From assembly GCF_037975245.1 (NCBI RefSeq), contig NC_092579.1, positions 15,896,178 to 15,960,177 of the forward strand: a stretch of 64,000 bases of DNA, written 5' to 3'. This document shows, piece after piece, positions 1-64,000 of this stretch. The notes below the pieces were generated by a model that saw only the letters and a list, made by a program, of their open reading frames with translations, searched no databases and was not told the origin of the DNA. Source of the stretch: Apostichopus japonicus (Eukaryota; Echinodermata; Holothuroidea; Aspidochirotida; Stichopodidae). The stretch's first letter is position 1. Each line of letters begins with the position of its first letter. The position numbers and the translations under genes were made by a program.

Positions 1-1390
1 AAATATGAGCGCAGATTATATCGTGACAACTAAACAAACACATATCACATTTCAAGGATAAAATCAACAATTAATATTATTAAAGGGAAGTAAAGCTTTT
101 GGAAAACATCTGTCATCATGATTCATCACATGACATGACATCACATGACATCATAAACCATCTACTAATGTGTTTTGTTTACATTCAAAGAACCATATCA
201 AGAGTCAGGTATTCAACTACTCTAGGCCTAACATTGTAGAATATTTTTGCTCAGGATTCAATTTACATCAAGTGTTAAATTGTCTGCTACCTGAATATTC
301 AGTAGGTCATGTGTCCAACAGTAAACAGTATTCTATTTCAATAGAACAGGGACAGTTTACTCATTAATCAAAGAGCTCCGTGGGAATTTATTTTCAAATT
401 GTGGTAAAAGAAGTACATATACAGTAGGCAATACATTTTAAGTGACCACAACATTTCTGTGCCATCAATGTGTTGTGTTTAATACGAGAAATAAATCCTG
501 AAATTTTTGAAAATGTATACAAAATCTTTGTATGTTTGTGCGATTGTGCATAAAAGATGAAAGCCTCATTGTACAGTAACTAGGTCTACAGATATTTCAA
601 TTCAAAACCTCAGTATTTTGCATCAGTTGTTCCATTACATAATTCATACCAAACTGTACTTTATTTGCAGCTTTGCTCATAATTTAAACAAGAAACCCTT
701 CAACCAAAATATTTCGAAGCAGATCAGACAGAGGGGAGTGGGGGGGGGGGATATGTGACCTTCCCAGATGCCACTGTAATTAATCCTTTTTGTAGATGTG
801 CAATATGCTGATTTTCTGCTGGAAATGCTGCAACTGGTACGTAGTGGTGTCAGTATTATAACCTATTTACATCATGACATATATCAGTCGATTATTAACA
901 GGAAGAAAATTATTGTGTGTTACATTACATTGCAAAAGTCTTAGATGTTTACATTTTTGTTGCACCAATTTTATATGCTCAGCTTTGCATCATCGATGCG
1001 CAACAGTACTTCATAGCAGATTTTATGACTGTTGCACAATGTTTGTTGGCAACGTACCAAGAATACAGTATGTTGTTTATTTGAACTACTGTATACCTCC
1101 ATATAAGGAAGTAACTGCAACAGGTTAAAATAGCTGTCAGTTGTGAGGTACTGATTTTACTAAATTCATATGTATAAATTAATTAAATGATGGTGTAATT
1201 GAATATCTAGCTGCACAACTCACTACAGATTGCTACAGGGTGTTTGAAGATCAATAGTGTATGAGGGGGCAATGTACCGTAGCAGTACTATTGATAGTGT
1301 TGTGTGGTATTACTGTGCCATAGTTCAACACTGGCAGTGCAGTAGAAATTACAATTATATACCAATTTATCGTTGCTTTTCAAATACTGC

Positions 1391-1685
1391 TTTTGAGTCT
1401 GGAGTTGGGGTGATCCTTCAAATGTTCTGAATATTGAGCATTTATATGATTCCAAACATTTTCGTGGAGAATAAACCTGACACTCAGTAACTTCTCCTCT
1501 CACCTCTCTCCTCTCCTCATCTCTCCTCTCTTACCTCCAGTCTTCTTATACATACTTTCATCTTATCATTTCTTCTCAACTCAACTCAGGAGTTGGGGTA
1601 TTTCTTTGAAGTTTCTGAACACTGAGCGTTTACTGTAGATGATTCCAAATGTTTTTTTGGAGAATAATCAGACATTTGATATGTT
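1391..1685. repeat. Diverged direct duplication, unit about 195 bp
   Basis: A block starting CTGGAGTTGGGGT at 1391 and running through GATTCCAAACATTTTCGTGGAGAATAA recurs, diverged, from about 1585 with GGAGTTGGGGT and GATTCCAAATGTTTTTTTGGAGAATAA-like text. The two copies keep the same order of sub-motifs with small indels. A pyrimidine-rich spacer lies between them. This looks like an old local duplication rather than a named repeat family. Confidence 0.55.
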
Positions 1686-1880
1686 ATGCAGCTTTAAATG
1701 TGTTAAAATCAGTGGCTTTGTAAAGTCAACTTTTAAACGATAGTTAACATCTGAAGACAAACTGAACATACAGTATTACTAAAATGTCATAAAAATGGAC
1801 TGGATTGCAACAAATGTGTTGATAATTTAAACAGATACATCTAACTTTTTGAAAGGTTGTTAAAAATTGTCCCTCAAGGG

Positions 1881-1929
1881 TAATAATGATAATAATAATA
1901 ATAATAAATATATATATATATATATATAC
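1881..1929. repeat. TAA/TA simple repeat
   Basis: A run of (TAA)n grades into (TA)n. It is followed by CAGCACTTTACA and CAAAGCACTTTACA at about 1929-1972. These words resemble the GCGCTTTA pairs of the repeat at 24075-24365, so this may be a worn fragment of the same family. Confidence 0.7.
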
Positions 1930-3606
1930 AGCACTTTACATTTAAAAAGAATACCTCAAAGCACTTTACATGGAACTAGAGCAAAAGGTACAAATAAAAG
2001 ATGCATAATAAAAAAAAATCAATTATTTGATTAAAAAACAATATAACTAATGGTACTGTATGTTACATATATGCTACGGTACATATTGTTTTATCATTCT
2101 CTGCCTTAAGCTTGATAGTTGTAAACATGTATCATTTACGTTCATGAAATTGGTAAATTATACGTTACTTGAAAGATAATATTGCATTGTACAGTATTTC
2201 TTGGAACCCACATTTTGGTCATCTTTTCTGTTCTCTGTATATATACAGTACTATTGTAGCCCACAGTCAACAATATTGTCCTTAATTCTGCCTGTTGCCA
2301 TGGCACCTGTGGAAGACATCAATCTCCTTGTCAGTGTTTGCACCAATATTTCACCTGTCACTACATTATTGATTATTGCGCACTGGAAAACCTGAAAATC
2401 ATATTTAGTCAGAATACTGTTAAGCTCTCACGTTTGAAAATGCACATGAATAATCTTACAGTAGGTCTGTTCTTGAAGCATCTCAGTTGAGGATAACTCC
2501 TGTACCGTAGTGAAGTTCTCCAAAACATTAGTGTTCAGTACTGCAAGGCAGCATTCAATTACAGCTCTTTGATAAATGTTTGGATGCTATACTCTTGACT
2601 ACACATCTGATTGAACAGTAGCTGTCGTATGTGTAGTTTGGCTAGTCACAGTACTGTAAGCTGCAATAATTAATAAGTTTATGTCAAACAACTTTCCATT
2701 TACCGTAGCTTCCCACGTCTGTGGTTTATAACTTCAGTACTAAGTTTATGAAAAAAGTGTCTGGGCGACAAAATGTTGATGGTCAAATTGAATTCATTGG
2801 ATAACTGATGGATTGTCTTTCTTTTTGTGGCAGAAATCAAGGATTACTCATAGTTTGTTCAATTAGAATGTTTAACTTTATAGTTTGGTGGTAAAAAATC
2901 TCTACCTCAAACAAAACTTACTACATTAATATTCATACTGTACATGAACATAACATCTTGATCCTAGTCTGGTTCAGCCAGTGTATTGTACTCTACAGAG
3001 TAAAAGTGTTTACTGCAATGTTATGGTAAACTCTGTGTTAAACAACTGAAGGCACCGGTCAGTTATCTCCCCCCCCCCCACCTCCACATCTCATTTTCGT
3101 TAAAGGCTTGATTCCAGATAGTTTGAGGGGCAAAATATTGATTGATCCTTGGCATTAGTCCATGAATTTTCTAAATTAAGCAGTTGTGGCCTAATGGCAG
3201 TACAGTGTTACAGAACAGACACTTTGGTCAAGTGTTTATTAACTTACGATGCACTGCGCAAGTATATACTGTACAGTAAGCAATGCAGGGAATATGAGTG
3301 AAAGTATAAACATTGAGATTCTGCAGGAAATTGTCAATTGATTCAAACTTATGTAAGCTAGAAAATAATTTGTAATATCCATGTTTATTAGTAACTGTAG
3401 AGTACCATACCTGTGTTAAATAGAACAGAACATGCTAGTAGCTACATGCAGTACTGTATGTACTGTAATGTACTGTAGTAATTATAAAATGCTGTAAATA
3501 TGTTCTTTATAAGGCAATAGATATACCGTACTGTAATATAGCCCTAATCAGCCCCTGCTGTAATGTATGCAGTATATTTTGTAATGTATATTCATGACTA
3601 ATATAT

Positions 3607-3632
3607 GGGCCATTCCACACTAATGGGGTACT
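3607..3632 (+). repeat. Left terminal inverted repeat of the 5.9 kb transposon
   Basis: This is an exact 26-base inverted match to 9481-9506. The next bases inward (3633 on) show only weak similarity to the complement of the sequence before 9481, so the TIR is short. The flank to the left is AATATAT. Confidence 0.85.
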
Positions 3633-3949
3633 TATGTATGTTACTGCAAAGCCTTGTTGGAAATCGGTCTACAAAGCTTCCTGGCAGTAACAAACTGCAT
3701 GGTTTAAAGTATTTGATGCCATACTTTAATATTGCAAAATAGTGTTAACAGTTGAAAGTCTTTATGTCAATTCATTGGTAATTATTTAAAAAAAACTCTT
3801 TGCATGTCTCACCAATTTGTGCAAGGAATATGTGACAGAGCATTAATGGAGATTTTTAATCCACTTGTTTTATGTTTTAGTTACAAAAATGACCAATGTA
3901 ATGTATCATAATGATTAAAGAATTCAATCATCTGAATGCTGTTGTTGTC

Positions 3950-5300
3950 TTCTTTCTTGTCCAACACGTGAAAATTGAGAAAATGACCACACAAAAATAT
4001 ATAAACGTTCGTAATTGACATCTGTCCTAACAGTTACGAGCGTAACTTGCCCCATGAGTAAAGTAATCTGAAAACATTTGGCGGAGATAAAATGTTGTGC
4101 CTTGTTACAACATCGTATCTCAGTAATGAACATGGTTTTGAGGGAGTTGAGTCTTCCAATCCCCCGGAAAACGACGGCCAAATTAGCTTTAAAAAAATCT
4201 GTCCAAGAGAGCTTACGTTCGAACGTACTTTTAAATCACTTTTCACGGAAATCGCGCATTCGATCCTGTGAGTGTTTAGTATGATAAACATCCTTGGGCG
4301 CATGCGTATTTCAGAGAAAACAACAACCCTGGTCACCCACCGACTTTTAAAACCATGGAGGGAAGTTTGTGATCTGTCTTCTGAATCTCGGTAAGTTACG
4401 AGCGCAAGTCAAATTACGAGCGTTCGAAATCACTACCAATTTTACCGAAAATAAAGCACTTTGCAATGTGATCAAGGTATGGTTCAATTTAGAGACTTCT
4501 CACTCAGTAAGTGAAAGTTCTTACACCGCTAGGTGAGCGGACTCGTAGATGCAGTTGCCGCCTTTGGTATAATTGCACTGAGTGAGACAGAAAACACTAC
4601 TAATGCACGTAACTGCAGACAGATTGAGTCAATCTGTCTGAAGTTACGAACGTTGGCAAAAGACCTCCATTATTCATTTAGTTCGATGTAAAGGTGCATG
4701 ATAATACCATGAAACTTGCTAAATGTTTACTGGGCACGAATGTTCATCTCGCATTGGCATTGAAGTGCAATTCAATAGCAGTTTCATTAAAATGAACTAG
4801 CCTAGGCCTACGTTCAAACGTAATTGTTGGTAGACAGATTTCAGATTCGGTCACTCGTGTGAACGTTAGCATGATTTCGGTATTTTGATGTATAATCTAA
4901 TGTCGACGTACCGATGTAAATGAACTGAGTGCATACGATGATTCCGTAAATATAACGTTAACAATATTTCATTAAGCAAAGGTTAGGTTAGACCTGCATG
5001 CTAGGCTTCAATTGAAAAAGCTCACGTTCGAATCTAAGTGTGGTGAGACATATTTGCCCAGTCGGTCTGTTTTACGAACGTTAGTATCTTCCCTGGTTGA
5101 GTACTAACTTAGGCCTACTAGCCTAACGTTAAGGGTAGCGTTATATTTTCGTGCAGATCTAGCCTAGGTTTTAAACAAATGCAGTACAGACAATTGACGA
5201 TGCTTCATGTTTTATTACGTATTTTAATTTGCAACTAGGCCGACACGTAGGCGAAGCCTAACACTGGGTTTTCTCATTACTGATGCATATAATGTGTAGG
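3950..5300. promoter_or_regulatory. CpG-retaining island with repeated TTACGARCG motif and a splice donor
   Basis: CpG is clearly denser here than in the surrounding 16 kb. The word TTACGAGCG or TTACGAACG occurs near 4033, 4395, 4413, 4645 and 5072, and inverted forms (ACGTTCGAA, ACGTTCAAACG) near 4215, 4810 and 5024. The site at about 4215-4230 forms a self-complementary TACGTTCGAACGTA. A good donor, CTCG|GTAAGT, lies at about 4388. The block sits inside the transposon ends, so it could be the element's own promoter plus subterminal transposase-binding sites. Alternatively it could be a captured host promoter for a 5' noncoding exon. The sequence alone does not decide. Confidence 0.45.
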
Positions 5301-6029
5301 CTAGGCCTGCCTAGGTCTAATTTAAAAAAAATATATATATTTTTGTTTATTCAACTCTCATTTTTATTACAAACAAAAAACAACAATCAACATGTATCGT
5401 CTTGCTTTCTAATTAAAACTTACCATTGAGTTTGATCCGCGAGGACTGAAAATGGGCATGTTCATCGTAATTGCTTTAATGAGAAGAACCATCTATGGCC
5501 TAAAGAACCCACAGTGTATTTATTGTTCTCAGGGACAGGCTGGCCTTATTTGGGAGTTAGCCACCAAATGTCAGTATCTTGGGACCTCTGATTAAAAATT
5601 CTGGTGGTAGATTCTTTATCTCCAAACAGCCTAATTCCATACACAACATTCTTCCATATAAGGCAGCTTACAATATAATATATGCATGAGGTGCATCTGT
5701 CTTTACACGTAATTACCTACAGGCTGCTTTTAATTATCATGTAAGCTCTAACTGTTATCAAACACAAATAACATCATTGGCAAATTCCAGTGGATGACAA
5801 ATCTCTTTAATTTAAAAGCTTATGGAGGCAACAATTTCACCATTGAAATTGACACTCCTGTATTGAAGGTTTGAAACTTTCTTCTACCATACCATGGATT
5901 ACAACTTTCTCCTGTATTTTGAAACAAACCAAGTTTTGTCTTTTCCTTAACTTCCATATTAAAATGGAAAATGTTACCTTATTTGCTCCAGGATATAATG
6001 TTTTACAAATTATTCTCTTTTCAGGTAAT

Positions 6030-7892
6030 ATGAGCCTGAAAATTCGCCTTCGTTCCTTAAACAGGAAGGTACCTCAACTAGAGGATATTGAAGGACAACG
6101 AACAACTGGTTTTAGCAATGCAGCAATGTATATGCGCAGGTATCGAGGCCGCATAAAAGCTGATCAGGAATGTTATGTTCAGTATCAAGCTAAAGAGACT
6201 GAGCGAGTGAAAGAATATCGTCAAACCATGTCTCAGGAAGCGAGGATATCATACATGAACATATGCAGTTACCCACTGCTGTAAACTGGCCTGCACACAT
6301 CTGAAGGTGGAGAGGAAAGTGGAGTTTAACAGACTGATCCAGTTCACTGATGGGTGTGGCGCACAATACAAATCTCGCACAGGATTTGCTGACATCTCAT
6401 TTGGAAACATAGATTTTGGCGTGCAAGTTGAGCGGCATTTCTTTGGCTCATGCCATGGAAAAAATCCATGTGATGGAGAGGGTGGGGGTGGTTAAAAATG
6501 CAGTCACAAGGTCAGTGAAGTCTGATGTCAACATCACCATTGATGGACCCTGGGAGTTCTATGACTTCTGCTCCAAAAATCTTGCTAAGGCACCAATGAA
6601 ACCAGATGGATCGTGCAACCACTCTCGTCGTACTTTTAACTTAGTGAAGGAAGGTGATATACAGAGGGAAAGGCCAACCAGAACAAATGTTGACATTGTG
6701 GCTGGAACGCGAAAGTTGCATGCTGTAGCTGGGATCTCTCCATACTAATTGCACAAAAGGCGTCTTTCATGCTTCTGTTCACCCTGTCAGGATCTGAACT
6801 CAGTAGCACCGTGCATCAATCTGGAGTTTGTGAAGTCTTGGAGTGAATGCAAGATGTCTGCTAAAGGGATTTCATTTGAAGCAACTACTAGCAGTGATAT
6901 GGAAGCTGCAGATGTAGGTCATGCTGAGATGAATGAGATTCCGGTCTGTACACTTGAGAGTGCAACTGATAATGCAACTGGAGCAACTGTGGGTAAATCA
7001 TCATCTGAAAGATCTGAGACAGGGGACTTATCTGAAGTGGGTATGCAGGTGGCATACTAACTTCCAACAAAGTGGGTCAGTCCCTTTTTACTTAAATTTT
7101 AAGTGCTAAGCAACATGACATTGAAAGAGATTTCCTTCTATTTGCAGAATCAAAAACAAAATGCATCAACAGAAGTGTTATGTTTGATGTTGCATATTCC
7201 AGTGTTTCTTTTCATGGGAAATGTCACTCAACTTTATTAAGGGCCTTGATTTCATTAATTAGATTGAAACTCCTTATCAGTGAACTCTAATCAAACGTGA
7301 GGGTGGGGTGAGTCGTCAACTTTCAGTTCACTTCTTCGTGAAAAATGCTGGAATAGTTGTTATGGATTGCCCATACCATTTGGTTGGTCATTGCAGTCAT
7401 CAAGATTGAAGACAGCCAGTGAATATTTCCTATTTAATTTTTTTTTTGCTCTTTTCATAAATTACAGATTATGATGAATCTGAAGTTGTCCAGACACAGT
7501 TGGATGTGTTGAATGAAAAGGTCTTAAAAGATCTCTTCTGTGATGTCTGCCTACCAGAGAACAAGCATGAGGCATTACTAAAACTACAGCAAAGAGGGAT
7601 TGAAATTCGCCTTGAAGAGTATTATGCTGTCTTCTATGACAACGAATTCTATATTGGACGATTGCTTGAGAAAGATGGGGAGGAATATCTGTTTAAGTTT
7701 CTCCATAGAGTTTGCAGTGCATCTAAGATGTATGATTAGCCTATAAGGTCAGATTCTGAGAAGGTTTTAGGCAAATTCGTTATCGATGGACCCCTTACAT
7801 TGGTGGGCAGTGGACCATTTTCTGTGCAAGAAATTGAAAATGTGGAGAAAACATATGCTGAAATGAAAGCAATAACACAAGCTGAGCTGTAA
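6030..7892 (+). pseudogene. Decayed transposase-like gene inside the 5.9 kb element
   Basis: An acceptor (TTCTCTTTTCAG, ending 6024) precedes ATG 6030, which opens a basic N-terminal segment (MRRYRGRIKADQE) typical of repetitive invertebrate ORFs. It stops at 6284. In a second frame from 6259 follows VEFNRLIQFTDGCGAQYKSR, then ERHFFGSCHGKNPCDGEGG at about 6435-6490, both recalling RNase-H-like DDE blocks. A G-run near 6480-6495 then shifts the frame; the text continues as VVKNAVTRSVKSD, is cut by TAA at 6746, and continues as RRLSCFCSPCQD. A phase-matched intron runs from GT 7041 to AG 7467, joining SEV-D-YDESEVV. The last exon holds EEYYAVFYDNEFYIGRLL, a TAG at 7737 where the family would carry Trp, then PIRSDSEKVLG and a final stop at 7890-7892. 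Much of the catalytic middle, including the expected first Asp block, seems deleted near 6260-6300. Superfamily not assigned. Confidence 0.72.
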
Positions 7893-8943
7893 AGTGGTAA
7901 AGCATAAATAATGCATATTTTGTATATATTTCAAAGTTTTAACAAGTACACTCTGGCTTTCCATCTAGCTAATTGTACTGTGAACAGTTTCAGTTGACTG
8001 CATCTATTCTGCAGGAATCTTAGATGTTTTAGGTTCTTGCTTGATTGCTTGTCTTCAATATACTGCATGCTTGACTATATGGGAAAGAGCAAGAAAAAAA
8101 CAGTCAGATATGCTTGTGATAGTGTGTGCTTCCTTTTTAGCATTTTTTTCTGAAAACATCTTCAAATTTATGTTTATTCAATTCCATGACATGTGAGGCT
8201 ATCCCACTTCATCTGATACATTTTCAGAAAGTTTGAAAAGTGAACATTTAATCATTAGCCAGTTTGATAAAAAAGTAAAAGCAATTTATGGGTTTTCGTC
8301 TGTCCATGTTTCAAACATGATATAAGTGTATATATTGGTACATTTTAGTGTTGCATTGGTGCTAATATTGTTGGTATCTAATACCCTCTTGTAATTTGAT
8401 ATCTTTCCAATGGTATGCAAGTTTACAATTATGAATTCAACTATTTACTCTTTTAAAATTTCTGACATACTGTATTCAAGTCTACAGTTTAACAATCCTT
8501 CCATTATATGAAATTTTAGGATTTTCACTATTCATATGCAATTTTGAAATTATTGAATTTTATAAATATTCAATTGTTAACTATTCAATTTTCAGTTCAA
8601 CAATGCATTCAATGACCTACACTAGAGGTGTCAGTATTAGTAGTATCTTTTTAACTTTGCTAGATATATGCAATTAATCACATGCAAGCCTACAACTATT
8701 CATTCAACTATTTAATTTTTCTTTAATTAAAGTCTGACATTTACAATCTTAAACAGACCACTCTGGATAAGTTGTTGTTTCCCACATGATATGATGTATC
8801 ATCACAATTTCATGATAATTCCAAAGTACAGCAGCAAAGAAACAGCTACAAATGAGTGCCCAAATGTACATTCAATTGAAAATAATCATTTGTAATCCAT
8901 AGAATTTCTGATGACAAATTAATGTGGAGATTGAAAAATATTC

Positions 8944-9318
8944 TGTCCTTGTTACGTACGTAAGACCCTGAACATGGTAACCATACATCCTACCTTTATG
9001 CAAGTCCATATCATTTTCTGCACTATAGCTTCTAGCAGTGGTTTTCATTAAGATGTGAGATATATTGTAACAAATACTCAGGGAAAAAAGGTACTTGTGG
9101 CACTAAAATTTGTTCTGTGCATAGGGAATGTTGAAATGCCCTCTCGTTGTATTATCAAAGATTCATGTTTTTTCCAGTTTTTCACCCTTGGATCCATTTT
9201 GTCTTTGTTAATTGTTATAATTACAAAGTTTGCAATAAACAAAAACTGTTAAAACTCATGTACAATTGTTGTTTGTGGCCTGTTTATGATCAGATATCTG
9301 TCCTTGTTACGTACGTAA
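8944..9318 (+). repeat. Perfect 20-bp direct repeat pair in the right subterminal region
   Basis: TGTCCTTGTTACGTACGTAA occurs at 8944-8963 and again at 9299-9318. Its core GTTACGTACGTAAC-like palindrome resembles the GTTACGAACGTT words of the element's left arm. The spacing is 355 bp. The position just inside the right TIR fits a protein-binding site, though that is inference. Confidence 0.6.
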
Positions 9319-9480
9319 TACACGCCATATATTATACTTTGCTTGGCTGTCATTGCCAACCTTATCCAAAACTTATCTCATTTAGGGTATATACAGTTGC
9401 TATACACTCTAGGTCATTACTCAAACCAAGTTTCATGCTTTCCCTATGACTTTTAATTTTCACCCACTATGTCACAAATT

Positions 9481-9506
9481 AGTACCCCATTAGTGTGGAA
9501 TGGCCC
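9481..9506 (-). repeat. Right terminal inverted repeat of the 5.9 kb transposon
   Basis: This is the exact reverse complement of 3607-3632. The right flank reads AGATATATATC, so any target duplication is hidden by AT repeats on both sides. Confidence 0.85.
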
Positions 9507-11130
9507 AGATATATATCACCAGTATACAAAGAACAGTTACACACAGTTGGCCTAGTTCCACGGTACAAGCTCTATTGAGTTCCCATACTGTACATGTTAT
9601 AACACAGAGACAGCTATATCCTGTGGAGGGAGATATTATGATCTGATGAACTTCACTTCACCTGTACCAACCATTACTGTAGGTCAGTGTTGTTGGTTCA
9701 GTGATGAAACGCTGATATAATTGAAAGGCAGTAAGAAACCCTACTGACCTGTAATGGTAATGCATAGGAGTTACTGTAATAAAGCATCCCTCCTTATCAA
9801 TAGAGGCCAGTGGTGTAATATTGTGAGTTAATCTTGGTGAGACTTAAACAGGCTATTTACATACTGATATTGTTTGTTTGTGCAGGTGTTTAATCAACCG
9901 TAATCCTATAAAGCAGTTTCTTATTATTTTTTTACATGAATTCTTTTTTCGTAACTTTTTGACACCATTTTGTGAAATAATTTCATAGACTTACAGTCAA
10001 GTGATCATTTACACATTTAATGCAGTCAACAATGCTTGCATTATAAATCAACTTGCAAATCACTGTACAATTCAATATTAACTGCAGTGACATGCACATG
10101 TTTTACAAAGTGGGCCAGGGGTAGGGAGGAGGAGAGAGGGTGGGGTAGTGTGAGAACAATTTGTAAATCTGTCCTATATGCGTCCTATATTTTACCATGT
10201 GTGTATTAAAGTTGTCACAGAGATACTGTGTACTACATAATGCATGTACTGCACATGTCCCTTACTGACTTGCCCCTTTCAAACTTCCTTTCGTTCCTCA
10301 TCCAACTCTGATTGGAAGTGTCTACCAAGATGCAAGCTGACATGCTCTTAACATACTTGATTCCTATTTAGCCTGTTTGCATATTAGAGTGTTCTATTAG
10401 TGTGTACTGCACAGTATACACAGTAAGCTCTAAAGAGCTTGCATGCAGCTGTATTTATAATTGTCTGCTGATTGAATTTATGGTGGTGCATTTGGAGCCA
10501 TTTGATGCCTTACTGTACAGTTCATAGTCTTTCATCTCTCTCGAGACTCTAACTCACTCTATCTGAACGAACACTGCGGTTCAGGCTGACAACATCTGAC
10601 TTCCAGTTAACAAGCTGAACTTCACCATGTGGGCGTTGTATAATTGGCATTTCTTTCTTTCAGTGAAAGAAGAGGGTTAACTTGAGAAGGAAGAACTACA
10701 CTGGAACTACATATTAATGTAATGGTAATAATGTACTGTATGACCATATCAAGTACTTGCCAGGGATAATAATATACCCTTGATTGCTTACTGTAATCAG
10801 GGTTAGAGTAGCAGCTCCCTGCTGTAATATCAGGCCCTATATACACCCTCATAGTTTTACCACATACTGCACTGCACTGAAAAGTTCAAGATGACCAAAT
10901 GGAATTATTTGGCATGCAGCCAACTATTCCTTTTGGGAAAGTGGGAAGTTAGGTCTATGTTCAGCACTGTACATGTATGTTGCATGGTTTAGTTTACACA
11001 TACAGCACTACAGTACAGTAGTTAACTGTAGAAAAACGATAAGTACAAAAGTAGAGAAACTTACCATTAAAAGCCCAAAAGGCTAAATTGATGTAACAAT
11101 ATTAACTAAGAGATCATTAATACAGCTTTA

Positions 11131-11548
11131 CAGACCTCCCAGGGAAACCTTGAAAACTTTAAAAAAAAACTTTATTTCAAAAACAGCTCTTTGTTTTTCA
11201 AAAATACTCTTGAAAACCTTTATTTTTATTCATAAAATTTTTGAGTAGAAATATTATATTCAGTCATGCTCACCATTGGCTATTAGGTTTTTGTGGACAG
11301 CCAGGCGTGATTCATGCAGTGATACGAAACAGACTCACAAACAACCGTTAATGTAAGTCAGGTATTTAGTATTTTAAATAAGGGCCACAGATGATCATGT
11401 AAAAATGGGCATAGATGGTGAGTATGTTTCAATTAACTTCATTTTGGACATTTAAAAAAACTTTATTTTCATGTTTGAAGCCTTTAAAAACTTTTGTTTC
11501 TTCATTTACAACAGGTCTTTAAAAAAACTTTATTTGCTGGGAGGTCTG
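11131..11548. mobile_element. Small MITE with CAGACCTCCCAG ends
   Basis: CAGACCTCCCAG at 11131 is matched in inverse by CTGGGAGGTCTG ending at 11548, giving a 418-bp element with 12-bp TIRs. The terminal CAG is typical of hAT-derived elements. The interior is poly-A/T rich, with repeated CTTTAAAAAAACTTTATTT-like text near both ends. No clear 8-bp target duplication is visible, so the superfamily is uncertain. Confidence 0.6.
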
Positions 11549-12485
11549 GCATGAGAATAACTTTGTAATGAAACAGGAAATGTTGGATTTGCAGCTATAA
11601 AGAAAGCAATGAATTGTCAAATGTGTTAAATACATTGTGCACATGCTACTACATATGTAGACTGTGTAATAAGTATAGTGTAGGAAATTGTGTGGAGCCA
11701 AAATCCTAGACTCTCAGTGTCTTGCCACTCCTATGATTCTACCGCTAAGCTTCTGGGAAAGTTTGATCCAAGAACTTCTCATTCATGAAATCCAAAACTA
11801 AGTAGCTTAATCTTCTGACTTACTGGTGGAGCAATGCTCTACTTAAGACATTTGACATATGTCTCTCACCAAGGTTACTTAAAAGAGAAAAGAATCACCT
11901 GCTTTCCTTTATTCCTTTTATGATGTCGGGATATTTACAGATTGACACCCAACCAGAACAGAGATACAGTATATGTGTGTGTGGGGGGGGGGGGGGCTGG
12001 GGGGTTTTAACAGTTAATTTATCATTCCTGCTTTGAACAACTTTGTTGGAGTCTGCTCTATATATTGACTAGTTATCATTATTTTTATTATTTGACACTT
12101 TTGTCTTTGTCAAAAAGCGACAACTCATACCCGAGAAATCTATCAAGAACTTAAACCAAACTGTCCAAGAAATGTGATTTATTTTTAAGTACTGTAAGCA
12201 AGTCTCCTGTGCAAAGTTGGCATTGTGGTGGGTAAGATCTCATACTGTAGTACTATATACAGACTGCAGCATTTGGTGATACACGTATCCATCCAGCTGT
12301 CTTTGTACAAGATTTACAGTAAATTCACAATTTTTTTCATACCAGCAAGTACTGTAGCTGTACCGTGCTTGTACTGCAGCACTGATTCTTCTGTTTGACA
12401 AAACTGTAATATGTATGTACAATTTTCATGCAAAACTAAATTCATTTTGAGTTTAGGGCAACTGATAGTACTTAGCTTTACATAA

Positions 12486-12570
12486 CATATATTAATATAT
12501 ATCATATAATATATAATTATATATATAATAATTATATATATATTATATGATATAATTACATAATATGATA
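12486..12570. repeat. AT-only self-complementary tract
   Basis: About 85 bases made almost only of TATAAT/ATTATA words can fold back on themselves several ways. It lies just upstream of the first visible eEF2K exon. No function is claimed. Confidence 0.6.
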
Positions 12571-12667
12571 TAACTACTCTTAAACTATGTGCATATGTAT
12601 TGTGTCTGAACTATTTGCCGGGGAATCTCCAGTAGTGTCGTCATCATCTTTTCTTTTATCTTTCCAG

Positions 12668-12829
12668 TAGATCACCGTGCATTGCCTACTCTTCATCTAA
12701 CATCATCTGTGAAGGGGTTGCCATCCATTACTGCGTCCTAGCAGGCTGTTTCGTCAAGGAGCCAGCCTACCGTTTCCATGCCTAAGATAAGCTCTGTGTT
12801 TGGATCTTACTGCTCAGCCAAGCACAACC
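12668..12829 (+). other. EEF2K: 5' UTR part of the first visible eEF2K exon
   Basis: A pyrimidine-rich acceptor (TTTTCTTTTATCTTTCCAG, ending 12667) opens this exon, which continues without interruption into the ATG at 12830. An upstream noncoding exon is therefore expected but was not identified. In-frame codons upstream of the ATG are open for about 10 codons only. Confidence 0.7.
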
Positions 12830-15800
12830 ATGGCCCAGGTCGACATCCGGATTCAAGACGTCCGCAAGAGTGAGACTGAGACCGAAGACGATGACGACAT
12901 CATCATGGAACCGTTGTTCGACGACGTCCCGGACGTACAAAAGCTGAATCTGAATGAAGCCTTTGAGAACATCAAGAAGAGCAAGACGCCTCCGACCAAG
13001 AAGAAGTGGAAGAAGGCGGTCAAGAAGTCCCAGAAGGTAGCTGACCCTTGGGCCATCTATCACTTTGACAGCGTTCCTGTCGAGATGTGCACTAGACACC
13101 GATATAATGCTGTCACTGAAAAATGGACCACCGATAAAGTGAAGGTGAAATTGGCAACAGAGGTAAGATTTATTCTCACTAACACAAGCTCCTAGAAAGC
13201 TAAAAAAGCTATAAGGTACTGTACATGTATGGAAATCTTCGTATTTGTTCATTTCGGGGAATCATGCCGCAATGCATTGTAATTTTTTTTAATGTAATTT
13301 TCTAACTTAAGTTTGATGTGAAAACTATGAATAAATTATCTTTCTTGTTCTGTTTAATGTATGATGGCAGCAGATAGAAGATTAAGAACAGTTGGTTCTG
13401 TTTTTGCTCACTTTCTTCATTCTTTGACCTCCTCCTTTTCATGCTAGTATCAAAAAATAAAAAAATAAATAAAACACTGAACATGGTTTTCAAACATCTG
13501 TATCCCTGTTTGGCTTTCACTGCCCAACCAATACCTTAAATTGTAAAGGCACTGTGTCAAAAACGAAAAGCTGCAGCAGGCTGAATCAATATCATACAAT
13601 GGAACTTATCTCATACTATGCAGACCCAGCAGTGCCAATTGCAGGGAAACTGCAGCACATTTTACAAAGTCCTACTGTACAGTATGCAACAGCCATGCTG
13701 CAGTATTCTGCAAACCCCCTCAACACCCTACTCTTCACACTGCATTACCAAATATCAGTTGCATTCTTGATCAAGATTGCCAGGACAGAGAAGGAATGTC
13801 TGAGATTCCCCAGAGGACTGAACAGTAGAATATAAGCAAACTGACTGACAGATACAAACATGTAGACACAGTACTGTATGTATTGAACTGTATGTACAGT
13901 ACTGATTACTGTACTGTACAGTACTGTATGTAGTATTTACTTCACTCCTCTCTTACCTGTCTCCTACAACACTAACGCACATTTCCTAGTCTACCTAGAT
14001 GTCACTGGATATGTAGTATGTCATGGATTATGTCATGGACATATGTAGTATATGGACATATGTAGTATGGACATATGGACATATATATGTAGTATGGACA
14101 TGGACATATGTAGTATGTCATGGATCTCAATGTCATGGACATATGTAGTATGGAATTACGTAGTATGGACATATGTAGTATGGACATATGTAGTATGGAC
14201 ATATGTAGTATGGACATATGTAGTATGGACATATGTAGTATGGACATGGACATATGTAGTATGTCATGGGTTTCAATCAAAGTAGTTACAGCAATATACA
14301 CACATTTGATCTGACATGAAGAAACTGGTTAATATTGTGAAATGCCATTCAAGATAACTAAAGAATGGAAACAATTTTTCCTTGTTGAAGTAGTACATGT
14401 ACAGTACCCTTTTGTACAGTACATTACTGAGTTATATTTATGACAGGATTAACTCATGCAACCATAAACATCTATAGATTCTAAATCATAACAGAGGTCA
14501 GTCAGTAGTACAAAAAAATGTACTGTACCATCTTGAAGGGTAATAAAATATCATCCAGGTACCCTGTGAATGCTAGTTTTCTCAGATCAGTGTCACCTCA
14601 ATATTTTTCGTACGGTAAAACATTACCAGAATGAATCTGAGCATGATGCTATATAGATTGGTAATTTTATTGCTACAGTATCAAGCAAGTATACAAAGAC
14701 TGATGATACTGCACATAGACATGTATGTACAGTATTCATTCATACCACAAGAAAGCAAGCTTCTCAGCATATAAACTAGAAGCTAATTCATAATGTATTG
14801 GAATACTAAATAACATAAAATCCAACACAAATGCTGTAACATTGTTGTTGTTCAGTATTAAATTGACACAGTCATATTTCATGGTTATTGTACTGTTACG
14901 TACTCTAGTAGCTATCTAATGTATAAATACATGTAATAGAAGTTTCTCTGTTTAACAGATTCTCTACGAACAAGATGTATGTGTATTGTTTAACAGTGTG
15001 ATTTATTTCTCCCAAAAGTAATACATTAACTACAGTAAAAGTGAAACTGACTGCACTCTGTTAATACAGACAGGACTTTATTTGAATTGTTCACCCAATA
15101 AAGAATATTCAGGATTGATAAATTGTAAGTAAGCTGTTCTATATCAAACTGCAATGTAGATGTCTTAAAGGGGCATCCATGGCTCGATTGCGATAATATG
15201 CAAGATTGTCTTTTCATGCTTTATATTCATAAATTTTGAGGTGTTTTGTGTATATATAACAATGTTGGTAGCTTTTTTACTTTTTTAGCTGAATGTAAAA
15301 TTTGTTCAGGTAAATTGCAACCCATGGCTTCATTATTTTGCCAGTTACATTTATGTTATTCTTGAAATTAATAATTTAATGGTATTACCGTGGCTTAATA
15401 GGGAAAATTAAAAAAATAAGTGTCCCCAAATCTCAGAATACTGACTTTCTATCTCAAAATTTGACTTTTAATGTCAAAATTTTGCCATTTTTTTTTTTTT
15501 ACCCCATCAGTCCAAAGTTTGCCTTGTTATCTCAAAGTTTTGACTTTTTATGTCAAATTTTCCCCCTGTGAGTCCCTATTAAGCCACTTATGGTATACAT
15601 GTATGACAGTATGTTTTTATTCTATTCCTTTTCTACAGCCATTTGCCAATGGAGCTATGCGTGAATGTTACCGCATGTGAGTAATACAGTATATGTTGGT
15701 GGTGTGATGTATCATAGACAATCAAACTGTGATTAATGAATTGTGCCTAAGATCTACAAATTCATAATATTGTCATCCCTTCCTCACTTACCTGTCTCCT

Positions 15801-18800
15801 CACAACATCTACACACTTGCTGTACGAGTGACACAGTAGCCATTGACGCTGACCTCCCCAAAGGTCGACGACTGCTGACACCATCTAGGTCTTTCATATT
15901 TGTCACAGAGCTAGACTATACTGACAAATTCATGTATTTTGATAGTATTTTTTTTACCATTCTTAGAGCCTGTCTTCAAGGATTGATGGATATCTATAGT
16001 TGTATATTACATTACTATTAAAAGGGAATGCATAAATGTACTCGTTTTAGAACTAGTGTACGATAAAGTAATTTATTAAAGGCATTTCTGTGATAATTGT
16101 GAAACAACACTAACTTGAACGTAGCCTTCTATTTCGTTCATATGCCCAAAGAAAGTCAGGGATGTACACTTCTGCCCACATTCCTGCACCCACTATCAGC
16201 CATTTCTGTTCCAGTTTGACTGAAAATATGGTACTTGTGGTTTTTTCAGTGTCTTAACTCTTTCTCATATGAGAAAGGGAAAGGGCACCATTTCATCATT
16301 GTTATCTGTAGTTTGGTGCAGCTGTAGCAAAGGTGTAAGCCTCATATACAGTAGAATATGTATCTGAATTCTAATATATTGTTTATCAGGTTTCAGGATT
16401 CAAGCCAATTGAGTATTTCAGTCATTGACAGATTTTTTACATATATATATACAAAGAGAAGAAAAGGCATAGAAGGGTCAAATATGAGACTGTCACAATA
16501 ATTCCTGAGGAATTATTAACAGTTAGATACAAAAGCTTGAGAGAATTAACAAAGAAGTTGTTAAAGAAATTGTGGGGGGGGAGGGGGGTGCAGATACCTA
16601 CAGTAATGTCATTAGATCACTGGATACTAAGTAGAGGTGACAGCAGTGTAACTTTATTTGAATTCTGTGTTTTAACAAACAGGAAGAAGTTGTCCAACTT
16701 CAGCAAGTCCTCGGATTGGATTCATGCTGGTAACTTTGTGGCTAAGCTGTACATGGAGGAGGTTGATAGGGATATTTACTTCCAGGACGTGAAGCTACAG
16801 ATGGATGCCAAGGTGTGGGGTGAAGAGTACAATAGACACAACCCACCAAAGAAGGTACAGTATGAGATCAGAAACATAGCCAGGAGTGAAAAAAGGATGA
16901 GGGGGGTGGGGGTGGGGGTTGGAAGGAAAACTTTGGGTATCTTAGGAAGTAAGGATGCCATAGGCTAGGGTGAAGAGTACAATAGACACAACCCACCAAG
17001 GAAGGTACAGAGTGAGATCAGAAAAGTAGCCAGGAGGGAGAAAGAATGGATGAGGTGGATGGGGGGTGGGGGTTAGAAGGAAAAAAGTTGGTATCTTAGG
17101 AAGTATGATGCCATAGTCTGCGGTGAAGAATGCAGTAGATACCCCTGCACCAAAGAAGGTACAAGTTTTAGGAGTGTTGAGGAGGAGGGAATTAGAGGGT
17201 GGGGGGGCAGGGAGTAGGAATGGAAGTGAGGGTATTTTGATGGTAGATTGATGCCATAGGCTAGAATGAAGAATATGGGCAGACAAACAACCCACCAAAG
17301 TAGTTAGGAAATCAAAAACACAGCTAAGATGATGTTTCTTAGGTATATTTTTGAAGTATGGATGCCATAGGCTGAGGTCAAGAGTGCAAGAAATATAGTT
17401 CATGTGAGAAGATTATTGGTGGGAGACTGGAATGGAGGTCCGGGTTGAAACTCATGGCTTTTGCATGTCATAGGCTGGGTAGAGCAAGCACATTCTGCCG
17501 AAAACACTAGGAGTTTGTTGGTGAGAGATGGGAGTATATATAAGTCAGGCTTTCTCATGATTAATGAATATCATTGGCTGGGGTGAAGAGTAGAATAGGT
17601 GCATCCCTCAAAGTAGGTAGGTACAGTAGGTAGGCAGGTCAGAAATATGGCTATTGTGGCATAAAAGTATACTGAAGGGTTACAGACTAGGAAACATTAC
17701 TCAAATAAAGAATTACATTTTGCTGAGGTACGTTACTTTCTGTTTTGCTTCTGTCCCTGATTTAGATCGATATCTGTCAGATGTCGATCTTGGAGTTTAC
17801 CGACAGACCGAACAAACCTCTCTTTCACCTCGAGAACTTCATGGAGGGCCACTACGTCAAGTATAACTCAAACTCAGGGTTCGTGGACGAGGATGACGTC
17901 AGGTGCACCCCACAGGTGAGAGGAAATTCTTCTATTTATCAATTTTCTGTTAGAAATTTAAACTTGCTGAAATGCAGCTCTGTTGGAACAAACATCTTAA
18001 ACCATTTGACGATATTTTGATGAGAATGCACAAAATACTTCTACACTTGGATGAAGTCTCAAAGAAATTGAAACAGCTGTTATCTTGGCTCACTGCTAAC
18101 CTGTATTCTGCCCGATGTTGCCAGAATCATGGTCACCTAAGTGAAGTCATCAATTTGATAAATTCTTTTGTTCAGTACATTTGTGTGTGTTTGCAAAGAC
18201 AACTTGCATTTAACTTTCGGTAAATTGATAAATTTACTGTTGATAACTAGATGATATGTGTATTTTTTTTTTATTTTTTTTTTTACCGTTTCTAATTTCA
18301 GGCATTCAGTCACTTTTCATTTGAAAGATCTGGTCACAAACTCATTGTTGTAGATGTTCAAGGTAAGTTGTTGCACACTTAATATCAGCATTGGTTTACC
18401 ACCATAGTTCCCCACCCACTTTCAGTTAGTTTTGTAAACAATAAAAACATACAATAACAGTAAAAGTCTGATTATCCAAACCCATCTTATCTGAACCCCC
18501 TATTTCCCAAACCGGTCATCTGTTCATTAAAAAAAGGTCTGCAGGCCTAGTGTTATTGATTCTAAGTACTCATATCCTGAACAACGTAAATTTGTTAACT
18601 TTACATAATGATCAGCTATCAAGTTTGTTTGACAAATCATGTCTATGTTTATTCATTCTTCCATTGCCCATTCTACATAAATGTCTGATTGGTATTTGTA
18701 TCAAGATGTTTACCGCTTTACAAACGATTGCATGGTTATGATCCGATCAAACATTCACACATTAAATGTTAATGAGGCTAGCACTTTTGTGCCCAGCATG

Positions 18801-21800
18801 CAGGCTATGGCCTTTTATTATACCATTGAATTGCTTCTGAGACTATTACGTAATCTTTGAAACACTGCACTGCACACAATTGTTATTAGTTGAGACAATT
18901 AATGAATTTTAAGGAAGATAACATCGCTGATACTTTAAAAGTATTTCTCTTCTCACAGTATTTTTGATCTCTCCACGCATTGACAGTTGCTAGTGAAACG
19001 TACATTCGTACCAAAGGAATTTCTTCATTGCAAACTAAAGAACATTTTCACAGTCACTTTGACTTCAGTTATAATATTTTATACAACGTTCAACTGGAAA
19101 GTACTTCATACAGTACATCACCGTCCTATTGTTGGGACAGTACCTTTACCAGATTAGCTCTATGGGGCAGTGGAACGCAATAGTCATCAACTTATCTTAT
19201 TTGCAGAAATTCTCATATCTGTTTTTTTTTTAAACTATTCCAGGTGTCGGAGATCTGTACACTGACCCTCAAATCCACACTGCGACTGGTACAGAGTACA
19301 ATGAGGGGAACCTCGGTACTAAAGGCATGGCCTTGTTCTTTGCTACTCATGCTTGTAATGAGATCTGCCACAGCTTGGGTCTGACGGAATTTGACCTCCA
19401 CCCCACCGAGCTGGAAGAACACGCCAAATATGTGCAATTGTCGGTGAGTTGGTGAGGAGGGGGGATGGGCATCTATGGCAATTTTGACGAGAGCATCAGC
19501 TCTTTTTCTCCATTGTAAACATAAGTCCATAGTTTTATAAATTCAACATATCTTAATCACATGATTCTTTCAATATCATAAATAACTGAGCTCATATTGA
19601 GGATATCCAACCCTAGTTGTCCTTGTAAATCTCGTTATGGATTTTAAAGGTCTTATTTTTCAAGAAGATGTTTCACACTGAGATGTATGTCACTTCTTAG
19701 TATCTAAAAGGGGGGGGGGGTCTGTATGCTAATCTATATATTTCTAGCAATTAGATAGATGCAAGTTTGATGTTACGGTAATAATTTTGACATAATTTGA
19801 CAGCACTTTATCTGTTTTGTGTCGCTTCAAGGTAGATATATAGAAAAGATACCCTAAAATATGAGCCTAATCTTGACCAAAGTGTAATTTTTCAAATCTT
19901 TTGCAGAATAATTCTGACACACACGTTGCTCCCTCTGAGAAGGTGAAGACTGTGTTCCGACCTCGGTATTCCATCTCACCTCTGGAGGTCACACGTTACC
20001 TGATCACTGAGAGACAATCAGAGAGTGAGGACAGTCAGCCATCGTTGGGTACCCTAGGGGAGGAGGATGAAGACGAGGATGTAACATCCGAGAGTGACAT
20101 CAGCATGCCCTCCACCCCTACCACACCCTCCTGCATCCCCATGAAGGTGACCCCGATCAGCGGGAGCAGTCGCAAAAGATACGTCAGTGAGAACTCGGAT
20201 GATTCCATGACCAGGGTATGCTTTACATCATAGCCCCATTACCTTGGTGACCAAAGACATACCATGGCTGGCCCATTAAGTGCAGATTAACTCAGAATAT
20301 GTGTAGGCTAGTATCTCTGATGATTCAATGACCAGGGTATGCTTTACATCATAGCCCCATTACCTTGGTGACCAAAAGACATGCCATGGCTGGCCATTAA
20401 GTGCAGATTAACTTGGAATGTATGTTAATGACCTGGTCAAAGTCGTAGAAAGTTAAACCATAAAGTAGAGACTCAACACAAGCAAGCAACTTGAAGTAAT
20501 TAAGATCAATTTTTGAGTATAGCTCCAATGTTAGTATTATTAAGATCAGTTTTTGACCTTCCAAAATATGATATGGTTTCCTTCATCTCGGCCCTCTCTT
20601 GTTCTTGCAGGAGGAGGAACAAAAACTATTCCAGAAGCGTAACGTGATCCACCGACCCTCATGTGTCACTATGGAGAAAGACTTTCACAGGACCTCTGTG
20701 GACACTCAGGTCCCATCGTCCTCGGGTAGATCAATTCTCGGACAGGTAATTCATTATTTTGTATGTATGTATGTATTTAAGATTCTCCTGCAAGCAGGAA
20801 CTCGCGAAGAAGCCTCATTGGCTTATCAAAGCCGCAAGCTGACCGAAGTCAGTCTCTTACATTCATTATTTAGCGTCCATGATTATAAATTGTTAATTGT
20901 CAACAACTCTGTAACTGGACAACATACATTAATCTGGGAGTGACTCGAACCGGGGACCTTATGATTAAAAGGCACCGGCATTAACCACTGAGCTAACACT
21001 CCTTAAATTTTGACAGAGTGAAAAGTTTTGCGCTAATATTGAAAACCACAGTTCTATTTTGAGGATAAACATTCTCAGAATCGCATCAGATGCAGGACAT
21101 GGACCCATAAATTAGATCATTTCAGTGGTTCTGTTTTGTTATCTCACACTTTTCAGAGTTTTCATTACTATTCTGGCTTTGCTCATTGACTCCCAAACTA
21201 ATGCAACAAAGTACCAAAAATAAAGGCAAGAATTCCATTTCCTGGTTAATATATTTGTTGGATTTTCCTTGGACAATGTTGCATATTACAGAATCTGAGT
21301 TGGAAAAGTTATTGAATGAAAAGGATTAAACGTGAATGTGTTATTCTTCTATTTCCTTCATTGACTTATTCAATCTTCATTCCTATTGGTTCTTTATAAA
21401 GATAAGTTAAGTTTTCACCCAATCACATGCAAGTTTATGAAAGTAAAGTGTCGGTTTGACTTTTGTTGCAGATGTGCTGTAAATCGCTCTTGTATCTGAA
21501 AGCAGTTCAGAGGGAAACATTTGCTATACTATGATGTGTCTTTTATGACAACATATATTATATTTGTCGTTCCAGATCCACTTAGAACTGGCCAAATATC
21601 ACGAGTTGGGCCGTTTCGCCGTTTCGGAAGATACAAGGAACCTGAAGGCTGCACTATATCACCTTGAACAGTCAGCTCAGTGTGGTATTCTGGAATCCAT
21701 CCTGGCTTCAGCTCGGATATATCTGAATATTCCCAATGACATCCTGACGGACCTGCACGTTGATGTAAGTTTCTGATAAAGTGGACATCGAAACAAAATA

Positions 21801-24800
21801 CGTAACCATTAAATCTGCTTCGTACTGCGTAATGGAATGAGACGTGACTCAACTTGACAATGTGGTAATTGTGTGTAGTCGGGCAGTGCGCTGTTTAACA
21901 TTCAGTCAGTTTTAAGGCAACTCTGCTTCTATGGAGGGAGGGGGGTGATATTCCAGCTGATACTCGGCAGCATACTCTGGTTCGTTTCAACAAAATGTGA
22001 CTGATCACAGGGTAATAAATTTTACATGTGATCTAGGCAAGCACCACTCGTTTACAGAAACTAGTTGTTCATTGTGCACTCATCCCTTGTTCTGTGGATA
22101 GGATGTTACTCATCCTGGTACTGATAGCAAGAGGTATTCTGCTTGTCATCTTGACCCCCCTACCTCCCCCCCCAACACTACCGAATCAATTCAATTTCGT
22201 AGGACAAGGTTTGATCTTGGAATATGTATGTACGGTTCAATCTGGGTTAATTGTAGCTTAATTTTTCTATTGACAGGAATCTGAGACAAATCACAACGAG
22301 GGTATTCGGTACATGGAGATGGCGGCAGAGGCTGGGGACCGCTCTTCTATGATTCACATGGCCAAGGCGTACGATACAGGCAACGGCTTAGGAACAGAGA
22401 GGTAAGTTATCTAAGATGGTTAACCATCTGAAACATGTTTTCCAGACGGATGTGTACGGCCAAGCAAGTCTTTTGTCGTGACAAGGCCTTATGACACATT
22501 TGTTTTCACTGGATAGTCACTTTACTGGTATAAACATGACTTTTACAAAGAGGTCTCTGCAAACAGGAATCGAGTACATAATTTCAGACGTGTATTAGCA
22601 TCAAGAGGAGATGCACATTATCTTGAACAGATCCTTCTCGGTATTTCACTCACTTTGAAGCAGATATGGCAAAAAATGTAATATGACGTCGTATAGCCAA
22701 ATGTCCAAAATACTCAAACAGCTATTAATATGGAACAATGTGTAAGAGATATTGTATCATATTGTATCACATTAATTCAGTTTTAATATTTCAATGGTTA
22801 ACAAAATTCAAATAGAGCCCTGCATTCATAACACACTACGACAGGGGTTTTCAATGAGTGGCCAGCGGCCAAATGCATCCCACGAAGAACTTGATTCCAG
22901 TCTAAACAAACATTGGACTTCAAAGTAAGCAGAGGTTTCTCTCTTAAAAGGTCAATGGTCTACCCTGCACACTGTTCAATCTAGATATATCAAGATTTTG
23001 ATGGTCTGCATAGCTCTTTGCCGAAAGCTATGTTTTCTTTGGACCTCATAGAAAACGCTTGACTTGCTCTGTGTCATCTGTGTGGTGTTTTAAGGGTGCA
23101 GTGATGATGAAGACTGCAGTTATGTCAATCTTAACTGAAAATGTGCACCGTGGAATATTTTTGAAATGTAAATGTAAATGACTTTTCACAACAAGGGGGT
23201 AGAAATAAGTGTTATTGTTTAAACCATACAAATAATTATGATTTTTTTTGTCTACCACTAGAAATGTTTTACAGTGCTATTTTCTGTATGATTTGGAACT
23301 CTGTCTATAAATCCATGATTGGATTTATCTTGTCTTAGCACATGTTTCTTGTACCTCAGTGGACGAAAAATGAAGTATAGGAGAAATAATTAGTCGCAAT
23401 GGGATCGGAAGCTCACAATTACGAGAGATGTCTTGTGCTCCACCAACTTGTTTATTATATATTTCGAAATTCGTATTAATCTAATATACTTTGTTAATCG
23501 ATCAATTTAATTTTCACAATTATGGTCGCTATTTAAGAAATACCTATTGTTTATTTACGAAAATGAGAAAAAAAAAATGTACATTGAGTTCAAAGTTTGA
23601 ATAAAAGATGGCCCAAAAAAAAAAAAAAAATTGGCAGATTGTCAGATCACTTTTTTCGAGTCCTATTCTAACCAAAATATTTCTTTGCTTTTGTCAAAAG
23701 TCGGTCTGTTTTTCGCAGTCAGTTCTCCACTGTTGATTTGCTGACATAAAATCATAACTTGATAGGTCAGGCAGAATGTCCACCTCTAATAGGGTCTCAC
23801 GTCCAATTACAGGAGCAGATCGTGGACAGACGCTATGAATTGGTACGAGCAGGCGGTGGACATGGTCAGCGAGGACGATAACGGTGAATACGACTGCACC
23901 ATGTCGGATCCCAACTACCTGTTGATTGCTCGGCAAGCGGAAATGTACCGCGAAGGAGGCCAGGGACTCTGCAAGGACCCATCTCAGGCTGGTAGGTTGT
24001 AATCCATCTTACCATCTATAGATATTTAAAAATAAATGGATATTCTGTGTTGAATTTACTAATAAATAATGATATTTGATTTTTATATAGCGCTTTATAC
24101 CAGCGATAGGTCTCAAAGCGCTTTACAGACGGTATATTACCCCTGGTCAATGATACTTTGTCCCAGAGACAATCCTTCCAGTCGGCAGCAGTTATTTACT
24201 GCACCCAATGACAAGTTACCTCACAGGTACCCATTTAACCCCTGGGTGAAGGGAGGCAAGTGAGATAAAGCATCTTGCCCAAGGAGTAATGAACTAGGCA
24301 TGAATCAAACCAGCAATCCTTGGATCAAGAGTTCGACGCCTTAACCAATTGGCCACCAAGCTCTCAAATCTACAATCTGTTGGTAGAGTTTCATGACCAT
24401 ATATGGACTGTGCAGGTTCCTGGAAACATGATCCATGTCAGGAAAAACAACCAGAAATGGTGAAATTATGAAACATGGCTCGCATATGAAGTTGAAACAA
24501 TTCATTAAACCACATAATCGCCTACAGAACCTTATCTGACTCTCGATTCCCCAACTTGCCAGCGTGAACCAGATTTTGATTTTTTTTTCAGCAATTTCCC
24601 TGAGTCTTGATTTTATGTTTCATAGGCAGTGTTAGATGATGTTGTTTGTTTGTTTGTTTTTTTGCGGTCAGGTATTTTGTGATTTAAGTAGAGACTTTTA
24701 TCAACCGTCCTACTCAAATATCATATTCAGCCTTAAAAATGATCAAAATTCAATCCATCCACACTGAATATTGTTTTTTTTCCTTCTCATCTTCAGGGGA

Positions 24801-24927
24801 TCTTTACAACGAGGCAGCTGAAGCAGCCATGGCTGGTATGAAGGGTCGGTTGGCCAACAAGTACTACATGTTAGCCGAGGAATGCTACGGAGAGGTGGAA
24901 GAAGAGGAGGAGGATAGCAATGAATAA
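12830..24927 (+). CDS. EEF2K: Eukaryotic elongation factor 2 kinase (alpha-kinase), 12 coding exons, complete
   Basis: Calcium/calmodulin-dependent alpha-kinase that phosphorylates eEF2 and slows translation elongation. Coding exons: 12830-13162, 15639-15676, 16683-16854, 17766-17915, 18302-18362, 19244-19443, 19907-20215, 20611-20745, 21576-21764, 22277-22401, 23813-23991, 24797-24927. All junctions are GT/AG and in phase, giving 673 residues (vertebrate proteins are about 725). ATG 12830 has good context (AACCATGG) in an exon whose acceptor ends at 12667. A basic calmodulin-binding stretch (KKWKKAVKK, about 59-67) precedes DPW. The alpha-kinase domain spans about 90-310: GAMREC, VAK (Lys about 145), WGEEYNRH, VVDVQGVGDLYTDPQ, GNLGTKGMA, and HACNEIC for zinc. 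An acidic Ser/Thr-rich linker (319-466) is followed by SEL1-like helical repeats. The C-terminal MKGRLANKYY core is intact, then EEEEEDSNE. Identification is very secure. Confidence 0.97.
14010..14265. repeat. 15-bp minisatellite (ATATGTAGTATGGAC)n
   Basis: Perfect 15-bp units run in tandem from about 14148 to 14247, with rearranged units (GTAGTATGTCATGGA and GGACATGGACATATG) on both sides. Because 15 is a multiple of three, every frame stays open and both strands show spurious repetitive ORFs. It lies in eEF2K intron 1. Confidence 0.9.
15387..15594. mobile_element. Short MITE with GTGGCTTAATAGGG ends
   Basis: ACCGTGGCTTAATAGGGA at about 15387 is mirrored by TCCCTATTAAGCCACTTATGGT ending near 15594, leaving about 208 bp. 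The interior repeats ATCTCAAA and TTTGACTTTTTATGTCAAA motifs around a poly-T run. It sits about 45 bp upstream of the acceptor of the second coding eEF2K exon. Confidence 0.65.
16804..17640 (+). repeat. Tandem array derived from the 3' end of an eEF2K exon
   Basis: The last part of exon 16683-16854 (GATGCCA..., coding DAKVWGEEYNRHNPPKK) with its donor is repeated into the following intron. Unit starts (GATGCCA or close) fall at 16804, 16954, 17107, 17250, 17361, about 17463 and about 17567, so the period shrinks from about 150 to about 105 bp. The second unit still reads GEEYNRHNPPRK and keeps AAG|GTACAG, but carries TAG in place of the Trp codon. The third keeps AAAGAAG|GTACAA. Later units fade. 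Intron-derived parts, including a GGGGGTGGGGG tract, are duplicated too. Confidence 0.85.
20198..20425 (+). repeat. Tandem duplication across an eEF2K exon-intron junction
   Basis: GATGATTCCATGACCAGGGTATGC at 20198 (the end of exon 19907-20215 plus its donor) and about 95 bp of intron recur from 20319 as GATGATTCAATGACCAGGGTATGC, a period of 121 bp. The second copy keeps the exon end, the donor and the downstream CATAGCCCCATTACCTTGG text with few changes. The first donor keeps the correct phase with the next exon at 20611. Confidence 0.85.
20761..21004 (-). mobile_element. tRNA-derived SINE, copy A (minus orientation)
   Basis: Read on the minus strand, it starts GGAGTGTTAGCTCAGTGGTTAATGCCGG (polymerase III box A: TAGCTCAGTGG), has a box-B-like GGTTCGAGTCACTCC, and ends in GCAGGAG plus a CATA-type tail. 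Copies in the same window lie at 37283-37502 and 38316-38557 on the plus strand. It sits in the eEF2K intron after exon 20611-20745. Confidence 0.85.
24075..24365 (-). mobile_element. SINE-like repeat with GCGCTTTA pair
   Basis: The element opens TATATAGCGCTTTATACC and AAAGCGCTTTACAGACGG, and ends in a tRNA-like block on the minus strand (GAGCTTGGTGGCCAATTGGTTAAGGCGTCGA, then a GATCCAAGGATTGCTGG-type arm). That order fits a tRNA-headed SINE in minus orientation. It lies in the last eEF2K intron. The family name is not known to me. Confidence 0.6.
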
Positions 24928-27900
24928 ACAAAAGGAGAGTTATGAATAAACATGATAACAGTATGTATAAACATGTCTTTGTGTTATCCATATAAAATGT
25001 GTTTTCTTACTTTACCCTTTTTTAATTATGTTCAGTGTTGCTGCTCACAAATGTGGTCAAAGTTATTCACTTTCTGGTGGAGTTACCTACTTGCCATTCT
25101 TCCCAAAGCTTTACTGACAAAATTTGTTTTAAATTAAACATGAAAAGGTTAAAAAAAGTTGTATTTGACAAAAAAAAAATTCATATGAAGGGGGGCGAAT
25201 GGAAGGAGAAGTTTGGGGAGGGGAGGAGCTGGCACCAGATGTGTGGAGAGGGAAAGAGCGTGGAGCAAATGTTGAATTGACATTTACAGTAACTTGCTTG
25301 AGACTGTCGTTATAAAAGCAATAGTAAAAATAAGAAAACGTTGACTTATTTCACTATCTGAGTAACAGTTTAAAAGAAGACTTCAATTTTTTTAAGCAAC
25401 CAGAAGAGGCAAAGCCTACAATCAGCAAAACTATGGCCTATGTTTTTAGTTTAATCTTCATTTTCTGTTCCATTTTCTATATCTGTTTCTCTTCATAGAA
25501 AAAGATAAAAGAAGAAGTAATGAAGTATATATATATAGGCAGTTTTCCTGTTTCTGTTTTTTCTTTTGAAAATTTAAGTAATCATATATATTACTTTCGA
25601 TATTTCATGTTAGTACCCTAAATGTTTTATCAATCTTGTAAATATGATCTGTGTTTGCATGTTGTCTTCCATTTGGAAAAGCGAGGAAAACACACAAAAA
25701 AAGTCAAAGTCTGTTGTAATATATTTTCATTTAGTAATGAAGGGGAAAAAAAGAAGAACAAAAAAAAAATAATAATAAAAAAAAAGTTGCCTGAGAGGAT
25801 AACCCCATGATTTAATGAAGTCTTAAGACCTGAAATAAAAATTGCACTTCTTTACATTTTCCAAGTGCATGATAGGTACCACCTTTTCTTTGAACCTGTA
25901 GCAACTTTACTTTGCCCTTAGGATTTGTCATTTGTTATATTTTCATATTAATTAGTAAAAAAGATTTTTTTTTTTTTTTTGTGCTAATGACCACTTGAAA
26001 TATAGAATTAAACAAATTCAGGGTAACCATTCAAGGTTTGTGTATCTTTGGCTATCTGTTGCTAGTTTTCATGCAGAATTTTTGGATTGGATTGAAAGCC
26101 AAACTTTGTTGAAATTGTTGCACAAGTAGAAATTAGACTTTTCCTTTTTAAGCTTTGATTAGCACATTTTTCTTCCAGTTTCTGCATATCATTATTTGAA
26201 TTTTCAAGATAGCTAGTTTGTCGCTTATTTAAGAAATGACCCTACAATAGTTTGACATTGACATATTTGGTCATTCTAATGCACATTTAAATGCTTTGAT
26301 CATCACAGAAGGTTTATTATTTATTGTGATTTTAGAATTTTTAATAGTCAGCAGTTGTTGTTTGTTTGTGTTTTGTTTTGGTTTAAACAAATCAGATTTC
26401 TTTGGAACTTTGAAATTCGGGACATTAGACAATTTTCAAGTTATATATGAAGATAAAGAACCCATATTAGCTTTAATTAAAAAAATAGTACAAGCTACCA
26501 TTTAAATGAAACATATTCAAAGTTTTCTTTAAGGCAGAGACACTCTTTTCTTGCAAGGTGACACAGGTAGTCTACCTAACGTCACAACTGCAATGATATT
26601 TCCGTGTATGAAAGAAATGGGACAAAATGTCATTTTGTGTCATTACCACAGTAGGAAAGTTTTACCATTGTGAGAACGTTCTGAATGGAAGGGATAGATA
26701 ATTATGTCAAATGATGCATACTAAAGTGCTGGTTTCGTCTCTCAGCTTTGGAATGTGCACATTTCAATGAAAACAGCTGAGAAGGCTCCTTTAATTTGGG
26801 GTTTTGAGTTGAACAATTCTCTTATATATATATGTGTTTTTCAATGTCATTCAGTCTTAGATATAAATGAAATATGAAATCAGCACTCTACATAATGACT
26901 TTATGAAGTCTTATTGTTTTACTCATTATGAACTACTTCATAAAAAATTGTTTGAAGTTTGATATTGATCTCATCCTTTTTTTTGTTTTAAATACTTGAT
27001 TTTATTTATTAACGTTAATCTACCTGTAGGAGAGGAAAGTCCCCAATAGTTGTCAGCAAACAGTTGCTATTGTTAGCTTATGAGAATAAACAACAATAGA
27101 CGAGAATAACGATAAGAATTTTAATTTTCCACCAATAACATTGTATTTGGTTATTAGACATCGTTATGTTGATTACTTATCTCACATTTCAATACAGATG
27201 GGATTGTATTTATGTTTGTTTGTTTATCGATTAGTTGACTACAACTCTCATTTTTACCAAGTCAGTCTTTATGCTGAAACCCTTTCTTCTTCTTCTTTGT
27301 TTCTGCCAATTTTCTTTTGCCTTTATAAAGATTTCAAAGTTCCTTTTCTCGTTGTTGTAGTTATTGAATAGACTACAAGTATATCTATATATATGGTATA
27401 TGTATTTGCCTTCAACCAACTTACCTCATATGACACCTCTCAATTGGGTACTGTTTATGAACGTTTGGCATTAATTTTATTGACAAAATTGGATTACTTT
27501 CCTGAATTTGTTGTTGGATTTGACTCTTCTTATTTTAGTGTTTCGTGTTCAGCTTAAAGTTAACATTATCCAGTTTTTCTTCTCAAGTTGAGTATGTGTG
27601 GTGACCTTAGAAGACCTTAGGAATTACAGTAATAATATAATGCATTGTTTTAAACAATTGATAATATCACCCTTTTAAAGGTAAAACCCATTTTTAGTTG
27701 GATAATTGTGCCAAAATGATTACTAAAGTACTGGTTTCATATCTCTCTATTTAGATGTGTACATCTTACAATTAAAAATGGAAGGCTCCTTTATTAAGTC
27801 TGGATGTTGAATTAACAAATTCTGATATTTTTCTCTCACATTTCTTCCATATTAGGGAACTTACTGAGAATGGCTTCATGGCAGTTTCTGATTCCAATAT

Positions 27901-30900
27901 TGTAATGAAAGTAAAGCTGAAAAATTTGAAGTATCCTAATGCCATCAAAAGTGAACTAGAAGCAACAGGTGTATTGCAGCATTGTGCACTGGAACAAAAA
28001 GCTACAACAAGAAAAAGCACTTGCTTAATATCAATACTTCACTTTTTGCACAAAATGTATAAAAATTCCAATGTTGTTATCTCAAACGACTTAATATGAG
28101 TTGGTTGTGAGCTTCAACAGGATGCCTTAGATTATATCCCGCTTTCATCAGTCAAAATAAATTCACCACCTGTGTTGTCCTTTCAGATAAATACATTTGG
28201 AACTTGTATGTGATGATAAGTACTATAGCTGACAAAGGGTGTTCATCAAATTGTATGTTACTGTCGGAAGTTTGTGTTTTGTCGGTTGAATGAAATGTAA
28301 AATATGATCTCAAATATATGATCACCCAACTTCAGTAAAATGCCATAAAGTAAAATCTCAGTCGAGTGTAAAAGGTGTTTGGGTTTTGGCCATTCTTTAA
28401 TTGAATAAAATCATTTATTTTCACTCTTATGTATTAAGTAAGATCAGTTCTCACTATTCTTGAATGTAGGCTGCATCATCGAGATTCCATGCCAAGTTAA
28501 TATAGTGAGATTTATACTCACTATACAGAGACAAATCATATACAGTACCTTTTAAGAACCATCTCATTCAGAGAATTCACAACTCACTGAGCTTACACTG
28601 TAAATTTTAATGAGTTCCGAGTCAATTCAACTATCCTACAGTGGATAGTCGTGCAGTGTGCGTATCCTTACAACTAAGACTGATCAAGATTTAGCTAGCT
28701 CTAAGTCACATCAGCCTTGACTATATCCGCCCAGTCTTGTCCCAACAATTACAATCAGTGGGAAATAAGTTTGCATGTGACCTTAACATAGGGTTTGTCA
28801 TTAACAGAAAGCAGTCTTTCGTTGGTCGCTCATCAGTCACTCGGTGTGTAGGATTCAGTTGTACAATTGTGTGTATTCATAATCACTGAAGAAGCTAGGT
28901 TACAAGAAAACCCACTTTGCATGACCGGCTTATGAGAGGGTTGGACTGATTTTGAGTGAAAAGAAAATCATCATAGCATCTGCATCGAAGCCATTGCATG
29001 AGTGAGAATTGAATTATTCTGGTGAAAAGTGGTCAGGGGGCTTTATTATGTCAGTAATAGTCCAAATTGCTTTAACATCTCTTAATGTTTTCCCTTTCAT
29101 TCAACCTTGAGATATCGACTTTTAAACAAATGCCAATGGATCTGCAGATTTGTTTGTAGAGTTCTCCAAAATTTATTTGAACGAAATAAGCTGAAGTTAA
29201 TTACAACCGTCATACCATGTAGCATCCCTGTGTCAATGGTTGTGTCATCTTTCATACTTATCGTTTCTTTAATAATAGTAATAAGCCTCTCTTCCAATCT
29301 ATTGTGTTGGATTATTAAAGTGACATTCAAATTTATAATTTTACATTCATCAATTAAATGCTAATATGCTGTGCTGTTATGGTCTTCAATGCAAGTAGTT
29401 TCAACTTTTTTTGGTGCCAAAAAGTAGTGTGATAAAATCAAGCTATTTAAAGAATATTCTTTCCATTTTCTTGTTCATCTCCTTTTGTTTTTAGAAAATT
29501 TAATTAGTAATTATCAAATGTTTTTGGTTTTTTGTGGCTAAAAGCCTAAAACAGAAAATTTCCAGTCTATTTTGTTGGATTATTAAAGTGACATTCAAAT
29601 TTAAAATGTTACATACATCAATTAAATGCTGATATGTGGTTCTGTTATGGTCTTCAATGCAAATAGATTCAATTTTTTTTGTGCCAAAAAGTAGTGCGAT
29701 AAAATCAAGCTATTTAATGAACATTCTTTCCATTTTCTCCTTTTGTTTTTTAGAAAATTGAATTTGAAATGAACAAAAATGTTTTTGTTTTTTTGTGGCT
29801 AAAGCAGAAAATTCCAAACCAGTGAGCTTAGGATTACTGCTGAACTCGTTTTGATTTTCTTTCGTTTAACAAATGTAGGTTTTTGAAATTACTTCTTTTT
29901 TTATGATTTTAATTTTTAATTTAAATGTTTAAAATTTCCGGCTCGCATTCTTCTCATGCTGTCATACAGTGTAAATACTGAACTCATCTATGTCATGCCG
30001 ATACACTCCTTGTGTATATTAAACACTTTTGCATTATTTTTGGTTGTTTAAAGTAAATTTATTCTGCACAAATTTAAAGAAAGCTAAAACTCTCTGCTCT
30101 CCTTTTGTATGCATTCCTATTATTAACTGTACATTAAATTTTTCACCACTAAGCTGTATTTTTTTTTGGCACAAATGGACATTTTGCTGGATTTCGATAA
30201 GATAAAAACATTAAAAAAAATTACAGTATACTTTACACATAATTACATCTTAACGAGTTAAGCCATTAGCATTCTCCAGGCATATTTCACTAACCAATTT
30301 TTAAGTTTTATTTGGGTAAATAAACGGGGAAGAAGTTTAAAGTGTTAATTCATCCTCAAGTTTCAAAATCAACATGTTCTTATGTGAACAAGTTTACACC
30401 TGTTTGAGAAATCCCTGATGATTGATAACCTATCCTGTTCCAGATGTGTTTAGATCCAGTATTCATATTTGAAAACTAAGTGTCTCTTGCATTGATACAA
30501 CACTTAAATGTGTTTACTGTTCTACCTTTTGGATAAATGTCTTTGTATTGCATCTAAAAACGCAGAAGTGCAGTTAATTACCAACAAGAGAGCTAGTCCC
30601 TCAATATCCTCTGCCTCCCCACCTACCCCCCTCCATCCCCACACCACCATCCCCTCCACAAAACGTGTGTGTTAGAAAACCCCCAGACTTCCTTAATCCC
30701 ACAATAATTAACGTTTCCATTTTGCCCTTGTGTTTAATTCTGCACAGTAGATTATCGATGTGAAGCGATATGGTTGTGACTATGAGATGACACCTTGGCA
30801 ATACCTAATCACCTATAGGTGGGTGATGGCTGTACCTCTCTGGTTCCTCCAAGAACTCACTCCTGTGAAATTGTTCTGTGGTAGACGTAGGAAAACAGCT

Positions 30901-31400
30901 ATTTGTCAAGTATAAATAAGGTCACTCTGGATCGCAGATCAAGTCTGGGTTATTCCATTTTTGGGGTGGCTATTGCTATGACAACGAAAATTTCTCATGC
31001 ATGCTCCAATTTAAAGCCATTGTTTTTTTGTAACCATGAATAAATGTCATGATTTTTTTGTTTTTTTGAAGTAGCCCTTACTGGTTTTCACTTTGTAGCA
31101 TATATCCTCCCACATTGCACATTAATAAATGGATCAGACTTTATCGTAAATAACTTTAACTTTGGTTTCATCTCATAATATCATTAAGAACTGAATTATT
31201 TATTTTTCTAGGGAAAACAAAACAACAAACAAAATGAGTTTCATGTTTCTTGCAAGGTAAACAATATCACTAACAGATAAAAGTAATGAGTTAAGTACAA
31301 CAATTAATGATAAGTTAATGGTGAATTTCTGCTCTTATTGACTCTGTGATTTATGTGAGTTATTCGTGCATATACTCTTGTGTACTAAACTAGCGTTACA
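24928..31400. other. AT-rich, CpG-poor gene-free stretch after eEF2K
   Basis: No exon was recognised. AATAAA signals appear just after the stop codon (GAATAAAC near 24923 and 24943), and another (ACAATAAACATG) lies near 31397 with a GT-rich tail (GTTGTTGGTTTGGTCC) behind it. The sequence is T-rich with few CpG, and the TACTGTA words common before 16 kb are rare. Part of it may be a long eEF2K 3' UTR, which RNA data would settle. Internal duplications are seen at 29294-29815, and faint ones link 26680-26830 with 27690-27830. Confidence 0.45.
29294..29815. repeat. Direct tandem duplication, period 268 bp
   Basis: Text beginning CCAATCTATTGTGTTGGATT at 29294 recurs from 29562 as CCAGTCTATTTTGTTGGATT. 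The shared order is AAAGTGACATTCAAATTT, CATCAATTAAATGCT, TGTTATGGTCTTCAATGCAA, GTGCCAAAAAGTAGTG and GATAAAATCAAGCTATTTAA. Scattered substitutions and short indels indicate moderate age. Confidence 0.85.
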
Positions 31401-32040
31401 ATAAACATGAAAAATATTCACAATTTGTTGTTGGTTTGGTCCTTTATTCGCATCCTATCAGGTCATCGACTTCGACCTCTCAGTAAGCGAGAAGTAAGGT
31501 GTTGTCAAAGGTTAACCATCCCCCCCCCCCCCACACACACACACACTCGCCCCGTCATACCCCAACCCAAAGAAAATAGAAAAACGAAGAAAGCATGAAA
31601 TGAGTGTGATGAATCCTTAACAAACCTAACAAATTTATAAATATGGTAATTAGATATAATTACAAAATATTTGCTACTAACAGTTCTCAATACGGATGAC
31701 ATTGTCGCTCATTTCTGTTCAATGTAACTCCGATAATCTCACGACGTCCGAACACCATTGACAATAGTTAATCCGCTCGCATGTGCTGGGTACCTTTGGA
31801 CGTAGATTTACATGTCTGACAGTTTGAAACGGAAGTATTCAATTAACTTGGATTGAGAAGGGGAAGGATGGGTTACGACTTATAGATTATACTTCACGTG
31901 TTTAATCCTCATTCACTACATTCCTCTGTGAGATATGGCAGTCATATATACACGTGATCCGTTAATGTTACCGTAATGCTTGCATCCAGCCGAGACTTGA
32001 ACGAAAAACTGATCGTTGGTATGTATAGCATTTGTTAGAT

Positions 32041-32960
32041 CAAAAGAAAACTAGCATTACTGCCTAGTCCTGACAATTGGTGAGAAACAGGCTCTTGAAG
32101 TGTAGTATCACTTTCAGACAGTCAGTAGTTGGGTCCACATGAACTTGAAGGTCTTCGGGATAGTTTGATCGAAGAATTGCTGGATAAAAAGAAAAAAAAT
32201 AGCATTTCTGCCCAGTCTGACAATTGGTGAGAAACGGGCTTTTGAAGTGTAGAATCCAAGGGCGGCGGAACCGGGGGGGCACAGGGGGCACGTGCCCCCC
32301 CACTTTTCCTCAGGTTAAAAATGTGCCCTTTTTCTACATAAAAACTGAGGTGTCTCAAGTTGTCAAGAGGCCGTCACTCGGGAAGGGCCGTTTCCGGCCA
32401 TCTTAGGGGTTTGTAAAACCAAAAATTTTCTTGTACGCTCCGCACCAACTTATGGTGGCGCTCCCCTCAGATAGTCGTACATACAACTTTGCCAATCCTG
32501 GCTGCGCCCTGACTTTTAATGAATTTCTGTGGGTCAAACTCAAAGCTATATCGAATGGAAAAAAATTGTTAAGATATTAACAAGAAATATACTCTAATTC
32601 GGAAGATTCCTACATTAGCAACTAGCATGTTTTCACCTCATTTTGTCTCAAAGGAAAACTTGTTCCTTGTTTCCCAATTTGCACATTGGATATTGCAGTG
32701 CTAGTATGCATAATTACCTTGACGGGGGGGGGGGGGGGGCGTTGGTGGAGTGATGTGTATACGCAAATAAGATCATACAATAAGAGTTAAAAAGGGTACT
32801 AAATATAAGGCTGCATCAGTCCAATCGAATTTCTGCAAAGTGCCCTTTGATGTCGGTGCCCCCCCAGATTTAAAGTGCTTCCGCCGCCCTTGGTAGAATC
32901 ACTTTTAGACAGTCAGTAGTTGAGTTCACATGAACATGAAGGTCTTCTGGATAGCGGTCG
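32041..32960. repeat. Tandem duplication, second copy interrupted by a MITE
   Basis: The block ACTGCCTAGTCCTGACAATTGGTGAGAAAC ... TTGAAGTGTAGTATCACTTTCAGACAGTCAGTAGTTG ... GAAGGTCTTCGGGATAG at about 32055-32165 recurs from about 32203. In the second copy the text GAAGTGTAGAATC is split from ACTTTTAGACAGTCAGTAGTTG by the element at 32257-32892. Rejoining the two halves restores the colinear copy, which confirms the MITE boundaries. Confidence 0.8.
32257..32892. mobile_element. hAT-like MITE with 8-bp target duplication GTAGAATC
   Basis: The 636-bp element begins CAAGGGCGGCGGAA and ends TTCCGCCGCCCTTG. GTAGAATC flanks it at 32249-32256 and again at 32893-32900. The 8-bp duplication with short TIRs fits the hAT superfamily. 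A uninterrupted copy of the insertion site exists at about 32100, which supports the call. Confidence 0.9.
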
Positions 32961-33370
32961 AAGTAAGGGTGGAAGTTGGAAAGGGAGAGGGGTCGATGGA
33001 ATTATGTGGTACCATTTCCCGCGTATGTGACCTTGACCCAAAATTCTTTTGTTTAAAGGAAGGGGCCCTCTAGCACACAAAGAGATGCTCGATCGTCTAT
33101 AGGACGTATTTTTTTACTCGTAAACATATTTCAAATAATATATGCTTTCATTGTTCTTTTCCAGATTTCTGCATGTGACTTGATGAAGCGTATACACATC
33201 ATACCGTCCAAATTTATTAGTTTCTCTCGCTCTTGTATTAAGTATCACATTTGTGAACATACATGTTTGATATATGAACGTATGTGTGAACATATATGCT
33301 TTGTATATGAACATATATGTAGTCATCCTTCTCCCGGAGTTTCTACAGTCCCTTTACCTATCCCTCCCAT

Positions 33371-33737
33371 CAGTGACGGAGCTAGGGGTATTGGTCAGGA
33401 GGGGCGAGAATGGCCTGTAGGGGCGCTTTCGACACTATATAAGCGGAGCGCCACCACAGGTTGGCGCGGAGCGTACAGATTTTTTTTGAGTAAAGATACT
33501 CCCTAGATCGCCGGAAATGACCCTTTCCGGGCCTTGCTAATTTGCAGATAAACGAACAATAAATAGGTGTCATCGCCAACAAAATGTGACAAATGTCAAT
33601 AGGTAGATGAGAGCACAATAAAAAAGGCAATAATCGCGAATAAGTAAAAAGTGGTAAAAAGCTGAAAAGGGCGCCAGCAGTCCATTTGAGTCCGTCAGGG
33701 GGCATCCTCCCCTGACTGTATGGACGCTCCGCCACTG
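33371..33737. mobile_element. hAT-like MITE with 8-bp target duplication CCTCCCAT
   Basis: The 367-bp element begins CAGTGACGGAGC and ends GCTCCGCCACTG, and is flanked by CCTCCCAT at 33363-33370 and 33738-33745. The interior is GC-richer than its surroundings and carries no coding capacity that I recognise. Confidence 0.9.
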
Positions 33738-34103
33738 CCTCCCATCCTCTCCCGTCCCTTTGGTTTCCACCACTGAGTCACACTTCCCAATGAGAAGAAA
33801 GTTCAACCGCCATGTATATATGATAGAGACAAATCAATAGAACATTTAGTGTTGGGATAGCAATATGGTGATCGGTCAATATCGCAAACCATTGTATGTG
33901 CCCACTATACCATTTAATTTCCACGTCCCTTACAGAGCCCCCGAGTCCATATCCCTATACCACGAACAAGGAAAAGGTTACGTAATAATTATGTCATCGA
34001 TCATCGTGTAATTTACGACAGCTTAAAAGTGCACCCAAGATGAAAATATATCATTCCCCAATAAAGTTATAGTTTTTACAGAACAAATGCTCAGACGGCA
34101 GGA

Positions 34104-34108
34104 TACTG

Positions 34109-34165
<57 letters not shown>

Positions 34166-34255
34166 CATTTATGAATTTTATGCAAAATGTTAAACTGTTC
34201 ACTTCTTTTCGAAGTATAATTTGAAATATTTCTGACAAATGTCAACTTATTAGGG

Positions 34256-34292
<37 letters not shown>
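34104..34292. repeat. Two (TA)n microsatellites
   Basis: Uninterrupted TA runs lie at about 34116-34160 and 34256-34292, separated by unique AT-rich text. They lie within the region just downstream of the minus-strand kinase stop codon at 34749. Confidence 0.9.
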
Positions 34293-34294
<2 letters not shown>

Positions 34295-34748
34295 TATTTT
34301 GTGGCATTGTTAAGCTGCCGTCGTAATCATCTGTAGGACGTGGTAAAAGCGGCTGTATATTAATTTTAGTGAAAGCATCTTTAACCCCTATTCCTTGAAA
34401 TGGAAGGGTGAAGTATCACTTCTCTCCCACTTTACCTTGAAATGGGTTGGAGTGGGGTAGGGGTGGGGTAAGAAAATGACTCTACTTTGGTGACAGATGG
34501 GCATAGGGTACGGAATGTTTTGTACATATTTTGTTAGGTTTTTGGTCATTCATTTGTTTGGAAAATAAGACAAAATCGCAGTCATTGCTAGTATCTCGTG
34601 ATTTTATTTCATTTCATTTTTATTTTTACTATTCTGTCTTTCGTTCTATATCGCAATATAGTCGGTATTAACTGTTAAAATATCATTATTACACAGTAAA
34701 TGTTTCTCATTTAATTGTTTCATTTTGTTTTGTCATTTACACATTACA

Positions 34749-37700
34749 CTATGCCGCTAAATGTTTCAAATTTTCACACTGTGATCGGAATAAATTCACC
34801 AAAAACTGGTCGTCTGGATGGAGGGCGCCAGGCTGTTTCAATATTTGAAACTTCTCTGTGACGACTGAGTTCCGGCGGACTGATTCTTTATTTTTCTTCT
34901 TCCTTGACCCTGCTAGATTAGCGATCTTTGCCCCAGAAAAGTAATGTAAATGACTTAGTTCCGAAGTTCGCTTGACCTCGTTGATGCGTGTCGCCGAATT
35001 CAGAAGGTCCTCGTTGGCCATGTGAATCATGGAACCGCTAGCCATCAGCGCACCACGGTGGACACCGAGCGAACCACGACGCAGGGCGGCCTTTGCGTGT
35101 CCTGTACTCAACATAAGCAGGCTTCCCTTTCGTGCAGCAGGGAGTTCGGCGTGGCCGGCGAAAGGTGCTTGGAATTTCACGTGTCGGTCGTGGTGATCCC
35201 CTTTAGCTGACTGTGGAAACACTGAGAATAAGATACAGATCATTATAATAAACCTAACGAACTTAGAATGACTAACAGCAGCGGAAGGACAAGTAAAGGA
35301 AGGATGAAAAATGTAGGGGGGCAGGGGGGGGGAGGATGCAATGCTATTGAATATTAAGACTTTTACTTCTTTTAGTAACTGTACTCATATCGGGAGACTT
35401 GGTTCAACATTAACTGACGGTACAGGACCAAACCTCAATACATCTTCCTCCCCGAACGGTCGAGAACGAATCAATGGCGTGCGCAAATGGGTTCGGGGTG
35501 GGGTGGGGTGGGGCATGGCCACCCACCCCCATCGTCAGTCGGGTGTTTCTACATTTCTTCACGGGTAGCCGGAATCATCCATCCCGGGCCACACACCCAT
35601 TCTATATAAAAATCTTTCATCCGCGTATGGCTCTTCCATGGACGTTAATGCCCCTATCTGAAAAAGACGGTGGAATTCTGAATTTCCCTTTTGAAATCTT
35701 GAACACGCTACTGGAACGAAGATATTGATAAAGCATTTTCATTTGCATTATATATACTGGTATGCCATTTCATAACAGACTATATATTTCACAACTTCAG
35801 TCTCGACTCACATTGACAAGAACTTAGTTGCACACTGATTCGCCTGGCAGCTGGTCCCTTCAGGCCAATTGCTTCCGGAGTAAATTTGTGGGGTCCACGA
35901 CCAATGCTTAGATCGACTGCTTTTTGCTCTTCTTCTTTTTCTTGAAATCTGTAAACCATTAGTAAAGACGACTACTTTTATACTTTAGTGAATATCACTT
36001 AAAGTGGAATTCTTAAGTAGAATTAAGTAAAAAATATTAAAACGTCTTGCCATAGGGGATATATCCTTGGCGGGGAAAGATCATCATTGCATATCGTACA
36101 ATCCAGTTTTCGATATCTTTCAACAAATAAGCACATTTATCAATTTTTTCTTACTGTCTTTGAACAACATGTTACTTTTGTAATTAAAATTGCTAATATT
36201 TCAAATTAGGACATTTTTTTTAAGTAACGCAAAAAATGACCATATACTTTATAAAAGGTACAAAAGTGGGCCGGGCACGTTCCCCGGAGAGCTCCTTCAC
36301 TTCGCCACCCCTGGGTAGCATAACGTGGGTGCATGGGAAAGATCGGGTGGTTTTGGTTCGACCTTTTGAGTATCAAATCCTTTAGAACGTCGCTCACCGT
36401 TGTGATGAGAGAAACGTTTCGATGGGTCTTAAGTGCGCTAAACGTATATTCAATATATATAGATATATTTGTGGTTGTGCGGCAAAGAATGAAAAGGTGG
36501 AGGGGCCGGGTAGTTATGTTACATAAACTTCATTCGACTTACGCGCTTCTGAGAGCCAAGGCTTTAAGTACGTCAGACACCGTGGCGTTGGCGGAGGCGT
36601 CTTCTTTTGATTGATGATGTTCCGCAAATCCGTGCTCCACTGTCGGGTCGATAGCGACCGATTGCCGTCGATTCCTTGAATTCACTAAAGCAGCTGTAAT
36701 TGAAACAACACCAACGTCCAAAATTCAACGGAGTCTGCAAAAAATGTCATTAACTGGAGTATGTATGTACTGGATAGTGTCGAGCTTTCCAATGGGCAGC
36801 TGAAGTCATATACGGGGCATTTACGGGAAAGTATCGAGTTACCCAATAGGCATGCAGATGAAATAATTTCCTATATAGAAGCCCCCAAGATTAAGGGGCC
36901 TCCGTTGGCACCTCCGAGCACATTGAAGATATAGGTGAAACTATATACTTTATGTTTTTGGTTGTGTCTGTGAAATCTTAAAAAGGGAGGGGTGCGTCAA
37001 TCATAATTATGGTGCTTTAGGGCTCCAAGGGGTGTCAATCCTTCCATACGGCGAGGAGAAGGGCTCACGAGAGGGGCGAATCTGTCTCACGGTTAAAGTA
37101 CCTCTCACCTAGAAGAATAGTGGTGAAAAACAAAGGTCCCAGTATGGTTATGGGTGAGTGAGGGGGGGGAGTTACCTCCCTCACCCTCACTCTCACCCCT
37201 CATGTCAATCCGTTTACAAAATGTGCCATTTCAAGTAGTCGGGGTCTTTACTTCAAACGACAGAAAGAGAGAAGGAGATACCTATCAATCATACCTTTCA
37301 ATCATACCTTTCAATCATAAGGTCCCGAGTTCGAGTCACTCCAAGATTAATGTATGTCGTCCAGTTACAGAGTTGTTGACGTAATCATGGACGTTAAATA
37401 TGAATGTAAGAGACTGACTTCGGTCAGCTTGCGGATTTGATAAGCCAATGACGGCTTCTTCGCGAGTTCCTGCTTGCAGGAGGATCTTATATACATACAT
37501 ACCTATAAGCTATTCATCGGACATCATAACGAACATGAGACCGATATTATACATACTTACTGTATGAGTGCATGGATGCTGCCGGTGACGTGTAATCAGC
37601 GGTAGATGTGTCTATGGGTTTATTCAGCCAATCCATGGCCTTCAGTTCGTGTACCTCAATCCTCTCTAAAGAATCTGGATTCAACATTGATCGCACAAAA

Positions 37701-40700
37701 TGACGACAATCTGCATACGGTAAACAAAGATACCAGGATTGGATTCATGTATATAGCTAATCTAAATGGAAGGACATTTGTATGATCTCCACTTACGCTT
37801 ACGAGCAATGGCGCAAAAGTACAAATTTTGTTACTAATTGGGAGGGGTGTGGTGGGGATTGGGTGGAGTGGGGCTAAAATGTTATGCCCTTGTAAGTGCA
37901 ATGCAGTGTCTTTGAGAAATTGTGGTAAAATGGAGGGTGCTCAGATGAAAAATATCGTGTTGAAGAAGCTTTAACTGTTTAGTTTGTACCGCACATATAT
38001 TTATGTACATTACTGGATGGAGAAGATATACTCCTCTTCTCATTTGAGGAATCGTTATATGATAAAGGTTGCTTAGTAGCAAAAATAGTGTTATATTTTT
38101 TCAACTTTTGAAGTATAATTTATGTATAAAATTGTTTATCTTTCTATTCACGAAAATTGGCAATTTCTCTTTTCTGCCGCTTTGCTCGACCACGTGCAAT
38201 TTGAATAATTCATGTGGGCAAAGCGCAAGTTCTGCACCTAGCTTCAGGGTGAAGTAAATGTAATCTGTTTCCCAGAATAACCCATGCAGTATATGGCATG
38301 CTGATTGTTAGCCCAAGGAGTGTTAGCTCAGTGGTTAACGCCGGTGCCTTTCAATCATAAGGTCCCGAGTTCGAGTCACTCCAAGTTTAATGTAATGTCG
38401 TCCAGTTACAGAGTTGTTGACAATTGACAATTCATAATCATGGACGTTAAATATGAATCTAAGAGACTGAATTCGATCAGCCTGCGACTTTGATAAGCCA
38501 ATGATGGCTTCTTCGCGAGTCCTGCTTGCAGGAGGATCTAAAATACATACATACCTACATTGTCTCGTTCCACAGCGGTAATATTACACGTAAGGAAACA
38601 AATTTGTATGAAAGATATATAGTTAATTAGCGCAACCATGAAGATTAGATTGTGGGCAATATATTTATACCCTAAACAACGGATGGATTCGAGACCCTTG
38701 GTTATTGACACACATATTGACAACAATACTTGCAAACATATTGAAACAACACTATAATATGTGTATCCGCTTTCTATTTGCATTTTATGTATGGAGCACA
38801 TAAAACAAAGAGACGATGTCTCCGAATTAAGTATTTGATGAATAAAGCCTTAAAGCTAGCGTTATATACGGGAACGAATTAACCCAGTCGTCCTCTGCAC
38901 CCCCTCTCCTTCCCCCTCCCCTCCCCCTCGTTAACCACGTGTGGTTATCTGGATAAGTGATGAAGAAACTCACCTCTTGAAACTTTGGTGTGAAACCTTA
39001 GTTTCTCTCTTGGATTGTAAATGGAATCAAGCAGGATATCAAAGGTTGTGTCAAAGAATGGCAACCTACCACACAACATCGCATACAAAACGACGCCTAT
39101 ACACACCATGTAAGAAAGATAAGAACAAAAGAGAATCGTGTCTTCAAGAGATGATGTCACAAATTTCAGCAAGTACGGTACTTTACATGCATGGTGCGCT
39201 CTGCTTTGGTCGTTTAAACACAGTATTTGTTGTTATTATTTTTGTTATTATATAAGTTATAGAACAACAACAAAGTGAGGGTTTTTAAAGCAGAAATGAC
39301 GATACCTTTCACAAAAATACGGAAACCTTCTACCGGATGTCAAGGAGTAAAAAAACATAGATAGAAGTTTCTGGGTGGATTATTTTGCATTGCGTGGAAA
39401 AGGTCACAGTACAGATACACAAAATTTGATGAATATAATCAATAGGATCGCAACGTTTTGTTTACTGCGCGTTGTCACAGTCATTTGGTGTAGATGTTGT
39501 AGATGTTCACTCGTGCGATACGTTCGTCAACGCATCGTCGGAATTCGGATAGCGTGAGATTTGAAGATCATGCACCGACGTGAGACTTAGACATATACAT
39601 AGGCCTCAAACCGTGAGTCTCACTTGTATAGAACATATAGAAGTCTTAAATTTCAACAGAGATTCCAAGACACCGGCAATACATTATAGAACGATACGGT
39701 ATTAAACATTTCTACGAATGTTTCATTGATTTAAGTATCGGTTAACAATATTTTTACCCATGCTCCATAGATCCGATCGTTTCCCCAGATATGGTTCGCC
39801 CTCCATTATTTCAGGTGCTGCGTAACCGTAAGAACCACAGGCTTCAGTCAGTAGCTCGCAATCAGCACCTACACATGCCAAACCAAAATCTGATGGAGAC
39901 AAAAGAACAGTGTTTTTATGTGTTTCGTTATTATTTGAAATTATGCATTTGTAGCGACCAGTATACGTGAACTTGATCAGAGGGCACGGTTGCTGTTGCT
40001 GCCGTCAGTACTGGGTCCTTTTTCAAGGCACTGACGCAAGTTCTAAGGTCACTGGTAGCAAATTGTTGTCCGGTGCCGTCGGGTTCATTTCAGGCTGTTT
40101 ATACGGCATTATATACAATGCAAAATTCAACTTAGCGTATACACAAAAATTCTCCTTATTTCGTTCTTACCTCCTAATTTAATGTTGTAGTCCTCATCGA
40201 AGTAGATATTATCACATTTGATATCTCTGTGAACTATATCGATGGAGTGTATGTAAGTCACCGCGTCAAGTAACTGGTGGAAAATGCGGCGGGATTCCTC
40301 TTCCGATAGGTGGCCTGGAAAAAAAAGAAAGAAAGAAAAAAGAGATTAAAAAGTTACCCATAGGTAGAATAATAACTTGATCTCTTGACATGTTGTACTA
40401 TCAAAGTAATGTTACGTCATCAATATGATGGAAACTACTTTGCAAATTTGCAAAATGGTATTTTCCTCTAAGATAGGACATGTCACTTCAAGCTGTTATA
40501 CCCTTTATGTTACTTTCTTCAGAGAAAACGCAATCCATCCACCTGTTAAAATGGAAGGCTGCGTATAGTGGTTAACACTTGTGATAATTGAATGTTCATT
40601 TCCCCCACCGCCCCCCCCCCCAGTTCATTTGGTTATGTACGGTACCCTAGCGTGTTCCCTAAGTTCGCGCATTGTGTTAAACATATGTAGTTGCACTGGT

Positions 40701-43700
40701 AGTCAAATTAGTACCAATTTCATCAATCGCAATTTTAATCTACAAAGCCTAAACCGAAACGGCTAGAATTACCACGGTGAAACAAGAAAACACCATGTTG
40801 TATATTGAGACACTTTCGTGGATTATGTCACCGATTTAGAGGAATTATACGGTAGACTTCAACACATGCGCGAAGAGAAGGAAGTTTCCATACTTCGAAC
40901 ATTTGGCTCCCGGCGTTTATAAGTATAATTCTTTCCATTTCTGGTGGAATCTGATCAGCCCATCGATGAAATCACATGGCTGAATTGATAGAATTGATAA
41001 AATAACATTAATGCCCTTACTATCGCGAATTAACCATATACATATATGTGCATTTGACTTGAGTACCTTGAGTGCTAATGAACTGTTGCAAGTCGCCGTT
41101 AGGAAGGTATTCCGTAAGAAGAAATACGTGCTTGTTAGTGATGAGAGCGCCCTCCATGCTAACCTGCAAGAAAGTAAGCAATAACATCTTTATACTTGTT
41201 ATATACAACCAGGGGCGTAGCGAGCGGGGGGGGGGGGGGGTGTGGGGGGTGTCACACCCCCCGAATAATTTGGTCGCTGTCGGCAAATTTTGGGTCTGTC
41301 GGCAAAAGGAGAAAAGGTGAAGAGAGCGGAAGGGGAAGAAAGAAGGAAAGCTGAATAGAGAAAAGGAGAACGGGAGCTTCTTCCGTGCCAAATTTGACTT
41401 AAAATATGCACCAGATTGCATCTAAGGACGTTTCAAAACTAAAAATTTTCCAAAGGGGAGGGGTAGACCCCCTACCCTTAGACCCCTCCCCCATTTCAGT
41501 CACCACTTCCAGATCCGTCGGCAAATCAAATTTGACTTAAAATATGCACCAGATTGCATCTCAGGACGTTTCAAAACTAAAGAATTTCCAAAGGGGAGGG
41601 GGACACCCCCTCCCCTTAGACCCCTCCCCCATTTCAGTCACCACTTCCAGATCCGTCGGCAAATCAAATTTGACTTAAAATATGCACCAGATTGCATCTT
41701 AGGACGTTTCAAAACTAAAAATGTCCCAAAATGTCCCAAAAGGGACAGATCCGTCGGCAAATTAAATTCTCCACACCCCCCTAACAAAAACCCCTTCGCT
41801 ACGCCCCTGTATACAAACCATTATCTATCCGTTAAATATTACAAATTATACTAGAGCGTTAATGCAAATGTCATGTAAGTTAAAATTTAGATGTTAATTC
41901 TAAGATATTGGAATAATAATAATAATAATAATAATATCCTTGTTTGCAGAGTAGTTAGGTTTTTAAACTTACCAATCTCTCGTGGCCAATCTTCTGTAGA
42001 ATCGTTATCTCTCTCGGAAGAAATACTTCAAGATAATCCTTAGGCACATTTTGTTTAGAAATGATCTTTACTGCGAAATCTTTGTTTAATTTCTTACAGT
42101 GGACTCGTTTAACCTGGATCAGGAAAAAAAAACTCACTTTAGTAAGAGAATGGTTCCAAAGAAGATAGCTATATTATTGTACAAAAAACTGCAGAGACGT
42201 TAGCATAGCACGATTGGGGTGGGATGACCCCCTCCCCCCCCCCCTTTCTCTCTCTCCGTCACTCTCTGTCCATCATCCCTCCCGTGGATGGTTCTTAAAG
42301 AGTTCAAAGCGATATACCTGTATCCGGTACTAAAATACATTGTGGTATTTGTATACCAAGGCTGGCAACGCAAAACACGTTAAAATATATTAAAGACGTG
42401 CACTTTGTGGGACTGTGGTGATAATGTGTTATGCGTTATATGTGTTAGTGTTATTTTTGTTAAGTATGTGAACCCTCAAGAAATTTCGTTACACTGTTAC
42501 TCTTAATTCATATCTACTCTTGATGTCTAAGCGATGTGCGTTATACGTACTATAGCCTGCTGAGAAAGTTTCATGCCTGTAATTTCATGAGAATAAAGTT
42601 CTGTACAAAGTAGAGAGAAACTCAGTTGACAAAGTCGTTGCTAGCCAGTTAACCGCTACGACTCCAATGTCTCGCCAACAAAACTCACGACTTCTCATCT
42701 CTAAGCACGTATCAATATTTTATGGTTTACATATTATGTAGGCATAGCCTATACATGCCAGCAGAAGATGACAACACCTTGCCATACATACAACTTTTCG
42801 GTCTGTGTGTGTAACAAAAGTTATTGAAATGATTCTGATCGGCACGAATCAGGGGGTTTCCGACACTGTATGATCGGGAATTCGTCACTTACTCCCAGTC
42901 TGCGGCGTTAGATGTTTATCATTTTTTAATTGTTATCAACTTTTAGAAGGAAATGTCATTTTTAGCAGTGGCGTAGGAAGGTACTTTTGAGCGGGGGGGG
43001 GGGGGGCTGAAAACTGATGGCCGGCCTGGGGGAGGGGTTTAAGGGGAGGGGGTGTCCCCCTCCCCTTTGGAGTTTTTTGCATTTCCAGGTGGACTCAGAT
43101 GCAATTTGGTGCAATATAGCACACTTCCACACCCACTCCATTCTGTAAACTTAATTTTGTATTTTCACCTGGCCTTAGATGCAATTTGGTGCTTCAAATG
43201 AGATTTTTTTCTCATTTGGAAATGAAAAAGGGGTTTTCTGACTTGCGAAGCGGGGGGGGGGGGCGGAATGATACTTCCGCCCCTCCACATTTTCACTGGG
43301 GGGGGCTGGCGCCCCCAGCCCCCCAGTTCCTACGCCCTTGATTATTAGTCACAAACATTTGTACAAAATACACACCCTTAATGGTACATCGATATGTTGT
43401 CTGAAGGTCGCCGGAAACCTCTGCAGAAGCTTTCTCAGAATGTACAGGATTATTTTTTATGTATAATTTGTCAACATTTGTCTTTGTCTGCGTTACTTCT
43501 CAGTAACTGTAATATGATAATTATGTTATTGCAATAAATGGAGGGGAAAAACATCTTCCTATGTTTTGTTAAGGCACTACTACACAGTGACCATACATAT
43601 ATCCATGTATGATGTAGGCTAGCTTACTATGATTAGCGTTTAACGTTTACCTTTGAAAAGTGTCCTTTACCGAGATCTTCCACAACTTCAATTCCGATGC

Positions 43701-43806
43701 CTAAACAATCGAGAGGGTTCTGTTTCTTCCTCGGAATCCAACAACCATTTTCTTTTCTCTCTAAATCGACCGTTTCCTCTGTATAATGTACCCTTCCTAC
43801 GTCCAT
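34749..43806 (-). CDS. TSSK/CAMK-type serine/threonine kinase, 10 exons
   Basis: Predicted protein kinase of 562 residues. Exons in transcript order: 43806-43651, 42113-41973, 41163-41067, 40314-40171, 39889-39758, 39096-38974, 37710-37561, 36693-36543, 35948-35812, 35206-34749. Phases agree at every junction; the last one uses the second of two adjacent AGs (ACAGTCAG|CTAAAGG). Glycine loop LGKGHFSKV (46-54), FAVKII (Lys68), REI (Glu87), HRDIKCDN (160-167), GDFGLA (DFG 180-182), GSYGYAAPEI (198-207) and LWSMGVVLYAMLCGRLPF are all present, so it should be active. HRD-KCDN with YAAPE and LYxMxCGxxPF is the pattern of testis-specific serine kinases within CAMK. The domain ends near WLNK (about 294). 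The 270-residue tail is basic, low-complexity and unrecognised. Which kinase subfamily is exact is uncertain. Confidence 0.88.
37283..37502 (+). mobile_element. tRNA-derived SINE, copy B, 5'-truncated
   Basis: It shares the box-B-like CCCGAGTTCGAGTCACTCC, GTCGTCCAGTTACAGAGTTG, GGCTTCTTCGCGAG and GCAGGAGGATCT blocks with copies A and C, and ends in ATACATACATACCT. The 5' half of the tRNA head is missing and is replaced by three copies of TCAATCATACCTT-like text. It lies in the intron between kinase exons 7 and 8. Confidence 0.85.
38316..38557 (+). mobile_element. tRNA-derived SINE, copy C, full length
   Basis: This is the most complete copy: GGAGTGTTAGCTCAGTGG (box A) starts near 38317, then GAGTTCGAGTCACTCC (box B), a unique body shared with copies A and B, and a CATACATACCTACAT tail. 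It lies in the intron between kinase exons 6 and 7. The head folds as a degenerate tRNA, but the tRNA identity is not assigned. Confidence 0.88.
41210..41809. mobile_element. hAT-like MITE in kinase intron 2
   Basis: The 600-bp element begins CAGGGGCGTAGCGA and ends TCGCTACGCCCCTG. Flanks are TATACAAC (41202-41209) and TATACAAA (41810-41817), a 7/8 target duplication. Inside are three tandem copies of a unit of about 120-135 bp containing TTTGACTTAAAATATGCACC and AGATCCGTCGGCAAAT. It begins only 46 bp upstream of the acceptor side of the third kinase exon (41163). Confidence 0.88.
42966..43340. mobile_element. hAT-like MITE in kinase intron 1
   Basis: The 375-bp element begins CAGTGGCGTAGGAA and ends TTCCTACGCCCTTG, flanked by ATTTTTAG (42958-42965) and ATTATTAG (43341-43348). 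It has G-runs near 42997 and 43253, and a repeated GATGCAATTTGGTGC motif. Confidence 0.85.
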
Positions 43807-44480
43807 TTTGATTGTAACACCACGTAAAACTCGACTAGTGTATTGTTTGAAAAAATATGTAAACTGTCCATGTACGCATTAATAGTGACGTCACAGCGAC
43901 ACCGTTTGGTATATTAACAGATCATGACGTATACAGCGCCCAAAGGCGTACAGACACGATGCATGAATCCTAAACCTATATAACACGCGTCATGAAGATC
44001 GGAGAAAACCAGTACACGCGCGCATGTTCATAGTTTCACTACGCACCTGCCGCATCATTTTTTGTTACACGGTTAATTGCGCGCGTTGACATGACGCAAC
44101 ATACAAAACATTTGAGCCCATCTGTGAAACCAATATACATGCGGCGCTGACAATTGCGCGTCGTACAGGCGCAAGCGTACTTACGGCGGGGTCAACCCCC
44201 ATCACTGTGACAGAGTCGTACACGGTTCTCTTTTCACAGCGATGTGTTATTGCGAAACAGTACAAGCATTGTCGAATATATAGTGCCTTGAGCATAATGC
44301 TATCACTATTCTTGTACGGTCGAAAGCCGTAATATTTGACCCAGGAAAAGAGAGGGTTGCTTGATTGTTCATTTTCGTGTAAACGAAATAACAAAATTAA
44401 GGGGAAATATGGAGTGGAGTGGTATTTATGGTGGCCAAGAACTTTAAAGCACATACGAACCAATCATAGAGCGCATACCT
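43807..44480 (-). promoter_or_regulatory. CpG-rich putative promoter of the TSSK-like kinase
   Basis: The stretch upstream of the kinase ATG has dense CpG (GCGCGC, ACGCGT, CGCGCG) compared with its neighbours. It contains the CRE at 43886-43893. A minus-strand open frame at 44065-44463 (132 codons) lies here, but shows no recognisable domain and probably only reflects the composition. No TATA box was identified with confidence. Confidence 0.5.
43886..43893. promoter_or_regulatory. Palindromic CRE (TGACGTCA)
   Basis: A perfect TGACGTCA lies 80 bp upstream of the kinase start codon at 43806. CREB/CREM-family factors bind this sequence, and in animals CREM-tau drives many male germ-cell genes, which would fit a TSSK-type kinase. 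Binding is inference; an 8-mer can also occur by chance. Confidence 0.5.
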
Positions 44481-46539
44481 AGTAACGGTTCATATGGTAC
44501 CTTTGTAACATGATACAACCAATTCCAACACACAGGCGGGCTACAATGAAGGCAAAGAGTGAGGGGGTGTGCGGGGGGGGGGTGGGCGAGGGTGACGAAA
44601 TTGTATTGCTCCCCTCAGTTACTAATTTATGATGCACTCAATCGACTTCAGTTTACATGTTTTAAATGTTAAACGCAAAACATTACAACACAAATAGAGT
44701 TATATGTATCATAATGAATATAATTTATTAATCATATTGCTTACATAGTAGTTATTAGATATTAATACATCGTGTGATGAAAGCATGTTGGGACGGAGTT
44801 AAGTCTTTAAATTTGGTCCGTCAGTGGGAGAGGCAGAGTCTGTATGCTGACTGTATTTCGAAAATATCGATTCTAATATCTACCAAGTAAGCAGTTAAAT
44901 CTTACATTGTGTAATTAAGTGGTATGATGTGTTAAAGGAACCCCTTCCCCCCCCCCCCCCAACGCACACCCTCGGCTCCTTAAATATTCTACAAACTCAC
45001 TTAATGGTCCACTCGCACACTTTTTAAGTTTACAGATGCATTTGACTTCTACCGTCTAAGCATTTGATCACATTTCGTTATTTCATTGCCTTATTAAAGC
45101 ACTCCTTATAACCTGGTAACAATGAAGAGGATCATAACCTCCAATCCAATGCTGTTAAAGACATTTGGAAGTAATACTGATAGCATATAGCAATTAAAAG
45201 GTCAAATAATACCTTGATGCATACGGAATGAAAACTGATATTGAATTGTTGCATTATATTCATCACAATAATCAAATGATACCAGACAAATACCCTTTTC
45301 AGAAGAACCATTGATCATCCCTTAGAGTGTGGGCCCATAAGACATCTTTCACCTTGACAGGTATTACTGAATTGTAACTGCCACTAACTGGTTACGCTAA
45401 TTACAAGTCATCGGCTGTTATTGAAATTAACATATAGACAGGCATGACAAGAGAGAGGGGTGTTGGAGCTCCACGGTATGGTCAATATGGTGTAAACTAG
45501 GGTACCCTGGGGAAGTAAATATGCCCATGAATGTACTATGAATATATGAAGACTTCAAAGAAGGCAGCTGGTGACATAATTCTCCCCATGGCCAGATATG
45601 GCTCTCGAAACCCTTGTATATGGATCAGAACAACTTGAGAGTGTTCGTGTTGTGCAAATCAAGAAATCGATTGTAGTTTTGTAATGATGCAGTAGGAAAC
45701 ACACACATGCTATTACAATACCATCGTATATACTACTTCAGTACCTTACAGCTGCGATAGCAACAAATAGCGTTATTGTCTCATTTTGGTAAACAAATCG
45801 ATATGCTAAATAATCAACAAGGGCAAAGTGCACCAAACTAAGATAAGATCACTCTATAATGACAGTGTATTATCCTTCCCTTTACTGTTGTATAACAATG
45901 GGTATAGGGCAGTGTTTTATGGCATCAGTGCAAATATGAAGTGTTATTACCTGTATTTTTAAACAGCTTGTTCACAGTTACCTCTAACTGGTTGGAACTA
46001 GCAAATCTGTCTAGCAATGTTTCTTTTAAATGTCTGACACTGCACCTTTAACACAAGTTCTCAATTAATTTTCTTTAAGGGCCTGGGAGAAACATTGGTT
46101 GAGGCAAATGGCTAAACAGAATAAAAATATCACTATATCTACAGTACATTGAGAAATGTGTAACATATAGAATAGTACATATATCTGACAATGTGGTCAT
46201 AAATTTCACCATGGCCAGCTTGGAATGAGAGCTGAGAAATATTGATCTATCCATCTTTGATCCTTAAAACCTGCCATGTTTATGGACCTAAGGCATAAAT
46301 ATGAAGGAGAGAATATGATAGTAAATAGAAAAATAAAACAATTTCATGTGATGAAATTAATTAGTGTTGATTATGATGAAAGCTCAGTATGCCTAGATAG
46401 TTTTCTTTATAGCCATAACTCTTCATATACCTGTATATATAATTTACACCTTTACTGTTTAATATATTTATGCAAATATTGTTTTAAAAAACAAAATCAT
46501 TTTACTGCTCATTTAAGCAAACCCTTCACAAGGACAAGG

Positions 46540-46598
<59 letters not shown>
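44481..46598. other. Intergenic region with (TA)n tract
   Basis: No exon was recognised. It contains G- and C-runs (about 44572 and 44950) and ends in a long (TA)n tract at about 46542-46598, immediately next to the MITE that follows. A minus-strand gene in front of it (47741-49057) reads toward this area and may place its 3' UTR beyond the MITE. Confidence 0.5.
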
Positions 46599-46601
<3 letters not shown>

Positions 46602-47641
46602 TGTTTACACGGGTCCAAAAAACGGGAACCGGGTACCCGAGGGCCGTTACCCGTCGGGTATCCGGGTACCCGGAAAAAAAATTGTTTACCCTCGTGTATC
46701 ACGATTTTCAAGAAATTACATATTAGATGCTGTCATAAATGCATTATATTCTCTACTGACAATGTTTTCATGTTCAAATACGTAGGTGTAAGATAAGGTG
46801 TAAAACCTCCCTCAATAATTTTTATTTGCTTCTGTTTCTTTCATTAACTTGTTAATAAATAAATAATTTAATTATAATTAGCATTACTACTAACATCGCA
46901 CTGCCGCCGCTGCTTATGCCAGCTCGTGCACGTCTATTGGATCAAACCATATAGATATCCAAGTCAGCTCTTAAACAGTTTTTAATACTACTACTATCTA
47001 TTATGCAGGCCCAGGGTTCTCATTAGCCGCGAGATTGCGCGATTCGCGCAATTTGATCGCATTTGGAATAATCGATTAGTAAAAAGCCACTTGCGATTAC
47101 TATTTTGTAGTTATCCCGTCTATAATCCATAAACATCGCGTAAAATTCCTTGTCAGCCTTTCCTTCTTTGAAATAAACGAATGAATAAATAATAATTTCT
47201 TCCACATGGTAGCCTAACACCACACTAAGTCAATGAGAAATCTAGCTAAGCCTAACCATCTGTTTATTTGCTGGAGATGTGACGCAGTTATAAGACATCC
47301 ATGGAATACTTTCGTAATTGCTGTTACGTTCGACCACATGGTTGCTTAACACCACACTAAGTCAACGGGGGCAGTCTAGCCTAGCCATCTGTTTATTAGC
47401 TGAAATTGTGACGCAGTTATAAGATATCTATGGAAAGCTTTCGTAATTGCTGTTATCTTCTACCACATTGTAGCCTAACACCACACTAAGTCAATAGGAA
47501 ATCTGCCTAACCGTCGGTTTGCCAATTTTTAATTTTTTTTTTTAAATCACACTTTGCTTAGGATTCGGGTAATAAATTAGGAACCGGGTAGTATCACGTC
47601 GGGCGGGTACCCGGGTACCCGGATAACCCGTGCAAACACTA
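46599..47641. mobile_element. hAT-like non-autonomous element with TAGTGTTTRCACGGGT ends
   Basis: TAGTGTTTACACGGGT at 46599 is mirrored by ACCCGTGCAAACACTA ending at 47641 (15 of 16 match). ATATATAT flanks both sides (46591-46598 and 47642-47649), consistent with an 8-bp duplication but inside a TA tract. Subterminal GGGTACCCG palindromes are repeated near both ends. The interior has a tandem unit of about 130 bp (TAACACCACACTAAGTCAA at about 47215, 47347 and 47477). No transposase was seen in its 1043 bp. Confidence 0.85.
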
Positions 47642-47740
47642 ATATATATCCATAGATAGATAAGCAGCAGTCAAATTTAACAAATTTTAAATATTGGATA
47701 TCGGATCCTGAATAGCTATGAATATTCATGTCAATAAAAG

Positions 47741-49057
47741 TTAAACAACATCATGTTCTGCTACCAGCGAGCTGTAAGAGGGAGGTGGTTCTTCAGTCCC
47801 TACCAAGTCCGATACTGTATTTACTACCGCCACAGAATCGTAAGATGGTGGCAGATCCCGACTCTCCTCATCCGTCTGGTATATCTCGTTCCTCACCAGA
47901 GGTGACCTCGGCGATGACGTTGGCGCTCTGCTGCTTCTCGTTCTGGTCTGGGAGCTTCCCCTCGGATCCCGGTTGGTCGCGGAGCGCTGTCTATCACCTT
48001 CCTCTGCCAAACGATTAACCTGCATCTGAAGGCCACAAAGTACTACCCCTATCAATGTGACAGAGAGAGTCACTCCCAACGGGATGATGGCAAAATATAA
48101 GCAATACTTCCAAAGGGATGCAACACAAGTACCTTGAAGTTTTGCATATGTGTCTGTATCTTCAGACAACTCAACCATTACAGATTCTGCTTCTTCCAAA
48201 TTCAAGGAACATTTGCCTGTGGCATTACAAGAATCAGTCGGTTGCTCTTCGTTCCAATGGTAATCATAGCGGTTTAGTACAGAGGTCACATTGAGATTTT
48301 CCAGACTGTCAGGGAGTTCTCGATATGGGTCGTTCATTAACACGAAAAACAAATCTCCATAGTAGCCACTGTCCGAAGAATACCTGCGAGAGTCTGGGGA
48401 ACTTCCGTCTTGGTTACACTTACGGAAGACAAAACTGTCCGAATAACGTCCGCAACATTTATGGGACTCCCAGTAACCAATTGATGAGGTGCTTCTGACT
48501 GTGTACAAATATATGGCTCTTTCCGGTGCGCAGGCCCACAACGTCACCGAGGCAGAGTCGCCTAGATAATGATACATGATGAACACGTCATCCGCAGGCA
48601 GTGACAAGCTTGGATTCGTCTGGTGGTATTCGCTGGGGTTTCTGTTCTCGTGAGGGGTTTCGGGGAATACATATGCCTTGAATAAAGCGGCGCCACCCAC
48701 TACCTGCAACTGGTAAGCTGAGCAGAGACCTGGCGACAGGTTGAAACTGTCATCACCCCGGTTTATCAATCTCTGGTCTTTATCTCCCAGGTAAAACTCT
48801 GTTTCAGAGTAAATGGAAAAACGGAACAGCAGAGCCAATGCTATATCAAACAATGCTAAGTAAAAGAAGACTAGCATTCCCTTCTGCCATTTTGGTCTTC
48901 TTTTGCCAGATGAATAGCAGCGCTGGCAACATGTTGGACATTTAGTGCAGTCGACAATCTCATCCAGTGGTACATTCCATTCATACCCACTCCAATTTGA
49001 CCTTTCGCCAGAGTTAGATCTGCTGAGGTTGCTGGTGGAGTTTCCAAAAGTGGACAT
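47741..49057 (-). CDS. Two-pass membrane protein with PPxY tail, single exon, 438 aa
   Basis: An uninterrupted 438-codon frame from ATG 49057 (context AAAATGT) to TAA 47741. The N-terminus is Ser/Asn-rich, then a Cys cluster (CTKCPTCCQRC, 37-47) and a basic stop (GKRRPKWQK) precede membrane segment 1 (about 60-80). A region of about 235 residues follows with paired cysteines (CSAY, WACAPER, KCCGRY, RKCNQ) and N-glycosylation motifs NVTS (256) and NATG (278). Segment 2 lies at about 315-343. The tail is Arg/Ser-rich and ends with two PPxY motifs (LPPSYD, about 402-407; PPPSYS, about 424-429). Positive-inside logic puts both ends in the cytosol. PPxY motifs bind WW domains, so partnership with NEDD4-type ligases is inference. 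The order recalls two-pass APD-like proteins, without a RING; I do not recognise the family with confidence. Confidence 0.85.
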   Translation of the reverse strand: MSTFGNSTSNLSRSNSGERSNWSGYEWNVPLDEIVDCTKCPTCCQRCYSSGKRRPKWQKGMLVFFYLALFDIALALLFRFSIYSETEFYLGDKDQRLINRGDDSFNLSPGLCSAYQLQVVGGAALFKAYVFPETPHENRNPSEYHQTNPSLSLPADDVFIMYHYLGDSASVTLWACAPERAIYLYTVRSTSSIGYWESHKCCGRYSDSFVFRKCNQDGSSPDSRRYSSDSGYYGDLFFVLMNDPYRELPDSLENLNVTSVLNRYDYHWNEEQPTDSCNATGKCSLNLEEAESVMVELSEDTDTYAKLQGTCVASLWKYCLYFAIIPLGVTLSVTLIGVVLCGLQMQVNRLAEEGDRQRSATNRDPRGSSQTRTRSSRAPTSSPRSPLVRNEIYQTDEESRDLPPSYDSVAVVNTVSDLVGTEEPPPSYSSLVAEHDVV

Positions 49058-49844
49058 TTTAGGAGTGTTGTCGTATGCAAATTATTCAGACAAATTTCCC
49101 ATATATATCTGGTCACATGGCACTACTGGAAGACATCTTTATATAGGTTACCTGAAACAAATTGAAAATAGGGCGATTCTTTACAAAAAAAAAAAATAAC
49201 TTTAATATTAAATATCATACAACCATATGGCAGATTTGTCCTGGGGTAGAGCCCATTGTTGTATCACTAGACACTGCTGATGGTGGTGACAGCCAAGAGG
49301 ATGCATGGTTATTGTACTTTTGGTGTTTCCATCTCATGCCCCCAAAATCCTATCAACTTCTCTTGAAGGGAAGTGTCAGTGTTTTCTTTCACTAAATTGG
49401 TGTTTTCTTTCACTTTCAAACTGTAAGACCAGGGGACCATGGTCACAAAATTGTAGCCTAATATACACAAATATTGTATGATAATATCTATAATCTAGAT
49501 ATTAACAAACTCAGATTTGCTCCCAATCCTATACCAAACTTATTTGAAGGTTAAATGTCTGGTTGGTACAATACCTACAAAAATTCACACTATTCCGATC
49601 TACAGACCCATACATACAATAACAATTATTATACAACACCTAATTGTATTCTGGTCATTTGATTGGTCAATTGCTCGTTGATTGCATGCAAAATCCGCTC
49701 TATTCCACTCTATGAAATAGAACCATGGGTTATACTTTTTTGGTAGCACTTTTTTCAATGGTAAGAGAGCAGAGAAACCTGTCTGTTCAAAACAATTTGT
49801 TGCATGAGTGCATTTTACCCATCTAATATAATATGTTGTATAAA
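49058..49844. other. Upstream region of the PPxY membrane protein gene
   Basis: AT-rich sequence with no exon recognised. An octamer ATGCAAAT sits at 49075-49082, within about 20 bp of the start codon and so more likely in the 5' leader than in a promoter. A poly-A run lies near 49185. Confidence 0.4.
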
Positions 49845-50008
49845 ACAAATAATGAATGGTTTCCATTCGTGCAATAGTGCAAATATTTCATTCGTTGAAA
49901 GATGTAATTTGTTCCATTCAACTCGGCTGCGCCTCGTTGAATGGAACATTCCATCTTTCAGCTCATGATATATTTCCACTATTGCACTCATAACCATTCA
50001 TTATTTGT
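49845..50008. mobile_element. Foldback (palindromic) MITE
   Basis: ACAAATAATGAATGG from 49845 pairs with CCATTCATTATTTGT ending near 50008. The arms continue inward with GCAATAGTG, TTGAAAGATG and GTTCCATTCAACTCGG facing their complements, meeting at an apex near 49926 (CGGCTGCGCCTCG). Arms are about 80 bp, with roughly a dozen mismatches. A near-complete inverted repeat without coding capacity fits a foldback-type MITE. Confidence 0.8.
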
Positions 50009-50815
50009 ATAATATTACTAATAGTAATACTATTCTACCATAACGTAGAATTTAACACAATAAATATAACTGGATAGGTTTTTCCAACAATGTCAAAGTA
50101 AAATATATGATGAGCAACACTGAAAACAAGTTGTGGGTATATATTCTTGGTATTATTATTAAAAGACACCTCTGAAAGTGGGGTATTGTATTGTAGAGAT
50201 CATAGTCTAGTTCTCTCTAGTTTCCACCATTCAACCCTTTCACATGTGTTGCATGCCAGTACATTCCAATCATAGTAATTAATTAGTGATATGTACAGTA
50301 CTTACCTGTAAACACATACCTTGCATATATATTCTAGTAGAGGGTCATTGTTACTTACCTGTAGGTAAATACCTTACAGTCCTGTATAAATGCCTGAGGT
50401 ATTGTTTTCTTTATAGTTGTTTCTAGGGTGGACCTTCCTGCATTCAAAGGACTCATATGTTTTGATTGGTAACTGTTTTTGTATTATCATTTTAATTGGT
50501 TGAAACACTGATGACCAGCCTCTGTCAGACTGGTCATCAGGTTCTTGTAAATAGTGTGATAGAAAATACAGCAGAGTAGCACAGAACCCCAGTGTGCAGT
50601 TGTCTCTTTTGTTCTTTGATTTTTTCCACTCAGTCTCTACAGTATAACTGTACCTCAGTTTATTTTGTCTCGGGTAATTTACATTATACAATCATAGAAG
50701 TAGGCTACGGTATTGTATGCATTGCCTTTGCCTAATGAAGGCTTACCGATGGTGGCATACTCCTATTAGAGTCTATATCCATCTGCTCGATTGTTCTCAT
50801 GTTTCAGGAAACAAA

Positions 50816-51081
50816 GTGGCTATTCTTACGACTGTTCGTAAGAATAATTTCCGATTACGCATGCGCAGTTGCTATTTTTATAACAGGAGTACTATTTTTT
50901 ACGACCAGGAGTAACAATAATTTCCGGTTAGTGTTAGGGTTAAGATTGGGCTTTAGGGTTAAAGTTAGGGTTACCCCTACTACATGCGTAGTTGCTTTAT
51001 TTACTTTACTGCGCTTGAATTCGCCTTTGTCGTAAGAATAGTTTATAAATAATTGTTACGACTAGTCGTAAGAATAGCCAC
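50816..51081. mobile_element. Small inverted-repeat element carrying TTAGGG-like motifs
   Basis: GTGGCTATTCTTACGACT at 50816-50833 is the exact complement of the end at about 51057-51074. The stem continues imperfectly with repeated TCGTAAGAAT words on both sides. The interior (50926-50977) has several GTTAGGGTTA and TTAGGGTT words resembling the metazoan telomere repeat. No target duplication was read with confidence. Confidence 0.7.
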
Positions 51082-52082
51082 AGCCTTCAGGAAAAGTGCC
51101 AAAAAGCAGCAGGAGAACATCTTTTGTGACCTAATTATTGATATATTTTTTTGTGGCTTGCATGTTGTAGAGCATGAATGGAAGTCTATGTGGTGAGAAA
51201 ATTGGGCCAATTGAGGCAATTTTAGTTTTAGACCCCTTTAGGCCTCCTAGGAGAAGCCTAGGAAAATTGTTTACCACTGAGTGAATAGGTTTGTTTACAA
51301 GTGACGAAAAATGCCAGCTCGGATAGCAAAAAATCTACATGGTCATGATACGAAAAACTGATTGTGCCAATAAAGGCTAACTTTTCAGCTATCCGGTGAT
51401 GGGTAGCGTTTAGCTAGTGAAAACGTCTATCTAGACTTAGAGACCACATTACTTTTGTGATTTAGTGTGTAAGTCTATGGGGCTTTTAATGGGCGTATTC
51501 TACCCTAATGCAGGCTTACCGATAGGCAGTATAGGCTGTTAGTGTTATGTAAGAACCAGCCTAGCCTGCTTAGGCTAGGCGCTACAATAAGCGGAAAAGA
51601 TGTCAACAAAGCAGCCTAACGCGCTACTTACTAAATAAGCAGAATTTTACAATTCGCGTCCACTCCCTTTGGTGATCGTAACGATAAGTGTTACTTGCGG
51701 CAATGCTCTACGGAAACGACGACTGAGCCTTGTACAATACTAGTATTACCAGATGAGTCGCAACAAATTTTATTCGTTATAAAATTGTGAGTAATTGGTT
51801 ATGGTTGACTTACTGTTTGATGCATGTATTGCTTGTTTTCATCTACCTGTGTAGAGTACATTGAACTGATTTATATATACGCCGATGAGTGAAAACTAGA
51901 CAGAGCAGTGTAAAGGCAAACTCAGTAACGCATGTACCAAACGTTTAATCAACCATGGATGTGTGCACGGTACCCGAATGTAGTTGGGTCATGACGTATA
52001 GCTAGTCAGGGGTGTATCTAGTGGTGCCGCTAGACACTTGGCTTCTGAGGCCCGCCACAGAATCCTAGGTAGGGGTCAAGGG
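51082..52082. other. Intergenic region
   Basis: No gene or element was recognised. Frequent CTAGGC/AGCCTAG words, AT-rich background. A short text at 52010-52050 (GGGGTGTATCTAGTGGTGCCGC) resembles a transposon end, but no partner end was found. Confidence 0.4.
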
Positions 52083-53039
52083 CAGTGGCGTCGCCAAGGG
52101 GTGGCCTGGGGGTCGGGGGTCGGGGCACACACCCTCCCAAAAAAAATCGTGCCTCCCCCAGGTGCCCCCCCCCCATGCAATTTGTAGTGTTAAACAAATA
52201 CTCAAACAAAAACTATATTTACAATGGACTAAACGTATTATGTTCATCAGTAAAACTTCTTACCACCGACCATCACAATAACCAGTTGTTTTATCACAGT
52301 GGTTTTCAACCTTGGGCTCGCGGGCCCATTTGGGCCCGCGAAGCCGATTTTGTGGGCTCGCGAGCATTGCCCCAGTAATGATTAAAAATTGTGGCATTTT
52401 TGGGGGCTGGTGGCGAAGGCACATGATGATGTTTCTTAGGAAGCCTCTTCGATGAAACCTTGTACAACGGGTAAAATTTACTCAACCCTAACCCTATAAG
52501 ACTAGTATAAGAGAATTCGGTGACCCCCACCAACCACTGCACACTACGTATTTACCAAGGTTATGATGTGTGGAAGCCTTGCTTTGTACCATTGCCTTGT
52601 ACCATTGAGGGTTGCAAGAAATCTTTGAGATAGGCTCTAATTGGGCAGTACCTGTCATCTGATCACGGAGGAACATACATAGCTTTGATTGAGTCCCCGG
52701 GTCACTTGTGTCAAGAATACACTAATAAACGCTGTGAAATTGATTTTACGAAGTTGATAACTTTGCAGGGTAGGGTATGGGCTCGCGAGGACGGCTCGGA
52801 AGACAAATTGGGCTCGTGATCGAAAAAAGGTTGAAAACCAAGGTTATCACTAACAAGGTCACAGGGGCCCCGGCGTGAACCACTACTACCCTGCATGAAT
52901 TTAAATTTCATTTTCAATACAGATTGCTGTAAGGACCCTTAATTAATCAAAAATTTCTCAAAGGGGCGTTTTACCCCTCCCCTTATGCCCCTACCCCAGG
53001 GCGTGCCCCCAAAGATTGAAATGTCTGGCGACGCCACTG
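52083..53039. mobile_element. hAT-like element with perfect 8-bp target duplication GTCAAGGG
   Basis: The 957-bp element begins CAGTGGCGTCGCCA and ends TGGCGACGCCACTG. GTCAAGGG flanks it at 52075-52082 and 53040-53047. It is itself the host of a second element at 52297-52843, so its own length before that insertion was about 400 bp. Confidence 0.92.
52297..52843. mobile_element. Nested hAT-like element, CAGTGGTTTTCAACC ends
   Basis: CAGTGGTTTTCAACCTT at 52297 is mirrored by AAGGTTGAAAACCAAGG ending at 52843, with 15 of 17 positions matching. TTATCAC occurs at 52291-52297 and at 52844-52850, a 7-bp duplication. This terminus is typical of Charlie/hAT-type elements. The interior has the paired GGGCTCGCG and GGGCTCGTG words. 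It lies wholly inside the element at 52083-53039, so it inserted later. Confidence 0.85.
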
Positions 53040-53047
53040 GTCAAGGG

Positions 53048-54285
53048 GATGGGGCTATAGAAGCCCCTTGAATCTATGCGGTTTCATCGTTCCCAGTGGT
53101 TAATTCAGCATCAAATCAGCAGAATTTTGGAAGTAGATGTGTTAGTCAAACATAGAAAATTAGTCTGTAGATGCCAAACAGTTTTGTAACTTCCTGCCTA
53201 TTTTTTTGGTGGATTTGGAAAACTTCATTTGTCAGTGGCGGAGAACCGAATATTGGGGGAAGGAGGGGTGAACAGATGCCCGCCCCATCGACGACAAGGG
53301 TAAAGCTTTTACGCCGATGGCAGTTTGAGGGAGTTATATGCAACCTTTAATATTTGATTGCGAGTTAAATTGCACTGAGCAGTTTTCACCAACGTGCCGA
53401 TTCTTATCAATGAAACGAATACGTAGGCCTACCAGGGAGCTGTTAGAGAAGCAGCTCCCTGGGCCTACACCGACTTTCCAAGCTGTCTTCTGTATAGACC
53501 CCAACTATTTAGCACGCTATCATGGAAAAGTTTCTTGGGATTACGTAACAGACCTGCCTTGGTTGTAAAATGGCCCCTCTTTTTTACCAATTAGTCTGCA
53601 ACGCCTGCCACTTATTTTTGCTTGTATGGTACCTGGTCTTTGTGAGAACGCTGTACAATGTAAAGACATGAACATATTTCCACACAGTGTTTACACAAAG
53701 AGCCTAATGGTGTTAAGAAGCTATGCAGGCTAATTGTAGAGCCTGCGGGTCGTTTTACGACCGTGGCAGGTCGATGACGTAATCACAACATTGTCCTAGC
53801 TACATCGTGCTATAATTGGAGCCAATAAAGCAGATCTTTAACATTCGTTGATTAGTATTATAAAAATGACTTTAGACAGAAATTTAGTTTTTAAAACATA
53901 GTTTCAAGATAATGTAAGAAATTCAGTGCTATAGTTTTGCTTCTATAACATTCTCGTAACCTTCAGAATATGGTAAACCTCCGGAATGCTCCTTTAAAGG
54001 GAAATTGAAGATGACGATAGCTCCTCAGTGCACGCCTAATGTTAACTGACAGCAGTGGCATTTAGAGGTCTACTCTTTAACATATCAAAATTGATCACAT
54101 TATTATTGGAAATGAAAATATATATATATTTTTTTCATCCGATGAATCTATTTATAACAGCGTTTTCGGCAATTACTATAAATACAAAATTGTCGACACG
54201 GTATGTAACGCACGTAACTGGGCGAAAATATATATATATCGACAAAGAAACAAACAACAAGAGGTTGTGGTTTTTCTCATTTTTT
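53048..54285. other. Intergenic region
   Basis: No exon was recognised. A GTCAGTGGCGGAGAACC text near 53232 looks like a lone hAT-type end without a partner. A plus-strand open frame at 53338-53568 has no recognisable domain. Confidence 0.4.
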
Positions 54286-54540
54286 ATTAGAGTCTTTATA
54301 AAGGTTATTTAAAGAAAAGATCAAACTTATCGTTTCAATTGCATGATAAATTCAACGTTTAGATCTTTATACAGTGAATCAGTGAATATGATTATTACAA
54401 TGAGGTTTTCTATTAGAGTCTTTTTTAAAGGTTTTTGAAAGACAATGTTACACTTATCGTTTCAATTGCATGAGATATTCTACGTATAGAACTATATACA
54501 GTGAATTAGTGAATATGATTATTACAATGAGGTCTAATAA
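54286..54540. repeat. Direct tandem duplication, period 126 bp
   Basis: ATTAGAGTCTTTATAAAGG at 54286 recurs at 54412 as ATTAGAGTCTTTTTTAAAGG. Both copies then share TTATCGTTTCAATTGCATGA, TACAGTGAATCAGTGAATATG and ATTATTACAATGAGG, with moderate divergence. Confidence 0.88.
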
Positions 54541-55206
54541 CTCCACGTTTTCCGCATGTTTATTGCAAGTCGACTGAGCTATACTTCCACGTGCAGGACT
54601 CACATTGTATCTTAACGAAAGTCACCCCGGCAGGACTGAACTGTAATACGATGTAGGCCTACGTCAAAAGCAGTATTTACATAGGCTTATATACTGTATA
54701 CATACATAGCATGTGACCAGGATATACTTATATATATATAAGGAAAATCGTCTCAAAATGGTCACGGACATAGAGGAAAATGAAATCAATGTTACCATTA
54801 CGCTTAATTCAACTGAAGTAGTAACATCTAATGATAACATGGGAGCCAGCATGCAGGCCGGGTATGGGGGTGGGAGGGGGTGGTGCAAGTTGTTGTAAAT
54901 TCTTGTATCCCTGACTTCCGTCGGTTATCTGATAATAATTAACTGAGATAAAGGGAAGAATAAAAGTAGTTGAAATTTTACGATCCCTTTCGTTTGATGT
55001 ACGTATGTTGATTGTTTGATTGACTTCTTTGTTTGAAACTCGAAACTTGTTTGTTTATTTATTGATTGATTAATTGATTATGTATATAACCCCTCCATTC
55101 ATCCTTGATTAATTAATTACTTCATGCATTTATGCATTCTTTCATTCATTTATTCATCCTTCCATCCATCCTCATTCATTCATCCTTCCATCCATTCTCA
55201 TTCGTT

Positions 55207-55351
55207 CAGCCAGTCAGTCAGTCAGTCAGTCAGTCAGTCAGTCAGTCAGTCAGTCAGTCAGTCAGTCAGTCAGTCAGTCAGTCAGTCAGTCAGTCAGTCA
55301 GTCAGTCAGTCAGTCAGTCAGTCAGCCAGTCGGCCAGTCGGTCAGTCAGTT
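55207..55351. repeat. (CAGT)n microsatellite
   Basis: About 29 uninterrupted CAGT units, then a few decayed ones (CAGCCAGTCGGCCAGTCGG). It is preceded by CATTCATTCATCC-type short repeats from about 55130. Spurious Ser-Val-Gln-Ser open frames come from it. Confidence 0.95.
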
Positions 55352-55948
55352 ATTCATCCATTCCCTCATTTTGTTTAAGGGAACGTTTTCAATCAATGGT
55401 ATAGATACACACTATAAAGATGGTACATCACCTGTCCTCCCCCCCCCCCCACCACTTGCTACCGGCTTGTATGCGATGCCCTATCAACTATATGACAGTC
55501 ATTGTGGGCGTATTCCTAAACCATCTTATATCATATTGACTGCTAAAACGATGCCGATCAAGTTCAGGTTTAAGTCGTAAATATATTTGTCTGTATCTAT
55601 ATATGAGTATTTATATTTCACTTGTACAAACATATGTTTAGTATATCTATATCTATGCACGGTATATATAAACAAACAATTACATATCGGTCGAATGCAA
55701 CTGTCGGCTATGCGTTTTGGTGACATTAAACATCACGTGTCTTTATAATAACTGCCTATATCACCTTCAATAGATACCGAAAGGTTACAAGAGACACATA
55801 ACATTTCTAATAATATTGAATAAGAACATAGGAAAGAAATGTTTAACAACTATGCTTCATTTAGAGAATGGCTGGATCTGGATCTGGAGTAAGACAAAAA
55901 AAATAAGTTAGTGCGTGAATTGGATAAATATATATATATATACATACA

Positions 55949-55983
55949 TTTGATCTGCACAGAACTTGTAAACTGTCTTGTTA

Positions 55984-56053
<70 letters not shown>

Positions 56054-56088
56054 TAACAAGACAGTTTACAAGTTCTGTGCAGATCAAA
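55949..56088. repeat. 140-bp perfect palindrome centred on (TA)n
   Basis: TTTGATCTGCACAGAACTTG from 55949 and the following GTCTTGTTAATTTA are exactly complementary to TAAATTAACAAGAC ... AGATCAAA ending at 56088. The arms hold about 40 unique bases each, and (TA)n fills about 60 bases of the centre. The translated frames are identical on the two strands for the same reason. Confidence 0.92.
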
Positions 56089-56589
56089 GCTTTGTATCCT
56101 CGGCTACAACAAGAGCGGGATTATGAAGGGCGTGGTCATTCGTTTCCATGGCATCATGCGCCTCAGAGTGACTGCAACTAGTAGAGTTGTTCGTATTGGA
56201 ATTCAACAATTGTTTAGCCGATTCATCTTCACCCTATTTGAGGAAAAAAATCAATCAATGAGCTGGTGTCGCAGATATAAACGTATGGCACTGATATCAT
56301 TAATAATACTTTGACTTTCTAGCATGTTTTCAAGCATAATGATGACCTATAGAAAAGAAAATACTTGACACTGCATTTTTAGTAATCTTTCATGATATTT
56401 CTCAACAAATCACGTGATACTTACGCACATAATTGGAACCACCTGATTTGATGTGGTTTAAAGCCTTTATTCCTCCTAGTGATTTACTTGTAAACTATTA
56501 CTGCAGAAAATTTTATTCTGATCCCAAAAGCATACTGCGAAGTCCTTTATTATCATGTGTACCACTCGTTGACGATTATGCGTTAATTT

Positions 56590-56757
56590 ATCGTTCCATG
56601 CGCAATTTTGATAGAAATGCATGTGTTTGGTCGACGTACCCAATTTTGATAGACAAGCGCGTGTTTGGTAGACATGCGCAAATTTGATAGTCATTCGCGT
56701 ATTTTTATAGACCGTACGCGCAACTTTCATATAGACATATACGCGTGTTTCGTGGAC
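56590..56757. repeat. Degenerate short tandem repeat, unit about 30 bp
   Basis: Units of the form CGCGTGTTTGGTAGACATGCGCAATTTTGATAGA recur with heavy drift. Each contains a TGATAG or TTATAGA core and a GCGC or CGCG word. The minus strand frame through it stays open for 174 codons (56476-57000), which I attribute to the repeat. Confidence 0.6.
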
Positions 56758-57000
56758 TGGGTGTAATTTTTCCTTGTAAATTTCGTGGAACTGATGTAAC
56801 ATGTTAACAGGCAAAATCAATCTTTCTTCACTGTCATCACGTAAGACATCGCGGGCTATAGAAGGGTTCATGAGAGTGCGGTAGATGGGACCATCCAATA
56901 TTAGATGATAAACGCTTACCCTTACGCTGAACTTTATTAAATATTGCAGTAACAACCCGAACATATAGACAATTGGTAAATATTGCCCAAAAGTGTTCAA

Positions 57001-59600
57001 GCAGGCCCCTGTTGAACCTTGAGGTCCTTGCCCTTTTCAGGGGCCAGCATATAGCCACTTTGTCTATCTGCCTATTAGATAATTCAGTATTCTTAGATAA
57101 CGGGTAAAAGCCAGTGCTTTGTTCCCCATCCCAAACATGTTGATACAATTCAATTCCACACAACTATATATGCATTTGATTCTCAACAACTCCATACGCA
57201 GATGAATTAAGGCAGCATGATATCATAATGCAAAGCTGATGACCACAAAAGCACTACAATAACCATTATATTGTTTTCGCCAAAAAAAAGAAGCGCGTTT
57301 TGTTATTTGCGTGAAGTTGTTAAAAAAGCAGGAAAATAGTAGAGATAAGAGAGAGAAAAAGTGAACGGAAGCAGATACAATACCTTGAAGCATTTAATTG
57401 GATAATGAACATGATTAACATATTCTCGCCAACAAGTCATCCCCTTCATATCTACCAGTATAAAAGTAAAAGTAAACAATAACGAGCCAAGAACCCCCTC
57501 TCCCCCTCACCACAACCCCCAGTAGATGCAAGAGTCTAAGTAATATACTTCAAGGTAACAATTTTGTATTATTAATTCAGTTAGAGGATCTCAAAGAAAC
57601 GACATCGAAACCTAAAAAATACCCTTTTTATAGTTTTTATCGTAACATAAATTTCTTCATTTTGAGTTAATAAATTGCCATTTTTATCAACATGCTGTGG
57701 TAATATCCGACTGCAGCATGCATACTATAATTACACATGGGAACCTCACCTTGAAAGACTTGATGTTACAAACAATAACTTGGTTTTTATTTTAACTGAT
57801 GAAGATTATGATGATTCTTCTTCTTATTATTATTATTTAAATAACATGGTTAATTTGTAAGCTTGCATTTTAAGTTTCATATCTACTCTCATGATTACAA
57901 ATTGAGCTTTATTTCATGATTAGCGGAAACTGCAGAGGTGAATGCCAACATTGAATAAATTTCGGCAGAAATTAGCCACAAAATATTGTTGTAGAAATGA
58001 GAATTTGTTTCAAGCATGGCCCTTATAGTCTTCCGTAAAGAATGGTCGATTGATGAAACATTCCTAGCATCCTTGCAAATAAACTTTACAAATACTCTTT
58101 CATAAAGTGTTTCGAGATACTGCAGTTGAAATTGTAATCCAAGCACAAGTGAACTTGAAGCAGGTGTGATGTCACAGTTCTCAACAAAATGCCTTGAAAT
58201 GTTTTTTTTTTTTATAACAATTTTTTTGTGCTGTATTGTTTCGACCATGGGATAGATATTGTTCAAACTTTACTTTGTACCAATGACAGGCTGCAGAGTG
58301 TTCGCATCTCAACTTTAAAGTGGACAGCTTGGAGTCAAATTTTTAGAAAAAAAAGTGCTTGACATCACACCTCCCATTTGCTTCAAGTTTAAGTTTGGTA
58401 CAAAACAAGTCAACTTTAGTTGTTGTGATCTCGAAAACGGCCATAGCAAATTGAATGGAAATTGTAATGTAAATGGATATATATATATATTTATTATTAG
58501 TCCTACTAATATTATCATTATTATTATTATTATTATTATTGCAATTTATATGAATACATACGTTTTATCAATAATCACAAATATTGATGATATAATCTAA
58601 CAGATAATACAAAGGAAAAATGCACATTTTCTTAATTGCAAATCAATGTTAATGAAGAGTTTGTTGAAAAGGTATATAACGTGACTAAAACGGGAACTCA
58701 TCTTTCATAAATAATTCCCTCGAATATGGATTCAGTTATGATGATGCAACTGCTGTACGTGTTCGTGATTACTAATCGAATATATAAATGTTATCTGGAA
58801 ATAGAGCCTTTATGTGAAGCATGTTGCACTATAAGTATTCCATCGAAGTATTTCTTCGCTGTCTAATTTCTTCGCCCACGAGGGGCGTAGGAATGGTGGT
58901 AAAGGGGGGGGGGAGTGTACATAACCCCAATAACTGGCAAATTCCAAACGAATTCGCCATACAAGTGCAAAATAGTGGAGCTTTCCAGGGACTTCGACTT
59001 CGGCTGTCCCCTTCTTTGGTGTCCCACTGTTACCTCCAACCATTCAGAAACAGTGTCACCGTCCCGAAACAGAAAAGCAAAACATCATAAGCCTCTGTTT
59101 GACTTTATAAACATGAAGTTCATTCTTATGTTATACATGGATGGCTGCAGCTTGGTAGTTTTTTTTTTAAACTAAACTTAAAATAGATTGGTGACTTTGG
59201 CGGATATTGAACTACATTTAAAAAGGTATACAAAGCCAACCATCATTTTGAGCTTATTTGACAGAAATGTTCGTGAATAGTTACCTCCATTATAGGTGAA
59301 CAATTCTAAAGGAACTTAGCTTCTACTTCATATTATTAATAGTAAAGCTTATACTATATATGCATAATAATACTCTGGTGGTTTCGTAAAATTATCACAA
59401 ATCCTTTTACTAAAGACACTGTGTTAACCTGTTTTAACCTTTGGAATCATTCCACTCACCTTATCCTGTTATCGGAGTAATAATGATAAAACTAGGTACT
59501 TCAAATGAACATTGTTCGTTATCGACTTAGCACGTACCAGTGCTAATTAGCGGCTAAAGCCGGCAACTCCTCTTCAAACTCACTTCAACTATTTAAGTCA
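57001..59600. other. Intergenic region
   Basis: No gene recognised. It holds an ATT/ATTATT microsatellite (58512-58541), poly-A/T runs, and GAGGGGCGTAGGAATGG near 58879, a lone hAT-type end similar to those at 41210 and 42966. Confidence 0.4.
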
Positions 59601-61095
59601 ACAACTGGTATATAGTTTGACATATATTATGAGCAGTTGAATTCGGTACATAAACAACGTCTAATAATCGACACAAAGCATCGCAGTTTGAAACAGTATA
59701 TAGGGTCATATAAATGTCAACAGAATTCGATATATACACCACTTTAGGTCGGTATTAGACGCTGATGCTTTCTATGTTAAACGCTATTTGTCATTTGAAA
59801 TGGACATGTCTACCAGGTTTAACTCGGTATATAATGTCAGCTGAAGTTGACATCAAACCAGATTAATACTGCATATGTCTGATGACGTCGACATCTACCA
59901 ATTGAAATCGGTAGATGTCAGCTGGAATTCACACTCTAGCAGCTTAAACCCGTAAGTCATCTAAGTCGACATATATCGCTTTAATTTGGTACATGTAGCT
60001 AAATGCGACATATGACAGTTAAATTGGTTCATGTCAGCTCAAGTCGACATATACTAGTTTAAATCGGTTCATGTCAGCTCAGGTCGACATATACTAGTTT
60101 AAATCGGTTCATGTCAGCTCAAGTCGACATATACTAGTTTAAATCGGTTTATATCAGCTCAGGTCGATATATACTAGTTTAAATCGGTTCATGTCAGCTC
60201 AAGTCGACATATACTAGTTTAAATTGGTTCATGTCAGCTCAAGTCGACAAATACTAGTTTAAATCGGTTCATGTCAGCTCAAGTCGACATATACTAGTTT
60301 AAATTGGTTCATGTCAGCTCAAGTCGACATACACTAGTTTAAATTGGTTTATATCAGCTCAAGTCGATATATACTAGTTTAAATTGGTTCATGTCAGCTC
60401 AAGTCGACATATACTAGTTTAAATTGGTTCATGTCAGCTCATGTCGACATACACTAGTTTAAATTGGTTTATATCAGCTCAAGTCGATATATACTAGTTT
60501 AAATTGGTTCATGTCAGCTCAAGTCGACATACACTAGTTTAAATTGGTTTATATCAGCTCAAGTCGATATATACTAGTTCAAATTGGTTCATGTCATCTC
60601 AAGTCGACAAATACTAGTTTAAATCGGTTCATGTCATCTCAATTAGTCGACATATACTAGTTTAAATCGGTTCATGTCAGCTCAGGTCGACATATACTAG
60701 TTTAAATCGGTTCATGTCAGCTCAAGTCGACATATACTAGTTTAAATCGGTTCATGTCAGCTCAAGTCGACATATACTAGTTTAAATCGGTTCATGTCAT
60801 CTCAATAAGTCGACATATACTAGTTTAAATCGGCTCATGTCAGCTCAAGTCGACATATACTAGTTTTAATCGGTTCATTTACAGCTCAAGTCGACATATA
60901 CTAGTTTAAATCGGTTCATTTACAGCTCAAGTCGACATATACTAGTTTTAATCGGTAAATGTCAGCTCAAGTCGACATATACTAGTTTAAATCGGTTCAT
61001 TTACAGCTCAAGTCGGCATATACTAGTTTAAATCGGTTCATGTCAGCTGAAGTCGACATATACTAGTTTAAATCGGTTCATGTCAGCTGAAGTCG
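59600..61095. repeat. 40-bp satellite array, with graded decay at its left edge
   Basis: The unit reads AAGTCGACATATACTAGTTT + AAATCGGTTCATGTCAGCTC (two halves of one 40-bp repeat). From about 59980 to 61095 some 27 units run head to tail with few differences. From 59600 to 59980 older, diverged units are still detectable by GACATAT, AATCGGT and GTCAGCT words. Variants (ACACTAG; GGTTTATATCAG; TCGATATATAC) recur in sets at about 60327, 60447 and 60527, suggesting a higher-order unit. A few units contain a 2-4 bp insertion (TCATCTCAATTAGTCG; TCATTTACAGC). The right edge ends abruptly at CTGAAGTCGACACTCACC. Confidence 0.93.
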
Positions 61096-61273
61096 ACACT
61101 CACCATTACCAGTTAAATCGGCAGTAGAAACGAAAGCAAAAGCGGTGACATGAAGTTAGATGAAAAGCTTTAGCATATTGCAACAAACTGAGAGTAAATG
61201 ATTAGCTACACCTATATGATTGTGATGGTATGTTAATGTGTTGCTATGGATAGGGGTCTCTTGAAGCTTCGGT

Positions 61274-61878
61274 TCAGATATTACTCACCCTTGATCTTTT
61301 ACTAAAACATACAAGACATAGCGTCAGTAGGGCTAACAAAAAAGAAGTGGTCGCGAAAATCGTCGACAATCCGAAAAGTAAAATTCTCAACTTCACTACG
61401 TCATAGACGAGACAGTTACCGGTTATACCGCACGAAGTTTGAAATAGCAGACAACTTTTATCAAATAGGATCCCGTAGATTACAGGGCCCGGTGCAGTTA
61501 CTAGGAGAAAAAAAGGAGAAGCAGAATAAACAATTATTAACAAAAAATATGAAATTTGTAAACTATTTTTGGTTCCATGGCTCGTAAAACTGTTAGATTC
61601 GTCGTTTTCTCAAGCACTCGGCGGATATCCAGTTTTACAAGAGACGATGAAGAGGACCCCAAAAAGGTCAGGTGGGAGGGTTGAGAAAATAGGATTTCGT
61701 CCTCCCACCCCCATCACCCTGCCCAAAGGAAAACACGTTCAAAGGTTAACAGCATATCTGAGACCACATGGTTAGAAGAGGTTGACCCTTTTTTAATGTT
61801 TCAAACAACTTACCTAAAAATCGCTTAACAAATTTATCGAAACCTTGAATCATTGCGCGGTCTCTTTCTTCAACGTAT
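61274..61878 (-). CDS. SLCO/OATP organic anion transporter, 3'-terminal exons (partial)
   Basis: Two minus-strand exons, 61878-61814 (65 bp) and 61500-61274, read in phase. The 65-bp exon gives YVEERDRAMIQGFDKFVKRFL, matching the conserved stretch before the last helices in SLCO genes, which commonly have a 65-bp exon at this place. The next exon reads VTAPGPVIYGILFDKSC, then FQTSCGITGNCLVYD (paired cysteines of the last extracellular loop) and the final hydrophobic segment ILLFGLSTIFATTSFLL. SLCO proteins are twelve-helix carriers of organic anions at the plasma membrane. The frame ends SKRSRVSNI-stop at 61274, but a donor AGG|GTGAGT at 61288 offers an alternative splice to a later exon. Upstream exons were not recognised before the window's end. 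Confidence 0.85.
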
Positions 61879-64000
61879 CTGTGAAAAGATGAAAACAATT
61901 TGCTTGGTTCGTATAATACAACCCTTACTCGGAAGCGTTAAGCGGGGCGCAACCACGTACCGTATACTACCGTGTGTGGGTTTATCTCTCCCCCTCCCCC
62001 AGAATAATCAGCGATATAATAATCAGAGAGTTGGGGTATATTTTAACATAAACATATAACATATATATGCGCTACAACCTTAGCAGTCAAATATTCTTAA
62101 ACCATGTTTCAAAATGGCAGTTAACAATTTTGCCTCTGAGCATCATCCATTTTACCAAGATTTATAAATAGGGAAGGGGACACCCCTCCTTTAAGACCTC
62201 ACCCCCTAGACGATTTAACATCTTAGCCCTCAATGACCAAAACATAAAGGTGGTTGCGTCCCTAAAGATAGCAACGGGATAGTAACAGGAACGGAGAGAA
62301 TGTGACGATGAAGGGTCTCCATCATTCTCAGCCCAGATCCAAAGCAAGATGATAAATGAGGATAAATATGAGTCACTTTATCGCATGTGAAATAGAAAAC
62401 TTAAATGAATGGCAATGAAATCACCCAGGTAAATACTTTCGCAAGCAAAACGATATCGCCTTAAACTACAATGGAACACTGTTAGGGAGTAATGTCGTAC
62501 ACATGACGATGCAATGCTACAGTAAATAATCCGAGGCGCTGTTCTATACCAGGGATCCTTCGCAGCAAGACAGTTTAAAAAACAAAACAATAAAAACATT
62601 AAAAACAACAGACAGTGAAGTAGAAAAAAATCACTAATTCCTCTATGGAAGTAACAGTGCTGTCAGTAGGCTTCTCATTTCTTGAGTCATAAATTCTTCT
62701 CGGAAATTTTGAGTGGAGGTGTGGTGGAATCTTCAGGAGCAGCTACTTCTTACTTGGGCAGCTTGTTGAACTATAATAACCATTTTTTATTTAAATTTAG
62801 TATACTTAAAGAGGCCAAAGGGTGGTGAACGGTGAAAGAGCTAGGTTGGTTACAAATTGTGGTTGAGAGAGGTGATGAACGTTACTATCCGAGTGGGACT
62901 TTAATTTTGACCAGGTTTATGTCGTCTACAGAAGTAAGCACAGGTCTCGAGGAAGGAAAAGTCAAATGACTTAGTTCTTTGAGCAACCTGTTGGTAAACA
63001 TACGTGGGCGACAATCAAACATTAGTACCCTATACTTACTGTGCATGAGTGGTAAGGTAATGGCCATGCAGTCTGCACATAACGTCGTAGACTAATATAG
63101 GCTGCCGTCCCATGGCTTTCTGTGAGGTGACTTATTAGTGCTTAATCTAAATGGGCAAACGACCAGGACTGTAGGCCTAAGTATACCAATATATATACGG
63201 TAGGCCTATACCAGTATACGGTAAGCCTATACCAGTATACGGTATACCACCACTCGGTGGTAACTCAGCTTATAATTCCTGCACCAAAGGCCTTAACGTC
63301 TATGTGCAGTAACCATAGCAACCACACTATACGGTAGTTTCAATCATTGCACGATATTCAAAACTTGATTCACTTCTTTTTAAATCAAATTTTGTGTTTA
63401 TGCTTTCACATATTTTGCGCATAAACAAGCTATAAGTAAATACGAACAGCTTGCTTTAACTTATGCAATATAAACCGAACCAATGTTTCGCTCAGTTTAG
63501 CTATGTGATACGCAAATCCTATATAGGCTGAAGACTGTGGCATGGATAGCGTTCTAGAATTGGGCCTACAGAAGTGACATAATTGTTAAACCTAGGTTTA
63601 TGCACAATGTATCGGTGAATAAACCTACGTTCAAACCGTGTAGTCACAGATGAATAGGCGGGAATAAACATAATTTTAAAACAGCTATGCAAGGTAAAGT
63701 TATATATGGTATAAAGCTGTTGGATTTCTCCAGTTGTTTTCTTCCAGGTTCGTCGGCCCACTTTCATGTGTTGTTGTTGGAAAACTGTCGTATGATCTTT
63801 CAGATTGCTATAAAATACGACAAAAAAAGTGCAGAAAACGTAAGGAAGATAGCAACTATCTATATAGTATGGTGTATCCATGAATCAATTACTAAAGGAA
63901 TGGGCTTGCCCTACTCCCCCCCCCCCCCCCAAAAAAAAGCATACGTGTTCGTTTGCAGGTATTGTTAATGATATATCTAGTTTATAGAACTGTTTCAATG
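61879..64000. other. Right-hand region, presumed SLCO intron
   Basis: No exon was recognised on either strand. If the SLCO gene continues to the right, most of this is intron. It contains a short tandem unit GTAGGCCTATACCAGTATAC at about 63200-63245, and a C-run with A-run at 63917-63938. Open frames near 63519-63968 show no family motif. Confidence 0.45.

Follow-up and report, generated by a model that had tools for sequence, protein, structure and literature searches.

An element with paired ends at positions 3607 to 9506

The stretch of DNA analyzed here (G000:C19:15896178-15960177; 64 kb, referred to as the window) lies within a 671.6-Mb genome of 35 contigs. Between positions 3607 and 9506 it contains an element bounded by two terminal inverted repeats (TIRs) of 26 bp, one at 3607-3632 (plus strand; GGGCCATTCCACACTAATGGGGTACT) and one at 9481-9506 (minus strand), with 0 mismatches between them, exactly as an earlier note on this DNA had described for repeats enclosing a relic gene. 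Within the window, GGGCCATTCCACACTAATGGGGTACT had 2 matches at ≤3 mismatches, compared to 0 in 100 shuffles. The genome-wide search for paired ends which the earlier note had proposed yielded 29 exact matches and, at ≤3 mismatches, at least 32 matches, equivalent to at least 16 complete pairs with 0 orphans among the matches listed (genome-wide counts of TIRs and of protein matches are lower bounds). The three inexact ends, with 1 mismatch each, were the 5' ends of copies L021, L022, and L023. In contrast, the reversed GGGCCATTCCACACTAATGGGGTACT used as a control gave 0 matches at ≤3 mismatches in the whole genome. A chance inverted repeat was ruled out by the empty shuffles together with the genome-wide pairing and the empty control.

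The window element is flanked by ATAT on the left (3603-3606) and AGAT on the right (9507-9510), a target-site duplication (TSD) with 1 mismatch. When the copies were oriented alike, 13 of the 16 listed exhibited perfect 4-bp duplications (ATAT in seven of them, and AAAT, AATT, TAAT, AACT, ATGT, and AAAA in one each), which settles the duplication length that was to be read from the copies. The other three carried 1 mismatch: ATAT/AGAT in the window and ATGT/ATAT in both L013 and L023. The 150-bp flanks of the 16 copies did not match among themselves at an E value of 1e-5. Since the flanks are unrelated, the 16 insertions are independent, and segmental duplication as the origin of the copies was ruled out.

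Inside these ends lies the relic of a transposase gene on the plus strand. Exon 1 (6030-7040) begins with an ATG at 6030, but is broken by frameshifts and stops and lacks the first catalytic D. It contains a FTDGCGAQYKSR block (6343-6378) and an HGKNPCDGEGG block (6457-6489), in which the second and third catalytic D codons are predicted at 6349 and 6472, respectively. Both blocks are in the frame opened at 6259, so that the broken gene carries them as had been proposed. The junction of an internal deletion of 1,564 bp is located at 6238-6242 and shows a 3-bp microhomology, AGC, by eye. A likely phase 1 GT-AG intron (7041-7467), placed from its position in relatives, precedes the exon 2 relic (7468-7892), which codes for a C-terminal domain and has an in-frame stop at 7737-7739. 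The longest of the other reading frames of the element did not exceed 143 aa. A possible sign of an upstream leader exon is a pyrimidine-rich stretch at 6013-6032, which ends in AG just 5' of the ATG at 6030.

Repeated TTACGAACGT-like motifs occupy the 5' subterminal region (4005-5087, plus strand), a candidate transposase-binding or promoter region, and TTACGTACGT motifs are present at two weakly enriched sites in the 3' subterminal region (8952-9318, plus strand). With near-palindromic sites scored on both strands, in the shuffles likewise, TTACGAACGT had 13 matches at ≤2 mismatches in 3607-5200 (shuffle mean, 1.85; maximum, 6; 300 shuffles), 4 in 7901-9506 (shuffle mean, 0.63; maximum, 4), and 38 across the 54.5 kb beyond the element (9507-64000). 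Thus, of the two motif-rich subterminal regions claimed earlier, the 5' one was confirmed, whereas enrichment on the 3' side is weak because the shuffle maximum equals the observed count.

A single internal deletion in 15 of the 16 copies

The earlier note had described a 5.9-kb TIR transposon that encloses the full relic gene. The element itself was borne out, but, as that note had missed, it derives by deletion from a longer form of 7.5 kb. The 1,564-bp deletion, with an identical junction, was common to 15 of the 16 copies listed, and in all 15 the reading frame is shifted and the first catalytic D codon lost. These deleted copies are 5,565 to 5,948 bp long. The sole copy of the 16 that retains the deleted segment, L013, is 7,500 bp long; the frame of its exon 1 runs from element position 2279 to 5083, interrupted only by a premature stop at 3602-3604, and it has 90 private substitutions. 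The deleted copies also have a one-base break in the frame downstream of the CDGEGG block, which was recognized by pattern in 13 of the 15 and in translation in L009 and L019; in L011, a base change adjoins this break. None of the 16 copies listed was found to encode an intact transposase, and the window element was rejected as autonomous, given that 15 of 16 copies are devoid of the first catalytic D and L013 carries the premature stop.

Identity among copies was 95.8 to 100% (blastn), and substitution distances ranged from 0.0002 to 0.030 (all copies were in one orientation in the final multiple alignment). L010 (G000:C6:15635700-15641634) and L015 (C15:2400091-2406025), both of 5,935 bp, are one substitution apart, and L009 (C2) and L019 (C20) differ by four substitutions. 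The near-identity of these two pairs suggests that movement was very recent. In an unrooted tree of the copies, L013 attached beside L011 and L014 with a support of 97. One deletion with subsequent spread would fit this placement; an unrooted tree leaves the order of events aside.

Judged from L013 and the relatives described below, the undeleted form would be ∼7.5 kb in length and would encode, in two exons, a transposase of roughly 900 to 1000 aa, in which a basic N-terminal region and a cysteine cluster are followed by a DDD RNase H-like core and by a C-terminal barrel contributed by exon 2. The transposase would be supplied in trans and would bind the ends, possibly also the subterminal repeats, after which the element would be excised and inserted with a 4-bp stagger at mostly AT-rich sites, as the observed 4-bp duplication implies. 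Aborted gap repair may have produced the internal deletion, at whose junction microhomology is observed. Since the junction is shared by 15 separate insertions with unrelated flanks, the deleted form itself probably moved into these 15 sites. Candidates for the mobilizer are a lost or unassembled sister copy and a related family. The family offers a recent and clear example of an internally deleted form that has become more numerous than its source (15 of the 16 copies listed), the one copy without the deletion being defective as well.

Divergent relatives and the predicted transposase

A protein search of the genome returned at least 53 matches. The 16 copies account for 33 of these rows, and the other 20 are divergent relatives, including two rows that are adjacent to each other. 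Open frames of 737 to 930 aa were present in 9 of the 20 divergent rows listed. Longer or extra stretches were used for eight divergent loci (L054/L058, L055/L059, L056/L060, L057/L061, L062, L063, L064, and L065/L066), and L050 and L052 were included as returned by the search. Over the aligned parts, identity to family C was 36% for family B, 34% for family A, and 39% for the window family (W), the latter for the second part of exon 1 only. In L052 (1025-1944 and 2131-3404), a broken transposase relative lies directly beside a frame that by eye resembles a reverse transcriptase.

In all three families read (W, B, and C), a phase 1 GT-AG intron precedes the second exon (splice phase determined by eye), which makes the intron that had been claimed for the gene likely. 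At the family C acceptor, the first AG is out of phase, while the next one, CAACAAG/GT, fits. The second exons of B and W are 50 to 54% identical to that of C, and in L065/L066 a C-terminal domain, comparable by eye, follows in one frame. No exon 2 match was found for family A.

The same three families have defined ends. Family B (2 copies) starts with GGGTGTTTATTTTTTTATGGGTACC on the left and, read inward, with GGGTGTTTTTTTTTTTATGGGTACC on the right; by eye, ACAT adjoins both ends of one copy and TAAT both ends of the other. The single copy of family C (7,510 bp) has ends of the type GGCTCATTCCGTGAACTTGGGT, with 20 of 25 positions paired, and is bordered left and right by ATAT, which here belongs to an AT repeat. 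A GG..CATTCC start with TGGG further in is common to W and C by eye. Both copies of family A lie in TA-rich DNA and showed no clear ends. The ORF family hence lies inside GG-starting, 4-bp-duplicated ends in W, B, and C, which substantiates the earlier proposal that it is enclosed by defined transposon ends, family A being the unclear case. That proposal had named as contrary outcomes a lack of paired copies, ORFs lying outside the ends, or a known superfamily with other termini; none of these was encountered among the copies and family ends covered.

The profile-HMM check that had been proposed for the ORF family returned no Pfam model above the cutoff and a few matches below it. There was likewise no match in NCBIfam, and no significant match among PDB sequences or in collections of viral contigs, genome contigs, and plasmids. 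Alignment of eight sequences revealed D179, D263, and D304 to be invariant, with E306 kept in seven of the eight. E191 and D234 are invariant as well, and the choice of the triad therefore leans on the structure model. This core model, built from five sequences, had a mean pLDDT of 57.5 and a pTM of 0.53; D263 and D304 fall in blocks of low confidence (45 and 60). In structure comparisons of the predicted core, retroviral integrase folds topped the list, a likeness of shared fold only. An integrase-like RNase H core with D-D-D is thus predicted. The RNase H-like character claimed for the relic is predicted from the relatives, but it is unreadable in the window copy, in which the first catalytic residue is missing. 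A cysteine cluster precedes the core in relatives, and the second exon possibly forms a Tudor/SH3-like barrel, as a small SH3/Tudor-like barrel was predicted for a relative.

Comparison with Sola2 and other transposon groups

The excerpts of published descriptions used here place the first report of Sola in 2009 and define it by a DDD transposase, a 4-bp TSD, a size of mostly 2 to 9 kb, and TIRs of 11 to 1,124 bp (PMC10741241). For Sola2, AWWT duplications, short TIRs, and a transposase of 888 aa are given (PMC3627910), and the Sola2 derivatives DFa-1 and DFa-3 have lost the greater part of their transposase region (PMC3627910, PMC10741241). The present element agrees with these descriptions in its 4-bp TSD (perfect in 13 of 16 copies, one mismatch in 3 of 16), its 26-bp TIR, and its size (5,565 to 5,948 bp for deleted copies and 7,500 bp for L013). 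It also agrees in DDD at the sequence level (8 of 8 invariant, in a predicted core of low confidence), with catalysis being predicted. The likeness to Sola2, as far as it is described in those excerpts, comprises 4-bp AT-rich duplications including ATAT and AAAT, short TIRs, a DDD transposase of ∼900 aa, and a multikilobase element accompanied by derivatives with deleted transposase regions. AWWT describes nine of the 13 perfect duplications (7 ATAT, AAAT, and AATT), while TAAT, AACT, ATGT, and AAAA fall outside it, indicating a preference rather than a strict rule. In contrast, a C-terminal barrel exon and a phase 1 intron are unmentioned in the excerpts of PMC3627910 and PMC10741241. From features compared with published descriptions, for a group whose defining trait is transposase homology, we consider membership in Sola, near Sola2, the most likely placement, with somewhat better than even confidence. 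The suggestion of the earlier note that this transposon type may not be formally described was therefore not upheld, as its features match Sola, particularly Sola2, by published description.

Alternatively, the family could be a separate, undescribed DDD superfamily whose 4-bp AT-rich duplications resemble those of Sola2 through convergence, an unlikely but not negligible explanation. The lack of a Pfam match above the cutoff, of any match in NCBIfam, and of a significant PDB sequence match would be in line with it, as would the distinctive cysteine cluster and C-terminal barrel exon of the relatives. However, the TSD length and composition, the DDD motif, the size, and the TIR length all fit published Sola or Sola2, and the lack of a Pfam entry is uninformative as to Repbase, where Sola is included (PMC4455052, excerpt). 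In a broader form, it is doubtful, though conceivable, that the family forms a superfamily of its own, or an unnamed deep branch next to Sola2, characterized by GG ends, 4-bp AT-rich duplications, the cysteine cluster, and a Tudor/SH3-like exon possibly steering integration via chromatin, together with a very recently moved deletion derivative for which no intact source was found. If true, such a derivative lacking an intact source of its own family would imply cross-mobilization by a related family.

That the ORF is a passenger gene in another kind of transposon rather than the transposase appears highly improbable. Defective copies moved without a functional ORF, so that no cis action was needed, and the other frames of the element have been only partly scanned for families. 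Yet the same protein is found inside the GG-ended, 4-bp-duplicated elements of W, B, and C, with identities to C of 36% (B) and 39% (W), and a DDE integrase-like core is predicted for it.

Equally little speaks for a Kolobok-related element. Its 4-bp duplications and 5'-RR..YY-3' ends would agree, and KolobokP duplications measure 3 to 5 bp (PMC9587614, excerpt), but the typical TTAA duplication, to which the KolobokP lineage adheres less strictly, occurred in 0 of 13 cases here. Moreover, KolobokP has long terminal direct repeats, whereas the longest direct-repeat pair at 3000-10100 was 39 nt and internal, and no C/DxxH was seen by eye before H298 in the eight aligned rows. In the excerpts cited, piggyBac has 4-bp duplications at TTAA targets as Kolobok does (PMC9587614) and 5'-CC..GG-3' ends (PMC10045372); it was rejected, as the ends here are GG..CC and TTAA is found in 0 of 13 perfect duplications. 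For Ginger1, which has a Gypsy-integrase-like transposase, the 4-bp TSD (PMC10045372, excerpt) fits; no Pfam integrase match was obtained, and the integrase likeness in the structure comparison is one of shared fold only. Retroviral integrase and mariner-type DDE cores have E as the third residue, while it is D here; the PDB sequence searches showed no similarity to these cores, and the present protein has a large N-terminal part and a C-terminal exon.

Altogether, the explanation of 3607-9506 as a non-autonomous, internally deleted copy of a cut-and-paste DNA transposon, probably a Sola2-like one, is very likely as a whole, and we are highly confident of the transposon mechanism. For an ORF family that Pfam did not recognize in these searches, the ends of the transposon, the length of its TSD, the exon-intron layout, and a predicted catalytic core are now at hand, whereby such ORFs can be annotated as transposases.

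Outside the element, the window contains a 446-aa open frame at 47741-49081 (minus strand) and, at 12791-13195 (plus strand), an ORF which we take to resemble eukaryotic elongation factor 2 kinase; neither had a Pfam match at an E value of 0.01. A fragment at 61274-61606 (minus strand) matched the OATP organic anion transporter family (Pfam PF03137; E value, 1.4e-09).
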